A stretch of 64,000 nt of DNA from positions 2,914,001-2,978,000 of the forward strand of contig CP073750.1 of assembly GCA_024398135.1 (NCBI GenBank), given 5' to 3'. The stretch is from a bacterium SCSIO 12643. Lineage in GTDB: Bacteria; Bacteroidota; Bacteroidia; Flavobacteriales_G; Salibacteraceae. Below are positions 1 to 64,000 of the stretch, in pieces (position 1 is the first letter of the stretch; every line of letters starts with the position of its first letter). The notes beneath the pieces are model-generated. The model saw nothing but the letters and a program-made list of their open reading frames with translations. It did no database searches and was not told the origin of the DNA. A program made the translations under genes and the position numbers.

Positions 1-152
1 AAAAAGTACAGGCAGCTTCTCAAGAGTTATACGCAGCAGCTCAAGCAGCACAAGGTGGAGCAGGAGCACCGCAAGATGGTCCTCAATCGGGAAACAACGC
101 TGGAGCAGATGACGCTGAAGTAACAGATGTAGATTTCGAAGAAGTAAAATAA
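1..152 (+). CDS. dnaK: Molecular chaperone DnaK, C-terminal end (partial)
   Basis: This is the last 49 codons of an open frame that enters from the left edge (codons begin at position 3). The translated tail is a low-complexity stretch rich in Ala, Gln and Gly followed by an acidic end of the form DAEVTDVDFEEVK. That is the characteristic C-terminus of bacterial Hsp70/DnaK, an ATP-dependent cytosolic chaperone working with DnaJ and GrpE. Only the disordered tail is visible, so the ATPase and substrate-binding domains cannot be checked. A strong terminator follows at 183-217. The last codons are echoed 20 bp further on (155-168). The call rests on the tail motif alone but that motif is distinctive. 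Confidence 0.85.
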   Translation, partial: KVQAASQELYAAAQAAQGGAGAPQDGPQSGNNAGADDAEVTDVDFEEVK

Positions 153-168
153 GCTTCGAAGAAGTAAA
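135..168. repeat. 14-bp tandem microduplication at the dnaK stop
   Basis: The 14-mer TTCGAAGAAGTAAA occurs at 135-148, covering the last dnaK codons up to the stop, and again at 155-168, 20 bp later. It looks like a local duplication of the gene end, possibly by replication slippage. The second copy lies after the stop and is not translated with dnaK. Confidence 0.8.
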
Positions 169-182
169 TAACTAAATGGTAA

Positions 183-217
183 AAAACCGTTCTCTAATTT
201 AGAGAACGGTTTTTTTG
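183..217 (+). terminator. Rho-independent terminator of dnaK
   Basis: A perfect 13-bp stem (AAAACCGTTCTCT at 183-195 with its complement at 201-213), a 5-nt loop and a following T-run form a classical intrinsic terminator just after dnaK. Confidence 0.9.
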
Positions 218-275
218 TTTTTATAGCTATCGGTCAAAAGCTTTTCTGTTATTTTGAATCTGCAAAAATGCAAGC

Positions 276-2525
276 TTGAAAAAGTATCAATCAATAGCTA
301 AATGGGTGCTCACTTTTGTGGCCATTTTGACCGTTTTTGGAGTGTGGAAACTTCAGGAATTGAGGTTTGATTATGAGTTTGAAGATTACTTCCCTAAAAG
401 TGATACTGAGTACGCGTATTATAATGAGTTTCGGGAGCAATATGGCTCTGACAATGATTTTGTTCTGATTTGTTTGGAAAATGAAGAAGGTGTATTTCAG
501 CAACCGTTTCTAAAGAAAGTAGATTCACTGGCTCAAACATTAAAAGAATTGGAGTATGTGGAATCTGTTGTGGCTCCAACGCAGTTGAGTTATCCTGTGA
601 AAGGCCCTTTTGGGATGATTCCGGTGAAGTGGATTCACTTAGATGAACCCGATCGGTTAACACAGGATTCGTTAAGAGTATTTGAAAGTGGTGAGTTGAT
701 CGGCACTGTGTTCTCAAGAGATGGGAAGTCTCTGATATTAGCGTTGAACACAAAATATGGCTTATCGAAAATAAAAAGTGATGCGGCCGTGACACAGATT
801 AATGAAGTCATGGATCAATTTGTTTTTGATCGGGTACGAATTGCCGGGAGGATTTTTGGACAGCGTTATTTTGTGGAGAAAATGGTGAGCGAACTGTTCT
901 TGTTTACGCTCATTTCTTTTGTGATTATAATTGTCTTTTTAATTCTGGCATTTAGATCATTTTGGGGAGTAGTATTCCCATTGTTGATTGTGGCTGTATC
1001 GGTCATTTGGTTGATGGCATTCATGATTTTTGTAGGTAAGTCATTTGATTTAATGTCAACGTTATTGCCCACGATTATGTTTGTGGTAGGAATGAGTGAT
1101 GCCGTTCATTTTATTTCCAGATATCTTGAAGAACTGCGGAAATCACCAGACCAGTTAAAAGCATTAAAAATAGCATTTCATCATATTGGTAAGGCGACAC
1201 TTTTAACTTCACTGACTACAGCCATAGGATTTTTAACATTGTATACTTCGGGGATTAATCCGGTAAGAGATTTTGGACTATATACGGCCATAGGAGTGTT
1301 GTTTGCTTTGTTGATTACGTATCTGATCCTACCTGCAGTTTTGATTTTACTTCCGGTACCTAAAAGAGCTTTGGTGGATTCGAAAGAGTTGTTTTGGGAT
1401 AGAATTATGCGGAACGTTTTTAGGTTCAATATTACCAGACCTAAACAAGTCATTTTCTGGAGTATTTTGGTTTTGATCATATCATTTTGGGCAGGAAGTA
1501 GAGTGGAAGTAAATAACTATCTACTAGAAGATTTGGCTAAAGGAGATCCTTTAAGAGATAATTTTGAGTTTTTCGAAAAGGAATATTCAGGAGCACGTCC
1601 TTTTGATGTGGTGATCTCAACCAGGGATTCATCAAGTATTTTGGAGTATGAGAAAGTCAAAGCTCTGAATGTATTAGAATCTCATCTTAAAAGCGAGTTT
1701 GGAATTCAAGGCTTTGTTTCTTTAAACACTGTGGTCAAAGCTATAAACAGAGCAAACGATGGAGGTAGTTTGGAGTCTTATCAATTTCCTGATTCACCTC
1801 AAAAATGGAAAAAGGTAAAATCTCAGATTTTGAAAGTGCAGAAAACCGGTAAATTGGATATGATTTTACCCAGAGAAAATTATGAGACGAGGATTTCGGC
1901 ACAGGTAAAAGACTTTGGTGGGAAGGTTTTTAAATCTAAATATCAAAACATTCAGGATTCATTAAACCCAATATTAGAGAACGCTGGGCTAAACCTGAGG
2001 TTTACTGGAATGGGGTATTTAATTGATAAAAATAATGAAACTCTGGCCTCAGGTTTAATGTGGGGATTGGTGATAGCATTTGGGGCAGTGGCATTGATTA
2101 TGGGGATGATTTTTAAATCTTTAAAGATGGTGATTATTACCTTAATTCCGAATGTTGTCCCATTACTTATGATAGGTGGAGTAATGGGAATTAGTGGAAT
2201 AGATTTAAAAGTGTCTACATCCATTATTTTTACGATTGCGTTTGGAATTGCGGTAGATGATACTATTCATTATGTGAGTAAATTGAAAATGGAGTTGGAT
2301 AAAGGTCGCTCCGTGATTTATGCATTAAAACGTGCGAGTATTTCTACCGGCAAAGCAATTGTATTGACTAGTTTGATTTTAATCAGTGGATTCTTTGCTC
2401 TGGTATTCTCTGATTTTGCCAGCACATTTTATATTGGATTACTGGTAAGTTTAACTTTGGTTTTTGCAGTAATATCCGATCTATTTTTATTACCGGTATT
2501 GATCTTTCTGTTTTATAAGAAGTAA
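276..2525 (+). CDS. RND/MMPL superfamily exporter
   Basis: A 749-residue polytopic membrane protein with the duplicated RND plan: a single N-terminal membrane helix (about residues 9-27), a periplasmic loop, a cluster of five or six helices (about 213-356), a second periplasmic loop and a second helix cluster (about 593-749). Each cluster contains the family's conserved segment, GMSDAVHFISR and AVDDTIHYVSK, whose charged residues belong to the proton-relay region. It belongs to the two-half MMPL/hopanoid-exporter-like class rather than the drug-pump AcrB class, and likely moves lipids or hydrophobic molecules across the inner membrane by proton antiport. The substrate is unknown. The start is TTG at 276: an in-frame TGA lies at 255-257 and no ATG occurs before the conserved region. 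No membrane-fusion partner is adjacent. Confidence 0.8.
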   Translation: MKKYQSIAKWVLTFVAILTVFGVWKLQELRFDYEFEDYFPKSDTEYAYYNEFREQYGSDNDFVLICLENEEGVFQQPFLKKVDSLAQTLKELEYVESVVAPTQLSYPVKGPFGMIPVKWIHLDEPDRLTQDSLRVFESGELIGTVFSRDGKSLILALNTKYGLSKIKSDAAVTQINEVMDQFVFDRVRIAGRIFGQRYFVEKMVSELFLFTLISFVIIIVFLILAFRSFWGVVFPLLIVAVSVIWLMAFMIFVGKSFDLMSTLLPTIMFVVGMSDAVHFISRYLEELRKSPDQLKALKIAFHHIGKATLLTSLTTAIGFLTLYTSGINPVRDFGLYTAIGVLFALLITYLILPAVLILLPVPKRALVDSKELFWDRIMRNVFRFNITRPKQVIFWSILVLIISFWAGSRVEVNNYLLEDLAKGDPLRDNFEFFEKEYSGARPFDVVISTRDSSSILEYEKVKALNVLESHLKSEFGIQGFVSLNTVVKAINRANDGGSLESYQFPDSPQKWKKVKSQILKVQKTGKLDMILPRENYETRISAQVKDFGGKVFKSKYQNIQDSLNPILENAGLNLRFTGMGYLIDKNNETLASGLMWGLVIAFGAVALIMGMIFKSLKMVIITLIPNVVPLLMIGGVMGISGIDLKVSTSIIFTIAFGIAVDDTIHYVSKLKMELDKGRSVIYALKRASISTGKAIVLTSLILISGFFALVFSDFASTFYIGLLVSLTLVFAVISDLFLLPVLIFLFYKK

Positions 2526-2534
2526 ATCAGAATT

Positions 2535-2981
2535 TTATTTCTTAACGAAAACCCAAACTTCTTTATCACTTCCAGGAAAAGGAATTCCTCCTGCAGGTTT
2601 AGATAATGAGGATAGCGTCATACTATCGGAGCCAAATAATTCCATTTTATAAGTGACCTTAAAACTACCTGACCAGATGTGCATTCGTGATGTTGCGGTG
2701 TCATAGGAATGCAAAGAAGGGTCAGAACCATCCCGGTAATACTTGGTAAGTTGATCAATCCCTGTGATATCCAAATCCATCATGATAAATTGATTGGTAT
2801 CACTAAACAAGGTGTCTAAAACGCTCTGGTAAGTGAAATGATCGTAATTATGCCAATAGCCCAAAAGTTTATTTTGTTGACCATTATTACCTGGAGCAGG
2901 CTCCGGAATGGATTTTTTACAACTATTTAAACTTAAGCCCCAAAAAGCAAAGACTATAAAATAGATAGACTTTAATTTCAT
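2535..2981 (-). CDS. Predicted lipoprotein, unknown function
   Basis: A small exported protein of about 148 residues. It begins MKLKSIYF, followed by a hydrophobic stretch and a lipobox-like LSLNSC, so it is probably lipid-anchored. I use the ATG at 2981 rather than the upstream ATG at 3002, because 2981 lies 2 nt after the stop of the preceding gene and starts the signal peptide directly. The mature part contains GYWHNYDHFTYQ and resembles small beta-rich lipoproteins of Bacteroidota that start with a GxW segment, but I do not recognise a family. It is the last gene of the dapF operon and ends 9 bp from the convergent RND gene. Confidence 0.6.
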   Translation of the reverse strand: MKLKSIYFIVFAFWGLSLNSCKKSIPEPAPGNNGQQNKLLGYWHNYDHFTYQSVLDTLFSDTNQFIMMDLDITGIDQLTKYYRDGSDPSLHSYDTATSRMHIWSGSFKVTYKMELFGSDSMTLSSLSKPAGGIPFPGSDKEVWVFVKK

Positions 2982-2982
2982 A

Positions 2983-3651
2983 TTATTTGATTTGGCCTTC
3001 ACCTAAAAGAACATATTGAATAATATTTGCTCCCATTTTCAAAGCTTTGAGTCTGGATTCTTCAGAGTCGTTATGAACACTGGTAGATTCCCAGCCATCA
3101 CCCAGATCACTTTCATAGCTATAAAAACAAACCAGTCGCCCTTCATAGATAAGTCCAAAACCTCGAGGCCTTTGTTCATCATGCATATGCACTTTAGGGA
3201 GGCCATTTAAAAAATTAAACTTTTGATGATAAATTGGATGTGTTGTTGGAAGTTCAACCCATTGTAATTCCGGAAAAACCTTGAGCATTTCTGTGCGAAT
3301 AAATTTATCTAAGCCGTAGTTATCATCAATATGCAAAAAGCCTCCACTCAATAAATATTTACGAAGATTGGCTACTTCTTGTTGCGAAAAGACCACATTT
3401 CCATGTCCGGTCATATGTATGAATGGGTATCTATAAATTTCATTACTTCCGACTTCTACAATGGCCTGTTCGGGATTTATTTGAGTCCCCAAAGTTTGAT
3501 TAGAGAATTGGATTAAATTAGGAAGTGAAGTTTCTAAATTGGCATACCAATCCCCACCACCGTTATATTTTAATAATGCAATTTGATAAGTTTGGGCTTG
3601 TATCGGTGAGTTTACCGAATACAATAAAAATATGATCAAAAGCTTTTTCAT
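2983..3651 (-). CDS. DUF4159-domain secreted protein
   Basis: A protein of about 222 residues with an N-terminal signal peptide ending near QAQ. The body contains NGGGDWYANLETSLPNL, a HMTGHGN segment and GGFLHIDDNYGLD, which are typical of the DUF4159 family. That family has a glutamine-amidotransferase-like (flavodoxin-like) fold and is found in Bacteroidota and Planctomycetes beside membrane BatA/MoxR-type systems. Its biochemical role is not established. I use the ATG at 3651, which begins the basic-hydrophobic leader, rather than 3669. It sits between rsmE (about 46 bp upstream) and the terminal lipoprotein, and is probably co-transcribed with both. Confidence 0.75.
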   Translation of the reverse strand: MKKLLIIFLLYSVNSPIQAQTYQIALLKYNGGGDWYANLETSLPNLIQFSNQTLGTQINPEQAIVEVGSNEIYRYPFIHMTGHGNVVFSQQEVANLRKYLLSGGFLHIDDNYGLDKFIRTEMLKVFPELQWVELPTTHPIYHQKFNFLNGLPKVHMHDEQRPRGFGLIYEGRLVCFYSYESDLGDGWESTSVHNDSEESRLKALKMGANIIQYVLLGEGQIK

Positions 3652-3697
3652 TGATCTGGCGAATTTCAACTATTTAATTGAAAATTAAAAATGTGGA

Positions 3698-4405
3698 TTA
3701 ACCTTCATTAATAAGGTTTAATGTTAAACATGATACCAGGCCTGCTGTTTCAGTTCTTAATCGGGCGCTTCCTAATCCGGTTTTGATCCAATTCTTTAGA
3801 GTCGCAAGTTCAACCTCCGATTCTGAAAAATCTCCTTCGGGTCCAATTAAAACACATACACTTTTGTTGGGGGAAGCTAGTTTTTGAAGGTGGGTATCCT
3901 GTCCACAGCCTCCATTACAATGCGCAATAAATTGTTGTTCGAAAGAGTTGTTTTTAATGAAGTCAGAATACTTTATAGGTTCATTCAATATAGGCTTATT
4001 TGCTTTCCAGGATTGTTTTACCGCAGATATAATGATACGGTTCATGCGCTCCAGTTTCAAAACTTTCCGTTCTGACCTCTGGGTAATGATTGGTGTAATT
4101 TCATCCACACCGATTTCAGTCATCTTTTCCAGCATCCACTCAAATCGATCATTGAGTTTGGTAGGGGCAATAGCGATATGAATCCGAAATGATTTTGTGG
4201 CAGCGATTTCCGTTTTAAAAATCTCTATTTCGCACATTTTCTGATTCGGTGACACAATTTTAGCGGTGTAGATAGAACCGACTCCATTAGAAATTGCGAT
4301 TAAATCTCCCGTTTGAAGACGTAATACTCTAATGGCATGCTTAGATTCTTCCTTAGGAAGAAATTGTAAAGTTTTATCACAGTCCTGAATATAAAAAAGC
4401 GTCAT
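3698..4405 (-). CDS. rsmE: 16S rRNA (uracil1498-N3)-methyltransferase RsmE
   Basis: A 235-residue SPOUT-class methyltransferase that methylates N3 of U1498 in 16S rRNA using SAM. Family marks are the N-terminal PUA-like segment (KHAIRVLRLQTGD), the central EKMTEIGVDEITPIITQRSERK block, and the C-terminal knot motif LIGPEGDFSESEV followed by GSARLRTETAG, which binds SAM. The length is normal for the family. It lies 10 bp downstream of mltG in the dapF operon. Confidence 0.95.
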   Translation of the reverse strand: MTLFYIQDCDKTLQFLPKEESKHAIRVLRLQTGDLIAISNGVGSIYTAKIVSPNQKMCEIEIFKTEIAATKSFRIHIAIAPTKLNDRFEWMLEKMTEIGVDEITPIITQRSERKVLKLERMNRIIISAVKQSWKANKPILNEPIKYSDFIKNNSFEQQFIAHCNGGCGQDTHLQKLASPNKSVCVLIGPEGDFSESEVELATLKNWIKTGLGSARLRTETAGLVSCLTLNLINEG

Positions 4406-4415
4406 TTAAATCGAT

Positions 4416-5471
4416 TTATCTAATACCCTCGCGTTTGAGAAAAGCTCTGTATTTCGCTGCATTTTTTTGATGTTGCGAATAGCTTTTAGCAAAATTATGA
4501 TAACCAGAATAATCCGGTTTGGCGCACATATAAATGTAATTGTTCTGGTCTCTGTTTAATACGGCATTCAAAGCTTTTGTACTTGGAAATCCAATTGGTC
4601 CAGGTGGAAGGCCTGCGTGAATGTAAGTATTGTATGGAGAATTAACTTTTAAATCTTCGTAATAAACGCGGTGAACGTTAGGTTTATTGATAGCGAAAAC
4701 TACTGTAGGATCAGATTGGAGTTTCATGCCCACTTTTAGTCTGTTGAGATAAAGTCCGGCTACTTTTGGCATCTCATCACTCTTCTTGGTTTCTGCTTCT
4801 ACAATTGATGCTAACGTAGAAACCTGAACCGGAGTTAGTCCAATGGCCTTTGCTTTTGTTTTGTTTTCTTTTGACCAGAAATGAAGAAATTCCTGATGCA
4901 TTCTCTTTACAAATTGTTCCCCGTTGGTATTCCAATACAATTCATAAGTATTCGGGATAAAAATAGATTGCACGGTTTCCTTTTTTAGTTGATTTGCAGA
5001 CATCCACTCCGGATTTAAAAAGGCACTTATTAACTCGGAAGAGTCTGCTTCAATTTGTTTGGAAACCACGGAAGCCAATTGTGTTAGTCTGGAAATATTG
5101 TGAAAGGTGATTTTTATCGGTGATTGATTTCCTGAACGTAAATGGTTTACTAATTCCTCGTTACTCCATCCATTTAAAATGATGTAACGTCCGGGTTTCA
5201 CTTTATTGAGATAATTTTTCTTTTCGGCTACCCAATTAAATGATTCGGGATTATGAATGATTTTATGTTTTTGTAATTCTGTAAAGACCGCTTCGTAATC
5301 TGATCCTGTAGGGATAAAAAAGACCACCTGATCATCTTCAAGTTTTACATTCTTAGAGTAGATATAACTATAATAATGATAGCCAAATAATAAAACGGCT
5401 AACATCCCAATTCCTAAAATGGTCAGTAAAACCAATTTGAAAGATGAAGACTTAGATTTCTTTTTAGCCAT
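4416..5471 (-). CDS. mltG: Endolytic murein transglycosylase MltG
   Basis: A 351-residue inner-membrane protein of the YceG/MltG family, which cleaves nascent glycan strands and releases 1,6-anhydro-muramoyl ends during cell-wall growth. Visible features are a basic N-terminus and one membrane helix (about residues 12-30), a LysM-like region with the KPGRY motif near 92-96, and the catalytic segment ASIVEAETKKSDE, where Glu225 matches the family's catalytic glutamate. The C-terminal LPPGPIGFPS and NYIYMCA blocks are also typical. Its start overlaps the stop of the acetyltransferase gene by one base (TAATG), which suggests translational coupling. Confidence 0.95.
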   Translation of the reverse strand: MAKKKSKSSSFKLVLLTILGIGMLAVLLFGYHYYSYIYSKNVKLEDDQVVFFIPTGSDYEAVFTELQKHKIIHNPESFNWVAEKKNYLNKVKPGRYIILNGWSNEELVNHLRSGNQSPIKITFHNISRLTQLASVVSKQIEADSSELISAFLNPEWMSANQLKKETVQSIFIPNTYELYWNTNGEQFVKRMHQEFLHFWSKENKTKAKAIGLTPVQVSTLASIVEAETKKSDEMPKVAGLYLNRLKVGMKLQSDPTVVFAINKPNVHRVYYEDLKVNSPYNTYIHAGLPPGPIGFPSTKALNAVLNRDQNNYIYMCAKPDYSGYHNFAKSYSQHQKNAAKYRAFLKREGIR

Positions 5472-5971
5472 TATTTTGAATTATTAAAGCATTGAAAAAT
5501 GAATTGGTCATACCAGTTTTTACCTTCCTTGACCCATTCTTTTCGCGTAGCGGTATGCATAAAACCGGAGCGATTAAATAGGTGTATGCTACGTTCATTG
5601 TTCTGACTGACGTTACAATACAACTGATGTAAACCTAATTGGTTGAACGCATAGTTTTGAAGTTCTTTTAAAGCTTCATGTGCCAAACTTTTTCCCTCGT
5701 GATTTTCGTCAATCATAATTCCAACTCCAGCACGCTGATGTAATGGTTCAAAGTCAAATAAATCTACACATCCAACAGGGGTGTTTTCATGCTCTATTAC
5801 GAGTCGAACTTGCTTGTCGGTATAGATGTCATTGATAGAATCAATGAAAAATTGTAACGTTTGTTTAGAGACCGGACGTGTGTTACTACTGGAAAACCAA
5901 ACGCGATCATCATTTTCCCAGGAATATAAGATATCTAAATCTGAAGGTTCTAACGCTCTTAATTTGACCAT
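5471..5971 (-). CDS. GNAT family N-acetyltransferase (RimJ/RimL-like)
   Basis: A 166-residue single-domain GNAT protein. The acetyl-CoA-binding region reads GVGIMIDENHEGKSLAHEALKEL, a somewhat degenerate form of the Q/RxxGxG/A loop. The C-terminal part (LYCNVSQNNERSIHLFNRSGF) is typical of RimJ/RimL/SpeG-type enzymes that acetylate protein N-termini or polyamines. The substrate cannot be told from sequence. It lies between dapF (12 bp upstream) and mltG (1-bp overlap) in one operon. Confidence 0.8.
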   Translation of the reverse strand: MVKLRALEPSDLDILYSWENDDRVWFSSSNTRPVSKQTLQFFIDSINDIYTDKQVRLVIEHENTPVGCVDLFDFEPLHQRAGVGIMIDENHEGKSLAHEALKELQNYAFNQLGLHQLYCNVSQNNERSIHLFNRSGFMHTATRKEWVKEGKNWYDQFIFQCFNNSK

Positions 5972-5983
5972 GATTAAATGCTT

Positions 5984-6760
5984 TTAGATTTCAATTTTCC
6001 CTTCAAAAACAGATTCTGCAGGACCCGTTAACCAGATGTTCTCATATTGATTGTCACGCGTATCAAAACTTACATTAAGGAGACCTCCTTTTACCTGAAT
6101 CGGAATAGATTTATTTGGAATCAATCCATTATGGTAAGCCGCAATAGCAACGGCTGTCGCACCCGTGCCGCAGGCTAAAGTTTCATCTTCTACACCACGT
6201 TCGTAGGTGCGCATAATAATTTGATCATTATTGGTTTGCGCAAAATTCACGTTAATTCCCTGTTCTGTATACGGAGCACTTCTACGAATATTTCTTGCAA
6301 TAGTGACAAAATCATCTTCGGGAAGATGGTCCATAAATGAGACATAATGTGGAGACCCCGTATCTAATTCAGTATGTTCATCTGTCTTCAATACAGATGA
6401 TACGTCTTGCATTTGCAATGAGATTACATTATTTTTTACAATTCCTTTATGGGGACCATCAATAGCAATGAAGCTTGTTTCATTTTGAATGATTTTAAGA
6501 TCATGCGCAAATCGGATGATACAACGGCCACCATTACCGCACATAGTACTTTCATTTCCATCGCTATTGAAATAGACCATTCTAAAATCATAATCAGGAT
6601 GATTTTCCAATAGAATAAGTCCATCTGCACCGATCCCGAAATGTCTGGTACACATCTTTCGAATTAATTCCGTATTAGAAGCATCAAAAAGACCTGAACG
6701 ATTATCAATCATGATAAAATCGTTGCCTGTACCGTTGTATTTGTAAAATGGTAAAATCAC
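5984..6760 (-). CDS. dapF: Diaminopimelate epimerase
   Basis: A 258-residue DapF, which converts LL- to meso-diaminopimelate for lysine and peptidoglycan synthesis. Both catalytic cysteine motifs are present: STMCGNGGRC in the N-terminal half and TLACGTGATA in the C-terminal half, together with the opening YNGTGNDFIMID. The start is GTG at 6758-6760, reading M-I-L-P-F-Y-K-Y. A match to the Bacteroidota -7 element lies just upstream on this strand (6778-6785). It is the first gene of a six-gene operon that also carries the cell-wall enzyme MltG. Confidence 0.95.
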   Translation of the reverse strand: MILPFYKYNGTGNDFIMIDNRSGLFDASNTELIRKMCTRHFGIGADGLILLENHPDYDFRMVYFNSDGNESTMCGNGGRCIIRFAHDLKIIQNETSFIAIDGPHKGIVKNNVISLQMQDVSSVLKTDEHTELDTGSPHYVSFMDHLPEDDFVTIARNIRRSAPYTEQGINVNFAQTNNDQIIMRTYERGVEDETLACGTGATAVAIAAYHNGLIPNKSIPIQVKGGLLNVSFDTRDNQYENIWLTGPAESVFEGKIEI

Positions 6761-6777
6761 AAGAAAATTTTAAATCT

Positions 6778-6785
6778 CAAAAGTA
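6778..6785 (-). promoter_or_regulatory. Bacteroidota -7 promoter element for dapF operon
   Basis: The minus strand reads TACTTTTG, matching TAnnTTTG, about 18 bp upstream of the dapF GTG. No clear -33 TTTG is visible. Confidence 0.55.
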
Positions 6786-6960
6786 AATCAATATCGGAGG
6801 TGATAGAAATAATCTTCAATTAGAATCTCCTCTCAAAATGCAATTATAAGATATTGTATTGAGAACTTTTTTTATGAGCAATTGTTAAATAAATCTAATG
6901 AGAATAAGCCTTAACACTTTTTAATAATGTGGAGAACAAACAAAAAAAGAGTCTTTTTAA

Positions 6961-6977
6961 ATTCGTAGGACACGAAT
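6961..6977. promoter_or_regulatory. Small dyad upstream of the DegP-like gene
   Basis: A 6-bp inverted repeat ATTCGT-N5-ACGAAT lies 28 bp upstream of the protease start codon, within a 245-bp intergenic region between divergent genes. It could be an operator for stress control of the protease. The arms are short, so chance is possible. Confidence 0.3.
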
Positions 6978-7005
6978 CAAATTACGTTTATTTAATTAAA
7001 AAATC

Positions 7006-8478
7006 ATGAAAAATTATATAGGTATATTCAGTTCAGCATTCTTAGGCGGGGTCATTTCTTTGTCAGTAGTTTATTTGATGCCAGATAAAAATTTATCAAT
7101 CCATCCAGAATCAAATGGAGGAGGTTTAATTTCTGAAAATGTACATTCCACTTTATTCAATGCTGATGCAACAACAAGTTCATATGTAGATTTGAGCATG
7201 GCGGCAGAGGAGACTGTTCAGGAAGTTGTTCACATTAAAGTAGTTCAGGAAGGACAGGAATATGTTCAACATGATCCGTTTGAATATTTCTTTAGAGGAA
7301 ATACACAGGGAAGAAAGTTTAAAGCACCGGATAAACAAGGTTCTGGTTCGGGAGTGATCATTACAAAAGATGGATATATCGTGACCAATAATCACGTGAT
7401 TCAGGGGGCAGATCGAATTGAAGTGGTATTAAACAATAACAAAAGCTATCCAGCTGAGGTGATTGGAACCGATCCATCTACAGATTTGGCTTTGGTAAAA
7501 GTAGAAGCAGAAGATTTAAAGGCTATTGCTATTGGTAATTCAGATGATTTAAAGTTGGGAGAATGGGTACTGGCAGTTGGTAATCCTTATAACTTAAACT
7601 CAACGGTAACCGCAGGGATTGTTTCGGCCAAAGCAAGAAGTATTAATATTTTACAGAATACAAACGGAACCCCACCTTTGGAAGCATTTATTCAAACAGA
7701 TGCGGCTGTAAATCCAGGAAATAGTGGAGGTGCTTTAGTTAATGCCAGAGGTGAATTGATTGGAATTAATTCAGCGATTAAATCTCCAACCGGATCTTAT
7801 TCGGGGTATTCATTTGCGGTTCCAGTAAACATTATGAAAAAAGTGGTGAACGACATCATGGAATATGGTTCTGTGCAACGTGCTTTTATCGGAGTAGCTA
7901 TCCAGAATATTTCTACTGATTTGATGGAGAAAGAAGATTTGGAAACGATGTCGGGAGTATTTGTTGGAAACGTTGCCGAGAATGGTGCAGCTAATGATGC
8001 GGGAATTGAAGCGGGTGATGTGATTACAGCTGTAAATGGAGTTAAAGTGAAATCCGTGGCGGAATTACAGTCGCAGATTGGATTATATAAGCCTGGTGAT
8101 CAGGTAGAAGTAAATGTAAATCGTGCGGGTCATGAGAAGCAGTTTACTATGAAATTGAGAAATCATAAAGGAAATACAGAGTTGGTTAAAGCTGAGGATA
8201 AAACACTAGCATCATTAGCCGCGGATTTTTCAGATATTGATAAAGAAACGAAAGAAGAACTTGGCCTGAAGCGTGGAGTAGAGGTCTCGAATATTAGAAG
8301 TGGTAAGATCATGAAATCCGGAATTAAGGAAGGTTTTATCATTACACATGTGGATCATCAGGAGATTGATGACCTGGAAGATTTTAATACAGTGATTAAA
8401 TCCAAAAAAGGAGGTGGAGTTTTGATAGGTGGAGTTTACCCGAATGGTATGAAAAAGTACTATGGGTTAGGACTCTGA
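7006..8478 (+). CDS. DegP/HtrA (Do) family periplasmic serine protease
   Basis: A 490-residue exported protease/chaperone with an N-terminal membrane or signal segment (about residues 4-24), a trypsin-like domain and two PDZ domains. The catalytic triad is intact: His130 in TNNHVIQGAD, Asp160 in STDLALVKV and Ser240 in NPGNSGGALV. The first PDZ follows near 290-385 and the second near 400-485. Do proteases degrade or refold misfolded envelope proteins. The gene is monocistronic: a 245-bp divergent intergenic region precedes it and a terminator follows at 8513-8542. Confidence 0.93.
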   Translation: MKNYIGIFSSAFLGGVISLSVVYLMPDKNLSIHPESNGGGLISENVHSTLFNADATTSSYVDLSMAAEETVQEVVHIKVVQEGQEYVQHDPFEYFFRGNTQGRKFKAPDKQGSGSGVIITKDGYIVTNNHVIQGADRIEVVLNNNKSYPAEVIGTDPSTDLALVKVEAEDLKAIAIGNSDDLKLGEWVLAVGNPYNLNSTVTAGIVSAKARSINILQNTNGTPPLEAFIQTDAAVNPGNSGGALVNARGELIGINSAIKSPTGSYSGYSFAVPVNIMKKVVNDIMEYGSVQRAFIGVAIQNISTDLMEKEDLETMSGVFVGNVAENGAANDAGIEAGDVITAVNGVKVKSVAELQSQIGLYKPGDQVEVNVNRAGHEKQFTMKLRNHKGNTELVKAEDKTLASLAADFSDIDKETKEELGLKRGVEVSNIRSGKIMKSGIKEGFIITHVDHQEIDDLEDFNTVIKSKKGGGVLIGGVYPNGMKKYYGLGL

Positions 8479-8512
8479 TCTAAGCAGTTTGATACAGATT
8501 ATTCTGCAAATA

Positions 8513-8542
8513 GAAAGGTACTCGAAATGAGTGCCTTTTTTT
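8513..8542 (+). terminator. Intrinsic terminator after the DegP-like gene
   Basis: A 9-bp stem AAGGTACTC / GAGTGCCTT (one G-U pair) with a GAAAT loop is followed by a T-run. Confidence 0.85.
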
Positions 8543-8566
8543 ATACCCCAAGTGGTTTATAAATAG

Positions 8567-8574
8567 TACTTTTG
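8567..8574 (+). promoter_or_regulatory. -7 promoter element for GAPDH
   Basis: TACTTTTG matches the TAnnTTTG -7 consensus of Bacteroidota, 37 bp before the GAPDH ATG. No good -33 TTTG is seen at the usual distance. Confidence 0.55.
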
Positions 8575-8611
8575 CAGTCTCAAATTTTATAAAACTTCAA
8601 ATTAAAAAATC

Positions 8612-10075
8612 ATGGTTGAAGAAGCATATAAAGAGTCTTACAATAAAGAGATGGACTCTTTTGTTGAGCAAAAACGTCAGGCTGTTAGTTTGGCAAATTC
8701 AGTAGGTAACCTTTTGTTGAATCATTCTGTAGAGTTGGTTCTTTTCAGAAACGATTTAGCTGATACTTCAGTTTCCGAGAAGATTCAATTGATCGATTAC
8801 GCTAAGAATGTAGTAAACCGCCCAATCAATATTTGTGATGTTGCTGAAATGGCTGCAGAAATGGAGCAAATGAATTTAGCACCAGCAAAAATTGATATAG
8901 GTAAGTTAACTGCTGAGTGGATGGAAAAGAATGAAGCTGAAACAACTTCTAAAAAAGAATTTTTAGATACTGTTTTAGGAGGATTCATTTTAGATAAAGA
9001 CAACAGCTTAGAGCCACGTGATGTAGTTTTATATGGATTTGGACGTATTGGACGTTTAGTTGCACGTGAATTGATCAAACAATTCGGTAAAGGACAACAA
9101 TTACGTTTAAGAGCGATTGTTACGCGTAGTGATGATGACAAAACAATCATTAAAAGAGCTGCGTTATTAAGAAATGACTCTGTTCACGGGAAATTTGCAG
9201 GTACAATTGTTGAAGATTTAGAAAACAAACAATTGATCATCAATGGTCAAAGAGTATTGATGTTGGGTACAAAAGATGCAGGTACAATGGATTATACTGC
9301 ATATGGAATCAACAACGCTTTGGTGATTGATAACACAGGTGTTTATACAAGTAAAGAAGCTTTAAGCATCCACATGCGTGCAGAAGGGGTAGCTAAAGTT
9401 TTATTAACTGCTCCGGGTTCTGAAATTCCAAATATCGTTTATGGAATCAACCATTTTGATTTAGACCTAGACGGAACAGATATTTATTCTGCAGCATCTT
9501 GTACAACAAATGCAATTTCTCCGGTATTAAAAGTAATCAACGATAATTTAGTCGTAGAGCAAGGACACGTTGAAACAGTTCACGCTTATACCAACGATCA
9601 AAACTTATTGGATAACATGCACAAAAAACCTCGTAGAGGAAGAAGTGCTGCGATCAACATGGTAATTACTTCAACTGGTGCGGGTAAAGCAGTAGCAAAA
9701 GTAATTCCTGAGTTAGCTGGTAAATTAACTGCAAACGCAGTACGTGTACCAACTCCAAATGGTTCTTTAGCTATTTTGAAATTAAAGGTAGGTAAGAAAA
9801 CATCTGTTGAGGAAGTAAACGGATTATTACGCGATGCTGCATTACAAGGAAATTTGGTGAATCAAATTAACTACCAAATGGATCCTGAATTGGTATCAAA
9901 TGATATTATTGGAAACACTTGTTGTTCTGTATATGACTCTAATGCGACATTAGTTCACTCAGATGGTCAAAACATCGTATTATACGCTTGGTATGACAAT
10001 GAGTTTGGATATACAAAACAAGTTATTCGTTTAGCGAAGTATATCGCAAAAGTGAGAAGATTACACTATTACTAG
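8612..10075 (+). CDS. gap: Glyceraldehyde-3-phosphate dehydrogenase, long form
   Basis: A 487-residue GAPDH oxidising glyceraldehyde-3-phosphate to 1,3-bisphosphoglycerate with NAD(P). The Rossmann motif GFGRIGR lies at 142-148 and the catalytic cysteine is Cys297 in SAASCTTNAI. The usual enzyme is about 335 residues; here about 135 extra N-terminal residues form a predicted helical extension, as in a GAPDH clade common in Flavobacteriia. The C-terminal WYDNEFGYTKQVIRLA motif is intact. It is expressed alone, between a -7 element at 8567 and a terminator at 10097. Whether it acts in glycolysis or gluconeogenesis cannot be told. Confidence 0.93.
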   Translation: MVEEAYKESYNKEMDSFVEQKRQAVSLANSVGNLLLNHSVELVLFRNDLADTSVSEKIQLIDYAKNVVNRPINICDVAEMAAEMEQMNLAPAKIDIGKLTAEWMEKNEAETTSKKEFLDTVLGGFILDKDNSLEPRDVVLYGFGRIGRLVARELIKQFGKGQQLRLRAIVTRSDDDKTIIKRAALLRNDSVHGKFAGTIVEDLENKQLIINGQRVLMLGTKDAGTMDYTAYGINNALVIDNTGVYTSKEALSIHMRAEGVAKVLLTAPGSEIPNIVYGINHFDLDLDGTDIYSAASCTTNAISPVLKVINDNLVVEQGHVETVHAYTNDQNLLDNMHKKPRRGRSAAINMVITSTGAGKAVAKVIPELAGKLTANAVRVPTPNGSLAILKLKVGKKTSVEEVNGLLRDAALQGNLVNQINYQMDPELVSNDIIGNTCCSVYDSNATLVHSDGQNIVLYAWYDNEFGYTKQVIRLAKYIAKVRRLHYY

Positions 10076-10096
10076 AATGTAATTAAAAAATAAAGG

Positions 10097-10126
10097 AAGG
10101 CTGTTCTGAAAAGAACAGCCTTTTTT
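10097..10126 (+). terminator. Intrinsic terminator after GAPDH
   Basis: An 11-bp perfect stem AAGGCTGTTCT with a GAAA loop and its complement is followed by T residues. Confidence 0.92.
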
Positions 10127-10149
10127 GTGAAAGGATATATTTTTACATC

Positions 10150-10593
10150 ATGAATTGGTCCATCCACAAATTTTCAGAATTAGATACGCAATTGTTATAT
10201 GACATTTTACAGATACGCGCGGAGGTTTTTGTGGTGGAGCAGGATTGTCCATACCAGGATTTAGACGGAAAAGACATGCAATCATTTCATGTGTGTGGAT
10301 ATGATGAAAACGGCCTGGCAGCTTACGCGAGAATTGTAAAGAAAGGAGTATCTTATTTGGATGAAATCTCTATTGGTAGAGTAGTTGTATCCCCAAATCA
10401 TCGTGGGAAGCGCTTAGGAGAACAATTGATGCAGGAAAGTATTCGTTTCATTGAGATTAGTTTAGGAAAGCAACCTATCCGTATCTCAGCACAATCCCAC
10501 TTAAACAAGTTTTATAGCGACCTGGGATTTGAATTTACAGGGAAAGAATACCTGGAAGATGGAATCCCCCATATTGAAATGTTGCGCAAATAG
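10150..10593 (+). CDS. ElaA-like GNAT N-acetyltransferase
   Basis: A 147-residue GNAT protein of the ElaA type. Diagnostic stretches are LYDILQIRAEVFVVEQDCPYQDLDG near the N-terminus and the acetyl-CoA loop VVSPNHRGKRLGEQLM. Family members are small cytosolic acetyltransferases whose substrate is not settled. It stands alone: a terminator precedes it at 10097-10126 and the convergent DUF1697 gene ends 2 bp after it. Confidence 0.85.
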   Translation: MNWSIHKFSELDTQLLYDILQIRAEVFVVEQDCPYQDLDGKDMQSFHVCGYDENGLAAYARIVKKGVSYLDEISIGRVVVSPNHRGKRLGEQLMQESIRFIEISLGKQPIRISAQSHLNKFYSDLGFEFTGKEYLEDGIPHIEMLRK

Positions 10594-10595
10594 AC

Positions 10596-11138
10596 TTAAG
10601 ATGCGCTCATATCAATAAGTTTTTTTGTGGTTCTATAATTTCTACTCGTAGCCTGAACCTTAAGCTTTCGTTCAATAAAAGTATGCGTAAATTTTGCTGT
10701 TCCATACCCTGTGGAACAGTAGAAATAAATGACCTGGTCACCGAAAATGATTGTTTCATTTGGAAACGAAACCTTTTTTAATTCATCTAGTTTTTCAGAA
10801 TCAGGTTCAGTTTTTAAGAATGTAAATACACTTTTGGTTTCATCAATAGAATCATCATTGATGAATGGATTCTGATTAAAAATGGTATCTAAGTAGGTTC
10901 TGGTTAATACCAAAGTTTGAACTTCAAATTGATAGTGGTTTTTAATCACGTCTTCAAGTTGAGAAGTGATTAAATCAATGTGAACATCAGGATGTTTGAA
11001 TACAATATTTCCACTTTGGATATAGGTCTGTACATCATGAAATCCATTTTTTTCAAGTAAATCCCTAAACTCGGCCATGATTATTTTTTTATGTCCACCA
11101 ACATTGATCCCACGTAAAAGCCCTATATAAGTATGCAT
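10596..11138 (-). CDS. DUF1697 family protein
   Basis: A 180-residue cytosolic protein. The N-terminal YIGLLRGINVGGHKKIIMAEFRDLLEKNGFHDVQTYIQSGNIVF is the hallmark of DUF1697, a widespread but functionally uncharacterised family. The length is normal. A -7 promoter element lies 20 bp upstream at 11158-11165. It appears to be a single-gene unit between the peroxiredoxin terminator and the convergent ElaA gene. Confidence 0.88.
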   Translation of the reverse strand: MHTYIGLLRGINVGGHKKIIMAEFRDLLEKNGFHDVQTYIQSGNIVFKHPDVHIDLITSQLEDVIKNHYQFEVQTLVLTRTYLDTIFNQNPFINDDSIDETKSVFTFLKTEPDSEKLDELKKVSFPNETIIFGDQVIYFYCSTGYGTAKFTHTFIERKLKVQATSRNYRTTKKLIDMSAS

Positions 11139-11157
11139 AGTATTCCTGTTAAGAACG

Positions 11158-11165
11158 CAAATTTA
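11158..11165 (-). promoter_or_regulatory. -7 promoter element for the DUF1697 gene
   Basis: The minus strand reads TAAATTTG, matching TAnnTTTG, 20 bp upstream of the start codon. Confidence 0.5.
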
Positions 11166-11171
11166 GAACAT

Positions 11172-11202
11172 AAAAAAAGCCGAAACTTCAGTTTCGGCTT
11201 TT
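11172..11202 (-). terminator. Intrinsic terminator after peroxiredoxin
   Basis: A 12-bp stem (AAAAGCCGAAAC with its complement, TTCA loop) is followed by U residues when read on the minus strand. Confidence 0.9.
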
Positions 11203-11219
11203 GAATGAGATAAAATCTC

Positions 11220-11849
11220 TTAGTTATTTGTTAGGTACTCAGCAACACCATCATGAGTTGCTGTCATTCCTGATTTTCCTTTCGTCCAGTTTGCAGGACA
11301 AACCTCACCGTTTTCTTCAAAGAACTGTAAAGCATCAACCATACGTAAAGCTTCTTCAACGTTACGTCCTAGTGGAAGATCATTTACCAACTGGTGACGT
11401 ACAACCCCTTCTTTGTCGATTAAGAATAAACCACGGTAAGCTATTAATTCACCTTCTGCAGCTAAGTTATCGTTTTCATCGTAGAAGAACTCTCCAGCTA
11501 AAACATCGTAGTTATAAGAAATAGTTTTGTTAGTATCTGCAACGATTGGATAAGTTACACCCTGGATACCGCCTTTGTTTTTCTCCATTTGTAACCATCC
11601 CCAGTGTGATTGCTCTGTATCAGTTGATACTGCAACAACCTCAACACCACGAGATTTAAACTCTTCTAAATTCGCCTGGAAAGCGTGTAATTCAGATGGA
11701 CATACGAATGTAAAATCCTTTGGGTAAAAGAATAATACTACGTATTTTCCTTCGAATTGAGATAATGTAAAATCGTTAACGATTTCGTTTCCGTTTACAA
11801 CTGCTGCTGCTGAAAAATCAGGAGCTTGTTTGCCAACTAATACTGCCAT
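11220..11849 (-). CDS. 2-Cys peroxiredoxin (AhpC/Prx type)
   Basis: A 209-residue typical 2-Cys peroxiredoxin that reduces hydrogen peroxide and organic hydroperoxides. The peroxidatic cysteine is Cys50 in DFTFVCPSELHAF and the resolving cysteine is Cys184 in GEVCPANW. The thioredoxin-fold active-site Thr/Pro and Arg positions are also present. No AhpF reductase is adjacent, so thioredoxin is the likely electron donor (inference). It is a single-gene unit with its own -7 element (11889-11896) and terminator (11172-11202). Confidence 0.95.
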   Translation of the reverse strand: MAVLVGKQAPDFSAAAVVNGNEIVNDFTLSQFEGKYVVLFFYPKDFTFVCPSELHAFQANLEEFKSRGVEVVAVSTDTEQSHWGWLQMEKNKGGIQGVTYPIVADTNKTISYNYDVLAGEFFYDENDNLAAEGELIAYRGLFLIDKEGVVRHQLVNDLPLGRNVEEALRMVDALQFFEENGEVCPANWTKGKSGMTATHDGVAEYLTNN

Positions 11850-11888
11850 TTTTTATTTTTCTTTTAATGTTAATTCAAATTTGAGCAG

Positions 11889-11896
11889 CAAATGTA
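11889..11896 (-). promoter_or_regulatory. -7 promoter element for peroxiredoxin
   Basis: The minus strand reads TACATTTG, matching TAnnTTTG, about 40 bp upstream of the start codon. Confidence 0.55.
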
Positions 11897-12006
11897 GGGT
11901 AATCAATAGTTTTCTCTAAAGATGTCGCTTTTTTGTTTTCTTAAATTGTTATAATTTTTTTTTATAAAAATCAGGGAACACAAAAAAGAAAACTATAGTT
12001 GTGGTC

Positions 12007-12711
12007 TTATGCGGTGAAGAAAGCGATAATAAAACCAGCTAGAATACTGATGACCTTTTTTAAATTAAACTTATGGTTTTCATCACTTTCATAGAGAATA
12101 GTAGTGGAAACGTGAAGCATAATACCAATAACAATTGCTAACGTAATATGTTCGTACATGTCATTGTTACCCAGTAGAGGAGATATTGAAACGCTTACAA
12201 GGCTGCCTAACGGTAAGGTGATTGCAAATACAGTTAGTAATAACATCGCCTTTGCATTAGAAAGTTTGTCTTTGAGTAAACCTGCTAAAACAATCGCGAT
12301 AGGAATTTTATGAATCATAATACCCCATATCAAAGCAAAGTTCATTTCTAATTCCTGCTGATCTGAATATTGCATGATTGGAATACCTTCAAAAAAGGAA
12401 TGTAAGCATAGTCCAATAAAGATCGCCAAAGGGAACTTTTTACCATGATAATGCGCGTGACCATGTTCAATACCTTTAGAAAAATAATCTAGCCCAAGCT
12501 GAAGTAGGAAACCAAACAATATGTAAAGTCCTATACTTCCTGAAATATCAGAATAAATTTCAGGTAACAGATGTAAAAAGATAAGCGCAAATAAATAGGC
12601 TCCACTAAATGATAAAAGGAGTTTGCCAAATGTCAGGTTCTTTGGTTGATACCATAGAACCACACCGCCTGAGGCAACAACGACTAAAATAAATAATAAG
12701 AAATATTCCAT
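12007..12711 (-). CDS. ZIP family metal transporter
   Basis: A 234-residue membrane protein with about eight hydrophobic helices and no signal peptide. The ZIP signature helices are present: HSFFEGIPI and HKIPIAIVLAG, whose His and Glu residues form the metal-binding site. A His-rich loop (GIEHGHAHYHGKK) lies between helices, as is common in ZIP zinc/iron importers. It probably imports Zn2+ or another divalent metal. Its start codon directly abuts the stop of the upstream methyltransferase, so the two are co-transcribed. Confidence 0.88.
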   Translation of the reverse strand: MEYFLLFILVVVASGGVVLWYQPKNLTFGKLLLSFSGAYLFALIFLHLLPEIYSDISGSIGLYILFGFLLQLGLDYFSKGIEHGHAHYHGKKFPLAIFIGLCLHSFFEGIPIMQYSDQQELEMNFALIWGIMIHKIPIAIVLAGLLKDKLSNAKAMLLLTVFAITLPLGSLVSVSISPLLGNNDMYEHITLAIVIGIMLHVSTTILYESDENHKFNLKKVISILAGFIIAFFTA

Positions 12712-13440
12712 TTAGCCTTGTTTTTGTGCGATTAGAATGAGACGATCTGATGATTCCGGATGAAAAGGATTTAATTCATAATCTCCGAAATGATTTAAAA
12801 GATTCAATCCTGCTTCATGAAGCATTTCTTTGAAGTCTTTTAATTCAAACATACTGACACGTTCTTCAAAATTTAGTTTTTTGTCCTGATCCGTAACTTC
12901 AATCGTTTTTACCACAGTATCGTTTTCAACAAATCGGTTGATCACAAACTGAATTCCATCAACATTCTGGATTTCTTCAGGAACTAAATCACGAATCACT
13001 TTTGTAGCATTCAAAAAGTCAATCACTAAAATACCCTTTGGATTTAGAATTCGAGAAACACCATGAAGTACATCCATATTTTCTGAACGGTGTTTGAAGT
13101 ATCCAAAACTGGTAAAGAAGTTTACCACCATATTAAAGGGTTGATCACAACTTAATTGTCGCATATCCATTTGATGAAAATGTAATCGCTCATTGGCAGA
13201 TTGATTAGCAATATCAATGGAGTTTTGAGATAAATCCACACCCACTACATCAAAACCTTTGGAGTTAAGATAAATGGAATGTCTCCCTTTACCACATGCC
13301 AAATCCAGTATTCTGCTTTCCCGAGAAGGCTGAATATAATCTATAATATTGTCAATAAACTTTTTAGCCTCTTCCGTATTCCGATGACGATAAAGTTTGT
13401 GATAATAAAAGGAATCAAACCAGTTTTTAAACCAATCCAA
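12712..13440 (-). CDS. Class I SAM-dependent methyltransferase
   Basis: A 242-residue cytosolic methyltransferase with the Rossmann motif I ILDLACGKGRHSIYL, motif II VVGVDLS and a later FTSFGYF segment. It matches the Methyltransf_25/11-type family. The substrate is unknown; the coupled ZIP transporter does not suggest one. A -7 element lies 23 bp upstream on the minus strand (13464-13471). Confidence 0.82.
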   Translation of the reverse strand: MDWFKNWFDSFYYHKLYRHRNTEEAKKFIDNIIDYIQPSRESRILDLACGKGRHSIYLNSKGFDVVGVDLSQNSIDIANQSANERLHFHQMDMRQLSCDQPFNMVVNFFTSFGYFKHRSENMDVLHGVSRILNPKGILVIDFLNATKVIRDLVPEEIQNVDGIQFVINRFVENDTVVKTIEVTDQDKKLNFEERVSMFELKDFKEMLHEAGLNLLNHFGDYELNPFHPESSDRLILIAQKQG

Positions 13441-13463
13441 AATGTAAACTTTTTTATAGGCGC

Positions 13464-13471
13464 CAAAAGTA
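13464..13471 (-). promoter_or_regulatory. -7 promoter element for methyltransferase-ZIP operon
   Basis: The minus strand reads TACTTTTG, matching TAnnTTTG, 23 bp upstream of the methyltransferase ATG. Confidence 0.55.
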
Positions 13472-13530
13472 ATGCTTCAAACCAAATTGAAATGTATATA
13501 ATAGCACCGATTGCGATTTATGGCATTTGG

Positions 13531-13902
13531 CTAATAAACAACAAGCGTATCGGCTACCTGATTGTCTTGTGTACTGATAAAGAAATAAGGCCCTGGAAGA
13601 TCTGCAAAAAAAGTGTAATTCAATTTAAATTCGGGTAGAATATACATGCATGTTTGATTTGTGGGTTGTAAATAATAAGCACGAAGCATAATGGTCTGAC
13701 CCACTTTCTCAGCTTTGATGTCATAAGCCTCAGAGCATCCATTTCCACCGTGGAATGTAACTTCGATCTCCACATTGTCACCTACAATAGCTTTTTCAGG
13801 AGCTTTTATAGATGCAATATTTGACTCCACCACTTGCTTGGATGATGAGGATTGACAAGAGACAAAAAAGATGGAAAGAATGATAAATAGATGCTTATAC
13901 AT
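13531..13902 (-). CDS. Small predicted lipoprotein
   Basis: A 123-residue protein with a short hydrophobic leader and a lipobox FFVSC, so it is likely lipid-anchored at Cys16. The mature region contains GGNGCSEAYDIKAE and TCMYILPEFKLNYTFF, with two conserved-looking cysteines, and a predicted beta-sandwich character. This pattern occurs in small Bacteroidota lipoproteins of unknown function. Its start lies 1 bp after the stop of the secreted hydrolase gene, so it is translated from the same message. Confidence 0.65.
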   Translation of the reverse strand: MYKHLFIILSIFFVSCQSSSSKQVVESNIASIKAPEKAIVGDNVEIEVTFHGGNGCSEAYDIKAEKVGQTIMLRAYYLQPTNQTCMYILPEFKLNYTFFADLPGPYFFISTQDNQVADTLVVY

Positions 13903-13903
13903 T

Positions 13904-15343
13904 TTAGCGCGTTATTGTGAATTTTTTAGTTTCAAAGTACGAATCAGATGAAAAGATAATGGTGTACATTCCAGTACTCCAATTTGTAGTTGAGATTTTT
14001 GTGTTAGAATCTACACGGCCTGAATAAATCAGTTTCCCATTTATATTATAGATTTCCATATGAACAGTATGAGAAACCCAAGAGTCTACATTTAATACAT
14101 CTCTGGTAGGTATCGGATAGATGTTGATCCCTTCTGGCATACAAATACATTCTGGTACCAGAGTGATTGTAGAATCACAATCCGTTCTTAAAGTTTCAAA
14201 GTAATCTATAGCACCTAACATTGCAGGAATGATACAATCTCCATGATCGAAATCTCCAATATCTTCTTTAAAAACTGCCGTGGCACCGTTGGCGATCATA
14301 GCATCATAAGCATCTAATGTATTCTCGGGTTTTACTGTTTGATCTCCTCTACAGTATAACATTTTGATCGGGAATTGTGGTGTCCAGTCATGGTTGTCAT
14401 TGTCGAGAAGAGCTTGCCACATAGGTGTGTTTTTTGTTGCAGAATCTGCAATAAAACCATTTAAAAATGTCGGATTTAAATATTGACTTACCTGATTTGG
14501 TAATACTGCGTGAATATTTGAAATAATTTGATTCCCATCATACATTGGAGGAATGCTCGTATCGTATGGAGATTGTAGAATATCACTATAGTTGGTGAAT
14601 ATATTTCCATAAACTTCCTGAAAAGACAATAACAAGTAAACAATATATCCCGGACTATCATAAGGGATATCCAGCAACAATTCATCAGTTTGTCTTTTGG
14701 AAATATGGTACGCACCTGAAAGTGGTGCAGCACCTGCTACCGGAAGTTCTGATTCTAATTGATTATCCTGAATATATTTCGCTGTTGCCATAGCTGCATG
14801 TCCGCCTTGAGAGTATCCGGTTAAAAACATCTCATTACTAAAGTCGATGGGCAATGAATCCTGCATAAATTCTTTGGCGGCTCTAAGAATATCTACCGAA
14901 GTTGTGGCTTCACTCATTCCATGTTGGTAGGGGTGCAAACCTGGTAAATCACCTAGGCCAAGATAATCAGGCATTGCGACAATATATCCCATTGAAGCAA
15001 TAGCCTTACCTAATGCAGATTCAGGATTGTTAGCAGATGGTACATTATCTCTTTTTAAAACGGTTCCATGCGCATAAAGAGCAATTGGTAGACTGTCACA
15101 GGTTGGATTGATTGGAACAGCAAACATCCCTGACGCGACAACAGGGTTGCCATTTAAGTCAGTAGTATGATATCTAACTTTGTACATGTCCACATCATAT
15201 TTGGCATCTTGAAGTCCAAATAATGTGATAATGGATTTAGAAAAAACGCCTAGATACTCAGTACTTTGCAAGTATTGACTGAACGATAGAGTTGGGGAAA
15301 TAAGTAAAAGGAAAAAAATGATTCTAGATAATATTTGCCCCAT
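13904..15343 (-). CDS. Secreted alpha/beta hydrolase with T9SS sorting domain
   Basis: A 479-residue secreted enzyme with a signal peptide (residues 1-22), an alpha/beta-hydrolase domain of the secretory-lipase/prolyl-oligopeptidase kind and a C-terminal type IX sorting domain. The nucleophile elbow is GYSQGGHA, with Ser178. ALYAHGT upstream is the likely oxyanion loop, and the Asp and His candidates lie in CRGDQTVKPE and DFDHGDC. The C-terminal ~75 residues (INIYPIPTRDVLNVD through TTNWSTGMYTIIF) form the Por_Secre_tail-type domain that routes proteins to the cell surface. The substrate may be an ester or lipid. Confidence 0.85.
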   Translation of the reverse strand: MGQILSRIIFFLLLISPTLSFSQYLQSTEYLGVFSKSIITLFGLQDAKYDVDMYKVRYHTTDLNGNPVVASGMFAVPINPTCDSLPIALYAHGTVLKRDNVPSANNPESALGKAIASMGYIVAMPDYLGLGDLPGLHPYQHGMSEATTSVDILRAAKEFMQDSLPIDFSNEMFLTGYSQGGHAAMATAKYIQDNQLESELPVAGAAPLSGAYHISKRQTDELLLDIPYDSPGYIVYLLLSFQEVYGNIFTNYSDILQSPYDTSIPPMYDGNQIISNIHAVLPNQVSQYLNPTFLNGFIADSATKNTPMWQALLDNDNHDWTPQFPIKMLYCRGDQTVKPENTLDAYDAMIANGATAVFKEDIGDFDHGDCIIPAMLGAIDYFETLRTDCDSTITLVPECICMPEGINIYPIPTRDVLNVDSWVSHTVHMEIYNINGKLIYSGRVDSNTKISTTNWSTGMYTIIFSSDSYFETKKFTITR

Positions 15344-15455
15344 GATTCATGATTTTGATTGACAATAATTATGCTAATTTAATACTAAAGTCGCATTAAA
15401 CCCACCAGCAATAATCAGAATGGCGACAAATTGGGATAAAAACGCAAAATTTACT

Positions 15456-15484
15456 TTTGGGACATACCTATTATTATACTTTTG
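15456..15484 (+). promoter_or_regulatory. Promoter of the DAACS symporter gene
   Basis: TTTG at 15456-15459 and TACTTTTG at 15477-15484 are separated by 17 bp. This is a good match to the Bacteroidota -33/-7 promoter. It overlaps the 5' part of the longest open frame and therefore favours the downstream ATG at 15511. Confidence 0.7.
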
Positions 15485-15510
15485 AGAGCATTGTATTAAG
15501 ACAGTATCCC

Positions 15511-16926
15511 ATGGCAAAAAAGAAAAAAATTGCATTACATTTTCAGATTTTAATAGGACTTATTTTAGGAACGGGCTGGGCTTTACTCTCTGCCTATATG
15601 GGATGGAGTTCGTTTACTGCAGATTGGATTGCTCCATGGGGTGATATGTTTATCAATGCATTAAAGTTGGTTGCGGTGCCGCTCGTATTGTTCTCCATAA
15701 TGCAAGGGATCACCAGTTTGTCTGATACCAATAGTTTGGGGCGATTGGGATTGAAAACTATCGCCATTTACATTGGTACCACAATGACAGCAATAACAAT
15801 TGGTTTGGTGGTTGTCAACGTATTGAAGCCTGGAGAAAGTGTATCTGAAGAGCAACGAATTATCAATCGAATTTCTTATGAGCTTTGGGTGGAATCTACG
15901 CCTGGAGTAGAAAAACTAGATCAACTGGATTATAGTCACAATCCTAAGTATAGCCAATATGTATCTGATGCAATGCGTCAAACACAGGAAATGGAAAGTG
16001 AGGGTGCTATTGGGAAAAAAGCAGTGGACAAACGCGCTCAAATGGATCATGGCCCATTACAAATGGTGGTGGATATGGTGCCGAATAACATCTTCAGTTC
16101 ATTAACCAACAATAGTATGTTACAGATAATCTTCTTTGCGATTTTCTTTGGAATTGTAATCGTTGGTTTACCATATGAACGTGTAGAAACGGTAATTAAA
16201 TTAATACATGGGGCCAATGATATTTTTATCAAAATGGTGGATGTGATTATGTGGGTGGCACCTTATTTTGTTTTTGCATTAATGGCAGGTAAGGTGAGTG
16301 AACTTGCGGGTGATGATCCTGATGCTGTGATTGAAATCTTTAAAGGATTGGCGTCATATTCTGGTACCGTTATTTTAGGGTTGGGGTTATTGATATTTGC
16401 GTTGTATCCGTTGGTTGTGAAATTGGTTACAGGTCAGATTGGGTACTCTGATTTTTTCAAAGCGATGAGCCCAGCACAGTTATTGGCATTTTCTACCAGT
16501 TCCAGTGCGGCAACATTACCTGTAACTATGGAATGTGTATCAGATAATCTGGGGGTAAAAGAAGAGGTTTCCAGTTTTGTATTACCTATTGGTGCTACAG
16601 TAAATATGGATGGTACCAGTTTATATCAAGGTGTAGCAGTTGTGTTTTTAGCGCAATTCCATATGATTGATTTAACACTTGCACAGCAATTAACTATTAT
16701 TCTAACCGCAACGTTAGCTTCCATAGGTTCCGCAGCCATTCCAAGTGCGGGGTTGATTATGATGGTTGTGGTATTACAGTCTGTAGGATTAAATCCGGCA
16801 TGGATTGCGATAATTTTCCCGGTAGATAGATTTTTAGATATGTGCCGTACTGTGGTGAATGTTACCGGTGATGCATCTGTGGCCTCAATTATTGCCAAGA
16901 CTGAAGGTAAGTTAGATCCGAAATAG
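15511..16926 (+). CDS. Dicarboxylate/amino acid:cation symporter (DAACS family)
   Basis: A membrane transporter of about 471 residues in the GltP/DctA (SLC1-like) family, which couples Na+ or H+ to uptake of glutamate, aspartate or C4-dicarboxylates. Family motifs are the serine-rich hairpin FSTSSSAATLPVTMEC, the cation-site segment NMDGTSLYQGVAVVFLAQ, the second hairpin around ASIGSAAIPSAG, and the substrate-binding helix DRFLDMCRTVVNVTGD. I choose ATG 15511 (MAKKKK): the 18 codons upstream in frame lie inside a predicted promoter and look uncoding. A palindromic terminator follows. Confidence 0.92.
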   Translation: MAKKKKIALHFQILIGLILGTGWALLSAYMGWSSFTADWIAPWGDMFINALKLVAVPLVLFSIMQGITSLSDTNSLGRLGLKTIAIYIGTTMTAITIGLVVVNVLKPGESVSEEQRIINRISYELWVESTPGVEKLDQLDYSHNPKYSQYVSDAMRQTQEMESEGAIGKKAVDKRAQMDHGPLQMVVDMVPNNIFSSLTNNSMLQIIFFAIFFGIVIVGLPYERVETVIKLIHGANDIFIKMVDVIMWVAPYFVFALMAGKVSELAGDDPDAVIEIFKGLASYSGTVILGLGLLIFALYPLVVKLVTGQIGYSDFFKAMSPAQLLAFSTSSSAATLPVTMECVSDNLGVKEEVSSFVLPIGATVNMDGTSLYQGVAVVFLAQFHMIDLTLAQQLTIILTATLASIGSAAIPSAGLIMMVVVLQSVGLNPAWIAIIFPVDRFLDMCRTVVNVTGDASVASIIAKTEGKLDPK

Positions 16927-16942
16927 AAAAGGTATTAAACAA

Positions 16943-16972
16943 AAAAAGCGACCTGATATCAGGTCGCTTTTT
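16943..16972. terminator. Bidirectional terminator between symporter and LON-domain gene
   Basis: A perfect palindrome centred at 16957/16958, with GCGACCTGAT as the left half, is flanked by A5 and T5 so it can work on both strands. The two flanking genes are convergent. Confidence 0.88.
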
Positions 16973-16995
16973 CGTCATGCTATATTATCACGTCA

Positions 16996-17604
16996 CTAGT
17001 TCATATAATACCTAAACCCCGCGGCATTCTGTAACTCGTGAGTTAGAACTAATAAACGTAATTCATTTAAAATTATTTTCGATTGGATCACGGTATTCGA
17101 AGCATTTCTAAGAAGCTTCACTTTCGTGTCTTTATCCAATTTCATATTTCTAGCCATTTCATAAATAGAACAATCCAGATTTTCAGGATTACATGTTGTA
17201 CCGTTGTTATTTAAGTACTTTGTGTATAAATGTTCTAATTCTTGAGAGTGAATTTTAGGCAGGCTACTTTCAATAGGCGTGATTTCTCCAATTCTGTAAG
17301 AAACACTTCTATGATCGGTAACATTAGAAATTTTCACAATGTAAGAACCTTCGACTTTGATGTCCATTTTTCCATCCGGATAAAAACGTTCAACATCAAC
17401 CAATTTCACACAAGTTCCGTATGAAGTAGGGGTTCCATTATGTACAAAAGGAACAACAAAATCTTTACCAGATGCGAAACAGTCATTTACCAAAGCTTTG
17501 AATTGCGCCTGATAAATATGCAAGCGGACACTTTCATTTGGTAGAATTACCATAGAAAGTGGGTACAACCCAACACTCCTAGTTTTTATGTTTCTCATCT
17601 TCAT
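16996..17604 (-). CDS. LON substrate-binding-domain protein
   Basis: A 202-residue protein made only of the LON N-terminal (PUA-like) domain, without ATPase or protease parts. The opening LYPLSMVILPNESVRLHIYQAQFKALVNDC is the family signature, followed by beta-rich segments. Stand-alone LON-domain proteins occur in Flavobacteriia; their role is not well known, and they may bind peptides or unfolded proteins. A 252-bp region separates it from the divergent E1 gene, and the palindromic terminator at 16943 ends it. Confidence 0.85.
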   Translation of the reverse strand: MKMRNIKTRSVGLYPLSMVILPNESVRLHIYQAQFKALVNDCFASGKDFVVPFVHNGTPTSYGTCVKLVDVERFYPDGKMDIKVEGSYIVKISNVTDHRSVSYRIGEITPIESSLPKIHSQELEHLYTKYLNNNGTTCNPENLDCSIYEMARNMKLDKDTKVKLLRNASNTVIQSKIILNELRLLVLTHELQNAAGFRYYMN

Positions 17605-17856
17605 ATAAGGTACAGTTATTCCCTAACATACCCATACACGAGTATTTTAATAAAAGAGTTGGGTAGAATTAGAAAAAATATTTTGGATAAAACTTTTTGG
17701 TGAAAACAGTCTAATGAAAAAGTGAAATATCTACTAAATTTTAGTTGAGTTTCAATATCTAAATGTGGCAAAAAAGTCTACATTCGTGGTCTTAAAAATT
17801 CTAAGAAATGAAGTTTTAGTAGCTCGGAATAGCTACCATTTCTGAAACAGCTGATT

Positions 17857-19833
17857 ATGAAATTCGATAGAAAAAAATTATCAAACGAGGAGTTGGTAAA
17901 CGTGTATAAAACTTTAATGTTACCACGTTTAATTGAGCAAAAAATGCTGATTTTGTTACGTCAGGGTAAAATCTCAAAATGGTTTTCCGGATGGGGGCAA
18001 GAAGCTATTTCAGTTGGTGTGGGGATGGCTATGGATGAAGATGAATATATCCTGCCAATGCATAGAAACCTTGGGATTTTTACAACAAGAAATGTGCCTC
18101 TGGAAAGATTATTTTCTCAGTTTCAGGGAAAGATGAACGGATTTACCAAAGGTAGAGATCGCTCTTTTCACTTTGGAACTAACGAGCATCATATTGTAGG
18201 GATGATTTCTCACCTGGCACAACAATTAGGTGTAGCGGATGGAATTGCTTTAGACAATTTGTTAGACAAGAATGGAAAAGCAACTGTTGTATTTACAGGT
18301 GATGGAGGAGCAAGTCAGGGCGATTTTCACGAAGCAGTAAATACCGCATCAGTTTGGGGACTTCCGGTGATTTTCGTGATTGAGAATAATCAATGGGGAT
18401 TGTCTACTCCAAGTTCAGAGCAATTTAACTTTGATACGTTCACATTGAAAGGTCCAGGATATGGTATGGAAGCTATTCAGGTGGATGGAAACAATATTTT
18501 AGAAGTGTATCATACTATGAAAGAATTGGCGGAAAGCATGGAGAAAAATCCACGTCCGGTGCTTGTAGAGATGATGACTTTTAGAATGCATGGACATGAG
18601 GAAGCTTCAGGAACCAAGTATTATCCGAAGGGATTACAGGATGAGTGGAAGCCAAAAGATCCAATAGATAATTTTGAATCATATATGGTATCTGAAAAAA
18701 TCTTGACACAGGATGAGGCAGATACGATTAAAAAAGAAATAAAAGATCAAATTAATGTAGCGTGGAAAACAGCGGAAGCTGAACCCGCATTAGAATTTGA
18801 TAGAGAAAGAGAATTAGGTGATGTATATGCACCTTTTAATAAAGAATTAACTGCGGCAGGATCAGAAAAGAAAGAACAGAGATTGATTGATGCAGTACAG
18901 GACGCTATGGATTTGGCGATGTCTACACATGACAATCTGGTATTGATGGGGCAAGACATTTCTGAGTATGGAGGTGTGTTTAAAGTAACCGAAGGATTTA
19001 AAGCTAAATATGGTGCGGAACGTGTACGTAACACTCCGTTATGTGAATCTGCGATTTTAGGGTCAGCTATCGGGCTTTCTGTGAAAGGTCGAAAAGCCAT
19101 GGTAGAAATGCAGTTTGCCGATTTCGTGAGTGAGGGAATAACCCAGATCACAAATAATATGGCTAAAATGCACTGGCGATGGGGACAAAATGTGGATGCT
19201 GTAGTAAGAATGCCTACGGGAGCTGGAGTCGGTGCAGGACCATTCCACTCTCAAAGTAACGAAGCATGGTTTACGCATATTCCAGGATTAAAAGTGGTTT
19301 ATCCTGCTTTTCCTGTGGATGCAAAAGGTTTATTACTGAGATCTTTTGAAGATCCAAATCCAGTCCTATTCTTCGAGCATAAAGCATTATACAGAAGTTT
19401 ACGCCAGGAAGTTCCGGAAGGATATTACACTTTACCAATTGGGAAAGCGGCTGCCGTTAAAGAAGGAACAGATTTGACCATTGTTTCTTACGGAATGGGT
19501 GTGCACTGGGCATTGGAAGCATTAGAGAAACATCCTGAAATCAGTGCGGACTTAATTGATTTAAGAACGTTGTTGCCATTAGATGAACAAGCAATTATTG
19601 ACTCTGTAAATAAAACCGGAAAGGTCATTATTTTGCATGAGGATACCTTGTTTAATGGAATCGGAGGAGAACTGTCCGCTATCATTTCTGAAAAATGTTT
19701 TGAGAAATTAGATGCTCCTGTGATGCGTGTTGGAGGAATGGATACTGCAGTACCATTTGCGGCAGATTTAGAGAAGCATTTCTTGGCAAATAACAGATTT
19801 GAAGATAAATTAGTCGAACTTTTTAAGTATTAA
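17857..19833 (+). CDS. 2-oxoacid dehydrogenase E1, alpha-beta fusion
   Basis: A 658-residue fused E1 component of a 2-oxoacid dehydrogenase complex, most likely of the branched-chain type. The alpha half (about 1-320) carries the thiamine-diphosphate motif running from GDG (148-150) to ENN (176-178) and the HRNLG/FGTNEHH substrate region. The beta half (about 335-658) begins RLIDAVQDAMDLAM and includes GAGVGAGPFHSQS, with the active-site His region, and the ILHEDTL segment. It decarboxylates 2-oxoacids and transfers the acyl group to lipoyl-E2. No E2 or E3 gene is adjacent, so those are encoded elsewhere. A 252-bp upstream region holds a weak -7 match TACATTCG at 17779-17786. Confidence 0.9.
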   Translation: MKFDRKKLSNEELVNVYKTLMLPRLIEQKMLILLRQGKISKWFSGWGQEAISVGVGMAMDEDEYILPMHRNLGIFTTRNVPLERLFSQFQGKMNGFTKGRDRSFHFGTNEHHIVGMISHLAQQLGVADGIALDNLLDKNGKATVVFTGDGGASQGDFHEAVNTASVWGLPVIFVIENNQWGLSTPSSEQFNFDTFTLKGPGYGMEAIQVDGNNILEVYHTMKELAESMEKNPRPVLVEMMTFRMHGHEEASGTKYYPKGLQDEWKPKDPIDNFESYMVSEKILTQDEADTIKKEIKDQINVAWKTAEAEPALEFDRERELGDVYAPFNKELTAAGSEKKEQRLIDAVQDAMDLAMSTHDNLVLMGQDISEYGGVFKVTEGFKAKYGAERVRNTPLCESAILGSAIGLSVKGRKAMVEMQFADFVSEGITQITNNMAKMHWRWGQNVDAVVRMPTGAGVGAGPFHSQSNEAWFTHIPGLKVVYPAFPVDAKGLLLRSFEDPNPVLFFEHKALYRSLRQEVPEGYYTLPIGKAAAVKEGTDLTIVSYGMGVHWALEALEKHPEISADLIDLRTLLPLDEQAIIDSVNKTGKVIILHEDTLFNGIGGELSAIISEKCFEKLDAPVMRVGGMDTAVPFAADLEKHFLANNRFEDKLVELFKY

Positions 19834-19852
19834 ACTATAAGGTTAAAGTCGG

Positions 19853-20980
19853 TTGCTTAGTTATTGGGAATTAGATTCATTCGTAGACTATGATGTGATC
19901 ATAGTTGGAGCTGGGATTACAGGATTATCTTCAGCAATTTCAATTCTTGAAAAACAACCGGATTTAAATGTTTTAATATTAGAAAGAAATCTTTTTCCAA
20001 CAGGTGCCAGTACCAAAAATGCAGGTTTTGCGTGTTTTGGTAGTTTGACAGAGTTACTATCTGATATCGAGCAGATGGGAACTATCGGTTGTTTGACTTT
20101 AGTAGAACAGCGATGGAAAGGTCTTCAAAAATTACGTTCGCGATTTGCAGATAAAGAATTAGGGTTTGAGCCGTTAGGAGGTTACGAATTGATGGATCAA
20201 AGTCGGGAAGATGTAATGACCAAAATGGATCAAATCAATGAATTATTGTATCCTTTATTTGGTGCTGATGTTTATAGGGATGTATCTGAGAAACTAAATG
20301 ATTTTGGATTTAATACCGATAAGTTTTCCAGACTTATCTTTAATGCATTTGAGGGCCAAATTCATACTGGGAAAACCATTGCTGCTTTATGGCGATTGGC
20401 TTCTAAATTGGGAGTTAAAATCTTAACAGGAGCCGGAGTAGAAATAGTTGAAGGAAATACTGTGATTGTAAATCAAAATGGAGCTGATATTTGTTTTAAA
20501 GGAAACAAAATTGTGTTGTGTACCAATGCCTTTACTTCCAGATTTTTTCCAGATTTAGAGATGTTACCGGGAAGGGGGCAAGTGATGATAACTGAACCGA
20601 TAGGCGATTTAAAATTCAAGGGAACTTTCCATATTGAAGAAGGTTATTATTATTTCCGAAATGTGGGGGAGCGTGTGTTGCTAGGAGGAGGAAGACATTT
20701 AGATTTTAAAGGAGAAGAAACCTTAGAAAACGGAATCCATCCTGAAATAGAAAAAGAACTGATCCGTAAACTAAAAGAAGAAATTCTGCCAAATCAGAAG
20801 TTTGAAATTGCTCAGAAGTGGAGTGGAATTATGGCTTTTGGGGAAGTGAAAAAACCGATATTAGAATGGGTGACACCAGAAATCTTATTGGCGGTAAGAC
20901 TAGGTGGAATGGGAATGGCTATAGGTAGTGAGTTGGGAGAGTTGGTCAGTATCGAAATACAAAATCAAATAACCAAATAA
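19853..20980 (+). CDS. FAD-dependent oxidoreductase (DAO family)
   Basis: A 375-residue flavoprotein of the D-amino-acid-oxidase/glycine-oxidase-like family. The dinucleotide motif YDVIIVGAGITGLSSAISILE lies at the N-terminus, then ASTKNAGFACFG; the C-terminal LGGMGMAIGSELGELV is the second FAD-contact region. It probably oxidises an amine or amino-acid substrate, which is unknown. The start is TTG at 19853: an in-frame TAA lies just upstream at 19844-19846 and no ATG precedes the FAD motif. It starts 19 bp after E1 and 10 bp before the rhodanese gene, so the three look like one operon. Confidence 0.82.
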   Translation: MLSYWELDSFVDYDVIIVGAGITGLSSAISILEKQPDLNVLILERNLFPTGASTKNAGFACFGSLTELLSDIEQMGTIGCLTLVEQRWKGLQKLRSRFADKELGFEPLGGYELMDQSREDVMTKMDQINELLYPLFGADVYRDVSEKLNDFGFNTDKFSRLIFNAFEGQIHTGKTIAALWRLASKLGVKILTGAGVEIVEGNTVIVNQNGADICFKGNKIVLCTNAFTSRFFPDLEMLPGRGQVMITEPIGDLKFKGTFHIEEGYYYFRNVGERVLLGGGRHLDFKGEETLENGIHPEIEKELIRKLKEEILPNQKFEIAQKWSGIMAFGEVKKPILEWVTPEILLAVRLGGMGMAIGSELGELVSIEIQNQITK

Positions 20981-20990
20981 GATTGAGAAT

Positions 20991-21824
20991 ATGAATCCGA
21001 TAATAACTGTAGAGCAATTGATTGAATTACAAAGTAACGAAGATGTGATTTTGATTGATTCCAGATATGGAGGGCCAATAAACGACCAGTATTTGGAGGG
21101 GCATTTGGAGGGTGCATTGTTTGTGGATTTAGATCGGGATTTAGCGGATATCAAGGAAAATCCGGCCGATGGAGGTAGACACCCATTACCAACGGTAGAA
21201 GATTTTGTAGCAGTATTAAATCGATTAGGGATTAATAATAGTTCCCGAGTGGTGATTTATGATAATAATACCGGGGCATTTGCCGCAAGGATGTGGTGGA
21301 TGTTGAGGTCTATTGGTCATGAAACGGTACAAGTATTGGAAGGCGGTTTTGATTATGCAAAAGTTCATTATTCGGTTTCATCAGGAGACGAAAAAACACC
21401 GCAAAGCTCAAGTTATAAAGCTGAAAACTGGAATTGGCCTATAGCTTCGATGGAGGAAGTAGAAAGTAGTGCGAAATCAAATAATCATGTCGTCATTGAT
21501 GTTCGTGGAGAAGAACGTTTTAATGGTAAAAATGAACCTATCGATTTAATTGCAGGGCATATTCCGGGAGCGATTAATGTTCCTTTTGTGAGTAATTTCA
21601 AAACGGGACATCAGTTTCTGTCTTCAGATGAATTGAAAAAGAAATATCAGGAGATTTTAAGTGATGTTGACGCCAAGCAGGTGATTGTTCACTGCGGTTC
21701 AGGAGTTACAGCGTGTCACACGATTTTAGCAATGGTGCAAGCCCAAATGGAGATTCCTAAATTGTATGTGGGCTCATGGAGTGAGTGGTCCAGAAATGAT
21801 AAGTCAATGGTAACCGCTAAATAG
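20991..21824 (+). CDS. Sulfurtransferase with two rhodanese domains
   Basis: A 277-residue tandem rhodanese of the SseA/TST family (thiosulfate or 3-mercaptopyruvate sulfurtransferase). The N-terminal inactive domain spans about 1-130; the C-terminal catalytic domain has Cys235 in the active loop CGSGVTA. Conserved substrate-side residues include DGGRHPLP and GHIPGAINVPF. It transfers a sulfane sulfur to thiol acceptors or cyanide in the cytosol. The CGSGVTA loop occurs in both TST and MST enzymes, so the preferred donor is open. It is the third gene of the E1-FAD-rhodanese operon. Confidence 0.9.
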   Translation: MNPIITVEQLIELQSNEDVILIDSRYGGPINDQYLEGHLEGALFVDLDRDLADIKENPADGGRHPLPTVEDFVAVLNRLGINNSSRVVIYDNNTGAFAARMWWMLRSIGHETVQVLEGGFDYAKVHYSVSSGDEKTPQSSSYKAENWNWPIASMEEVESSAKSNNHVVIDVRGEERFNGKNEPIDLIAGHIPGAINVPFVSNFKTGHQFLSSDELKKKYQEILSDVDAKQVIVHCGSGVTACHTILAMVQAQMEIPKLYVGSWSEWSRNDKSMVTAK

Positions 21825-21832
21825 TATTTGAA

Positions 21833-22339
21833 ATGATAAAGAATATTTGGTTTGGACTGCTGTTCATAGTTTTTTACGGATGTAGTGTTTCTTCTGAAAC
21901 CTCAAAGCAAAGTCCAATTGAAGGTCTATGGCAATTGCATTCTATGCAAGTTAGAAATCCTGAAAATGGAGTATGGAGCCATTATCGTGGAGGAATGCAG
22001 GGTTATTTATTATACGATGGAAAAAAGAATATGACCATTCATTTAACCGATAAAGGATACCAGGATACGGATTTGGTATTTCCAAACTTTACCGATACGA
22101 TTTCAGATGAGGCCTTAAAGTACTTGACAAAGTCGTATTACTATATCGGGGAATACCAGGTACTGAATGATTCTTTAGTACAACATGAAAGAATCTCACA
22201 TTCTAATCCGGGAGATTGGGGCAAAAAGGTGGTGCGGCATTATCAATTCAGTGGAGATACTTTGGTAATCACCCCTACGGAAGCAAGGAATGCGAATTTA
22301 AAATTGAAATGGTTACGTGATGCGCAAACCACTATGTAA
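21833..22339 (+). CDS. Predicted lipoprotein with lipocalin-like domain
   Basis: A 168-residue exported protein with a signal sequence and a lipobox FYGC (Cys near 17). The mature part begins GLWQLHSMQVRNPENGVWSHYRGGMQGYLLYDGKKNMTIHL, a pattern seen in small lipocalin-like proteins of Bacteroidota and Proteobacteria that form a beta-barrel. The ligand is unknown. It starts 8 bp after the rhodanese stop, so it may be in the same operon. Confidence 0.65.
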   Translation: MIKNIWFGLLFIVFYGCSVSSETSKQSPIEGLWQLHSMQVRNPENGVWSHYRGGMQGYLLYDGKKNMTIHLTDKGYQDTDLVFPNFTDTISDEALKYLTKSYYYIGEYQVLNDSLVQHERISHSNPGDWGKKVVRHYQFSGDTLVITPTEARNANLKLKWLRDAQTTM

Positions 22340-22421
22340 ATAACTGTTTTGACTTCGTATAACTTTTATTGGTTTTAATCCTGATTCATACTAGATTAGC
22401 GATATAATTAAATGCCCCGAA

Positions 22422-23252
22422 ATGAAAAATATATACCTGGTTGTTGTCAGCTTTTGGATTTACAGTATTTCACTTCATGCGCAAGAAGGTGAGTCTCCAA
22501 AGGTTTTTCCGTTTGGAGTGATTGAAACTATAGAATCAAAGTCATTAAATGAAACCCGTACAATAAATATTTATTTGCCAGAAGGCTTTAATCCTGATTC
22601 TACGGTTACATATCCGGTTATCTATGTTTTGGATGGTTCAGCAAACGAAGACTTTCCGCATATTGCTGGTCTATGCCAATTCATGAATATGTATCAATTG
22701 CTGCCTAAATCTATTGTTGTAGGGATTGCCAACGTGGATCGTTATCGAGATTTTACGTATCCAAGCTCCAGCAAAAGAGATAAAAAAGATATTCCAACGA
22801 GTGGTGGTGCCGAAGCGTTTTTATCATTTTTAGAAAACGAGTTGCAACCTATGATTGAAAATGAATATCCCACCAATGGACATCGAACCATTATTGGACA
22901 ATCATTAGGTGGATTATTGGCTACCCAGATTTTATTGCAAAAACCAAATATGTTTGAGGATTATATCATTGTAAGTCCCTCACTATGGTGGGATAATCAG
23001 AAAATGATCAAAGGAGCTAAATCATATTTTCAGATGAATCCGGAACTCGAAAAGAGGATTTTTCTTTCCATTGGTAAGGAACATCCGGAGATGCATCAAG
23101 TAGCGGACATGTTGGCCGAAGCCATTCGTAGGTCAACGAATAGTAAAATGGAATTGTATTATCAACCTATTTTGGATGAAGATCATGCGACCATTTTGCA
23201 TATTGCAGTTTACAATGCGTTTAAAAAGTTATATCCTAAAGAAATCAAATAA
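22422..23252 (+). CDS. Secreted alpha/beta-hydrolase esterase (Fes/IroE-like)
   Basis: A 276-residue secreted hydrolase of the putative-esterase (esterase D) superfamily. A signal peptide ends near HAQ (residue 21). The nucleophile motif is IIGQSLGGLLA with Ser161, YPVIYVLDGSANED supplies the oxyanion-hole region, and a C-terminal DEDHATI holds the likely catalytic His. Relatives include siderophore and feruloyl esterases, but the substrate here is not known. The downstream lipoprotein starts immediately after its stop codon. Confidence 0.82.
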   Translation: MKNIYLVVVSFWIYSISLHAQEGESPKVFPFGVIETIESKSLNETRTINIYLPEGFNPDSTVTYPVIYVLDGSANEDFPHIAGLCQFMNMYQLLPKSIVVGIANVDRYRDFTYPSSSKRDKKDIPTSGGAEAFLSFLENELQPMIENEYPTNGHRTIIGQSLGGLLATQILLQKPNMFEDYIIVSPSLWWDNQKMIKGAKSYFQMNPELEKRIFLSIGKEHPEMHQVADMLAEAIRRSTNSKMELYYQPILDEDHATILHIAVYNAFKKLYPKEIK

Positions 23253-23819
23253 ATGCGTTATATTTTCTACATAATATGGGGGGCGTTATTGGCGCTAAGC
23301 AGTTGTTGTAAGACCAAAGAATGCAAATGTGATCTGGAAGAACCTTTTTTGAATGCAGAAGCGCAAAAATGGGTGGAGCCTTTGGCTTTTAGAGAACATG
23401 TTTTTGTTGATTCCACGAATCAGGAAATGTTGTACAATCGAAACTTTAAACAATATATTTATTGTGTGGGAGAAGGAGAGTGTTGTACAGATTTCCCTTA
23501 TTTAACGGTGGATTATAAAGATTTCAATTCGGAATTGGAGGTGTTACATGTAAATGCAATCAAGAATGATGTGACATTTACATCGCCAGATGGTGGGCAA
23601 CTTGGGTTTTTGAATGCAGCTACAGATGTTTGGTCGGTACAAAATGATATAGAGATCACAGAGTTCGATACAAATTATTCAGGTCAAAACAGAGAAGCGA
23701 TTCGTATTAAAAGTCTAAAGAATAGGCAAGGGGTTGCGTTTCAGGAGTTGGTGTACATAAAGCAATTTGGAATGATATCCTATATCGATTTAAGTGCTAA
23801 AAAGTGGGTGCTCAAATAA
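23253..23819 (+). CDS. Predicted lipoprotein, unknown function
   Basis: A 188-residue protein with signal peptide and lipobox LALSSC. The mature N-terminus is Cys-rich (CKTKECKCDLEE), and a further CVGEGECC cluster lies near residues 71-78, which could form disulfides or bind metal. I do not recognise the family. Its ATG follows the esterase stop with no gap, so expression is coupled to the secreted esterase. It converges on the response-regulator gene, 2 bp away. Confidence 0.6.
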   Translation: MRYIFYIIWGALLALSSCCKTKECKCDLEEPFLNAEAQKWVEPLAFREHVFVDSTNQEMLYNRNFKQYIYCVGEGECCTDFPYLTVDYKDFNSELEVLHVNAIKNDVTFTSPDGGQLGFLNAATDVWSVQNDIEITEFDTNYSGQNREAIRIKSLKNRQGVAFQELVYIKQFGMISYIDLSAKKWVLK

Positions 23820-23821
23820 TT

Positions 23822-24445
23822 TTATAAGCCGTTGGTAAGGGCAAATTTGACCAGACCAATTCCATTTTTTACTCCTGTTTTACTGATGAGGTTTTTACGG
23901 TGTGTTTCAACCGTATTTACTGAGATAAACAATTTATCTGCAATTTCCTGAGTAGTGAGTTCTTCACAAATAAGTTTAAGAACATCTTTTTCCCGTGGAG
24001 TTAAACGAATCACTTTTTTTTCAAAAGGAATACGATAAGAATCCTTTAATGAGTCTTTGACATCATTTACAAAATAAGATTCACCTGCCTGAACTTCAGT
24101 AATGGCATCAATGAGTTCCTGACGACTACTGTCTTTCAGTAAATAACCATCCGCACCGGCTGTAAGAACATCACGAATGATCTCACGCTTATTGTGCATA
24201 GTAAGCATGATAATTTTTACATCGATTTTTTGTTTTCGAATCTCAATGATCGATTCTAACCCGGTCAGGTCAGGCATGTTATAATCCAGGAGAACAATGT
24301 CCGCCTGGTTTTCCTTCAGGAAATCAATGGTTTCAAATCCGGAAGCAGCTTCACCTACGACTTCCATTTGATCAATACTATTGATGAGTGAACGCATTCC
24401 AGCGCGAAACATTTGATGGTCGTCTGCTATTAATATTTTAATCAT
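23822..24445 (-). CDS. NarL/LuxR-family response regulator
   Basis: A 207-residue two-component regulator. The receiver domain (1-120) has the acidic pair DD (8-9), the phospho-acceptor Asp54 in VLLDYNMPDL and the conserved Lys in GYLLKDSS. The C-terminal LuxR HTH (about 140-205) reads LTPREKDVLKLICEELTTQEIADKLFISVNTVETHRKNL. Its start overlaps the stop of the histidine-kinase gene by 4 bp, so the two form a cognate pair. Targets are unknown; a dyad upstream of the operon (26766-26783) is a candidate. Confidence 0.93.
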   Translation of the reverse strand: MIKILIADDHQMFRAGMRSLINSIDQMEVVGEAASGFETIDFLKENQADIVLLDYNMPDLTGLESIIEIRKQKIDVKIIMLTMHNKREIIRDVLTAGADGYLLKDSSRQELIDAITEVQAGESYFVNDVKDSLKDSYRIPFEKKVIRLTPREKDVLKLICEELTTQEIADKLFISVNTVETHRKNLISKTGVKNGIGLVKFALTNGL

Positions 24446-26292
24446 GCTACTGGAATTTCAATGACGGTCGTGGAACCATGATTTTCTTTACTATCGACAT
24501 ACCATTTACCCAATAACGCGTTCACACGTTGAGCGATGGTCCGCATGCCCAGGCCTTTTTGAACTTTTTCTGGATTGAATCCAATGCCATTATCCTCAAA
24601 GGTAATGTGCAAAGTATCATCAATGACATTCAATTGAAGTACAATGTGATCCGCATGTGCATGTTTTAAGGTGTTACTAAGCAGTTCCAGAATAATCTTA
24701 AAAATCTCTCTTTCACCATTCGGGCTACAAGAGTTATTGTAATTCTCCAGAAACAAATCAAAAGTCATTTTACCGGAATCAATCAAAGATGTTTTCAGGT
24801 TTTCAATGGAACGAACCAACCCCATTTCTGCAATACGTCCGTCCGAAAGGTTATGTGAAATACTTCGGACTGATCGGATAGATTCATTAACCAGACTTTT
24901 CACATGATTCAATGATTTTTCGTTTAGTGAATCCTGACTTTCAAATTGAAGTTTAATCGTGGCTAATATGCCTCCAATTTGATCATGTAAATCTTGCGCG
25001 ACACGTTTACGTTCTTTTTCAATACCTTCAATTTGTGCAGAATAAGTTTTAATCTCCTGATCTTTAATCAAACCTTCAATTTCCTGATTCTTGGAAACAA
25101 CTTCCATTTCTGTTAGTTTCTGTTTCTCTCGATACAGATTATAGAACACGAGAACAATTAAGGCAATAATGACAATTATGGAAAGTAGAATGTAAATGGT
25201 TTTTTGTTTTAAAGAATTAGAAAGTTCTATTTTCTCATTTTCTTGTTGGGCCAGTTTCAAATCCTGTTCTTTTTTCTCCACATCATATTTAATGGCTATT
25301 TCATGAATAGCTTTGTCGGTTTTGGCTTGTTGGAGTTCATGTCCATAATCTTCACTAAGGTAGAAATAATGATACATGCTATCTACGTTTCCAATGGCAC
25401 CATAGGTAAGCATTATGTTTTTAGTGAAGTTATATTGTTGCGTTAAATCTTTAGAGTTTTTAAAATATTGAAATCCTTCCTGGTATGCCCTTATGGCTTG
25501 TTGGAATTGGTTGGAGGCTTCATAGTAATAACCTTCATTTAAATAACAATCTGCAACTCCTGATTTATGATCAAGATTTATGTAGGATTGTCTTGCCTGG
25601 TTATTATAATAAAATGCTGAATCTCTATTCCCAGAATAAAATTGAGCAGCTCCCATATTGATTAAAAGATTGGTGTAATTCTCAGGGAATTCTGAAGGGT
25701 TTGAATATGAAAGCCCTCTATGATAATATGAAACTGCCTTTTGAGGTTTATTTTGAATTTCCAGGTTAATCCCAATATTGTTACAGGTAATCGAATAATA
25801 ATTGGAGTCTTTTAAATCATAAGCCATTTGATTGGCTAGCATATAATAGCTAAGTGCTTTTTCATGGTTATCAATATCGGTATATAAATTCCCCAACCCC
25901 GTGTTTATCCTCATGAGTTGAACCGGGGAGTTTAAATTCTCAATAATTTTTAATGCTTCATGAAGATGATATTGAGCAGAATCAAAATTGTGTTGTCTTC
26001 TATATATGGAGGATAGTTTTCTGTGAGAGAATACAATGCCATTGAGGTAATTTATTTGTTGAGATTCTTGTAAGGCTGATTCGGCCATGATTTTGGATTT
26101 AGATAAATCCTTGTCAATGTAATACCAGCAAAGTTCATTTAACGTATTGATTCTAACCGTATCTTTTTGATATTCCAATGCCTGGAGTAAACTATCTTCA
26201 GTATTCGCAAAGCCATTTGGAATACTATTAAAGAAAACAAAAACTAAACAAATCCATAGTATGGTTAAACTAATGAAATCTCTTTTAAGCAT
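24442..26292 (-). CDS. TPR-containing sensor histidine kinase (HisKA_3 type)
   Basis: A 616-residue membrane histidine kinase. After a signal segment (about 11-29), a periplasmic tetratricopeptide-like region spans about 40-320. A coiled segment, one membrane helix (about 364-386) and a cytoplasmic kinase follow. The phospho-acceptor is His436 in RVAQDLHDQIGG, and the ATPase domain shows ELLSNTLKHAHA (N box) and FEDNGIGFNPEKVQKGLGMRTI (G1/G2). This plan is common in Bacteroidota; the signal is unknown. It pairs with the NarL-type regulator at its 3' end and lies 25 bp downstream of an unknown cytosolic gene. Confidence 0.92.
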   Translation of the reverse strand: MLKRDFISLTILWICLVFVFFNSIPNGFANTEDSLLQALEYQKDTVRINTLNELCWYYIDKDLSKSKIMAESALQESQQINYLNGIVFSHRKLSSIYRRQHNFDSAQYHLHEALKIIENLNSPVQLMRINTGLGNLYTDIDNHEKALSYYMLANQMAYDLKDSNYYSITCNNIGINLEIQNKPQKAVSYYHRGLSYSNPSEFPENYTNLLINMGAAQFYSGNRDSAFYYNNQARQSYINLDHKSGVADCYLNEGYYYEASNQFQQAIRAYQEGFQYFKNSKDLTQQYNFTKNIMLTYGAIGNVDSMYHYFYLSEDYGHELQQAKTDKAIHEIAIKYDVEKKEQDLKLAQQENEKIELSNSLKQKTIYILLSIIVIIALIVLVFYNLYREKQKLTEMEVVSKNQEIEGLIKDQEIKTYSAQIEGIEKERKRVAQDLHDQIGGILATIKLQFESQDSLNEKSLNHVKSLVNESIRSVRSISHNLSDGRIAEMGLVRSIENLKTSLIDSGKMTFDLFLENYNNSCSPNGEREIFKIILELLSNTLKHAHADHIVLQLNVIDDTLHITFEDNGIGFNPEKVQKGLGMRTIAQRVNALLGKWYVDSKENHGSTTVIEIPVA

Positions 26293-26317
26293 ATTGAAGG
26301 ATTTGTTTAGAGTTTAG

Positions 26318-26704
26318 TTAAGACTTTGTGTTACCTCCAATAAGAGGTTGAGCATCGGATACCTGGCGAGTAGTTCTTTTTACATGTAGTTCCGAACCGG
26401 AATCATCTATGAGCACTAGCCACATATGTTTTCCTGTTGGAGAATTAACGTCTTCTGAATTAACCGGTATATTGGAAACAGTATTCGTATTTCCTCCGAT
26501 ACGGACTGCTACACAAATAAATATTAGTTGACCATCCTGATGTGTTTGCCCATTATGGGTTAAATCTCCACGGTTTACATCAAAATTATTAATAAGAGTT
26601 TCTAAACTTAATTTTTTCGCATAAACCAGCTGATATCCATTATCGATTTCTGTGCGTACAACTAATTGATCTCGATGATAATCGTCATTAATATCCCAAC
26701 TCAT
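26318..26704 (-). CDS. Conserved-looking protein of unknown function
   Basis: A 128-residue protein with no signal peptide or membrane helix. It is acidic, Asn/Asp-rich, and has beta-strand-like segments (YQLVYAKKLSLETLINNF; QLIFICVAVRI; HMWLVLIDDSGSEL). I do not recognise a family. It is the first gene of the operon that continues with the TPR kinase (25-bp gap) and response regulator, and has its own -7 element (26736-26743) with a dyad immediately upstream. It could be an output or accessory protein of that system (inference). The open frame is well formed and has proper codon use, so I regard it as real. Confidence 0.6.
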   Translation of the reverse strand: MSWDINDDYHRDQLVVRTEIDNGYQLVYAKKLSLETLINNFDVNRGDLTHNGQTHQDGQLIFICVAVRIGGNTNTVSNIPVNSEDVNSPTGKHMWLVLIDDSGSELHVKRTTRQVSDAQPLIGGNTKS

Positions 26705-26735
26705 AATAAAAGGTTTTAATTGTTAATAATAGATT

Positions 26736-26743
26736 CAAAACTA
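26736..26743 (-). promoter_or_regulatory. -7 promoter element for unknown gene-kinase operon
   Basis: The minus strand reads TAGTTTTG, matching TAnnTTTG, about 32 bp upstream of the unknown gene's ATG. Confidence 0.5.
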
Positions 26744-26765
26744 GAGGAGTTATTTTGATAGATTG

Positions 26766-26783
26766 CTCACGGTTTTCCGTGAG
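26766..26783. promoter_or_regulatory. CTCACGG-N4-CCGTGAG dyad (candidate operator)
   Basis: A perfect 7-bp inverted repeat with a TTTT spacer lies upstream of the -7 element of the kinase operon, centred roughly 40 bp before the predicted transcription start. That is the position of a class-II activator site. No converging gene ends here, so a terminator role is unlikely. Confidence 0.5.
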
Positions 26784-26801
26784 ATTTTATGATTTGATTT
26801 A

Positions 26802-26814
26802 GTATAGTGTATAC
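26802..26814. promoter_or_regulatory. GTATA-N3-TATAC dyad upstream of the cyclophilin gene
   Basis: A short inverted repeat GTATA-GTG-TATAC lies 67 bp upstream of the secreted cyclophilin start, in the divergent region. It may be an operator, but the arms are short and A+T-rich. Confidence 0.25.
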
Positions 26815-26881
26815 AAATATAACGAAATGAAGATGTTATGTTTTAGGAAATCAGTATCATTGTTGGGTTAATAAAAAGCAA

Positions 26882-27715
26882 ATGAAAAAACTATTCTTCC
26901 TTTTGATCTTTATTTGGGGTGTTGGGCAAAGCACTTCGGCACAAACCATCGTTACATTTTATACCACTCTTGGGAGTTTTGAAGTGGAGTTATATGATAC
27001 TTTACAACCCATTACCGCAGGGAATTTTAAAACATTAGTGAATGATAAGTTTTATGATGGGATCATATTTCATCGTATCATTTCAAACTTTGTGATTCAG
27101 GGAGGAGATCCGAATGGAAATGGAACTGGTGGCCCCGGATATACAATTCCGGATGAGTTTGACAGTTCGCTATCTAATATTGAAAAAACTTTATCCATGG
27201 CTAATGCAGGCCCAAATACCGGGGGGAGCCAGTTTTTTATTAATACCAAGAACAATACTTTTTTAGATTTCGATAAACCACCTTATACCTCAGCGCATCC
27301 TGTGTTTGGAATTGTGATTAGCGGATGGGATACGGTAGAAATGATTGAAAATGTACAGGTCAATTCAAATGATAAACCGTTGGTGGATGTGGTCATGGAT
27401 AGTATTCGCGTAACTCAATTTCCTTTAGCCATCAGGTTACCATATAATACATTAGATGGAGTTACGGTTTATCCTAATCCTGCCAACGAAGGCAGCGTGA
27501 TTGAAATATTAAGTGATCAAAAACAAGAGGTAACGATTTCATTGTATGATGTGAACGGTATTGAAGTAATGAATCGCGTGAGACAATTACATAAAGGTGA
27601 AAACCAAATCAATCTATCCGATCTTGGAGTCATTGGATTGGCGCAGGGAGTTTATGTTTTCCGTGTGCAATATGGAGCCCAAATGCAAACCACGAGAATC
27701 ATTTTATCAGAATAG
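26882..27715 (+). CDS. Secreted cyclophilin-type peptidyl-prolyl isomerase with T9SS sorting domain
   Basis: A 277-residue protein with a signal peptide (1-21, ending SAQ), a cyclophilin domain (about 24-180) and a C-terminal type IX sorting domain (about 195-277). The cyclophilin active-site block is present: FHRIISNFVIQGGDPNGNGTGGPGY with the catalytic Arg, and ANAGPNTGGSQFFIN. The sorting domain starts VYPNPANEGS and ends LAQGVYVFRVQYG. The enzyme would isomerise prolyl bonds on the cell surface or outside. Most bacterial cyclophilins are cytosolic or periplasmic, so surface sorting is unusual. Confidence 0.9.
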   Translation: MKKLFFLLIFIWGVGQSTSAQTIVTFYTTLGSFEVELYDTLQPITAGNFKTLVNDKFYDGIIFHRIISNFVIQGGDPNGNGTGGPGYTIPDEFDSSLSNIEKTLSMANAGPNTGGSQFFINTKNNTFLDFDKPPYTSAHPVFGIVISGWDTVEMIENVQVNSNDKPLVDVVMDSIRVTQFPLAIRLPYNTLDGVTVYPNPANEGSVIEILSDQKQEVTISLYDVNGIEVMNRVRQLHKGENQINLSDLGVIGLAQGVYVFRVQYGAQMQTTRIILSE

Positions 27716-27721
27716 TAGAAA

Positions 27722-28912
27722 TTAATTTTTGATAATTTTTTTAGTGGTGCTTTGACCTTCAGAAATGATTTTTATAAAATACACCCCATTGCTAAGTTGG
27801 GAAATATCAATATCCTGATCTACACCGATAGCAGTTTGTGATTTGATAAGTTTTCCCACCTGATCATATAGTAATACATCCATTGAAGATTGTCGATTCG
27901 CGGATCTAATTTTAAATGAATTTACCGTGGGATTAGGATAGATGACATAGTCACCATTTTCAGGAATGACAGGAGGAACCGTAGTCAGGTCATTGGCTAT
28001 AATATGTTGGAAAACATAAAATTCACGATTATTAATCTTACTATGTCGGAGTCCATTGGCATATGTAAGTGCTCCGTATGTAGTATAGGTTTGGTTATTT
28101 ACAATCTTTATAAGCGAACTGCCACTCTCACCAGGGATTCCGCTTGTACCATTAATTCCTATAAATAGAGAATCTACAATGTCGATTTTACCATAATTGT
28201 AATATAGACTATCACCATTATAGTGATTTGAGTCAATATGCAGTAAGGTAGTACCCGGATATGAAAATTTATAAAAAGTACCATTGGATAATACAGAATC
28301 CACCTTATTAAAACCAATACTTAGCCAACCGGTTGATGCTCCAATATTCTGATTTAGTTCCAATATAGCCAGGTCTTCACCCGAAATTCTCCAGTCTTTA
28401 AAGACAAATATTTTGTTTACATAACTGGAGTTAAAGTTGGAGTTAAAAGTGCCATTATCATATACAGGTGCAACCATTAATGAATCTACAAATAAAATGT
28501 TGGTGTTGACTCTAGATACACAGTGAGCTGCAGTAAGTACATGTTTACGACTGATTAAACTTCCGGAACAAAGTCCACCAACAGTATCGTTATGGATATT
28601 AAAAATCTTAACGCTCGTTCGAATTGGGTATTTGTTTAGATCATAATCTAATGAAGCCTGTCTTTTAAAGGCAAAGTTGGTATTGGGATATACATTGGTT
28701 ACGGGTAGGTTTTGGTTTAAGTTTTCAATATTCGAATTAAATGTACCTGTAAAATAGCGTGTGGTGTCACTTACAATGCTCGTATCAAAAGCAATGCTTG
28801 TAATAGAATCCGTAGTGCCATTTACCAGATCAAAAGCATAAATGGTCTTGGTTTGAGCGTTAGCAATAAAATGAAATAGGTAGATGCATAGTAGTACGCA
28901 CAGTTTTTTCAT
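27722..28912 (-). CDS. Secreted trypsin-like serine protease with T9SS sorting domain
   Basis: A 396-residue secreted S1-family protease. A signal peptide ends near NAQ (20). The catalytic triad is His130 in LTAAHCVS, Asp180 in SGEDLAILEL and Ser263 in GESGSSLI, with a disulfide-capable Cys pair (Cys115, Cys131) around the His. The C-terminal ~75 residues (YVIYPNPTVNSFKI to LSNGVYFIKI) are a type IX sorting domain. The GESGSS active-site loop replaces the usual GDSGGP, as in lysyl-endopeptidase-like and other bacterial variants. Specificity cannot be predicted. It converges on the secreted cyclophilin gene. Confidence 0.88.
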   Translation of the reverse strand: MKKLCVLLCIYLFHFIANAQTKTIYAFDLVNGTTDSITSIAFDTSIVSDTTRYFTGTFNSNIENLNQNLPVTNVYPNTNFAFKRQASLDYDLNKYPIRTSVKIFNIHNDTVGGLCSGSLISRKHVLTAAHCVSRVNTNILFVDSLMVAPVYDNGTFNSNFNSSYVNKIFVFKDWRISGEDLAILELNQNIGASTGWLSIGFNKVDSVLSNGTFYKFSYPGTTLLHIDSNHYNGDSLYYNYGKIDIVDSLFIGINGTSGIPGESGSSLIKIVNNQTYTTYGALTYANGLRHSKINNREFYVFQHIIANDLTTVPPVIPENGDYVIYPNPTVNSFKIRSANRQSSMDVLLYDQVGKLIKSQTAIGVDQDIDISQLSNGVYFIKIISEGQSTTKKIIKN

Positions 28913-29005
28913 GAGGAGTATAATTCGGTTTTAGACAATTCATGTCTTTAACGAAGAATTATTGGGTTTATGTTTTTAGAATGAAAATTTGGTTTATTAA
29001 TCAAA

Positions 29006-29659
29006 TCAAGATTTGTAGTTTTTGGATTCTTTTAGAATAGTTTTAAGTTTTAACTGTCCTTTGCTCAAAGCACTTTTGTTACTATATAGATCAAGTAGAT
29101 GAATTACTTCCGAAGGAGTTCCTTTGTTTGTAAATGGTCTAGAACTTAATTTGCCAAAACAGAATTTTTCCAAAGTGTGGACTTCTTCAAGTTCGCTATA
29201 TAATGCAAGGTTGTTATGCAAAGAGATTCCAACTTTAAGAATATTACCATTATTTGCTATTGTGTAATACACATTTTTAGCCGATTCAATTTCATTAAAT
29301 TTATTGAAAAGCCATTGAAAAGTAGTGCGATAAGGTGTCTTTTTTCCTAGCTTTTTAAGAATGTCATTTCCAATATCTATTTTTAGGTAATTTGATTTAA
29401 GAGTTTTCCTCTCTTGAAAAATATCATAATCACTTTTGGTTATTAAATCTTGATTAGGATTAATCAAAAAAGCTTTAATACAACCTGTCAATATAGATTT
29501 CTCCAAAGGCTTTAGTTCTATTAATGGCGCTTCAATTTTTTGATATATATTGTTTAATTGTTGATCATGCTTTGGGAAATCAGCAGTGAATTTTTTTCTA
29601 AAATCCAGAGCGTTTTTGATCATTATGATTTCTTGATTGTTAAACCGCAGAGTACTCAT
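29006..29659 (-). CDS. Protein of unknown function
   Basis: A 217-residue, basic, apparently cytosolic protein without a recognised family. The C-terminal half contains NVYYTIANNGNILKVGIS followed by a long helical tail. The YYT...KVGIS spacing recalls a GIY-YIG-like beta-hairpin, but the match is weak and I do not call a nuclease. The gene is visibly A+T-richer than its neighbours, is a single-gene unit with ~100 bp on each side, and may be horizontally acquired. Confidence 0.5.
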   Translation of the reverse strand: MSTLRFNNQEIIMIKNALDFRKKFTADFPKHDQQLNNIYQKIEAPLIELKPLEKSILTGCIKAFLINPNQDLITKSDYDIFQERKTLKSNYLKIDIGNDILKKLGKKTPYRTTFQWLFNKFNEIESAKNVYYTIANNGNILKVGISLHNNLALYSELEEVHTLEKFCFGKLSSRPFTNKGTPSEVIHLLDLYSNKSALSKGQLKLKTILKESKNYKS

Positions 29660-29767
29660 CTTAAAACTTAAATAATTGACCTATAAATTTATGGATTATA
29701 TTAAGATACAAAGTCATTTATAAAAGATTATTGGGTTTATGTTTTGAATAAATAAGTTTTTAGAAGT

Positions 29768-30451
29768 TCATCTCTCTTCAATGGTAATAAGTTTATCCGA
29801 ATTAAACATGGCCGCAGGTGAAATAACTTTTTCATTTAATGGAATATTAGTTCCGTAGCGCTCATGCATTTTTTGTTTTACCAAAGTGTGAGATAAATCA
29901 AATTCGGATAGTTTTTGAAGTTGTCCGATTTCTATATTGAAAGCCTCTTTATAAATTTTCCAAACCAGCTCAGAGCAGTACATACGCTCATCTGACCATT
30001 CAAAATAAATATCGTAATCAGAACCTTTATACTGTTCGCCTATGATTTTCATATGTGCTACCGATTTTGGGGTAATGAGACTTTCAGAATTACGAAGCCT
30101 TTTGATCACATAATGATCATCTTGCCCTCGCTCAATCCATTTATCTAATGGAGTATAAGTCACGGGTTGTATAGCTTCATAGACATAATAACGATCATTG
30201 TTTTCAAAAATAATTCCCATATGACTGTATTTAGAGTGTGTGGCCAGCTGAATAGCTTTACTTTGACTCGAATTGGATGTTTGAAAAATGAGGTCCCCAT
30301 TTTGGATGCTATGATGCTTTATATTTAATGAATGATGAATAGGTACGGCATGAGTCTGTTGCCCAAGGATAAAATCATACCCAATTAAGACCAGATAAAT
30401 AAACCCGGTAATGAGAATGGTTCTCAGTAGAAATTTTCGTAGTTGAAGCAT
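29768..30451 (-). CDS. YiiX/YebB-like permuted papain-fold peptidase
   Basis: A 227-residue membrane-anchored or exported protein with one N-terminal hydrophobic helix (about 8-29). The NlpC/P60-like (permuted) core shows NGDLIFQTSNSSQSKAIQLATHSKYSHMGIIF with His77 and MYCSELVWKIYKEA with Cys159, the expected catalytic pair in the YiiX order (His before Cys). Family members act as cysteine peptidases or amidases on peptidoglycan or lipids; the substrate here is unknown. Confidence 0.8.
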   Translation of the reverse strand: MLQLRKFLLRTILITGFIYLVLIGYDFILGQQTHAVPIHHSLNIKHHSIQNGDLIFQTSNSSQSKAIQLATHSKYSHMGIIFENNDRYYVYEAIQPVTYTPLDKWIERGQDDHYVIKRLRNSESLITPKSVAHMKIIGEQYKGSDYDIYFEWSDERMYCSELVWKIYKEAFNIEIGQLQKLSEFDLSHTLVKQKMHERYGTNIPLNEKVISPAAMFNSDKLITIEER

Positions 30452-30600
30452 AATTGGAGGAGTTACATGGAGAAATTAACGCGAAGTGAATGGTTTTAAG
30501 TGTTTTGTTTAACATTTAAAAACATATGAAAATATGGTGAGTATAAGAGGCTTTAAAATCGCTTGTTGTTTTTTACTGAAAAAAGTTTCATCTTGGATGT

Positions 30601-31524
30601 ATGAATACAACTGAACGCGTTCGAATAGATTATAAAAATCGCATTTATAAGGTGGTTGTTTACATTGAAAACAATATTCACTCTGACTTGAGATTGGAAG
30701 TTCTGGCAGAGATCGCAAACTTTTCACCTTTTCATTTTCATCGTTTATTCTCAGCTATTTACAAGGAGTCTTTAGGCGCGTATGTAATGCGAAAAAGGAT
30801 AGAAAGATCAGCACTACATTTGCTAAGAAGAACTTCAGAAACTATTGCTGAAATCGGGACACAATACGGATTTGAAAATCCGTCATCATTTACCCGGGCG
30901 TTCAAAAAAAGGTTTAAAATGAGCCCTTCTGAGTTCCTTTCTTTGAACCAAATCGAAATGAGCAAGATTTGTATAGTGGATCGCAAGAATGGTCAAGATG
31001 ACCCCAATAGTGAAAAATACATTTGTGTCATTAATAACTTAAAAAACTGGTTAAAAATGAACGCAGATGTGCAGGTAAAAGAGTTGCCGAAAAGAAAGGT
31101 AGCGTGTATTCGTAAAAGTGGACCCTATACTCAATTGGGAGGGACTTTTGAAAAATTAATGGGCTGGGCCAGAACCCAAATGGATATCACCGATGAATTG
31201 AGGCTAACCTGGTATCACGACAATCCTAAACTTACCGATATTGAGGTGGTAGAATGGAGTGCATGTGTAACGGTTTCAGATGAGGTAGAGACCAATTCAG
31301 ATATCCGATTGGCTGAAATCCCAGGAGGTAAATATGCGACTGGAAGATTCCAGATAACTTCAAAAGACTTTAGCAATGCCTGGGAGAGTATGAGTTTATG
31401 GATGGTGGAGAATGGGTATCACAATTGTGATGCAGCTCCATTTGAAATTTACTATAGCAGTAAAGAAGATCATCACAATGATCGATTTGACGTGGAAATT
31501 TGTATGCCCATTGAACTGAATTAA
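30601..31524 (+). CDS. AraC-family regulator with GyrI-like effector domain
   Basis: A 307-residue regulator. The N-terminal AraC double HTH (about 12-115) includes LRLEVLAEIANFSPFHFHRLFSAIYKESLGAYV and IAEIGTQYGFENPSSFTRAFKKRFKMSPSEF. The C-terminal GyrI-like (SOUL/BmrR effector-binding) domain (about 150-307) likely binds a small hydrophobic or cationic ligand. This arrangement resembles Rob/SoxS-type and multidrug-responsive regulators. It is a single-gene unit ending at a terminator shared with uvrA. Targets are unknown. Confidence 0.88.
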   Translation: MNTTERVRIDYKNRIYKVVVYIENNIHSDLRLEVLAEIANFSPFHFHRLFSAIYKESLGAYVMRKRIERSALHLLRRTSETIAEIGTQYGFENPSSFTRAFKKRFKMSPSEFLSLNQIEMSKICIVDRKNGQDDPNSEKYICVINNLKNWLKMNADVQVKELPKRKVACIRKSGPYTQLGGTFEKLMGWARTQMDITDELRLTWYHDNPKLTDIEVVEWSACVTVSDEVETNSDIRLAEIPGGKYATGRFQITSKDFSNAWESMSLWMVENGYHNCDAAPFEIYYSSKEDHHNDRFDVEICMPIELN

Positions 31525-31535
31525 CTGTAAATGAG

Positions 31536-31560
31536 AAAGGCTCCGTAAGGAGCCTTTTCT
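31536..31560. terminator. Bidirectional terminator between araC-type gene and uvrA
   Basis: A 9-bp stem AAAGGCTCC / GGAGCCTTT with a GTAA loop has T-rich ends in both directions. The two genes converge on it. Confidence 0.8.
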
Positions 31561-34412
31561 TATGATTCTAATTCTAGTTTTAAAAACTTTCCTGTATGTG
31601 AAGTTTTGTGCTGTGCGAGTTTTTCAGGAGTTCCTTCAAAAACTACCTGACCCCCACCTTTTCCGCCTTCCGGACCTATGTCAATGACATAATCCGCCAC
31701 CTTTATGATATCCAGATTGTGTTCAATAATCAAAACAGTATTTCCTTTTTCTACCAAAGTCTGAAGCACCTCTAATAAAATGCGAATATCTTCAAAATGT
31801 AGGCCTGTAGTCGGCTCATCTAAGATGTAGAACGTTTTGCCGGTATTCCGTTTCGATAATTCCGAAGCCAGCTTTACCCTTTGGGCTTCACCACCGGATA
31901 GTGTAGTGGAAGCCTGACCTAACGTGATATAACCCAGTCCCACATCCAACATCGTTTTAATTTTTTGAACGATAGATGGAATATGCTCAAAGAACACCAC
32001 TGCATCGGCAATGGTTAAATTCAGTACATCAGAAATAGACTTTCCTTTGTAACGTACCTCTAAAGTCTCTCTATTGTAACGTTTACCCTGACATTCCTCA
32101 CATTCCACGTAAACATCAGGTAAGAAGTTCATCTCGATGGTACGTACACCGCCACCCTGACAAGTTTCACATCTGCCGCCTTTAACATTAAATGAAAAAC
32201 GCCCCGGTTTATAACCTCTGATTTTCGCTTCGGGGATATTGGCAAACAATTGACGAATGTCTGTAAATACACCGGTATATGTAGCTGGGTTTGACCTTGG
32301 GGTTCGTCCAATTGGACTTTGATCAATATCGATGACTTTATCAATATGTTCCAGCCCTTCGATCTTCTTAAATGGAAGCGGTTTTTTATTTGATTTATAA
32401 ATATGCTGATTTAAAGCCGGATAAAGTGTTTCGTTAATCAATGTAGATTTTCCACTTCCGGAAACGCCCGTTACGCAAATCAATGTACCTAATGGAAACT
32501 TGGCTTTAACGTTTTTAAGATTATGTCCGGTAGCTCCGGATAATTTTAGAAAATCGCCATTTCCTTTTCTACGTTTCTTTGGAATTTCAATTTGCTTGAC
32601 ACCAGATAAATAATCTGTAGTGGGAGTATGTGCTTTTAATAAATCTTTCCAATGTCCTTGTGCTACAATTTCTCCACCATGAACCCCAGCACCCGGACCA
32701 ATATCAATTACGTGATCCGCTTGTTCCATCATATCCTTATCGTGCTCCACAACCAGAATACTATTTCCAATATCACGCAGGTCCTTGAGCGCATTAATCA
32801 AGCGTTGATTATCACGTTGATGTAACCCAATACTTGGCTCGTCCAGAATGTAGAGAACATCAACCAGTTTAGATCCAATTTGTGTGGCCAAACGAATCCG
32901 CTGTGCTTCACCACCGGACAGGGTTTTAGAGCCCCTGTTCAGACTCAAATAATCTAAACCTACATCTAATAAGAAACCCAATCTGGCTCGGATTTCTTTT
33001 AAGATATCCTTGGCAATCGTATTTTGGCGTTCAGATAATCTGTCTTCAATATTCGTAAACCAATCTGAAAGTTCATTGATATCCATTTCAGAAAGTTCCG
33101 CGATATTTTTATCAGCTATTCTGAAATACAATGATTCTTTCTTTAATCGCGTGCCATCACATGAAGAACAATTGGTTTTATTCATAAAACTCTCTGCCCA
33201 TCGCGCAAAAGCTTTGGTTGGATTCTCGCTGTATTGTGAGGAAATCCAATTGATGATTCCTTCGAAACTCATTTCTTCAGAATCACGAATACCAAGCGTC
33301 TTGTTTTCTATCGTAAATGAGCCTTTTGTACCATGCAAAATAGTATCAATGGCTTCTTCACTAATATCTTTAATAGGAGTGGTCAGTTTGAAGTTGAACT
33401 TTTTACCAATGTTTTCAATTTGTTTGAAAATCCAGTTGTTTTGATATTTTCCCAAAGGAGCCAAACCACCTTTTTTGATCGATAGTTTATTGTCAGGGAT
33501 GATCTTGTCAATATCAATTTCAGAAACCAGTCCTAAACCATTACAACTTGGACAAGCCCCATATGGTGAGTTGAATGAAAACATATTTGGTGCAGGATCG
33601 TCATAGGCGATTCCTGAAGTGGGACACATCAATTTACTACTGAAATGTCTTGGGTTTTCACCATTTTGATCCACAATCATAAATGTACCACCACCTTGTT
33701 TCATCGCGGTTTTCATGGATTCTGAAATTCGTGCGCGTGCATCTTTGGAAACTTTCACACGATCAATCACAATCTCGATATCATGGATTTTATAACGGTC
33801 CAGTTTCATGCCTTTGGTGATGTTTAAAATCTCGCCATCCACACGAACTCTGACATATCCTTTTTTCTGAATGTTTTCGAAAAGTTCACGATAATGTCCT
33901 TTACGTCCTTTAACGACAGGAGCCAGAAGCATTAATCCCTGACCTTCGTATTTTTCAAAAATCAACTCTAAGATTTGATCCGAAGAAAACTTGACCATTT
34001 TCTCTCCGGTTTTGTACGAATAGGCATCTCCGGCACGCGCATATAGAAGTCGTAAGAAATCGTAGATCTCAGTAATCGTACCTACTGTAGAACGTGGGCT
34101 CTTACTTACCGTTTTTTGTTCGATTGAAATTACCGGGCTTAAACCTGTAATCTTATCCACATCCGGACGTTCCATATTACCTAAAAAAGCACGTGCATAT
34201 GCAGAAAAACTCTCAATATATCGTCTTTGACCTTCGGCATAAATAGTGTCAAAAGCCAGCGAAGATTTTCCACTACCGCTTAATCCGGTAATCACCACCA
34301 ACTGGTGAGAGGGAATGGTGATGTCAATATTTTTTAAGTTGTGAGATCGCGCTCCAAATACTTCAATTTGATGCGATTCAGATATGCTGTTTTGTTCGGT
34401 TTTAGCGCCCAT
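31560..34412 (-). CDS. uvrA: Excinuclease ABC subunit A
   Basis: A damage-sensing ATPase of nucleotide excision repair, about 950 residues, with two ABC ATPase halves. Walker A motifs are GLSGSGKSSLAFD and GVSGSGKSTLINE; signature motifs LSGGEAQR occur in both halves with following Walker B ILDEPS/ILDEPT. The second zinc finger CETCQGGG...CEECQGKRY is complete. In the first, the usual CxxC is read CPTS before ACPSCNGLG, a variant I recall from other Bacteroidota UvrA proteins. I choose ATG 34412 (MGAKTEQ), not 34502: the upstream 30 codons overlap a -7 promoter element and look uncoding. Confidence 0.96.
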   Translation of the reverse strand: MGAKTEQNSISESHQIEVFGARSHNLKNIDITIPSHQLVVITGLSGSGKSSLAFDTIYAEGQRRYIESFSAYARAFLGNMERPDVDKITGLSPVISIEQKTVSKSPRSTVGTITEIYDFLRLLYARAGDAYSYKTGEKMVKFSSDQILELIFEKYEGQGLMLLAPVVKGRKGHYRELFENIQKKGYVRVRVDGEILNITKGMKLDRYKIHDIEIVIDRVKVSKDARARISESMKTAMKQGGGTFMIVDQNGENPRHFSSKLMCPTSGIAYDDPAPNMFSFNSPYGACPSCNGLGLVSEIDIDKIIPDNKLSIKKGGLAPLGKYQNNWIFKQIENIGKKFNFKLTTPIKDISEEAIDTILHGTKGSFTIENKTLGIRDSEEMSFEGIINWISSQYSENPTKAFARWAESFMNKTNCSSCDGTRLKKESLYFRIADKNIAELSEMDINELSDWFTNIEDRLSERQNTIAKDILKEIRARLGFLLDVGLDYLSLNRGSKTLSGGEAQRIRLATQIGSKLVDVLYILDEPSIGLHQRDNQRLINALKDLRDIGNSILVVEHDKDMMEQADHVIDIGPGAGVHGGEIVAQGHWKDLLKAHTPTTDYLSGVKQIEIPKKRRKGNGDFLKLSGATGHNLKNVKAKFPLGTLICVTGVSGSGKSTLINETLYPALNQHIYKSNKKPLPFKKIEGLEHIDKVIDIDQSPIGRTPRSNPATYTGVFTDIRQLFANIPEAKIRGYKPGRFSFNVKGGRCETCQGGGVRTIEMNFLPDVYVECEECQGKRYNRETLEVRYKGKSISDVLNLTIADAVVFFEHIPSIVQKIKTMLDVGLGYITLGQASTTLSGGEAQRVKLASELSKRNTGKTFYILDEPTTGLHFEDIRILLEVLQTLVEKGNTVLIIEHNLDIIKVADYVIDIGPEGGKGGGQVVFEGTPEKLAQHKTSHTGKFLKLELES

Positions 34413-34425
34413 AATTTTCGAATGC

Positions 34426-34433
34426 CAAATGTA
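34426..34433 (-). promoter_or_regulatory. -7 promoter element for uvrA
   Basis: The minus strand reads TACATTTG, matching TAnnTTTG, 14 bp upstream of the ATG at 34412. It supports the shorter UvrA start. Confidence 0.6.
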
Positions 34434-34542
34434 ATGAAAGAATAAGGAGTAATAGATCGGTTTAGCGCTTGAAGCTGTACGATTTGGTAAAATATTTAGC
34501 AAATATTTTAAAATGTTGGAAATATCATGAGTCTTAAAAATT

Positions 34543-34550
34543 TACATTTG
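34543..34550 (+). promoter_or_regulatory. -7 promoter element for the AlkD-like gene
   Basis: TACATTTG matches TAnnTTTG, 21 bp upstream of the start codon. A GTTG lies about 24 bp further upstream as a poor -33. Confidence 0.55.
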
Positions 34551-34571
34551 ATATGCTAAAAGAACTGAGTT

Positions 34572-35279
34572 ATGACCGTACAAGAAATCATGCAACAACT
34601 CCAGGATTTCGGAGATGAAAATACCAAGAATACTTTAATGAAACATGGCGCACAGGAACCATTTTACGGGGTGAAAGTGGCCGATTTAAAGAAGATTCTG
34701 AAAAAGACTAAAAAGAATCATGAGTTGTCTTTGGAGTTGTATGCCACCGGGAATTCAGATGCGATGTATTTAGCGGGCTTGATGGCAGATGAAAAGCAAA
34801 TCACCAAGATAGATTTAGAGCGGTGGATCGATGAAGCGTATTGGTATTACTTAAGTGAATATGCAGTGGCCTGGGTAGCTGCTGAAACCGATTTTGGATT
34901 CGAATTGGGACTGGAATGGATTGATTCAAAAGAAGAAAGAAAAGCTGCTGCGGGCTGGTCAGTATTGGCATATTATGCAGGTGTTAATGCAGATGAGAAT
35001 TTAGATATTGATCAGTATATGGAACTATTGGAGCGCGTAGGTAATGAAGTGCACCAAGCACAAAATAGAGTGCGATACACTATGAATGGTTTTGTCATTG
35101 CCATTGGTTCTTATATCACTGAGTTGACCGCAAAATCAAAAGAAATTGCGGCTAAAATCGGTAAGGTAGCAGTAGAGATGGGGGGAACCGCTTGTAAAGT
35201 TCCATTGGCTACAGATTATATCAAAAAAGTGGAGGATAAAGGACGTGTAGGAAAGAAACGTAAGACTGCCAGGTGTTAA
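34572..35279 (+). CDS. AlkD-like DNA alkylation repair protein
   Basis: A 235-residue all-helical HEAT-repeat protein of the AlkD family, which in characterised members excises N3- and N7-alkylated purines from DNA. The segments MKHGAQEPFYGVKVADLKKILKKTKKNHELSLELYATGNSDAMYLAGLMAD and WVAAETDFGFELGLEWIDSKEERKAAAGW fit the family, with conserved Trp and Asp residues. It is divergent from uvrA across 159 bp, so two DNA repair genes are adjacent. Catalysis itself cannot be confirmed from sequence. Confidence 0.82.
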   Translation: MTVQEIMQQLQDFGDENTKNTLMKHGAQEPFYGVKVADLKKILKKTKKNHELSLELYATGNSDAMYLAGLMADEKQITKIDLERWIDEAYWYYLSEYAVAWVAAETDFGFELGLEWIDSKEERKAAAGWSVLAYYAGVNADENLDIDQYMELLERVGNEVHQAQNRVRYTMNGFVIAIGSYITELTAKSKEIAAKIGKVAVEMGGTACKVPLATDYIKKVEDKGRVGKKRKTARC

Positions 35280-35329
35280 GTACACTTGATGCAGAGTGAA
35301 ACACAATATTTTGACCCGGAATTTGATTT

Positions 35330-35354
35330 TGCAGACAAATATTGCCGTTTGGCA
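35330..35354. promoter_or_regulatory. 25-bp dyad upstream of lytS-like gene (copy 1)
   Basis: TGCAGACAA-N7-CGTTTGGCA is an imperfect inverted repeat. Its right arm and overall spacing match a second dyad at 37167-37191, just after the response-regulator gene. It is a candidate LytTR binding site. Confidence 0.5.
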
Positions 35355-35379
35355 TAATAGATTTTTATTCCCTGGTAAA

Positions 35380-35403
35380 AAGACACATTTTTGGATGTGT
35401 TTT
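35380..35403 (+). terminator. Hairpin with T-tract in the lytS leader
   Basis: AAGACACAT pairs with ATGTGTTTT (one G-U) around a TTTTGG loop and is followed by TTTTCTT, 14 bp before the kinase ATG. It could terminate the AlkD-like transcript or attenuate the kinase operon. Confidence 0.45.
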
Positions 35404-35417
35404 CTTGAAATGGAATT

Positions 35418-36464
35418 ATGAAAAAGTCGGTTAAAGCTTTATTACATGCTGGATTTTGGTTTAGCTATTTGGTGCTGGGAATCGTTATTATTGGAGTGAT
35501 ATATGGTAGTAGACAAGAAATTCAGGAAGCCAAGTTTATTAATGCTTTTTTGACCATAGTTTTCTTTGTGTATTTTCCATCGGCATTATCATTTTATTCC
35601 TACTACTTTGTAGTATTTCCCAGATATCTTCAGAAAAACAAAATCTGGCAAGCTGTAATACTAGGGATTCTAACTGCATTTGTGTCTTCGCTGATTGGGA
35701 ATGTGATATTTTCAATGACCGAGATTGGTTTTCAATGTGCGGCTGATGGTACATGGGAAACATTTTGGGGGGCGGTAGCATTTATTTCGTTTATCGCATT
35801 GATCAATGGGGTTGTGGCCATCGTTATTCGAGGGTTTATGACCTGGTATGATCAACTGAAATTGACAGAGCAATTGAGACAAAAGAATCATGAGATGGAA
35901 TTGTCATTGGTAAAAGCGCAGTTGGATCCACATTTCCTATTCAATACCATTAATAATATTGATGTACTTATCGTTAAAAATGCCGAAGATGCATCTGCAT
36001 ATTTAAACCGACTTTCGGATATCATGCGTTTTATGTTGTTTGAAACTAAAACGGATAATGTTCCTTTATCAAAAGAGATCGTTTATATTGAGAAGTATAT
36101 TGAATTACAGAAAATTAGAACATCTAATTCGAATTATATTCGTTATCAGGTGACCGGTAGTCCAGAAGGTAAAACCATTGCCCCAATGGTTTTTATCCCT
36201 TTTATTGAAAATGCGTTTAAGCACACCACAAATAAGAAGATTGATGATGCCATTAACGTTGAAATTCATATATCTGAGAATGCGGTAGAGTTGATTTGCG
36301 TGAACAAATATGATTCGACCAGAAAATTGAAAAAAGATAGCAATGGTTTGGGAAATGAACTGATTCAAAAAAGACTGAATCTAATCTATCCCGATCAACA
36401 TACTTTGGAAATTATCAATGAAAACGAAATATATCAGGTACGATTAATCATTCACCATGGATAA
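35418..36464 (+). CDS. LytS/YehU-type sensor histidine kinase
   Basis: A 348-residue membrane kinase of the His_kinase (PF06580) family. Four membrane helices span about 8-30, 40-62, 78-100 and 115-140. The phospho-acceptor is His172 in KAQLDPHFLFNTINN. The ATPase domain (about 240-345) contains the N box FIPFIENAFKHT and GLGNELIQKRLNLIY. It overlaps its LytTR response-regulator partner by 8 bp. The signal is unknown. A dyad and a hairpin lie in its upstream region (35330-35403). Confidence 0.92.
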   Translation: MKKSVKALLHAGFWFSYLVLGIVIIGVIYGSRQEIQEAKFINAFLTIVFFVYFPSALSFYSYYFVVFPRYLQKNKIWQAVILGILTAFVSSLIGNVIFSMTEIGFQCAADGTWETFWGAVAFISFIALINGVVAIVIRGFMTWYDQLKLTEQLRQKNHEMELSLVKAQLDPHFLFNTINNIDVLIVKNAEDASAYLNRLSDIMRFMLFETKTDNVPLSKEIVYIEKYIELQKIRTSNSNYIRYQVTGSPEGKTIAPMVFIPFIENAFKHTTNKKIDDAINVEIHISENAVELICVNKYDSTRKLKKDSNGLGNELIQKRLNLIYPDQHTLEIINENEIYQVRLIIHHG

Positions 36465-37155
36465 ATATTCTTGCATCATAATTGAAGATGAGCCATTGGC
36501 TTTGGAGCGTACAAAAGACTTTGTGGAGAAGATTCCTTTCTTGAAATTAAGTGCATCCTTTGATAACGCTTTGAGTGGACTGTCGTATTTGAAAAAGAAC
36601 CGAGTAGATCTGTTGTTTTTGGATTTGAATATGGATGAACTTTCGGGAATAGAATTATTGGAGAGTTCAAAGATTGATAGCCAGGTAATCATTACAACAG
36701 CCTATCCTGAATATGCCTTAAAAGGGTATGAACTCAATGTTACAGACTATTTATTGAAACCTTTCACATTTGACCGTTTTCTTCAGGCGGTAAATAAAGC
36801 GCAGGAAAACATTTCGATTATATCATCAAACCCCACACTTGATTTCATTTTTGTAAAGACCGAAAACAGATTAGAAAAAGTCACTTTAGATGATGTGATT
36901 TACATTGAAGGAATGCGCGATTATCGTAGAATTCATACCGTGAATAAACGTATTATGACCCTTCAGAATTTCAAAGAATTAGAACGGATTATTCCATCTA
37001 ACCTGGTGTGTAGAGTACATAAATCGTATATGGTAGCTCCAAGTAAAATAGACTCTATCGAACGTAGTCGTATTCGCATTGCGGATCAAATTATTCCTAT
37101 CTCAGACACCTATAGAGAATCATTTTTTCAAATGATCAATAATCAGCCTCAATAG
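36457..37155 (+). CDS. LytTR-family response regulator
   Basis: A 232-residue regulator. The receiver domain (1-120) has the acidic pair Glu10-Asp11, the phospho-acceptor Asp56 in LLFLDLNMDELS and the conserved Lys in YLLKPF. The C-terminal LytTR domain (about 135-230) reads FVKTENRLEKVTLDDVIYIEGMRDYRRIHT and later CRVHKSYMVAPSKIDSIERSRIRI, the DNA-binding beta fold. It is translationally coupled to the kinase. The shared dyads at 35330 and 37167 make it a likely autoregulator and a regulator of the next gene, a TonB-dependent receptor. Confidence 0.93.
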   Translation: MDKYSCIIIEDEPLALERTKDFVEKIPFLKLSASFDNALSGLSYLKKNRVDLLFLDLNMDELSGIELLESSKIDSQVIITTAYPEYALKGYELNVTDYLLKPFTFDRFLQAVNKAQENISIISSNPTLDFIFVKTENRLEKVTLDDVIYIEGMRDYRRIHTVNKRIMTLQNFKELERIIPSNLVCRVHKSYMVAPSKIDSIERSRIRIADQIIPISDTYRESFFQMINNQPQ

Positions 37156-37166
37156 CTAAAATGGTT

Positions 37167-37191
37167 TGCCGAACGAAATGAGCGTTTGGCA
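37167..37191. promoter_or_regulatory. 25-bp dyad upstream of TonB receptor (copy 2)
   Basis: TGCCGAACG-N7-CGTTTGGCA is a near-perfect 9-bp inverted repeat (one G-T). It matches copy 1 (35330-35354) in right arm and spacing. It sits 93 bp before the TonB-receptor ATG and 11 bp after the response-regulator stop. Confidence 0.55.
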
Positions 37192-37283
37192 GACACATTT
37201 ATCGGGTTTGCATATCAAAATTGTAAGGCTAAACCGCTTCATAGACATTTGTTTAAGTATTAAAAACCTATTTAAACATAAAC

Positions 37284-39689
37284 ATGAAAAAGTTAATTGC
37301 AATTCTGGTATTAATGTATGGTTTGACCACATTAGGACAAGGCCAAAAACTGACGCAAACGGTTAGAGGAACCGTTCTGGATATAGATAGCAGATTACCC
37401 TTAATCGGAGCTCAGGTACGACTGGTAGATTCAAATCCTTTGGTTGGAACGGTGACCGATGTGGATGGAAAATTTAGATTAGAAAATGTGCCCTTGGGCA
37501 GAATTACTTTGGAGTTTTCTTATGTAGGTTATGAATCTATGAGAGTCCCCAATATTGTGGTGAATTCAGGTAAAGAAGTGATACTGAATATCAATATGCA
37601 AGAGGCGGTGGTTAAAATGAACGAGTTCGTGGTTCGGGCAAATGACAACAAAGGAGAAGCTTTAAACGATATGGTAATTACCAGTGGGCGTTCTGTATCT
37701 ATTGAAGAGACTGAGCGGTATGCAGGAAGTTTTAATGATCCATCAAGAATTCTGGCCAATTTTGCTGGAGTTGGGAATTCACAGGATGGAGGGAATGATA
37801 TTATCGTAAGAGGAAATTCTCCTAAATACGTACAATGGCGTTTGGAAGGAATTCAAATTACTAACCCGAATCACTTTGCAGATCAAAACTCTGTGGGAGG
37901 TGGAATTAGTGCTTTAAACAATAATTTATTGGCCACATCTGATTTTTATACCGGAGCATTTTCCCCGGAGTATGGTGATGTTTTATCCGGAGTATATGAT
38001 GTGAAGTTGCGATCAGGAAATAATGAAAAATTCGAATCCATTTTTGGCTTGGGGTTACTTGGTACGGATTTGACTATGGAAGGCCCTTTGAAGAAAGGAT
38101 ATGGAGGTTCTTTTTTAGTCAACTACAGATATTCTACAGTTTCATTAATTAACGACTTAGGTTTGGTAGATATTAACGGAACGCCAAGGTTTCAGGATGC
38201 CACTTTTAAAATGGTGTTGCCTACCAAAAAAGCAGGAACGTTTTCTGTGTTTGGATTAGGGGGATTGAGTAATTTATCACTAGATGATGTTAAGCAAAAT
38301 ATTTGGGATTTACCGGGAGAGAACGGTTCACGTGAAGAGATTACAGAAGACTTCAGTAAAGATTCATATCTAATGAATTTAGGATTGAATCACACGTTAC
38401 CCTTGAGTAAGAATAGTTATCTTAAAACTACACTGGCGTATGCTTCAAATGGAGTGAAAGATGACGTGACAGAGAATAGATGGGCCAACGATTCTATTAT
38501 CAGCAGCGATTATGGCTATAGATCAAAAATTGAAGCTGCAACTTATCGCGGAGCGGTGACCTACAGCAATAAATTGAATGCTAAAAACAAGATTCAAATA
38601 GGAACCAGATTCACTTTAGCGGATTATTCTAATAATCAATCTATGGTGCTGGATTCAACTTCAGGTCGTGTAACGTTGGTTGATTTTCATGAGAACATCA
38701 GTAATATGAATAATTTCATCAGTTGGAAGCACCGATTGAATGAAAACATCACATTAGTTGGTGGGATTCAAAATATGAATGTACTGTATAATCAGAAAAG
38801 TACCATTGAACCAAGATTGGCCGGAAGTATAAAACTAAATACTAAAAACACCCTTACGGCAGGGTATGGATTACACAGTACGATGGAAAGTTTGCATCAT
38901 TATTTTGCCAAGGTGCAACAACCTGATGGTTCCATTATAGAACCCAATAAAGATTTAGGGTTGCTAAAAGCACATCATTTTGTGGTAGGATTTGAAAGGA
39001 GAATTACACCTTCTTTAAGAGCCAAGGTAGAGGTGTATTACCAACATTTGTATGATTTACCAGTAGAGAACAATGACACTAGTTATTACGCTACCATTAA
39101 TGAAGGGTTGGAGTTTGGTTTTATGGATTTAGTGAACGAAGGAACCGGTAAAAATTATGGTGTTGAATTGACATTGGAGCGTTTCTTCAATAACAATTAT
39201 TACTTTCTGATAACAGGATCATTTTTCAATTCGAAGTATCAATCACTGGAAGGAGTAGAGAGAAATACTACATACAATAGCAATTATTTGATGAATTTTT
39301 TAGCTGGAAAGCAGTTTGATCATCTGGGTAAGAAGAAAAATCAAATTCTATCTCTAAATGCCAAAGTATACTTTGGAGGTGGTCGTAAAATTATACCACT
39401 GTTACGTGATGATCAGGGAAATTTAGCGGTAGACCCGGATAATAATCAATACTGGGATTACAAAAAAGCGTACAATAATGATTTGGAGGATGTCTACTCT
39501 GTAACGATATCAGCGAGTTATAAGTTTAATAGAGAGAAAACAACCCACGAAATCTTTTTAAACCTGGATAACATTACCAATGCACAAGCTAAGCTTTCTG
39601 AGTATTATGATGAAAGCCAGCCGAATAATATTGGATATGTATCGCAGTTCGGTACGTTTCCTAATTTGATGTATCGTATTTATTTTTAA
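37284..39689 (+). CDS. TonB-dependent outer-membrane receptor
   Basis: An 801-residue outer-membrane protein. A signal peptide ends near GQGQ (residue 20); a carboxypeptidase-regulatory-like beta-sandwich (about 25-110) begins VRGTVLDIDSRLPLIGAQVRLVD; the plug domain (about 125-240) contains ILANFAGVGNSQDGGNDIIVRGNSPKYVQWRLEG; the rest is the beta-barrel ending in an aromatic residue (MYRIYF). It imports an unknown ligand using TonB energy. It is downstream of the LytS/LytTR pair with a candidate operator between, and no SusD-like partner is next to it, which argues against a glycan PUL. Confidence 0.9.
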   Translation: MKKLIAILVLMYGLTTLGQGQKLTQTVRGTVLDIDSRLPLIGAQVRLVDSNPLVGTVTDVDGKFRLENVPLGRITLEFSYVGYESMRVPNIVVNSGKEVILNINMQEAVVKMNEFVVRANDNKGEALNDMVITSGRSVSIEETERYAGSFNDPSRILANFAGVGNSQDGGNDIIVRGNSPKYVQWRLEGIQITNPNHFADQNSVGGGISALNNNLLATSDFYTGAFSPEYGDVLSGVYDVKLRSGNNEKFESIFGLGLLGTDLTMEGPLKKGYGGSFLVNYRYSTVSLINDLGLVDINGTPRFQDATFKMVLPTKKAGTFSVFGLGGLSNLSLDDVKQNIWDLPGENGSREEITEDFSKDSYLMNLGLNHTLPLSKNSYLKTTLAYASNGVKDDVTENRWANDSIISSDYGYRSKIEAATYRGAVTYSNKLNAKNKIQIGTRFTLADYSNNQSMVLDSTSGRVTLVDFHENISNMNNFISWKHRLNENITLVGGIQNMNVLYNQKSTIEPRLAGSIKLNTKNTLTAGYGLHSTMESLHHYFAKVQQPDGSIIEPNKDLGLLKAHHFVVGFERRITPSLRAKVEVYYQHLYDLPVENNDTSYYATINEGLEFGFMDLVNEGTGKNYGVELTLERFFNNNYYFLITGSFFNSKYQSLEGVERNTTYNSNYLMNFLAGKQFDHLGKKKNQILSLNAKVYFGGGRKIIPLLRDDQGNLAVDPDNNQYWDYKKAYNNDLEDVYSVTISASYKFNREKTTHEIFLNLDNITNAQAKLSEYYDESQPNNIGYVSQFGTFPNLMYRIYF

Positions 39690-39702
39690 ATGATCCGGAT
39701 GT

Positions 39703-39918
39703 ATGAAAGTACTTGTTTTTAAAACCAATATCATGTCATATCGAAGTGTTGAAAAAGTAAAGCGAGTGATCGATAAACACTTTAAATCCAGGTTTACTGT
39801 TGACCTAGAAGATGAGGATCATGTGATGAGAATAGAAACAGAAAATGAGGTGCCGGAGAATATGATTATTCATTTAACCAGGAGAGTAGGGTATCAATGT
39901 GAAATTCTAACCGATTAA
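39703..39918 (+). CDS. Small HMA-fold-like protein, unknown function
   Basis: A 71-residue protein starting MKVLVFKTNIMSYRSVEKVKRVIDKHF. The pattern of a beta strand, short loop and helix, then two strands and a helix, resembles the ferredoxin-like heavy-metal-associated fold. The metal-binding CxxC motif is absent, replaced by residues around NIMSY. Such short proteins occur in Bacteroidota, but I know no function. It lies 13 bp after the TonB receptor and 9 bp before the dehydrogenase, so all three may be one operon. Confidence 0.6.
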   Translation: MKVLVFKTNIMSYRSVEKVKRVIDKHFKSRFTVDLEDEDHVMRIETENEVPENMIIHLTRRVGYQCEILTD

Positions 39919-39927
39919 AAAAGAGTG

Positions 39928-40902
39928 ATGAAAGCAGTAGTAAACGATAATTATGGAACACCGGATGAATTTTACATTCAGGAAATACCCAAACCCAAAT
40001 GTGGAGATGATGAGGTTTTGATCAAAATAAAAGCAACATCCGTGAATCCATTAGATCGTCATATTCTCAAAGGAGTTCTTCCAGCCAGACCTGTAACTGG
40101 ATTGTTTAAACCCAAAAACAAAGTGTTGGGAGCGGATTTTTCAGGAGTTATTGTAGCCGTGGGTAAGAATGTGATCAGGTTTAACCCTGGTGATGAGGTT
40201 TTTGGAGCCAATGGGAGCAGAACGGGGTTAGGTGCATTTGCAGAATATATTGCGGTTCATGTGAATCATATTGCGTTAAAGCCATCGAATGTTTCTTTTG
40301 AAGAGGCAGCAGCAGTGCCTATCGCAGCACTTACGGCATTGCAAGGAATTCGGGCCGGAAAAGTATCACAAGGACATAAGGTTTTAGTAAATGGATCATC
40401 CGGAGGGGTAGGTACTTATACCGTACAACTTTTAAAGGTATTGGGAGCTGAGGTAACAGCTGTTTGCAGTCAGAAGAACGTAAACATGGTACGTTCCATT
40501 GGGGCAGATCGAGTGATCAATTACAATAACGAAGATTATACAAATACTGGGGAGTTCTATCATGTAATCATTGATAACGTTGGGAATAGAATTGTGGAAG
40601 AGAATAGGAAAGTATTGAATATGAAAGGACGTTATATTCTCATTGGGTTTACCTCCTTAAAACTCTTGTTTCGATTTATGTTTCAGTCTCTTTGGTTAAA
40701 TCGGGGAAGTAAGCGACATTACCAGATGTTGGATATGAAAATCAATACCAAAGATTTAGAATATCTGGCAAAACTAATGGAACAGGGTAAAGTCGTTTCG
40801 GTTATCGATCGATATTATGCTTTAGGGCAAATGAAGGAAGCTATGAATTATATGATTCAGGGACATGCCAGAGGAAAAGTGGTGATTAAAGTAAGTGAAT
40901 AG
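39928..40902 (+). CDS. MDR-family NAD(P)-dependent alcohol dehydrogenase / quinone oxidoreductase
   Basis: A protein of about 324 residues in the medium-chain dehydrogenase superfamily, zeta-crystallin/QOR-like branch. It begins MKAVVNDNYGTPDEFYI, has GADFSGVIVAVGKNVIRFNPGDEVFG in the catalytic domain and the NADPH-binding motif NGSSGGVGTYTVQLLKVLGAEVTAV. Zinc ligands of classical ADHs are not evident, so a zinc-free quinone or enone reductase is more likely. I choose ATG 39928 over GTG 39925, as the two are adjacent and ATG is preferred. Confidence 0.85.
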   Translation: MKAVVNDNYGTPDEFYIQEIPKPKCGDDEVLIKIKATSVNPLDRHILKGVLPARPVTGLFKPKNKVLGADFSGVIVAVGKNVIRFNPGDEVFGANGSRTGLGAFAEYIAVHVNHIALKPSNVSFEEAAAVPIAALTALQGIRAGKVSQGHKVLVNGSSGGVGTYTVQLLKVLGAEVTAVCSQKNVNMVRSIGADRVINYNNEDYTNTGEFYHVIIDNVGNRIVEENRKVLNMKGRYILIGFTSLKLLFRFMFQSLWLNRGSKRHYQMLDMKINTKDLEYLAKLMEQGKVVSVIDRYYALGQMKEAMNYMIQGHARGKVVIKVSE

Positions 40903-40981
40903 ACCTTGTAGATATGAATGTGCAGGAGTTATTTTATATAATTTCGTCTTCCGGGAGATGTAATAACAGGAATTGAATTAA

Positions 40982-41746
40982 ATGAATAGAGTAGTTGGAA
41001 TAATGGGTGCGATGCCCGAAGAAATTAATGGTGTAGTTGAATTATTAGAGAATACGGTAGAATTTGAGTTTGGAAAAAGAACTTACTACAAAGGAAGCTA
41101 TAATGATATTGAAATGGTGGTGGTATTTTCCAGATGGGGAAAAGTAGCTGCGTCCACAACGGTATCTACATTGATTCATGAATTTAAAATTACCGAACTG
41201 ATTTTTACGGGTGTGGCAGGAGCCTTGCAAAGTGATTTAAACATTGGAGATATCGTTATTGGAAAAAGGTTGATTCAACACGATATGGATGCCCGACCAT
41301 TGATGCCACAATATGAGATACCTTTATTGGACCAAATGTTTTTTGAGGCCGGATCAGTGCAATTAAAAGTGGCTGAAGATGCGGTGAAAAACCTGTTGGA
41401 AGATAAAAAGTTGCATTCAGTGATTGACGATAAAGATTTAGAAGAATTTGAGATTACCGCACCAAAATTGGTAGTTGGAGATATTGCAAGTGGAGATCAA
41501 TTTTTTTCCTGTAATCATCAAAAAAAGAATCTATTGTCTCAAATTCCCAGTATCCAATGTGTGGAGATGGAAGGTGCAGCGGTGGCTCAGGTATGTTATG
41601 AGTATGCGATCCCTTTCATAATTATTCGAACCATTTCCGATGTAGCGGATGAAAAGGCTCCTATTGGTTTTCCCGCATTTATCAAATCTGTGGCAAGCAA
41701 ATATTCAGTAGAAATTATTAAGTCTTATTGTTCGAGTTATCAATAA
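40982..41746 (+). CDS. mtnN: 5'-methylthioadenosine/S-adenosylhomocysteine nucleosidase
   Basis: A 254-residue PNP/UDP-phosphorylase family enzyme that cleaves MTA and SAH to adenine and thioribose products, recycling sulfur and relieving SAM-dependent enzymes. The start GIMGAMPEEINGVVELLE is typical, with the catalytic Glu within MPEE. Later FTGVAGAL, ASGDQFF, ECVEMEGAAVAQVCYEYAIPFIIIRTISD-like segments (VEMEGAAVAQ; RTISDVAD) form the substrate site. The insertion around residues 130-155 is slightly longer than in the E. coli enzyme. It starts 79 bp after the dehydrogenase. Confidence 0.92.
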   Translation: MNRVVGIMGAMPEEINGVVELLENTVEFEFGKRTYYKGSYNDIEMVVVFSRWGKVAASTTVSTLIHEFKITELIFTGVAGALQSDLNIGDIVIGKRLIQHDMDARPLMPQYEIPLLDQMFFEAGSVQLKVAEDAVKNLLEDKKLHSVIDDKDLEEFEITAPKLVVGDIASGDQFFSCNHQKKNLLSQIPSIQCVEMEGAAVAQVCYEYAIPFIIIRTISDVADEKAPIGFPAFIKSVASKYSVEIIKSYCSSYQ

Positions 41747-41817
41747 GATGCAAATAGGGTGATCTTCCCTGTACGCTTTCGTTTTGTTAAGGTCTGATCC
41801 CGGATGTTTTATTTTGA

Positions 41818-41898
41818 ATGAGAATAAATGAAGTGATTAGAGAAATCAAAAAGGCAACTCTTTTTAATATTCTCGTATTATATGTAATCAATATTTAA
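41818..41898 (+). pseudogene. Possible remnant N-terminus of a lost gene
   Basis: A 26-codon frame begins MRINEVIREIKKATLFNILVL and stops after VINI. A cluster of charged residues followed by a hydrophobic run is how several two-domain membrane-anchored proteins (for example EIKKR-type TPR/cyclase proteins) begin. It stops where such a protein would continue. Nothing downstream resumes it in an obvious way, so this is a weak call; it may be a chance ORF. Confidence 0.25.
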
Positions 41899-42160
41899 TT
41901 CAATTCGAAATGCTTACGATACTATAATAGCTGATTTGTCATATTCAAAAATACTTTAATCTGTATCTGACTAAAACGTTATAAAAATCATTACAAATAA
42001 TCTTTTTGATAGGTAATTCTTGAATTCGATATCCATAAAAAGATAGGTGATGAATAAAGTGAGGTTCGTTTAAGTTGATCTATTGTTTTCCTGCTCTATT
42101 GACCGAATGCTAGAGGGGAAAATATTCGGAAATAGATTGATTCTGAAAATTTAGTTTTTG

Positions 42161-42180
42161 AATCCTTTAATTAAAGGATT
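42161..42180. repeat. Perfect 20-bp A+T-rich palindrome
   Basis: AATCCTTTAA followed directly by its reverse complement. It has no G+C-rich stem or T-tract, so it is not a typical terminator. A protein-binding site is possible. Confidence 0.5.
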
Positions 42181-42422
42181 TGTAGGTAATGACCAGAGAA
42201 AAATAATCTGGACACATGGGATTTTATTGCCAATAAAGTACACATCTACTGATGAGCGCTTCATGCAATTGTAATTGAAAGAATACCTCTATTCGCAAAA
42301 GAATAAGGTGTTTTTAATAGGAATGCTATGTGTGGTTAATATGCCGTTGATTGAGCAATGAATTGTTTGTATCTGTTTGATTGTTTGCTAAATGAAATAT
42401 AAACCTGAATAAATATACCTGT

Positions 42423-43286
42423 ATGAAAAGAGCGATTTTAAAAACAATGAAAGGAGCGATAATTATCATCCATGTTCCACTTACTTACGTTTGGAAGAAT
42501 TTAGATATGAAACTGAGCTGGCCGGATTTTTGGCCGGTGTTTAGAAATGTGCCTCATAAAATTTTCGGTGGAGTTGGAGGGGATAGCTATACCGGGTGGG
42601 TCTATCAAAGCGGTTATTTTGCTGCGTTACTTAAAGCGTATTCCAAAAAGAAAAGCGCTAATCGGATTTTGGATTTTGGGTGTGGTTACGGAAAAATGGC
42701 TTTTCCTGCCTCATCTTTAATAAATAATGGGGGTAAATACGTTGGTGTGGACATTATTGATGAAGTCATTGATTATGGAAATAAAGTATATGCTAAAAAT
42801 GGAAATTACATTTTCCATTTATCCAAAGACTTTAATCTGAGATACAATAAAAATAACATTGAAACGACCTATGGACTGGATTGGCCGATTGAGGATAAAG
42901 AAATAGATATTGTAACTGCTATTTCGGTATTCACGCATTTAAGAGAAGAAGATGCCATGGGGTATATCAATAAAATACATAACGTTCTGAAAAAAGAAGG
43001 GATTGCGATTTTGACGTTTCATATTTTAAATGATGAAACAAATCAACCGCGATATAAAACCAGGATGATGCCTTTTCTTTTGGATTTGTTCAGTTTCAGG
43101 TATAAGCTTTCTGACCATTGGTATACAAGTGATAAAAAAGTGCCGGAAACCGCAATAGGCATCACCTATGATGGTATCCGAAGACTGATTCATGGAAAGT
43201 TTGAAATTAAAAAACGCATAAATGGTTCCACTACCGGAGGGCAGGATTTGTTTCCGCAAGACATTCTAATACTTGAAAAGCTTTGA
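42423..43286 (+). CDS. Class I SAM-dependent methyltransferase
   Basis: A 287-residue protein with a methyltransferase Rossmann core: motif I ILDFGCGYGKMA near residues 81-92, motif II YVGVDIIDEVIDYG, and a post-core DIVTAISVFTHLREEDA segment. The N-terminal ~40 residues include a hydrophobic stretch (IIIIHVPLTYVW) that might associate with the membrane. Similar enzymes occur in polysaccharide or glycan loci, but the substrate is unknown. It stands alone between a long gene-poor region and the convergent TonB receptor. Confidence 0.82.
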   Translation: MKRAILKTMKGAIIIIHVPLTYVWKNLDMKLSWPDFWPVFRNVPHKIFGGVGGDSYTGWVYQSGYFAALLKAYSKKKSANRILDFGCGYGKMAFPASSLINNGGKYVGVDIIDEVIDYGNKVYAKNGNYIFHLSKDFNLRYNKNNIETTYGLDWPIEDKEIDIVTAISVFTHLREEDAMGYINKIHNVLKKEGIAILTFHILNDETNQPRYKTRMMPFLLDLFSFRYKLSDHWYTSDKKVPETAIGITYDGIRRLIHGKFEIKKRINGSTTGGQDLFPQDILILEKL

Positions 43287-43313
43287 TCTTAGTTTGTGGA
43301 GAATGGTGCGGGT

Positions 43314-45722
43314 TTAGAAATCAATCATCAATCCAATAGAAGGTAAAACTGTTCCGGAGGTATTTTGAATCTCTCTGGTTAAATATGCATTTGGATTTAT
43401 TGGGTTTTCAATTGGATTCCCATTGGCATCTCTATATACATCCAGGTATGGCTGACTTTCTGCCTGGAAGTTATAGATGTTTTGGATGTCCAGATATGCA
43501 TTTAAAGACCACTTTTTGAAATACCACTTTTTGTCCAGACGTACATCTAAACCGTGAGATAACGGTAAACGCTCCGTATTTAAACGATCGTAATCCGGAA
43601 TCCCCTGATTGGTTACATCCCAATTGGCTTTTAGAGAAGAGGTCGCAATATCATATGGTGTATATGGTGCGCCACCCAGAAGTCTGAATTTAACACCAAG
43701 TTCCCAGTCTTTTTTGAATTTTTTACCTGCCGTTAGGTTTAAGATGTGGCGGTTGTCCCATGAAGAAGGAATATATACTCCATTTTTATCCTCAAATTCA
43801 CTACGAACGAATGTATAAGAAATCAATCCATAGATACTTGAGGTCAGTTTTTGTTGTACAAAAAACTCAACACCATACGCCTTCCCCTGGGAGATAGATG
43901 CTACAGGCTCATTTCCAACCACACCAAAATCGCTACCCAGATTGGCCAATGAAATACTATCATTCAATGAGAATGGATAATCACTATACCATTTATGGAA
44001 ACCTTCAATGGTCACTTTGGTAGAGTTGTTTGGAAAGTATTCGAATCCAGCAACGATGTGGTCTGATTTAATGTACTTTACATTATTGTCTTTATTGACC
44101 AGATTATCGTTTTGATCTCGATACCCTAAAACGGTGTAAGCCGGTAATTGATAATATCTACCTGTATTGAAATTGAAATTCACCTTTGGAGTAATCACAT
44201 AAGACGCGGAAAATCGAGGAGACAATTGATCCAATGGATTGCTCATGCTGGATGAATAATCATTGAAATCTGTTCTTAACCCAACGGATAAAGACAATCG
44301 GTTTTCAAAAACTGCTTTGCTGACCTGAGTGAATAAAGCGAATTTGTTAAACGTTAAATCAGATTCGAAATCAATAAGTTGTACGGCTCCATTAATTACC
44401 GTTTTATTGTAGGTAGAGTTGTAATAAGATACATTTTGGAAGCCTCCACCAATGTTCCACTTCCAACCTTTTTTGCGGTAGGTGTTTTCAACTCGAACTT
44501 TGTTTTCCGTTTCTTTTGATTTGTAGTTCAGAATCAGATTGTCCGGATTTTCAATATTGTTTTTGTATTTGTAAGACTCATTAAAAAGTTCATTTCTACT
44601 CACCACAAAAGTCTGATAACTGTGTTTCGAAAAGTGTTTCCAGTTGGCTCCAATAGTATAGTTCCATTGGGTATTCACCGGAAGATTATTGAGAATGTAT
44701 TCATTTCTCTCAATCACCTCCCGATCAGTTTCGCCATCATTTACGCTTTGATTCAGTTCAAAATCATCAATAGCCGCTAAACCAATAATGTTAAGTGTGT
44801 TTTTAGAATTGATTTTAAAAGTGTGTTTGTATTGAAAATCGTTATAAGTCGGTAAGAAAGGAAGTTTTAATGCTTTGAATAAAAACTGAAGATATGATCT
44901 ACGTGCAGAAAAGATAAAGGAAGATTTCTTACCCATTGGGCCATTTAATGTCAACCCAAGATCACTAGAGCCTAATAAAAATGTTCCGGTAAGCTTTTCA
45001 TCATTTCCTTCAATCTGTTTGAAGTCCATTACCGAACTCAATGCATTTCCTCTATTGGTAGGAAATGCACCCGCATAGAAATCGACTTCCTGAATAAAGT
45101 TCACATTTAACATCCCCACAGGACCACCGGAAGAACCTTGCGTGGCAAAGTGGTTGATATTGGGAACTTCAATTCCATCAAGAAAGAATCTATTCTCGCT
45201 TGGGGCCCCACCGCGTACAATAATATCATTTCTAAAAGAAGTTGAAGAAGCCACACCTGGTAAGATTTGAATCACTTTAGAGATATCTCTGTTCCCACCC
45301 GGATTGCGGTAAATCTCAGCAGAATTAATGGTGCGCATACTAATTGGGCTTTCCTCTTTTTTAACGAATGGATTTGCTGTAATCTCAAATTCTTTTAATT
45401 CTGATGAGGTTTCGGTTAAAGGAATATTTAGAATGGTGGGTTTGGCTGTGGAAACCTGAATTTCGTAAAATACGGCTTTTTTAAAACCGATTGTACTACA
45501 TACTACTGAGTAAATACCGGGTTTTAAATTCTCTATTCTATAGTTCCCATCAATATCAGAGGTGGCTCCAATTTGCGTGCTGTCAATAATGACATTGGCA
45601 AATGGAATAGGCTCATTATTAATACTATTGAAAATTCGGCCTTTAATTACTCCGGTTTGTGCATAAGTTGAACCGGAGATTATTAGTAAACAGATAGTGT
45701 AAAAATAAAATCGAAGTTTCAT
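43314..45722 (-). CDS. TonB-dependent outer-membrane receptor
   Basis: An 802-residue outer-membrane receptor. A signal peptide ends near TYAQ (22); the carboxypeptidase-regulatory-like domain (about 23-110) begins GVIKGRIFNSINNEPIPFANVIIDS; the plug region (about 120-230) contains VIQILPGVASSTSFRNDIIVRGGAPSENRFFLDGIEVPNINHF; the remainder is the barrel, ending LMIDF. The ligand is unknown and no SusD-like gene is adjacent. Its predicted -7 element (45742-45749) is overlapped by the inverted repeat that also precedes the divergent MerR-B12 regulator, so it may be controlled by that regulator. Confidence 0.9.
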   Translation of the reverse strand: MKLRFYFYTICLLIISGSTYAQTGVIKGRIFNSINNEPIPFANVIIDSTQIGATSDIDGNYRIENLKPGIYSVVCSTIGFKKAVFYEIQVSTAKPTILNIPLTETSSELKEFEITANPFVKKEESPISMRTINSAEIYRNPGGNRDISKVIQILPGVASSTSFRNDIIVRGGAPSENRFFLDGIEVPNINHFATQGSSGGPVGMLNVNFIQEVDFYAGAFPTNRGNALSSVMDFKQIEGNDEKLTGTFLLGSSDLGLTLNGPMGKKSSFIFSARRSYLQFLFKALKLPFLPTYNDFQYKHTFKINSKNTLNIIGLAAIDDFELNQSVNDGETDREVIERNEYILNNLPVNTQWNYTIGANWKHFSKHSYQTFVVSRNELFNESYKYKNNIENPDNLILNYKSKETENKVRVENTYRKKGWKWNIGGGFQNVSYYNSTYNKTVINGAVQLIDFESDLTFNKFALFTQVSKAVFENRLSLSVGLRTDFNDYSSSMSNPLDQLSPRFSASYVITPKVNFNFNTGRYYQLPAYTVLGYRDQNDNLVNKDNNVKYIKSDHIVAGFEYFPNNSTKVTIEGFHKWYSDYPFSLNDSISLANLGSDFGVVGNEPVASISQGKAYGVEFFVQQKLTSSIYGLISYTFVRSEFEDKNGVYIPSSWDNRHILNLTAGKKFKKDWELGVKFRLLGGAPYTPYDIATSSLKANWDVTNQGIPDYDRLNTERLPLSHGLDVRLDKKWYFKKWSLNAYLDIQNIYNFQAESQPYLDVYRDANGNPIENPINPNAYLTREIQNTSGTVLPSIGLMIDF

Positions 45723-45741
45723 TTCATTTAATTTTGTAATG

Positions 45742-45749
45742 CAAAAGTA
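45742..45749 (-). promoter_or_regulatory. -7 promoter element for the TonB receptor
   Basis: The minus strand reads TACTTTTG, matching TAnnTTTG, 19 bp upstream of the receptor ATG. The inverted repeat begins 6 bp further upstream. Confidence 0.6.
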
Positions 45750-45755
45750 ATTTTA

Positions 45756-45789
45756 TTTGTTTAATATTGTTTTAAAATCTTTAAACAAA
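45756..45789. promoter_or_regulatory. Candidate CarH/LitR operator 1 (TTTGTTTAA-N16-TTAAACAAA)
   Basis: Nine-bp arms at 45756-45764 and 45781-45789, with a 16-bp spacer, form a perfect inverted repeat in the 75-bp region between the divergent TonB receptor and merR genes. An identical repeat with the same spacing occurs before crtI. A weak -7 match for merR (TAATATTG, 45762-45769) lies inside it, consistent with autorepression. Confidence 0.7.
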
Positions 45790-45797
45790 AATCATAA

Positions 45798-46691
45798 GTG
45801 AGTGTTAAAACAGATTTTTCGATCAAGGATCTAGAGAATTTAAGTGGGGTAAAAGCGCATACCATTAGAATATGGGAAAAGCGCTACGATTTACTAGAAC
45901 CGCAGCGTACAGATACCAATATCCGTAGTTATGATGGGCATAATCTTCAACGATTGCTTAATGTGGCTATGTTGGTAGAGCGGGGATACAAGATCTCTAA
46001 GTTATCCAAATTAGGAGATGAGCAACTTTTCGCTACAGTTAGGGAAGAGCTGTTAAACAAAGGAAATCATAGATTCTATTTGAATGAGTTCAAAATGTCT
46101 ATGCTGAACTTTGATCAGGAATTATTTGATAGTACCTACAATAAGTTGTTAGCGGATTTTTCGTTCCGGGAAATTTTCAAAAAGATATTTGTTGATCTAT
46201 TAGAAGAGATAGGTGTATTGTGGATGACGGATACGATAACCCCTGCACATGAGCATTTTATATCTACATTGATTCAACAAAAAATCCTGATAAACATAGA
46301 AAGAGTTCAGGGGAATGTATCTCAAAAGGACAAGACATTTGTTTTGTTCTTACCTCTAAATGAAATCCATGAACTCGGATTGTTATACACGCATTTTGAG
46401 TTGCTTTTAAAAGGATACCGTTCTATTTATTTGGGCGCAAGTGTTCCCGTGGATAACCTTATAGAACTGCGTAATATGTTTAGCAATATTGTTTATGTGA
46501 GTTACTTTACCATATACCCTGAAAAAGAAAAAGTAGCAGAGTATGTGAATCATATTGGAACGGAAGTTTTGGATAAGAATAATGAAGAATTGTGGATTTT
46601 GGGAAGGAATACCCGAGACCTGGATTCTCAATTATTGCATAAATCTGTGAAGGTATTTGAAAAAATTGATGATGTGGTCGCCCTGGTTTAA
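45798..46691 (+). CDS. MerR-type regulator with cobalamin-binding domain (CarH/LitR-like photoreceptor)
   Basis: A 297-residue regulator. The N-terminal MerR HTH (about 6-75) reads FSIKDLENLSGVKAHTIRIWEKRYDLLEPQR. A helical B12-cap domain (about 95-170) follows, with the CarH signature Wx9EH: Trp142 then Glu152-His153. A Rossmann cobalamin-binding domain (about 178-297) carries ExHxxG with His191, the expected lower cobalt ligand. In CarH, adenosylcobalamin drives tetramer formation and repression in the dark, and light breaks it. The residue after the Trp, His132 in T. thermophilus CarH, is Met143 here. The start is GTG at 45798. It lies just upstream of crtI. Confidence 0.9.
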   Translation: MSVKTDFSIKDLENLSGVKAHTIRIWEKRYDLLEPQRTDTNIRSYDGHNLQRLLNVAMLVERGYKISKLSKLGDEQLFATVREELLNKGNHRFYLNEFKMSMLNFDQELFDSTYNKLLADFSFREIFKKIFVDLLEEIGVLWMTDTITPAHEHFISTLIQQKILINIERVQGNVSQKDKTFVLFLPLNEIHELGLLYTHFELLLKGYRSIYLGASVPVDNLIELRNMFSNIVYVSYFTIYPEKEKVAEYVNHIGTEVLDKNNEELWILGRNTRDLDSQLLHKSVKVFEKIDDVVALV

Positions 46692-46716
46692 CTGGGGTTT
46701 CGAGTGATTTTTACAT

Positions 46717-46750
46717 TTTGTTTAATGATTTTTCAAAAAGATTAAACAAA
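46717..46750. promoter_or_regulatory. Candidate CarH/LitR operator 2 (TTTGTTTAA-N16-TTAAACAAA)
   Basis: The same 9-bp arms and the same 16-bp spacer as operator 1 lie between merR and crtI (arms 46717-46725 and 46742-46750). The arms extend to 12 bp (ATTTTGTTTAAT and complement). It ends 5 bp before the crtI -7 element, so binding would block that promoter. Confidence 0.75.
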
Positions 46751-46755
46751 ATAAA

Positions 46756-46763
46756 TATCTTTG
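46756..46763 (+). promoter_or_regulatory. -7 promoter element of the crt operon
   Basis: TATCTTTG matches TAnnTTTG only 7 bp before the crtI ATG. Transcription from it would start within a few bases of the ATG, giving a leaderless or nearly leaderless message. Confidence 0.6.
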
Positions 46764-46770
46764 TTGCGTT

Positions 46771-48240
46771 ATGCGAACAAAGATTGTTATCATAGGAGCC
46801 GGATTTTCATCCATTTCAGCAGCATGCTACCTGGCCAATCAAGGTTACGAGGTACATGTACATGAAAAGAATTCTCAATTAGGTGGACGCGCGCAACAAT
46901 ATCAGAAAGATGGATTCCTTTTTGATATGGGGCCGACCTGGTATTGGATGCCAGATGTGTTTGATCGTTTTTTTGCGGATTTTGGCAAAAAGACCAGCGA
47001 CTACTACACTATTGAAAAACTGTCACCTGCCTACCGCGTATTTTTTGGACAGAATGACTTTATAGATATTCCGGATAATTTACCCGATATCATTAATGTA
47101 TTTGAGCGCATTGAAAAAGGAGCAGGTCAAAAATTAGCAAACTTTATAGATAAGTCCAGATCGAATTATGACATTGCCATAAAAAAACTGGTATATCAAC
47201 CGGGATTAAGCCCTTTGGAATTGGTAACCCCGGAAACAGTATTAGAATTACCACAGTTTATAAGAACTATACGAAACGCAGTTTATGCGGAATTTAAAAA
47301 TCCGAAACTCCGACAAATTTTAGAATTCCCGGTCTTGTTTCTGGGTGCGAAACCATCTGATACCCCATTATTTTACAACTTTATGAACTATGCAGATTTT
47401 GGTCTGGGTACCTGGTACCCTAAAGGCGGAATGAAATCTGTGGTAGATGGGATGGTACAATTGGCTGAGGAATTGGGCGTGAGATTCCACACGAATTCTC
47501 AAGTAGAAGGTCTTTTATTAGACGATGACAATCAAGTTTACGGAGTGAGTGTCGATAAATTTGATATCCCAGCCGATTTAGTACTATCCGGTGCCGATTA
47601 TCAATTTACGGAAACATTATTAGAACCAGACTTAAGGTCGTATTCAGATAAGTACTGGGACAAGAGAGTGATGGCACCATCTGCATTATTGTTTTATGTG
47701 GGTTTTGATCAGCCGCTGTCTAATGTGTTACATCATACATTGTTTTTTGATGTGCCATTTGATACGCATGCACAGGACATTTATGATGAACCCATGTGGC
47801 CTAAAGAGCCATTGTTCTATGCCAGTTTCTCTTCAAAAACGGATGCTATTGTAGCCCCGGAAGGTCAGGAAGCTGCAACATTTTTGATTCCATTGGCTCC
47901 GGATTTGGAAGATACTCCAGAGTTAAGAGAGAAATACTTTAACATTATAATAGATCGTATGACTCAATTAACTGAGCAAGATTTGAAACCACATGTGTTA
48001 TTCAAAAAATCATATTGTGTAAAAGACTTCAAAGAAGATTACAATTCATTTAAAGGCAATGCTTATGGTATGGCCAATACTTTATTTCAAACAGCCTTCT
48101 TAAGACCCAAACTAAAAAGTAAAAAAGTTCCGAATCTATATTATACCGGGCAACTCACTGTTCCCGGTCCTGGAGTGCCGCCTGCACTCATATCCGGAAA
48201 AATTGTTTCAGAATTAATCAATAAAAGCCAGAAATCATGA
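46771..48240 (+). CDS. crtI: Phytoene desaturase
   Basis: A 489-residue FAD-dependent desaturase converting phytoene to lycopene (four dehydrogenations). The dinucleotide-binding motif IVIIGAGFSSISAACYLANQGYEVHVHEK begins at residue 5, followed by LGGRAQQY and FDMGPTWYWMPDVFDRFF. The C-terminal bacterial phytoene dehydrogenase signature is NLYYTGQLTVPGPGVPPALISGKIVS. It is the first gene of the crt operon, starts 79 bp after merR and overlaps crtB by 4 bp. Regulation is likely via the operator at 46717-46750. Confidence 0.95.
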   Translation: MRTKIVIIGAGFSSISAACYLANQGYEVHVHEKNSQLGGRAQQYQKDGFLFDMGPTWYWMPDVFDRFFADFGKKTSDYYTIEKLSPAYRVFFGQNDFIDIPDNLPDIINVFERIEKGAGQKLANFIDKSRSNYDIAIKKLVYQPGLSPLELVTPETVLELPQFIRTIRNAVYAEFKNPKLRQILEFPVLFLGAKPSDTPLFYNFMNYADFGLGTWYPKGGMKSVVDGMVQLAEELGVRFHTNSQVEGLLLDDDNQVYGVSVDKFDIPADLVLSGADYQFTETLLEPDLRSYSDKYWDKRVMAPSALLFYVGFDQPLSNVLHHTLFFDVPFDTHAQDIYDEPMWPKEPLFYASFSSKTDAIVAPEGQEAATFLIPLAPDLEDTPELREKYFNIIIDRMTQLTEQDLKPHVLFKKSYCVKDFKEDYNSFKGNAYGMANTLFQTAFLRPKLKSKKVPNLYYTGQLTVPGPGVPPALISGKIVSELINKSQKS

Positions 48241-49076
48241 AAACTTTATTTGACGAAGTCTCGTATGAGTGTAGCAAAGAGATCACCAAGAAGTATAGCA
48301 CATCATTCTCTTTGGCCGTAAAAATGTTGTCTCCGAAAATTCAGGATGCGATTTATGCCATCTATGGATTTGTCCGTGTGGCAGATGAAATTGTAGACTC
48401 TTTTCACGCCTATGATAAGGAAGAATTGCTGGATGAGTTTGAAGCCAATCTAAAACTTTCGCTTGAGCGAAAAATTAGTTTGAATCCTGTGCTGAATTCA
48501 TTTCAGGAAGTGGTTCACCGTTACCATATTGATTATGATCTGATTGATGCGTTTTTGAAAAGTATGCGTGCAGATTTACATAAAAATACATATACGAGTT
48601 TCGAAGGTTATCAAGAGTATATCTACGGTTCGGCAGATGTGGTAGGATTGATGTGCTTAAAAGTTTTTGTAAGTGGAGATGCTGAGAAATATGAAGAGTT
48701 GAAAGGTGCAGCGATGAAATTGGGAAGTGCTTTCCAAAAAGTGAATTTCTTACGTGATTTTAAAGAGGATTCTGATGTTCTTGACCGTACTTACTTTCCA
48801 CATTTGTATAACAAACCATTTGGGGTAGATACGAAAAAGTTGATTATTGAAGAAATCAAAGATGATTTTGAGCAAGCGTATATCGGAATCAAAAAGCTGC
48901 CATTGGAAGCCAGGTTTGGAGTATATACAGCTTATATCTACTATAAGAAACTCTTGAAGAAACTAATTCAGGCGGATGTGGAAGAAATCAAAATGAGTAG
49001 AATTCGTGTGAGTAATCCAACAAAAATGGCTTTACTGGCCAAATCATTCGTAAACCATAAGTTGAACTTACTGTGA
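48237..49076 (+). CDS. crtB: Phytoene synthase
   Basis: A 279-residue squalene/phytoene synthase joining two geranylgeranyl diphosphates to phytoene. The first Asp-rich motif is DEIVD (50-54) in YGFVRVADEIVDSF, and the second is within NFLRDFKEDSDVLDRTYFP; both bind the Mg-diphosphate. The start overlaps the crtI stop (ATGA). GGPP synthase is not in the window and must be supplied elsewhere. Confidence 0.95.
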   Translation: MKTLFDEVSYECSKEITKKYSTSFSLAVKMLSPKIQDAIYAIYGFVRVADEIVDSFHAYDKEELLDEFEANLKLSLERKISLNPVLNSFQEVVHRYHIDYDLIDAFLKSMRADLHKNTYTSFEGYQEYIYGSADVVGLMCLKVFVSGDAEKYEELKGAAMKLGSAFQKVNFLRDFKEDSDVLDRTYFPHLYNKPFGVDTKKLIIEEIKDDFEQAYIGIKKLPLEARFGVYTAYIYYKKLLKKLIQADVEEIKMSRIRVSNPTKMALLAKSFVNHKLNLL

Positions 49077-49600
49077 GAATAATCCTGTCTATATTTCTGA
49101 TCATTATTTCTACATGGAGTTTTGCCGGGAATGATGTGGCGCATTTCAGAACCCTGTTTCAAAATGCTTCTTCGGAATCTGACTTTGAAAGAATACTGGA
49201 AACGGAAATCGAGGGAGCTTCAGCAACAGAAATCAATATCATTGAAGCATATAAGGCGGTAGCGCATGCTACCATGGCAAAATATGCTTTCAATCCGTAT
49301 TCTAAAATGAAATACTTCAATGAAGGTCGGGATCAATTGGAAGCATTAATTGCGAAAGATAAATCGATAGATAATGTATTTTTAAGATTGATTTTACAAT
49401 TGAATACACCTGATTTTTTGAACTACAATAATGAGATTGAACAGGACTTAAAATTCTTTATTGCGCAGGTGAATACCGCGGGATTAACTCCAGATCATAA
49501 AGCATTTATGATTGAGACTATTTTGGAAGGAAAAAAAGACGACCTGGAGTTTCGAGATTTGTTCGATATTTTGGAAAGAATGAATGACATAAAAATTTAA
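49073..49600 (+). CDS. Secreted protein of unknown function within the crt operon
   Basis: A 175-residue protein with a signal peptide (about 1-18, IILSIFLIIISTWSFAG) and an all-helical mature part (FRTLFQNASSESDFERILETEIEGAS; AYKAVAHATMAKYAFNPYSKMKYFNEGRDQLEALI). The start is GTG, overlapping the crtB stop by 4 bp (GTGA). I recognise no enzyme motif. Tight coupling to crtB and crtZ suggests a role in carotenoid handling, membrane placement or envelope physiology, but this is inference. Confidence 0.65.
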   Translation: MRIILSIFLIIISTWSFAGNDVAHFRTLFQNASSESDFERILETEIEGASATEINIIEAYKAVAHATMAKYAFNPYSKMKYFNEGRDQLEALIAKDKSIDNVFLRLILQLNTPDFLNYNNEIEQDLKFFIAQVNTAGLTPDHKAFMIETILEGKKDDLEFRDLFDILERMNDIKI

Positions 49601-49605
49601 TAGAG

Positions 49606-50058
49606 ATGATTTTTGCAATAACATTATTCATCACATTTATAGCAATGGAAGGTGTGGCCTGGTGGATGCATAAGTACATCATGCATGGCATGTTTTGGAA
49701 CTTGCATGAAGACCACCACACCAAATCCAGTCACCATTCTGTATTTGAAATGAATGATACTTTTTTCATTTTTTTCTCAGTTCTGGCCATTGGTAGTTTT
49801 CTGGGGTGGCAGTATTGGGACTCTGTGGTTTTATTGGCCATCGGTAGTGGAATTTCGTTATACGGTCTGGTGTATTTTATCATTCATGATTTGTTTATTC
49901 ACCAAAGAATAAAGATTTGGAGAAATACGAAGAATCCTTATTTATTGGCGATCCGAAGAGCTCACAAAGTTCACCATAAACATTTGGGTAAACACGATGG
50001 AGAGTGTTTTGGGATGCTTTGGGTGCCGATTAAATATTATAAAAAGTACGCGAAGTAA
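49606..50058 (+). CDS. crtZ: Beta-carotene 3-hydroxylase
   Basis: A 150-residue membrane di-iron hydroxylase of the fatty-acid-hydroxylase superfamily, adding 3-hydroxyls to beta-carotene to give zeaxanthin. All His boxes are visible: HKYIMH (His22, His27), HEDHH (34-38), HDLFIH (94-99) and HKVHH (120-124). Membrane helices flank them. It starts 5 bp after the unknown secreted gene and its stop overlaps the cyclase start (TAATG). Confidence 0.93.
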   Translation: MIFAITLFITFIAMEGVAWWMHKYIMHGMFWNLHEDHHTKSSHHSVFEMNDTFFIFFSVLAIGSFLGWQYWDSVVLLAIGSGISLYGLVYFIIHDLFIHQRIKIWRNTKNPYLLAIRRAHKVHHKHLGKHDGECFGMLWVPIKYYKKYAK

Positions 50059-50741
50059 TGTCTCTGTATCTCTGGATAAATATTCTGGCGATTTCCGTTC
50101 CTTTAATAGCGAGTTTTGATCATCGAATTCAGCTGCATAAGAAATGGAAGTTTGTGATTCCTGCCATTTTTATATCTATGGTGCCTTACATTATTTGGGA
50201 TGTGATTTTTACGCATCATGGATTTTGGGGATTTAATCCGGAATATCTTCAAGGTATTGATTTGATCAATTTACCGCTCGAAGAATGGTTGTTTTTTATA
50301 GCGATTCCTTATGCCTGCATTTTCACACATTATACGTTGACAAAACTTAATCCCGGACTTAAATTGGGAATGGAAGCCGTAAAAGCGATTACGGTTGTGC
50401 TCCTGGTTGAGTTTGTGGTGCTCGCTATTATATACTATGATAATTGGTATACACTCATTGATGTCATTTTTGCTTTTATCATTTTAGGGGCGACCTATAA
50501 ATGGGCAGCACCGCTATTACAATCGTATTATCTGACATTCCTCGTGATTTTAATTCCCTTCTTTATTGTGAATGGAGTCCTGACAGGTACTGGAATTACG
50601 GATGAAGTGGTGTGGTATAATGAAGCTGAGTTTATTGGAATCCGTCTGGGAACGATCCCCGCAGAAGATACTATTTACGCATTCTCCATGATTTTGTTGA
50701 ATTTGTTGTTGGTGGAGGTGATGGGCTGGAGAAAGAGCTAG
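50058..50741 (+). CDS. Lycopene cyclase, fused CrtYcd type
   Basis: A 227-residue membrane protein with about seven helices in two similar halves, matching the lycopene beta-cyclase CrtYc/CrtYd fusion found in Bacteroidota. Conserved marks are WDVIFTHHGFWGFNPEY followed by LPLEEWLFFIAIPYACIF in the first half, and GTIPAEDTIYAFSMILLNLL in the second. It would cyclise lycopene to beta-carotene. It is the last gene of the crt operon; a long hairpin follows at 50830-50863. Confidence 0.88.
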   Translation: MSLYLWINILAISVPLIASFDHRIQLHKKWKFVIPAIFISMVPYIIWDVIFTHHGFWGFNPEYLQGIDLINLPLEEWLFFIAIPYACIFTHYTLTKLNPGLKLGMEAVKAITVVLLVEFVVLAIIYYDNWYTLIDVIFAFIILGATYKWAAPLLQSYYLTFLVILIPFFIVNGVLTGTGITDEVVWYNEAEFIGIRLGTIPAEDTIYAFSMILLNLLLVEVMGWRKS

Positions 50742-50829
50742 AGTGGACTCAATCTTAAGTATTTCTAAACTCCAATAAGGGTTTGGAAGAGGTAAGTATA
50801 CATGATGTTTTTTGTTTGTGTAATATGAA

Positions 50830-50863
50830 GATGCACTTGTTGTGAAAAAACAACAAGTGCATC
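50830..50863. terminator. Long 14-bp hairpin between convergent genes
   Basis: GATGCACTTGTTGT pairs perfectly with its complement across a GAAAAA loop. There is no T-tract on either side, so it is a possible bidirectional 3'-end structure rather than a textbook terminator. Confidence 0.55.
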
Positions 50864-50870
50864 ATTCAAA

Positions 50871-51731
50871 TTATTTATGCGATGGTTCAGGTTCCCAAAT
50901 CAATCGCAAAAAAGAACTAAGCCTTTCATTTTCTTTAGAAACAGGAACTCCGGCAACAATACCAATCATCAGGTTGTCTGTAATTTCCAGACGCATTTGA
51001 GGTCTGATGGTCATATCGAAATTTTGACGATCCATACTTTTATTCAGTTCAATACCAATAAAGTTACGTGTTCCAGGGATCATGTAGTGAAAACTCGTAT
51101 TGATATCGTACGCTACATGGATATCTCGAGACTTATAGTGTTGTTCTATAATCGGTCCAGTATAGACCAATGAATGAAAATTATTCCCCCAACGTTTAGC
51201 TACAACAAAGAAAGGATTGTAAATATTTCCTGTAATTGAAGGAGGGGAGAAATGATCAAAATCTGAGATTTCAAATTCATTGATATATCCAATGGCCATG
51301 GAAGTCGCTAGATCCTCATTGACAAAGAAAGACCACTGCGTGGCCAGTTTTAAACTATTAATTTGATTTGAAGGTATAGAATCGTTAGCGAAACTTTGAC
51401 TCGGAGAATAGAACGTAAATGGTACTTCTACTTCAAATCCCAATCGGTCAATTGGGGCCCACTCATATTCAATTAAAGCTTCGTAAGAATCGAATTTTAA
51501 ATTATCCGTGAGTCCTAAGCCAATGTTCCATTCTTTTTCACCTTTTCGAGCGCCTAAATCTCTGATAAGATCAATATATAAAGGTTCTGCATGTAAAACC
51601 TTTGCGGGTTCTTTGGCATCTTCTATTTCATGAATATAGATACTGTCTTTTTCTACATCCGTATTTTGTGCGAAGCATGGGTATGACAAGCCCAATACCG
51701 CACCGGTAACAATAATTTTTATGTTATTCAT
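50871..51731 (-). CDS. Outer-membrane-like protein of unknown function
   Basis: A 286-residue exported protein with a signal peptide ending near CFAQ (22). The mature N-terminus carries LYIDLIRDLGARKGEKEW, a stretch I have seen in a Bacteroidota family without known function, and the rest alternates like an outer-membrane beta-barrel (LIEYEWAPIDRLGFEVEVPFTFYSPS; SFLRLIWEPE). A transport or surface role is plausible. It forms a pair with the small protein at 51798-52181, with which homologues often occur near metal-resistance genes (recollection, not checked). No metal pump lies in this window. Confidence 0.6.
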   Translation of the reverse strand: MNNIKIIVTGAVLGLSYPCFAQNTDVEKDSIYIHEIEDAKEPAKVLHAEPLYIDLIRDLGARKGEKEWNIGLGLTDNLKFDSYEALIEYEWAPIDRLGFEVEVPFTFYSPSQSFANDSIPSNQINSLKLATQWSFFVNEDLATSMAIGYINEFEISDFDHFSPPSITGNIYNPFFVVAKRWGNNFHSLVYTGPIIEQHYKSRDIHVAYDINTSFHYMIPGTRNFIGIELNKSMDRQNFDMTIRPQMRLEITDNLMIGIVAGVPVSKENERLSSFLRLIWEPEPSHK

Positions 51732-51797
51732 TTGATTTACTGTATTAATTTAACGACCATCACATTTGGATGGATTAAGAAAACTATATGCGGTAAA

Positions 51798-52181
51798 TCA
51801 ATTTTCCGGAGGTGGTGAGTCGATAGGAATTACACGTTGTGCAAGAAAAAAGAGATATTCCGGGAAAACGTGTTGTTGTGCGAATGAAAATTTGAATAAA
51901 TAATTGCTGGTCGCTTTGAATAATGAAAAGTCAGGTTTAACAATTTTTATGTTATTCAGGTCTTCATTATCGTTGTCATCGAATTCGATAAACAGGTTTT
52001 CGAACTCCAAAAGCTGCTCAAATACCACTTCCAGAATACTTTCCTGATCATTGATCGAAAGGTCTTCAGGTATATGTTGAGGATTCGGGTCTGCCGCGTC
52101 AATACTGATGTTTAGCAAGTGTAACCCCATAAATCCCCACAGGAATTGTACAAATATTTTATCTCGGAATACCTTGAGCAT
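51798..52181 (-). CDS. Small exported protein of unknown function
   Basis: A protein of about 127 residues starting MLKVFRDKIFVQFLWGFMGLHLLNISIDAADPNPQHIPEDLSIND. The opening hydrophobic run (about 10-26) looks like a signal or anchor, and the body is acidic. I choose the ATG at 52181 over the adjacent in-frame GTG at 52184. The -7 match at 52186-52193 lies directly in front, so a leaderless start is possible. Functional family not established. Confidence 0.55.
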   Translation of the reverse strand: MLKVFRDKIFVQFLWGFMGLHLLNISIDAADPNPQHIPEDLSINDQESILEVVFEQLLEFENLFIEFDDNDNEDLNNIKIVKPDFSLFKATSNYLFKFSFAQQHVFPEYLFFLAQRVIPIDSPPPEN

Positions 52182-52185
52182 CACC

Positions 52186-52193
52186 CAAAGTTA
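52186..52193 (-). promoter_or_regulatory. -7 promoter element for the small exported protein
   Basis: The minus strand reads TAACTTTG, matching TAnnTTTG, 4 bp before the ATG at 52181. Confidence 0.4.
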
Positions 52194-52252
52194 AGTGTTT
52201 TTGTCAGAATTTTTAGCCGGATATTTTAAAGTACGTCTTCTTATCTTTATGG

Positions 52253-52717
52253 TCATTCTTCTTTTAAAGAAAAACCTAGTCTACCAGAAATATGGTGTTC
52301 TTCATAAGAGATTTCGATAATAAATGGATTGTTGTTTATCTCAATTTCGAATGACCTTGGGTTTATCCATTTTACGAAATTTATTTTGTGTGATTTGATA
52401 TCTGGGAACAGAGTTGAAAAATCTAGCTCACCAACCCATAAGACAGGCTCTTTCTTACCATTAAATGAATCTAATTTTTCCACTAATAAGATGTTATTGT
52501 CAGGATTATTATTGGTGTCATTAAGAATCAATACCCGTAAGGAAATTAGGTAATATTCTTCAAAATCATCCATGGTTTCTACCCTGGGGTAATTAGGGTA
52601 TTTAGATAAATAAATGATTCGGCTATAGTAATCATATTTAACATGTTTGGCGTCTATGTGCTTTTGTCCATAAGCCTGGAACGCTAGGATTGATAGAAAA
52701 GTGAATATCCATTTCAT
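52253..52717 (-). CDS. Secreted protein of unknown function
   Basis: A 154-residue protein with a signal peptide ending near AYGQ (18). The mature part has beta-strand-like segments (FEEYYLISLRVLILND; FIIEISYEEHHISGRLGFSL). I do not recognise it. It stands alone between two A+T-rich intergenic stretches. Confidence 0.5.
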   Translation of the reverse strand: MKWIFTFLSILAFQAYGQKHIDAKHVKYDYYSRIIYLSKYPNYPRVETMDDFEEYYLISLRVLILNDTNNNPDNNILLVEKLDSFNGKKEPVLWVGELDFSTLFPDIKSHKINFVKWINPRSFEIEINNNPFIIEISYEEHHISGRLGFSLKEE

Positions 52718-52906
52718 GGTTTAAAATTTAATCAGAGATTTATGCTCAATAGGTAACGTAAAAAAATCTATTTCATGATTAAATAGAATTTTATTCTTCC
52801 AACAACTCCAAAATCCATTGCAAGATTTTATCGGTATCCATGATCGACTAGGAAAGCGGATGTTTGGTGCCATCCAGTCTTACACATATAGACATCTGTG
52901 AACCGA

Positions 52907-53455
52907 TTAGTTTTTTATTCGGCTTAAACTTTGAGGAGCCACACCGAGATAAGATGCGATGTGCTTTTGAGGAACAAGTTGAAATAATTCAGGGTTTCTA
53001 TTGATGAGTTCCAGATAACGTTCTTTGAGTTCCATGGTTTGAAAATTCTGTAATCTTCTTACCATTTGGAGATACGCATCTTCCGCCTGAATGTATCTGA
53101 TTTTTTCAAATTTCTCATGGGTTTTAAAGAAATCATGTAAGGTGGTTTTGTGAAACTCATACACCACGGTATCAGTTACCGCCTGAATATATAATTCACC
53201 GGAATTACCGGAGAGATAACTTTCATAATCGGTAGCAAACCACTGGTCTAAATAAAAATGATGGGTAATATCTATACCTTCCTGAACCCGATAACCACGC
53301 ATAAAACCCGATTGCACAAAAAACAGTTTTTGTACCGGTCGGTCTGCGCGGAGTAAATATTCATTCCTTTTGAATTCTTTGACTTTAGCCATAGCTATAA
53401 AGGATTCATATTCCGCGTCTGTAAAATCTATATAGTTAGCCAGAAATTTTTTCAT
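52907..53455 (-). CDS. Crp/Fnr-family transcriptional regulator
   Basis: A 182-residue protein with a cyclic-nucleotide-binding-like beta-barrel (about 20-115: KEFKRNEYLLRADRPVQKLFFVQSGFMRGY) and a C-terminal winged HTH (about 150-180: LVPQKHIASYLGVAPQSLSRIK). It is the short Bacteroidota form, ending right after the recognition helix. The ligand is unknown, and no FeS cysteines are evident. A -7 element lies about 41 bp upstream (53496-53503). Confidence 0.85.
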   Translation of the reverse strand: MKKFLANYIDFTDAEYESFIAMAKVKEFKRNEYLLRADRPVQKLFFVQSGFMRGYRVQEGIDITHHFYLDQWFATDYESYLSGNSGELYIQAVTDTVVYEFHKTTLHDFFKTHEKFEKIRYIQAEDAYLQMVRRLQNFQTMELKERYLELINRNPELFQLVPQKHIASYLGVAPQSLSRIKN

Positions 53456-53495
53456 AAATACATTCTATCTATTGGAGAGATTTGATGGTGGGTCT

Positions 53496-53503
53496 CAAAT
53501 GTA
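53496..53503 (-). promoter_or_regulatory. -7 promoter element for the Crp/Fnr gene
   Basis: The minus strand reads TACATTTG, matching TAnnTTTG, about 41 bp upstream of the start codon. Confidence 0.5.
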
Positions 53504-53622
53504 GCTATTCAAAATAATTGGCGATTACCCTGGTCATACAGCTTTAAAATAAATTAACTTTTTTATTTTAAATTAAATATTTGTTTCCTTTTAAATTTTT
53601 ATTTCTTTTTGAAACGTTTGTG

Positions 53623-53630
53623 TATATTTG
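53623..53630 (+). promoter_or_regulatory. -7 promoter element for the T9SS-sorted protein
   Basis: TATATTTG matches TAnnTTTG, 43 bp before the ATG. The octamer TTTGAAAC occurs twice here, 19 bp apart (53608-53615 and 53627-53634), which may be a regulator site. Confidence 0.5.
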
Positions 53631-53672
53631 AAACAATAATCAGACTTATATAATAGAATCCTGTAGTATAAA

Positions 53673-54290
53673 ATGCACCTACTTACTATAAAACAAAATT
53701 TAAAACTGCTTATTTGTGTATTGCTCTTATCAGGGGTGAGCATATCCGGGAAAAGTCAAAGTGTAGATAGCATTTTGGTACAACCCAATCCTGTTAAGGA
53801 TACTTTGTCAATTTATTTGGAATTAAATATGAATGATTCTGTATCTATTAGCAGTTATAGTTTGGCAACTCCTTTGAAAGATACGCTGTGTGCGGATTCA
53901 GTATTATATGCAGGTAATCATACGATTAAATATGATGTGACCAATTTCCTGAACGGTAGTTATATTCTAACCTTAGAGTTTAAGTACAATCAAAAAGCAA
54001 ATTTTAGATTCGCTAAAACGGATACGCTTCTCTCGGTTAAGGAAAACTCTCTAAATGATGAGGCTGTATTTTATCCTAACCCTACAACCGGAAGAGTCTA
54101 TTTTGAAGACATAAAAGAAAATACAACGATTCAGGTATTAGATTTAAGGGGACAACTAATTCAAGAAGTAAATAGTTCTCAAGGATATTTTGATTTTGAG
54201 AATGTCCCGAGTGGGGTTTATGTGGTGAGGTATTATGATTTCGAAAGGGAAGAGTTTAAAATTAATGTTTTGGAAATGATTGGTAATTGA
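53673..54290 (+). CDS. Secreted protein with T9SS sorting domain
   Basis: A 205-residue exported protein with a signal peptide (about 10-28, LLICVLLLSGVSISGKSQ). It has a short beta-rich region resembling a sorting domain (SVDSILVQPNPVKDTLSIYLELN) and a C-terminal type IX sorting domain (VFYPNPTTGRVYFEDIKE to VPSGVYVVRYYDFE). There is no catalytic domain, so it may be a surface structural or adhesion-like protein. It converges on the HNH endonuclease gene, 11 bp away. Confidence 0.75.
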   Translation: MHLLTIKQNLKLLICVLLLSGVSISGKSQSVDSILVQPNPVKDTLSIYLELNMNDSVSISSYSLATPLKDTLCADSVLYAGNHTIKYDVTNFLNGSYILTLEFKYNQKANFRFAKTDTLLSVKENSLNDEAVFYPNPTTGRVYFEDIKENTTIQVLDLRGQLIQEVNSSQGYFDFENVPSGVYVVRYYDFEREEFKINVLEMIGN

Positions 54291-54301
54291 GAATCTGAGT
54301 T

Positions 54302-55318
54302 TTAAATATTATTACTTTTCTTACGATTGCAAGATTCACATAGTAACTGGAGGTTTCTATATGTTGAAGTTCCACCTTTAGAAATGGGTATTATATGATC
54401 ATATTCGAGTCTTAGTCTGCTTGAACATTGAGTACATTTTCCATCATCACGTCTCCAGACAGAATCTTTTGTTTTCTGGGGGATATGATCTCTTTTTGTT
54501 TTTAAGCTATTAATATCAAAGTAGAAGCTATAAACAAAATTTTTCCTTTGGTCAAATGTGGTGAAAACATGTTTCCACTTAATCCATAAATCATCAAGGC
54601 TCTCAGCGCGATTCATATCATCTTTACTCTTGCCATTTATTATTCGCTTCCAATCACTTTCACTGAGGTAGGCTTCAATAAAATCAAAGCCGTAATTTGT
54701 GTTAGTTCCCCAATCTTTTTTGAGCTCATAATCGAACGGAGAGTTTAAAAAAACTGGAGGGATATCATCATAAAAGTCCTTGCAAACTTGAATATATTTT
54801 TTCTCACACGCCTTAATTTCTTCAATTGTATAAGAGTTATAATTATTATAATGTTGGTTGAAATTTGGTAGAGGGAAATCGTTGAAATGTATATTAATAA
54901 TGTGCGTAACTTCTTCAAATAGTGGTTTGTATAATTGATTCTTTAATATTTCTCTTTTGTCAAAATTAAAATAATAGAGAGCCGATAACCAGCAACTAAT
55001 TTGCTTTTGGATTTTTAGCAGTTCATTTGTTTTAAACCAGTTATACAATTTGGGTTGAATTGATACGGCAAACACATGTCGATGTTCAAATTCAAATTTT
55101 CCTTGATTAACTAGATTGTGAAATCTGATTAAATTATTATACTCATCCAACGAGGTTATATAAAAGGATATATATCTAGAGTTGTAAGTGGTCCTTAGGT
55201 ATTTGACATGTTTAATCTGTTCCAAAAAATTAGGCTTACTTAGCTTCGTTTTTTTATGGATATACGGATCAATAAGAACTATTTGCCCCTTTAAATCATC
55301 GATGGTTTTTACGTACAT
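54302..55318 (-). CDS. HNH endonuclease-domain protein
   Basis: A 338-residue protein. The first ~290 residues are helical and match no family I recognise. The C-terminal ~50 residues are an HNH nuclease: VWRRDDGKCTQC, DHIIPISKGG and NLQLLCESCNRKKS, with two CxxC zinc ligands and the catalytic His in DHI. It would cut DNA with a divalent metal. It is clearly A+T-rich compared with the window and could be a restriction or homing-type nuclease gained by transfer. No methyltransferase partner is adjacent. Confidence 0.8.
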   Translation of the reverse strand: MYVKTIDDLKGQIVLIDPYIHKKTKLSKPNFLEQIKHVKYLRTTYNSRYISFYITSLDEYNNLIRFHNLVNQGKFEFEHRHVFAVSIQPKLYNWFKTNELLKIQKQISCWLSALYYFNFDKREILKNQLYKPLFEEVTHIINIHFNDFPLPNFNQHYNNYNSYTIEEIKACEKKYIQVCKDFYDDIPPVFLNSPFDYELKKDWGTNTNYGFDFIEAYLSESDWKRIINGKSKDDMNRAESLDDLWIKWKHVFTTFDQRKNFVYSFYFDINSLKTKRDHIPQKTKDSVWRRDDGKCTQCSSRLRLEYDHIIPISKGGTSTYRNLQLLCESCNRKKSNNI

Positions 55319-55447
55319 ATATCATTTTTATAAATCATGATTAACAAATAATGAATATTGATAGTAAGGTTTTGTTTATGGTGCTGGTGATTTTTGAGAT
55401 TAAATTCTTATGATTTTAAGAATATATTTTAAAGGGTTTAACGATTC

Positions 55448-55813
55448 TTAGTTTTTCAAATGATTGATTGTTTCATCAATAGCTTTAATTAAGTATTTGT
55501 TTCTATCATCTGTATTAAATTCTTGATTCTTTGTATTTTCAAACTTCATTAATTCTAAAACTGGAATAGCAGCAAAAGAGTATTGCTTAAATCTTTGTAG
55601 TTGATAAATGGAAGCAACTTGTTGAAGCATTGTAATTATTCTACCTTCTTCATCTTTTCCTGAAGCTCTACAGATCGTTTGATGAAAAGCTTGATATAAT
55701 CGGTTTTCAATTTCACGATTTCTTTGATCTATCCATTTAAATAGTCCAATTAAAAATACTATTACTGGACCTATTATTGAAACATATTTTAAGTATTGGT
55801 GATATTCTTCCAT
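55448..55813 (-). CDS. Small membrane protein of unknown function
   Basis: A 121-residue protein with a single N-terminal membrane helix (about 11-28, SIIGPVIVFLIGLFKWI) and a cytosolic helical tail. There is no catalytic motif. It is A+T-rich and lies 129 bp upstream of the HNH gene on the same strand, so the two might belong to one acquired unit (inference). Confidence 0.5.
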   Translation of the reverse strand: MEEYHQYLKYVSIIGPVIVFLIGLFKWIDQRNREIENRLYQAFHQTICRASGKDEEGRIITMLQQVASIYQLQRFKQYSFAAIPVLELMKFENTKNQEFNTDDRNKYLIKAIDETINHLKN

Positions 55814-55918
55814 GTTTAATAAGTTAAATAAGAATCAAAATAAGATGAGTTTAAGTTATTGAAACTTTTTGTTCTATTGATAAAACTAAAATATTTTATC
55901 TCGATAAACTACCTTAAA

Positions 55919-55948
55919 CAAAAAAAGCACAACCGGAGTTGTGCTTTT
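55919..55948 (-). terminator. Intrinsic terminator after the fad operon
   Basis: AAAAGCACAAC pairs with GTTGTGCTTTT across a CGGA loop; a U-run follows on the minus strand. Confidence 0.88.
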
Positions 55949-55970
55949 ACATCGTAACAGGGATAATTTT

Positions 55971-57764
55971 CTATAAGAAATACTTGTTCTCTGCAATCAT
56001 TTTCTCTGCGATAGATCTTCTTAAATCTTTAACGTTTACCGGATCTTGTTTGGTGAAACGTTTGAGTCCCATCAACATGATACGGAGTTCATCACCTTCG
56101 GCAAAACTCAATAAAGCTTCTTTACCCAGTACATTGATTTTATCTGCTGCTTCGTAGATATACGCTTTGGCTACATTGAGTTTCAATGTATTCATTTCCG
56201 ACTCCCCATTCATACGGTGGAGTTTTTCTACACGTAGTAATACCGATTCTGAAACATATGTTTCAATCAACATATCTGAAATGGCCATTAGGATTTCTTG
56301 TTCTTTGGCCAATGACATCATCAATGTTTGTGCGGCAGAACCCGCTACCATCAATACGGCTTTTTTGAAGTTCTTTACATACTTATGTAGTTTTTCAAAA
56401 TCTGTTTCGTCACCTGAACCAAAATCAGGAATAGACATCAATTCACCCGCTACTTTTTGCGCAGGTCCCATGAGGTCTAAAGTTCCTTTCATGGCTTTTT
56501 TCAACATCATATCCACGGTCAACATACGGTTGATCTCGTTGGTGCCCTCAAAGATTCTGTTGATTCGTGCATCTCTAAAAGCACGTTCCACAGGAGATTC
56601 CGCAGAATAACCCATTCCACCATAAATCTGAACTGCTTCATCGACCACATAATCCAATACTTCAGAACCATGTACTTTCATGATGGCACACTCAATGGCA
56701 TAAGCCTCAATTCCTTTTAAAGTCGCTTGAGATTTTTCCATGCCTTCATCTGCTAAATAAGCGATACGGTCATCAATGTTTTGTGATGCACGATATACTG
56801 CAGCTTCAGAAGCGTAAGATTTAATCGCCATTTTAGCCAGTTTGTATTTAATCGCACCGTACTTTGAAATAGGGCGACCAAACTGGTTCCGTTCATTGGC
56901 ATAATTCACGGCCTGATTGATGGTTTCTTTCGCGCCTCCTAATACCGCACCAGCCAATTTCATACGACCAATATTCAGGATGTTCAATGCAATTTTAAAT
57001 CCGATTTGTCTTTCGCCCAGCATATTTTCTACCGGAACTTTCACATCATTAAAGAATACCTGACGGGTAGAGGACCCTTTGATTCCCATTTTCTTTTCTT
57101 CCGGATTTAAGCTCACGCCTTCAGCATGTGCATCTACGATAAAAGCACTCAGGTTTTCATCGTCATCTACTTTGGCAAATACGGTAAAAATATCCGCGAA
57201 TCCACCATTGGTGATCCACATCTTTTGACCATTTAAGATCCAGTGTTTACCATCTTCGCTTAAAACCGCTTTGGTTTTTCCGGAGTTGGCATCCGATCCG
57301 GATCCCGGTTCCGTTAAACAATAAGCCGCTTTCCATTCGCCACTTACCATTTTAGGAATGTATGTGTTTTTTTGTTCCTCTGTTCCGTAATAGAGGATAG
57401 GTAAAGTGCCAATTCCCGTATGTGCAGAGAGCGCCACGGAGAATGAATATCCGGCACCCAGTTTTTCAGTAGAAAGCATGGACGTCACAAAGTTTTTGTT
57501 GAATCCACCCAATTCTTCCGGTACTGAAATACCTAACATGCCCATTTCTCCGGCTTTCTCCAATAATGAAGGCATCAAACCTTCTTCCGCATTGTCAATT
57601 CTTTCAATCACCGGAATCACTTCCTGATCTAAAAAATCGGAACACATTTGTCCAATCATGATTTGTTCTTCCCCAAACTCTTCCGGAATGAAGATGTCCA
57701 TGGCATCTGTATCTTTAATCAGGAATTCGCCTCCTTTTAACGCTTCTTTTTTCTCTTCTGACAT
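55971..57764 (-). CDS. Acyl-CoA dehydrogenase
   Basis: A 597-residue FAD-dependent acyl-CoA dehydrogenase for the first step of beta-oxidation. The core (about 20-430) contains YCLTEPGSGSDANSGKTKAVL, WITNGG and IYGGMGYSAESPVERAFRDARINRIFEGTNEINR, where the conserved Glu of FEGTNE is the expected base region. About 170 extra C-terminal residues are helical, as in the VLCAD-like long form, which suggests long-chain substrates. It is the last gene of marR-fadB-fadA-acyl-CoA dehydrogenase, 42 bp after fadA. Confidence 0.93.
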   Translation of the reverse strand: MSEEKKEALKGGEFLIKDTDAMDIFIPEEFGEEQIMIGQMCSDFLDQEVIPVIERIDNAEEGLMPSLLEKAGEMGMLGISVPEELGGFNKNFVTSMLSTEKLGAGYSFSVALSAHTGIGTLPILYYGTEEQKNTYIPKMVSGEWKAAYCLTEPGSGSDANSGKTKAVLSEDGKHWILNGQKMWITNGGFADIFTVFAKVDDDENLSAFIVDAHAEGVSLNPEEKKMGIKGSSTRQVFFNDVKVPVENMLGERQIGFKIALNILNIGRMKLAGAVLGGAKETINQAVNYANERNQFGRPISKYGAIKYKLAKMAIKSYASEAAVYRASQNIDDRIAYLADEGMEKSQATLKGIEAYAIECAIMKVHGSEVLDYVVDEAVQIYGGMGYSAESPVERAFRDARINRIFEGTNEINRMLTVDMMLKKAMKGTLDLMGPAQKVAGELMSIPDFGSGDETDFEKLHKYVKNFKKAVLMVAGSAAQTLMMSLAKEQEILMAISDMLIETYVSESVLLRVEKLHRMNGESEMNTLKLNVAKAYIYEAADKINVLGKEALLSFAEGDELRIMLMGLKRFTKQDPVNVKDLRRSIAEKMIAENKYFL

Positions 57765-57806
57765 TTCTAAGTTTCTTTAATGATTAATAATGCATGTTGT
57801 TTGGGT

Positions 57807-58982
57807 TTACAACATTTCAATAACTCCGGCCGCACCTTGACCAGTTCCCACGCACATGGTGACCATACCATATTTCTGCTGGCGTAATTTCATTTCTTCA
57901 ATGATTTGAACCGTCAATTTTGCACCGGTACATCCCAGCGGGTGACCCAATGCAATGGCGCCTCCATTTACATTTACGATATCCGGGTTGATTCCGGTTT
58001 CACGAATCACAGCTAAAGATTGTGAAGCAAATGCTTCGTTGAGCTCAAATTGCTCTATATCATTGACTTGAAGTCCGGACATTTTTGCAGCTTTTGGAAT
58101 CGCATCTACCGGACCAATTCCCATGATTCTAGGTTCGACACCTACCACACCATAAGAAGCCAATCTCGCAATTGGAGTCACATCCAATTCTTTGACCATT
58201 TTTTCAGACATCAGGATCACAAATGCAGCACCATCTGAGGTTTGACTCGCATTACCTGCAGTTACCGTTCCTTTGGCGTCAAATACCGGACGGAGTTTGG
58301 ATAAGCCCTCAATGGTTGTAGAGGCACGAACGCCTTCATCGGTGTCTGCGACATAATTGCGAACTTGTCTTTTACCCGCTTCGTCCAAATACACCTGCTC
58401 CACATCAATCGGAATAATGCCCGATTTAAAACGACCGGTTTCGATGGCTTTAGCCGCTTTCATTTGTGAATGGTAGGCAAATTCATCCTGTGCTTCACGC
58501 GTCACTTTAAATTGTTGCGCTACTGCCTCAGCCGTTAATCCCATTCCCCAATACCAGGTCGGATTCTCTTTAGAAATTTTGGCGTTAGGAGTCAATCTCC
58601 AGCCCCCAAATGGAATAGGGGACATGGTTTCCACACCACCGGCAATGATACAATCGGCCATACCCGCGTGGATTTGTTGCGCACCTAAAGCAATGGTTTG
58701 TAATCCTGACGAACAATAACGATTTACGGTCATGCCCGGAACTTTTTCGGTGTCTAAACTCAATAATGAGATCATCCTACCGATGTTTAATCCTTGTTCT
58801 GCCTCAGGAGTGGCATTTCCTACGATGACATCATCAATACGGTTGACATCGAGGTTCGGCACTTCTTTTAGAAGTCCTTTTATCACTTGAGCGGAAAGAT
58901 CATCCGGACGGGTAAATCTAAACATGCCTTTACCGGACTTTCCAACTGCTGATCTTTTTGCTGCTACTATATATGCGTCCAT
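57807..58982 (-). CDS. fadA: Acetyl-CoA acyltransferase (3-ketoacyl-CoA thiolase)
   Basis: A 391-residue thiolase cleaving 3-ketoacyl-CoA to acetyl-CoA and a shortened acyl-CoA. The nucleophilic Cys90 lies in MTVNRYCSSGLQT; the C-terminal motifs NVNGGAIALGHPLGCTGAK and CVGTGQGAAGV include the catalytic His and second Cys. The length is normal. It follows fadB by 10 bp in the operon. Confidence 0.95.
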   Translation of the reverse strand: MDAYIVAAKRSAVGKSGKGMFRFTRPDDLSAQVIKGLLKEVPNLDVNRIDDVIVGNATPEAEQGLNIGRMISLLSLDTEKVPGMTVNRYCSSGLQTIALGAQQIHAGMADCIIAGGVETMSPIPFGGWRLTPNAKISKENPTWYWGMGLTAEAVAQQFKVTREAQDEFAYHSQMKAAKAIETGRFKSGIIPIDVEQVYLDEAGKRQVRNYVADTDEGVRASTTIEGLSKLRPVFDAKGTVTAGNASQTSDGAAFVILMSEKMVKELDVTPIARLASYGVVGVEPRIMGIGPVDAIPKAAKMSGLQVNDIEQFELNEAFASQSLAVIRETGINPDIVNVNGGAIALGHPLGCTGAKLTVQIIEEMKLRQQKYGMVTMCVGTGQGAAGVIEML

Positions 58983-58992
58983 GATAATCTTT

Positions 58993-61374
58993 TTAGTTTC
59001 TTAGAATTTTTCCTTTTGTCACAATGCTTTGAATTCGCTCTAACGTCTTGCGTTCGGTACAAAGCTCTAAAAAGGCTCTTCTTTCTAAGTCGAGTAAATA
59101 TTGTTCGGAAACTTCTGTGGTTTCAGATAAATCACCACCAGCGAGTACGGTTCCCAGTTTGATGGAAATTAGTTCGTCATGTTCTGACATGTAATTTCCG
59201 CTGAGCATAGAGTTGGCTCCGGAGTATACCAGTCCCAAAGCTTCTTGCCCGTAGACTTTGATATCGGTTCTTTGGGTAGGTTGTGTGTATCCTTTTTCAG
59301 CCATTAACTTAGCCGCTTGTTTCGCGTAAGCTAAATGGTAATCGCGACTCACAATTACTTCGTCAATACCTTCTCTGAGGTAACCCAATTCAAAACCTTC
59401 GTATGCTGAAGTCGCCACTTTGGCCTGGCCAATGGTTAAGAAACGATTTCTGAATTGGTTGGTACGGATGTCACCTTCTTTAAGTTCATCGCTCATACGA
59501 AGTACGAATTCCTTAGAACCGCCACCTCCAGGGATGAGACCTACTCCAAATTCTACCAACCCAATATAGGTTTCGGCATGTGCAATGACTTTATCGGCAT
59601 GCATGCTGATTTCGCAACCACCACCCAGCGCCATTCCATGCGGAGCAACCACGACAGGAATAGAGGAGTAGCGAATTCGCATCACCGTATTTTGGAAACT
59701 TCTGATGGCAAAATCCAATTCATCATATTCTTGCTCTACCGCCATCATAAAGATCATTCCTACATTGGCTCCGGCTGAGAAGTTTTCTCCTTCGTTAGAG
59801 ATCACCAATGCATCATAATCTGCTTCGGCCATATCAATGGCTTTATTGATCCCGGCAATAACTTCGCCACCAATGGTATTCATTTTAGAATGGAACTCTA
59901 AATTGATCACACCATCTCCCAAATCAATAATGGAAGCTTCTCTGTTTTTCCAAAGTGTATTTTCTTCTCGGAGCAATGCCAGACTTAAAGTGTCTTCCTG
60001 ACCCGGAACGAGTACGTAAGATTTGCTTGGAATATCATAATAGAATCGTTTACCGTTTTCCACTTTATAAAAAGCAGTGAATCCGGCTTCTTTCATTTCG
60101 TAAATCCAATCGGCTGGTTTTTTATCGGCTTTTTCCAAAGCACGTAACCCGGCTTCAAACCCAATGGCGTCCCATGCTTCAAATGGACCTTGTTGCCATC
60201 CGAATCCTGCACGTAATGCATCATCCATTCGGAATACTTCATCACTGATTTCAGGAATTCTATGCGTTACGTATGCAAACAAACTTGTGAAAATGCTTCT
60301 ATAAAATTCTCCGGCCTTGTCTTTCCCATTAAACAACACCGGCATTCTTTCTGCTAAATCGGTGATGGTTTTGGTCATTTCCAATGTCGGAAATTTCACA
60401 CGTTGTTTGGGTTCATATTCTAATGTTTTCAGATTCAATGACAAGATCTGACTTTTGCCATTTTCATCTTTTACTTTTTTATAGAAACCTTGTTTGGTTT
60501 TACTTCCCAGCCATTTGTTATCGATCATTTTACCTACATAATCCGGTAAAGTGAACAATGCGTTGGCTTCATCATTAGGAGTATTCTCTTTCAGGCCATT
60601 GGCCACTAGTACCAGAGTATCCAGACCCACAACATCCGCAGTTCTAAATGTTGCAGATTTTGGACGACCCAATACCGGACCGGTCAATTTATCTACTTCA
60701 TCCACAGATAAGTCTAAATCTTTAACCGAGTGGAACAGTGCCATGATAGCAAATACTCCAATTCTATTGGCAATAAATGCAGGGGTATCCTTACAAAGTA
60801 CGGTGGTTTTACCTAATATTTTTTTACCATATCCCATTAAGAAGTCTACTACCTCTGGTTGGGTATGTGGTGTCGGGATAATTTCCAGTAGTTTTAGATA
60901 TCTAGGAGGATTGAAAAAGTGTGTGCCACAGAAATGTGCTTTAAAGTCATCACTGCGTCCATCTAACATTAAATGAATTGGAATACCAGAAGTATTTGAA
61001 GTGATCAATGTTCCCGGAGTACGATATTTCTCAACTTGTTCAAAAATGATTTTCTTGATGTCTAGTCTTTCGATGACCACCTCAATAACCCAATCATAAT
61101 CTTTGATTTTAGGCATATCATCATCAAAATTCCCGGTCTCAATTCTACTTGCAAATTTTTTGCTGTACAAAGGAGCAGGCTTTGATTTGATCGAAGCTTT
61201 TAAATGGGCATCAACAATCGCGTTTCTTTCCGATTTGTTTTTTGAGTCTTTGGCTTCATCGGGTACAATGTCTAATAGTAAGACTTTGCAACCAATGTTG
61301 GCAAAATGGGCCGCAATGGCAGAACCCATCACTCCGGATCCCAGGACCGCAACTTTTCTAATGGCTCTTTTCAT
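58993..61374 (-). CDS. 3-hydroxyacyl-CoA dehydrogenase / enoyl-CoA hydratase fusion
   Basis: A 793-residue bifunctional protein of the FadN type. The N-terminal dehydrogenase (NAD motif VAVLGSGVMGSAIAAHFANIGCKVLLLD; FCGTHFFNPPRYLKLLEIIPT) is followed by its C-terminal domain, and a crotonase-like hydratase occupies about residues 480-790 (ALVISNEGENFSAGANVGMIF; GGGCEISMHADKVIAHAETYIGLVEFGVGLIPGGGG). The order is reversed relative to E. coli FadB. It performs hydration and dehydrogenation in beta-oxidation with the adjacent thiolase. It starts 38 bp after the marR gene. Confidence 0.93.
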   Translation of the reverse strand: MKRAIRKVAVLGSGVMGSAIAAHFANIGCKVLLLDIVPDEAKDSKNKSERNAIVDAHLKASIKSKPAPLYSKKFASRIETGNFDDDMPKIKDYDWVIEVVIERLDIKKIIFEQVEKYRTPGTLITSNTSGIPIHLMLDGRSDDFKAHFCGTHFFNPPRYLKLLEIIPTPHTQPEVVDFLMGYGKKILGKTTVLCKDTPAFIANRIGVFAIMALFHSVKDLDLSVDEVDKLTGPVLGRPKSATFRTADVVGLDTLVLVANGLKENTPNDEANALFTLPDYVGKMIDNKWLGSKTKQGFYKKVKDENGKSQILSLNLKTLEYEPKQRVKFPTLEMTKTITDLAERMPVLFNGKDKAGEFYRSIFTSLFAYVTHRIPEISDEVFRMDDALRAGFGWQQGPFEAWDAIGFEAGLRALEKADKKPADWIYEMKEAGFTAFYKVENGKRFYYDIPSKSYVLVPGQEDTLSLALLREENTLWKNREASIIDLGDGVINLEFHSKMNTIGGEVIAGINKAIDMAEADYDALVISNEGENFSAGANVGMIFMMAVEQEYDELDFAIRSFQNTVMRIRYSSIPVVVAPHGMALGGGCEISMHADKVIAHAETYIGLVEFGVGLIPGGGGSKEFVLRMSDELKEGDIRTNQFRNRFLTIGQAKVATSAYEGFELGYLREGIDEVIVSRDYHLAYAKQAAKLMAEKGYTQPTQRTDIKVYGQEALGLVYSGANSMLSGNYMSEHDELISIKLGTVLAGGDLSETTEVSEQYLLDLERRAFLELCTERKTLERIQSIVTKGKILRN

Positions 61375-61412
61375 TTAGTTCAATTAATAGATGAACCCCG
61401 AGGGGCTCTTAG

Positions 61413-61862
61413 TTAGTTTTTCTTTCTTTTCTTAAAAAGTTCGCTTTCGAGAACTTCATTGATCTTACCGATAGATGAGAAGAAGTTTTCCTTTTCATCT
61501 TCCGTCAGTTTATTGTAGATAATGGTATTGAAATCAATCACCACTTTCTTTGCAATATCTCTTTGTGTAATTCCGTAATCTGTCAAAACAATACGAATCA
61601 CACGTTTGTCTTTTTGGTCCGGTACACGCTTAATTAAATTGTCCTCTTCCATAGCTTTAAGCGTACGTGTTAAACTACGTGATTCCATGCCCATAAGCGG
61701 TCCCAATTTCGTGGAGGGAGTTCCATGTTCCGGATCAATTTTGATTAGTGCATACCCTACAGACATATTCACTCCATGTTCCTGGGCAATTGAATTGTAA
61801 AGTCTGGATATTTTGTACCATGCCCATCGGATGTGAAAGTCAAAAGTTTCGCTTGATTTCAT
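61413..61862 (-). CDS. MarR-family transcriptional regulator
   Basis: A 149-residue MarR-type winged helix protein. The DNA-binding part is STKLGPLMGMESRSLTRTLKAMEEDNLIKRVPDQKDKRVIRIVLTDYG with the wing DKR. It is the first gene of the beta-oxidation operon and likely represses it, relieved by acyl-CoA or fatty acid (inference from position and from FadR-like roles of MarR proteins in other bacteria). A dyad lies just upstream of its start (61872-61889). Confidence 0.88.
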   Translation of the reverse strand: MKSSETFDFHIRWAWYKISRLYNSIAQEHGVNMSVGYALIKIDPEHGTPSTKLGPLMGMESRSLTRTLKAMEEDNLIKRVPDQKDKRVIRIVLTDYGITQRDIAKKVVIDFNTIIYNKLTEDEKENFFSSIGKINEVLESELFKKRKKN

Positions 61863-62166
61863 TTGTTTATTATTTGTTGCTCAATAAATTAAATAAGGAA
61901 AAAAATCCTGTGTTTTTCTTAAGCTCATAAAGAAAAAACATTTTTTTATTCCGCATCTGCCTCATCATTAATAATTCATTAAATTTGGATGTCAAGCAAC
62001 TGAAATAATAATAAAGAGGAGTTTTATAGTATGCTTGCATAACAAAAATAGTGATTTATCTACTTATACCAAGTTTATTATCAGAAATTTCACATAATGG
62101 TCATATTTCTACCAATTTGGGCAAGAAGAGGAAATTATTTTTGACAATAACATTTAAACCACGAAT
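61863..62166. other. 304-bp divergent intergenic region between marR and egtB
   Basis: A+T-rich, with no open frame of note. It contains the marR dyad at 61872-61889. No strict TAnnTTTG element is visible for egtB. Confidence 0.6.
61872..61889. promoter_or_regulatory. Dyad upstream of marR (candidate autoregulatory operator)
   Basis: ATTTGTTGC and TCAATAAAT form an 18-bp inverted repeat with two mismatched positions, 10 bp before the marR ATG. Position and size suit a MarR dimer site. Confidence 0.4.
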
Positions 62167-63330
62167 ATGAAAAATGCACTCATAGAAAGATTTATGAATA
62201 TACGTCTCCATACGGTGGAGATTTGTCAGCCGCTACAGGTAGAGGATTATGTGGCACAACCTATTGAAGATGTGAGTCCGCCCAAATGGCATTTGGCACA
62301 TACCACATGGTTTTTTGAAACATTCGTTTTGAACACGGTGGAAGAATATGACCTTTTTGACGAACAGTATAGCTTTCTATTCAATTCCTATTATAACAAT
62401 ATAGGTAAACGTGTGTCTCGAAATAAAAGGGGAGATATTACACGTCCGGGTGTGGATGAGATCATGGAATACCGTTCGCATGTCAATGATCAGATGGTGT
62501 TGTTTATTGATAATATGACCCCGGATAAGTTTGAGTATTGGCGCCCGATCATTGAATTGGGTTTGCAACATGAGCAGCAACATCAGGAATTACTTTGGAC
62601 CGATTTAAAATACATCCTAGGCGTGAGTCCGATTTTTCCGGTATATGCTTCGGTGAATCCAATCGACAATGAAATAGAGAAAGACGATATGGAGTTTATT
62701 TCTATATCTGAGGGCGTCTATGAAATTGGGCATAAATCGGATGATTTTTGTTTTGATAATGAGTTGGGGGTACATAAGGTATTCCTGCATGACTTTGAAA
62801 TTTCAGATCGTTTGGTAACCAATGCAGAATATTTAGAATTTATTGAAGCAGGAGGTTATGAAGATTTTAATCTATGGCATGATGAAGGCTGGAAATGGCT
62901 ACAGGAAAACGAAATTGATAGCCCGTTGTATTGGCGACATATCAATGGAGGTTGGTTCGAGTTTACCTTAACCGGTTTAGAGGAAATTGATCCCAAACGT
63001 GCAGTAACCCACATCAGTTATTATGAAGCCTGGGCATATGCACATTGGAAAGGAATGCGTTTGCCAACGGAGTTTGAATGGGAAATTGCCAGTCAAAAAA
63101 TGGAGTGGGGTCATCGTTGGGAATGGACGAATAGTGCTTATTTAGCCTATCCAAATTATAAAAAAGCAGAAGGGGCTATTGGAGAGTATAACGGGAAGTT
63201 TATGATCAACCAAATGGTTTTAAGAGGTGCATCTGTAGCAACGAGCCCGAATCATAGTCGCTATACATACCGTAATTTCTGGCATGCGGAAGGACAATCT
63301 CAATTTACAGGAATTCGCCTTGCGAAATAG
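62167..63330 (+). CDS. egtB: Ergothioneine biosynthesis protein EgtB (sulfoxide synthase)
   Basis: A 387-residue non-heme iron enzyme. The N-terminal DinB-like domain has the iron-binding histidines in PKWHLAHTTWFFETF and in GLQHEQQHQELLW (HxxxHxE). The C-terminal formylglycine-generating-enzyme-like domain includes SDRLVTNAEYLEFIEAGGY, YYEAWAYAHWKGMRLPTEFEWE and the end FTGIRLAK. It joins a thiol donor (gamma-glutamyl-cysteine or cysteine) to hercynine on the way to ergothioneine. The EgtD methyltransferase gene is not seen in the window. Confidence 0.9.
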   Translation: MKNALIERFMNIRLHTVEICQPLQVEDYVAQPIEDVSPPKWHLAHTTWFFETFVLNTVEEYDLFDEQYSFLFNSYYNNIGKRVSRNKRGDITRPGVDEIMEYRSHVNDQMVLFIDNMTPDKFEYWRPIIELGLQHEQQHQELLWTDLKYILGVSPIFPVYASVNPIDNEIEKDDMEFISISEGVYEIGHKSDDFCFDNELGVHKVFLHDFEISDRLVTNAEYLEFIEAGGYEDFNLWHDEGWKWLQENEIDSPLYWRHINGGWFEFTLTGLEEIDPKRAVTHISYYEAWAYAHWKGMRLPTEFEWEIASQKMEWGHRWEWTNSAYLAYPNYKKAEGAIGEYNGKFMINQMVLRGASVATSPNHSRYTYRNFWHAEGQSQFTGIRLAK

Positions 63331-63474
63331 CCTGAACTGGAACTTTAGACAATAACATAGATCTGTTTAAAAGAAATTGTTTTTTCTTCTAATTAGATCG
63401 TGATCTCGTATTAAGTTGGACTTTGAAATGGTAATCAAATTTACCGTTAAGTGAACTTAATATAAGAGATCAAT

Positions 63475-64000
63475 ATGAGGATTCATTTTATTGCGATTGG
63501 CGGAAGTGCTATGCATAATTTGGCTTTGGCCATGCATGATAAAGGTTATCATGTAACCGGGAGTGATGATGAGGTTTTTGAACCATCAAAAGGTAGGTTA
63601 AAACAAGCTGGAATTTTACCGGAGGCTTTTGGATGGTATCCTGAAAAAATAACCGAAGACATCGATGCAGTGATTTTGGGAATGCATGCGCGAGCGGATA
63701 ATCCTGAATTGTTAAAAGCACAAGAATTAGGACTTTCGGTATACTCTTATCCGGAATTTATATACAATCAATCGGTAGATAAAAAGCGCGTAGTGATTGC
63801 CGGAAGTCATGGAAAGACTACGATTACTTCTATGATCTTACATGTGCTGAATTATTATAATCTGGATTTTGATTACATGGTAGGGGCGCAACTGGAAGGC
63901 TTTGACCGAATGGTGAAGTTGACTAAACAAGCTCCGATTATCATTTTAGAAGGGGATGAGTATTTATCATCACCTATAGACCGCAGACCTAAATTTATTT
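63475..64000 (+). CDS. mpl: UDP-N-acetylmuramate:L-Ala-gamma-D-Glu-meso-DAP ligase (partial 5' end)
   Basis: The first 175 codons of a Mur-ligase, running off the right edge. It starts MRIHFIAIGGSAMHNLALAMHDKGYHVTGSDD (MurC-like N-terminal domain) and reaches the ATP-binding P-loop VVIAGSHGKTTITSMILHVL with Lys114. The EVFEPSKGRL and DAVILGMHARADNPEL stretches favour Mpl (peptidoglycan recycling) over MurC. It is 144 bp after egtB. The central and C-terminal domains lie outside the window. Confidence 0.88.
   Translation, partial: MRIHFIAIGGSAMHNLALAMHDKGYHVTGSDDEVFEPSKGRLKQAGILPEAFGWYPEKITEDIDAVILGMHARADNPELLKAQELGLSVYSYPEFIYNQSVDKKRVVIAGSHGKTTITSMILHVLNYYNLDFDYMVGAQLEGFDRMVKLTKQAPIIILEGDEYLSSPIDRRPKFI

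Follow-up and report, generated by a model that had tools for sequence, protein, structure and literature searches.

Introduction

BtsS/BtsR is, like YpdA/YpdB, a LytS/LytTR system with two direct repeats that recur about every 21 bp, and each of these systems has a single target. The sites of LytTR proteins consist of repeats of 9-11 nt that lie 11-13 nt apart and have no common consensus (PMC4847170). Known sites are usually located upstream of the -35 region and are activating (PMC4847170, PMC11347149, PMC6193735). For E. coli YpdB they are the GGCATTTCAT repeats at yhjX (PMC4847170). The operators of RcoM (TTCNNGCA) and CoxC (TTNNNGCN) have been described as triple tandem repeats in direct orientation, spaced by two turns of the helix (PMC11347149). 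The LRS systems (HdrRM/BrsRM) have direct repeats 5' of their own promoter, show positive autoregulation and act on separate target promoters (PMC6193735).

Here, we describe a locus of SCSIO 12643 within a window of 64,000 nt (CP073750.1, GCA_024398135.1), the stretch of DNA to which all coordinates refer. A sequence-only reading had proposed that a 25-bp dyad is shared by the regions before a lytS gene and before a TonB receptor gene, and that a LytTR regulator controls both. We show that each element is part of an array in which the half-site TT[T/C/G]GCMGA recurs every 21 bp in the same orientation, and that the two are not a shared dyad. The feature is a real, conserved regulatory one; the biology of the first reading was mostly right, its anatomy was wrong. 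Most probably, the two elements are the operators of the LytTR regulator encoded between them, which in its phosphorylated form would activate its own operon and the receptor.

The locus shares with YpdA/YpdB and BtsS/BtsR the combination of a LytS-type kinase and a LytTR regulator, as well as the architecture of direct repeats that recur about every 21 bp; in those systems the repeats are two in number and lie upstream of a single envelope-protein target. It differs from them in half-site sequence and targets, in its predicted promoters of the Bacteroidota -33/-7 type, and in having three half-sites at the target plus a further array at the promoter of the regulator itself. The window LytR scores 99 bits against the BtsR equivalog (NCBIfam NF008677), for which the cut-off is 246, and thus it is not BtsR. 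Triple direct-repeat operators and a similar TT...GC half-site are found in RcoM and CoxC; unlike the window system, these are single-component sensors without a kinase, their targets belong to proteobacterial CO oxidation, and CoxC represses. LRS systems combine direct repeats at their own promoter with separate target promoters, as we propose for the window. However, their LytTR regulator is paired with a membrane inhibitor, and the window system is not an LRS because the partner is a His_kinase protein (PF06580) and a receiver domain is present in the regulator. The window feature would appear to be a LytTR operator of known architecture, for whose half-site and regulon we found no description; the open-licence literature yielded no described LytTR site, half-site or regulon in Bacteroidota.

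Results

The lytR gene overlaps lytS by 8 bp (Table 1). Pfam recognises Response_reg and LytTR in the regulator and His_kinase (PF06580) in its partner, with 63.0 (cut-off 30.2), 54.0 (22.6) and 81.8 bits (25.2), and the pair is a LytTR-family response regulator with a LytS-type kinase. By protein similarity the window LytR has 31 matches in its own genome, and with so many other LytTR-type homologues crosstalk is possible.

Table 1. Features of the lytS-lytR-receptor locus (window coordinates)
Feature	Position	Strand	Sequence or basis
DNA-alkylation-repair-type gene, upstream neighbour	ends 35279		
Operator 1, half-site 1	35328..35335	+	TTTGCAGA; sequence; perfect genome-wide pattern match; conserved 5' of lytS orthologues
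Operator 1, half-site 2	35349..35356	+	TTGGCATA; 21 bp after half-site 1; genome-wide pattern match; orthologue columns
Predicted lytS promoter	35362..35393	+	TTT (-33-like) 35362-35364; CATTTTTG (-7-like) 35386-35393; aligned orthologue columns
lytS-type membrane sensor kinase, 348 aa	35418..36464	+	Pfam His_kinase PF06580
lytR-type response regulator, 232 aa	36457..37155	+	Response_reg + LytTR
Operator 2, half-site 1	37165..37172	+	TTTGCCGA; sequence; array comparison
Operator 2, half-site 2	37186..37193	+	TTGGCAGA; sequence; genome-wide pattern match; array comparison
Operator 2, half-site 3	37207..37214	+	TTTGCATA; genome-wide pattern match; array comparison
Predicted receptor promoter	37219..37251	+	AATTG (-33) 37219-37223; GACATTTG (-7) 37244-37251; aligned orthologue columns
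Outer-membrane TonB-dependent-receptor-type protein, 801 aa, predicted target	37284..39689	+	CarboxypepD_reg-like N-terminal domain; orthologues

In both arrays the half-sites are 8 bp long, separated by 13 bp and repeated every 21 bp on the same strand. LytTR direct-repeat operators have direct repeats of about 9 bp, about 10-13 bp apart, upstream of a promoter, and both arrays have this form. The strings from which the dyad had been derived, TGCAGACAA-N7-CGTTTGGCA at 35330-35354 and TGCCGAACG-N7-CGTTTGGCA at 37167-37191, are present as given, and their common right arm CGTTTGGCA has no other mismatch-free occurrence in the window. Half-site 3 of operator 2 had been overlooked because it lies outside the 25-mer. 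Several half-sites of the window (TTTGCCGA, TTGGCAGA and TTGGCATA) depart from the consensus.

The CGTTTGG core had been read as a LytTR half-site, since in each element it agrees with [TA][AC][CA]GTTN[AG][TG] at 8 of 9 positions. The arithmetic is right for both elements, but CGTTTGG is not the conserved half-site; the conserved orthologue columns are TTTGCAGA/TTTGCATA instead. By our own calculation, so degenerate a consensus is expected to be matched at 8/9 or better once in roughly 140 positions on each strand, and thus an 8/9 match says little. The conserved half-site, TTTGCAGAC, itself fits the consensus at only 4 of 9 positions. A 10-mer, AGACACATTT, does recur at 35381-35390 and 37191-37200 as had been reported. 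It is no part of the half-site and was rejected as an element, since its registers differ: at 37191 it lies inside the operator spacer, whereas at 35381 it covers the -7 box and begins 32 nt downstream of the first base of the last half-site. Its recurrence looks coincidental.

A search of the 4.1-Mb genome with TTNGCAGA-N13-TTNGCAKA gave exactly two perfect matches, both at the lytSR-receptor locus, and none with the reversed pattern. The original strings thus reflect something beyond chance, as the direct-repeat pattern beneath them has two perfect matches genome-wide and is strongly conserved at orthologous positions. Outside the lytSR locus, matches with one mismatch lie mostly inside ORFs and include no convincing further regulon member in this genome; two of them (L048, L176) are intergenic, without further support. 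In 16 genomes that carry the cassette we found 0-8 perfect matches each, many of them at the lytSR locus, and 2 control matches in total. Within the family, 35 genomes were scanned and only 5 contain any perfect match.

The direct repetition every 21 bp was first recognised upstream of lytS orthologues from the same taxonomic family, as TTCGCAGA-N13-TTTGCAGA (L007), TTTGCAGA-N13-TTTGCAGA (L010), TTCGCAGA-N13-CTTGCAGA (L009), GTTGCAGG-N13-TTAGCAGA (L008) and TTCACAGA-N13-TTTGCAGA (L017). The half-site pattern was fixed before it was tested on 80 orthologous lytR loci, which came from a protein search with the LytR alignment and were chosen by LytR protein similarity only; at least one of them (L151) is the same contig as G001, a genome used in the earlier comparison. 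Pairs with period 21 are found upstream of lytS in 46 of 69 loci and downstream of lytR in 50 of 78. For the other periods (15-20 and 22-30) the numbers are 0-7 loci upstream and 0-4 downstream. Dinucleotide shuffles gave a mean of 0.7 upstream and 0.55 downstream (maximum 2 and 3), the reversed sequence 0 and 2, and the opposite strand 3 and 1. The automatic test assigned both arrays to 38 of the 69 loci with both regions, the upstream array only to 10, the downstream array only to 15 and neither to 6. One of these six (L172) has an array before the ABC-transporter gene that stands ahead of lytS. In L174 no lytS was recognised in front of lytR, and the array lies directly before lytR itself.

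Some features of individual relatives were also noted. An ABC-transporter ATPase gene adjoins lytSR in some genomes (L172, L011), with the array of L172 (L172:1638-1687) in front of it. Upstream of lytS, L011 (G012) has on the minus strand the direct repeat TCACCGAT-N13-TCACCGAT, with the 21-bp period and an altered half-site. Its LytR reads GMGDYRRIH where most orthologues have GMRDYRRIH; L017 also reads GMGDYRRIH, yet it has a normal half-site. Just 3' of lytR in L007 (G013), TTTGAATTCGGTC is repeated at a 21-bp period and is unlike the TTTGCAGA half-site.

Bacteroidota promoters have the -33/-7 elements TTTG and TAnnTTTG (PMC6847099; also PMC9723704). When orthologues are aligned on the last half-site, TT(G/T) appears at +14 and TTTG at +41 from its start, alike in the upstream and downstream sets, and the array therefore lies 5-6 bp from the predicted -33 region, on its upstream side. 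In the orthologue columns aligned with the receptor promoter, conservation is 98/94% (TT) and 96/96/88/92% (TTTG). The gap between operator 1 and the predicted -33 region of lytS-lytR is 5 bp, that between operator 2 and the predicted receptor -33 element 6 bp, while the -7 TTTG of the window, at 35390-35393 and 37248-37251, stands exactly at +41 in both arrays. The TTTG and the A are conserved at the right spacing in orthologues; in the predicted promoters of the window, C (lytS) or G (receptor) replaces the initial T of the -7 element. A two-box promoter made of the TTTG...TTTG inside the 25-mers was rejected, as the spacing between the two is too short and the predicted promoter lies further downstream. 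By eye, a hairpin-like AAGACACAT-TTTTGG-ATGTGTTTTCTT at 35380-35406, over the predicted lytS -7 box, is not conserved in relatives.

In seven loci (the window, L095, L099, L119, L134, L146 and L160) lytS-lytR is followed by the receptor, with receptors that are 55-66% identical to that of the window, and all seven, window included, have the array before the receptor. The persistence of the dyads in close relatives with this gene order had been set as a test of the first reading; the dyad as such is absent from them, but an operator overlapping its place is present in 6 of 6. None of four related receptors that lie away from lytR (G002, G004, G008, G012; 54-74% identical) has an array. Arrays at receptors next to lytSR and their absence at these four tie the operator to the gene beside lytSR and not to the receptor as such. 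In Spirosoma telluris (L119) 208 bp separate the array from the receptor that follows it and 438 bp separate it from lytR. Another array, with a predicted promoter (L119:8305-8333), follows the receptor gene and precedes an OMP_b-brl_2 gene, a candidate case of two output families in one regulon.

Discussion

A near-unique array before both genes, conserved in dozens of Bacteroidota, makes it very probable that the regulator activates the receptor as well as its own operon. Conservation, specificity across the genome, the geometry of the promoters and the comparison of receptors all lend good support to this part of the earlier proposal. Against it stand the half-sites of the window that depart from the consensus and the loci in which neither array was recognised. 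Upon stimulation of the LytS kinase, phosphorylated LytR would bind both arrays, at 8-bp half-sites of the TTTGCAGA / TTTGCATA type on the same strand. The 21-bp period would put successive regulator molecules on the same side of the double helix, two turns from each other, and from there they would recruit RNA polymerase. At the lytS-lytR promoter LytR would raise its own expression by positive autoregulation, and at the receptor promoter it would switch on the outer-membrane receptor. Binding by the window LytR is predicted from sequence, as is activation rather than repression; the latter we infer from the position of the arrays 5-6 bp 5' of the -33 region, the usual place of LytTR activators, which is upstream of the -35 region (PMC6193735, PMC11347149).

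Repression from the same sites has to be considered, with LytR holding down itself and the receptor until the signal arrives. The LytTR-domain regulator CoxC acts as a repressor, and its operator of three repeats overlaps the -35 region (PMC11347149); for this reason the direction of regulation here is not certain. However, the arrays of the window end before the -33 region, in a fixed phase and in the layout of LytTR activators, which makes repression unlikely. We regard it as extremely improbable that the elements are inverted-repeat operators to which LytR or some other regulator binds head-to-head. The second element is a dyad at 8 of 9 positions, inverse repeats have been reported for some LytTR sites (PMC4847170), and since the TGCA inside each half-site is palindromic any pair will show some dyad symmetry. 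Yet the arms of the first element are complementary at only 4 of 9 positions, so that the dyad is not shared even within the window. In relatives complementarity averages 4.8/9 upstream and 4.6/9 downstream and reaches at least 8/9 in 1 of 102 pairs. When half-sites 1 and 2 were compared in 51 three-site arrays, the direct alignment was the better one in 45 and the inverted alignment in none. The third half-site, with the same orientation and period, also speaks against a dyad.

The link to the receptor deserves separate consideration, as the second array might be a terminal part of the lytSR unit, or act elsewhere, with the receptor a chance neighbour. The gene after lytR does vary widely, and a genome of the same genus (G001; L006/L151) keeps the array with a different next gene, encoding a 219-aa protein without Pfam match. 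However, array and fixed-phase promoter stand just before 55 of 68 co-oriented next genes, compared with an array before 2 of 8 genes in opposite orientation, both of them short, doubtful ORFs. In Spirosoma telluris the array has moved away from lytR together with the receptor and another one precedes the OMP_b-brl_2 gene, while receptors away from lytR lack it. We consider a chance neighbourhood very unlikely and prefer the receptor as a target of LytR.

On balance we favor a broader reading, namely a Bacteroidota-wide LytS-LytR cassette with its own operator code, TTTGCAGA-N13-TTKGCAGA-N13-TTTGCATA. Its own promoter would carry two half-sites and the following promoter usually three, its output gene would be exchanged freely between lineages, and its regulon would be very small and so far undescribed. 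Besides the receptor, the genes after lytR encode an OMP_b-brl_2 protein (28 loci, array in 25), a beta-lactamase-fold hydrolase (7 loci, array in 6), a DUF2306 membrane protein (7 loci, array in 6) or a DUF4386 protein (2 loci, array in both). If the reading is correct, the cassette combines a conserved sensing module with exchangeable outputs, most of them in the envelope. Its regulator would be tied to target genes from sequence alone, and the grouping of these five types of functionally uncharacterised envelope protein as outputs of one regulator family may help to find a common signal. LytSR-type systems are numerous in Bacteroidota, and the operator described here is concrete and testable.

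Additional operator-like arrays were seen hundreds to thousands of bases from lytR (L117:9275-9303, L108:2082-2110, L103:1257-1285, L124:5830-5858). The genes behind them encode a beta-lactamase-like protein (L117) and a 404-aa protein whose N-terminus resembles a signal peptide (L108); in L103 and L124 the arrays stand before small ORFs that look like membrane proteins. All of these are candidate further regulon members.
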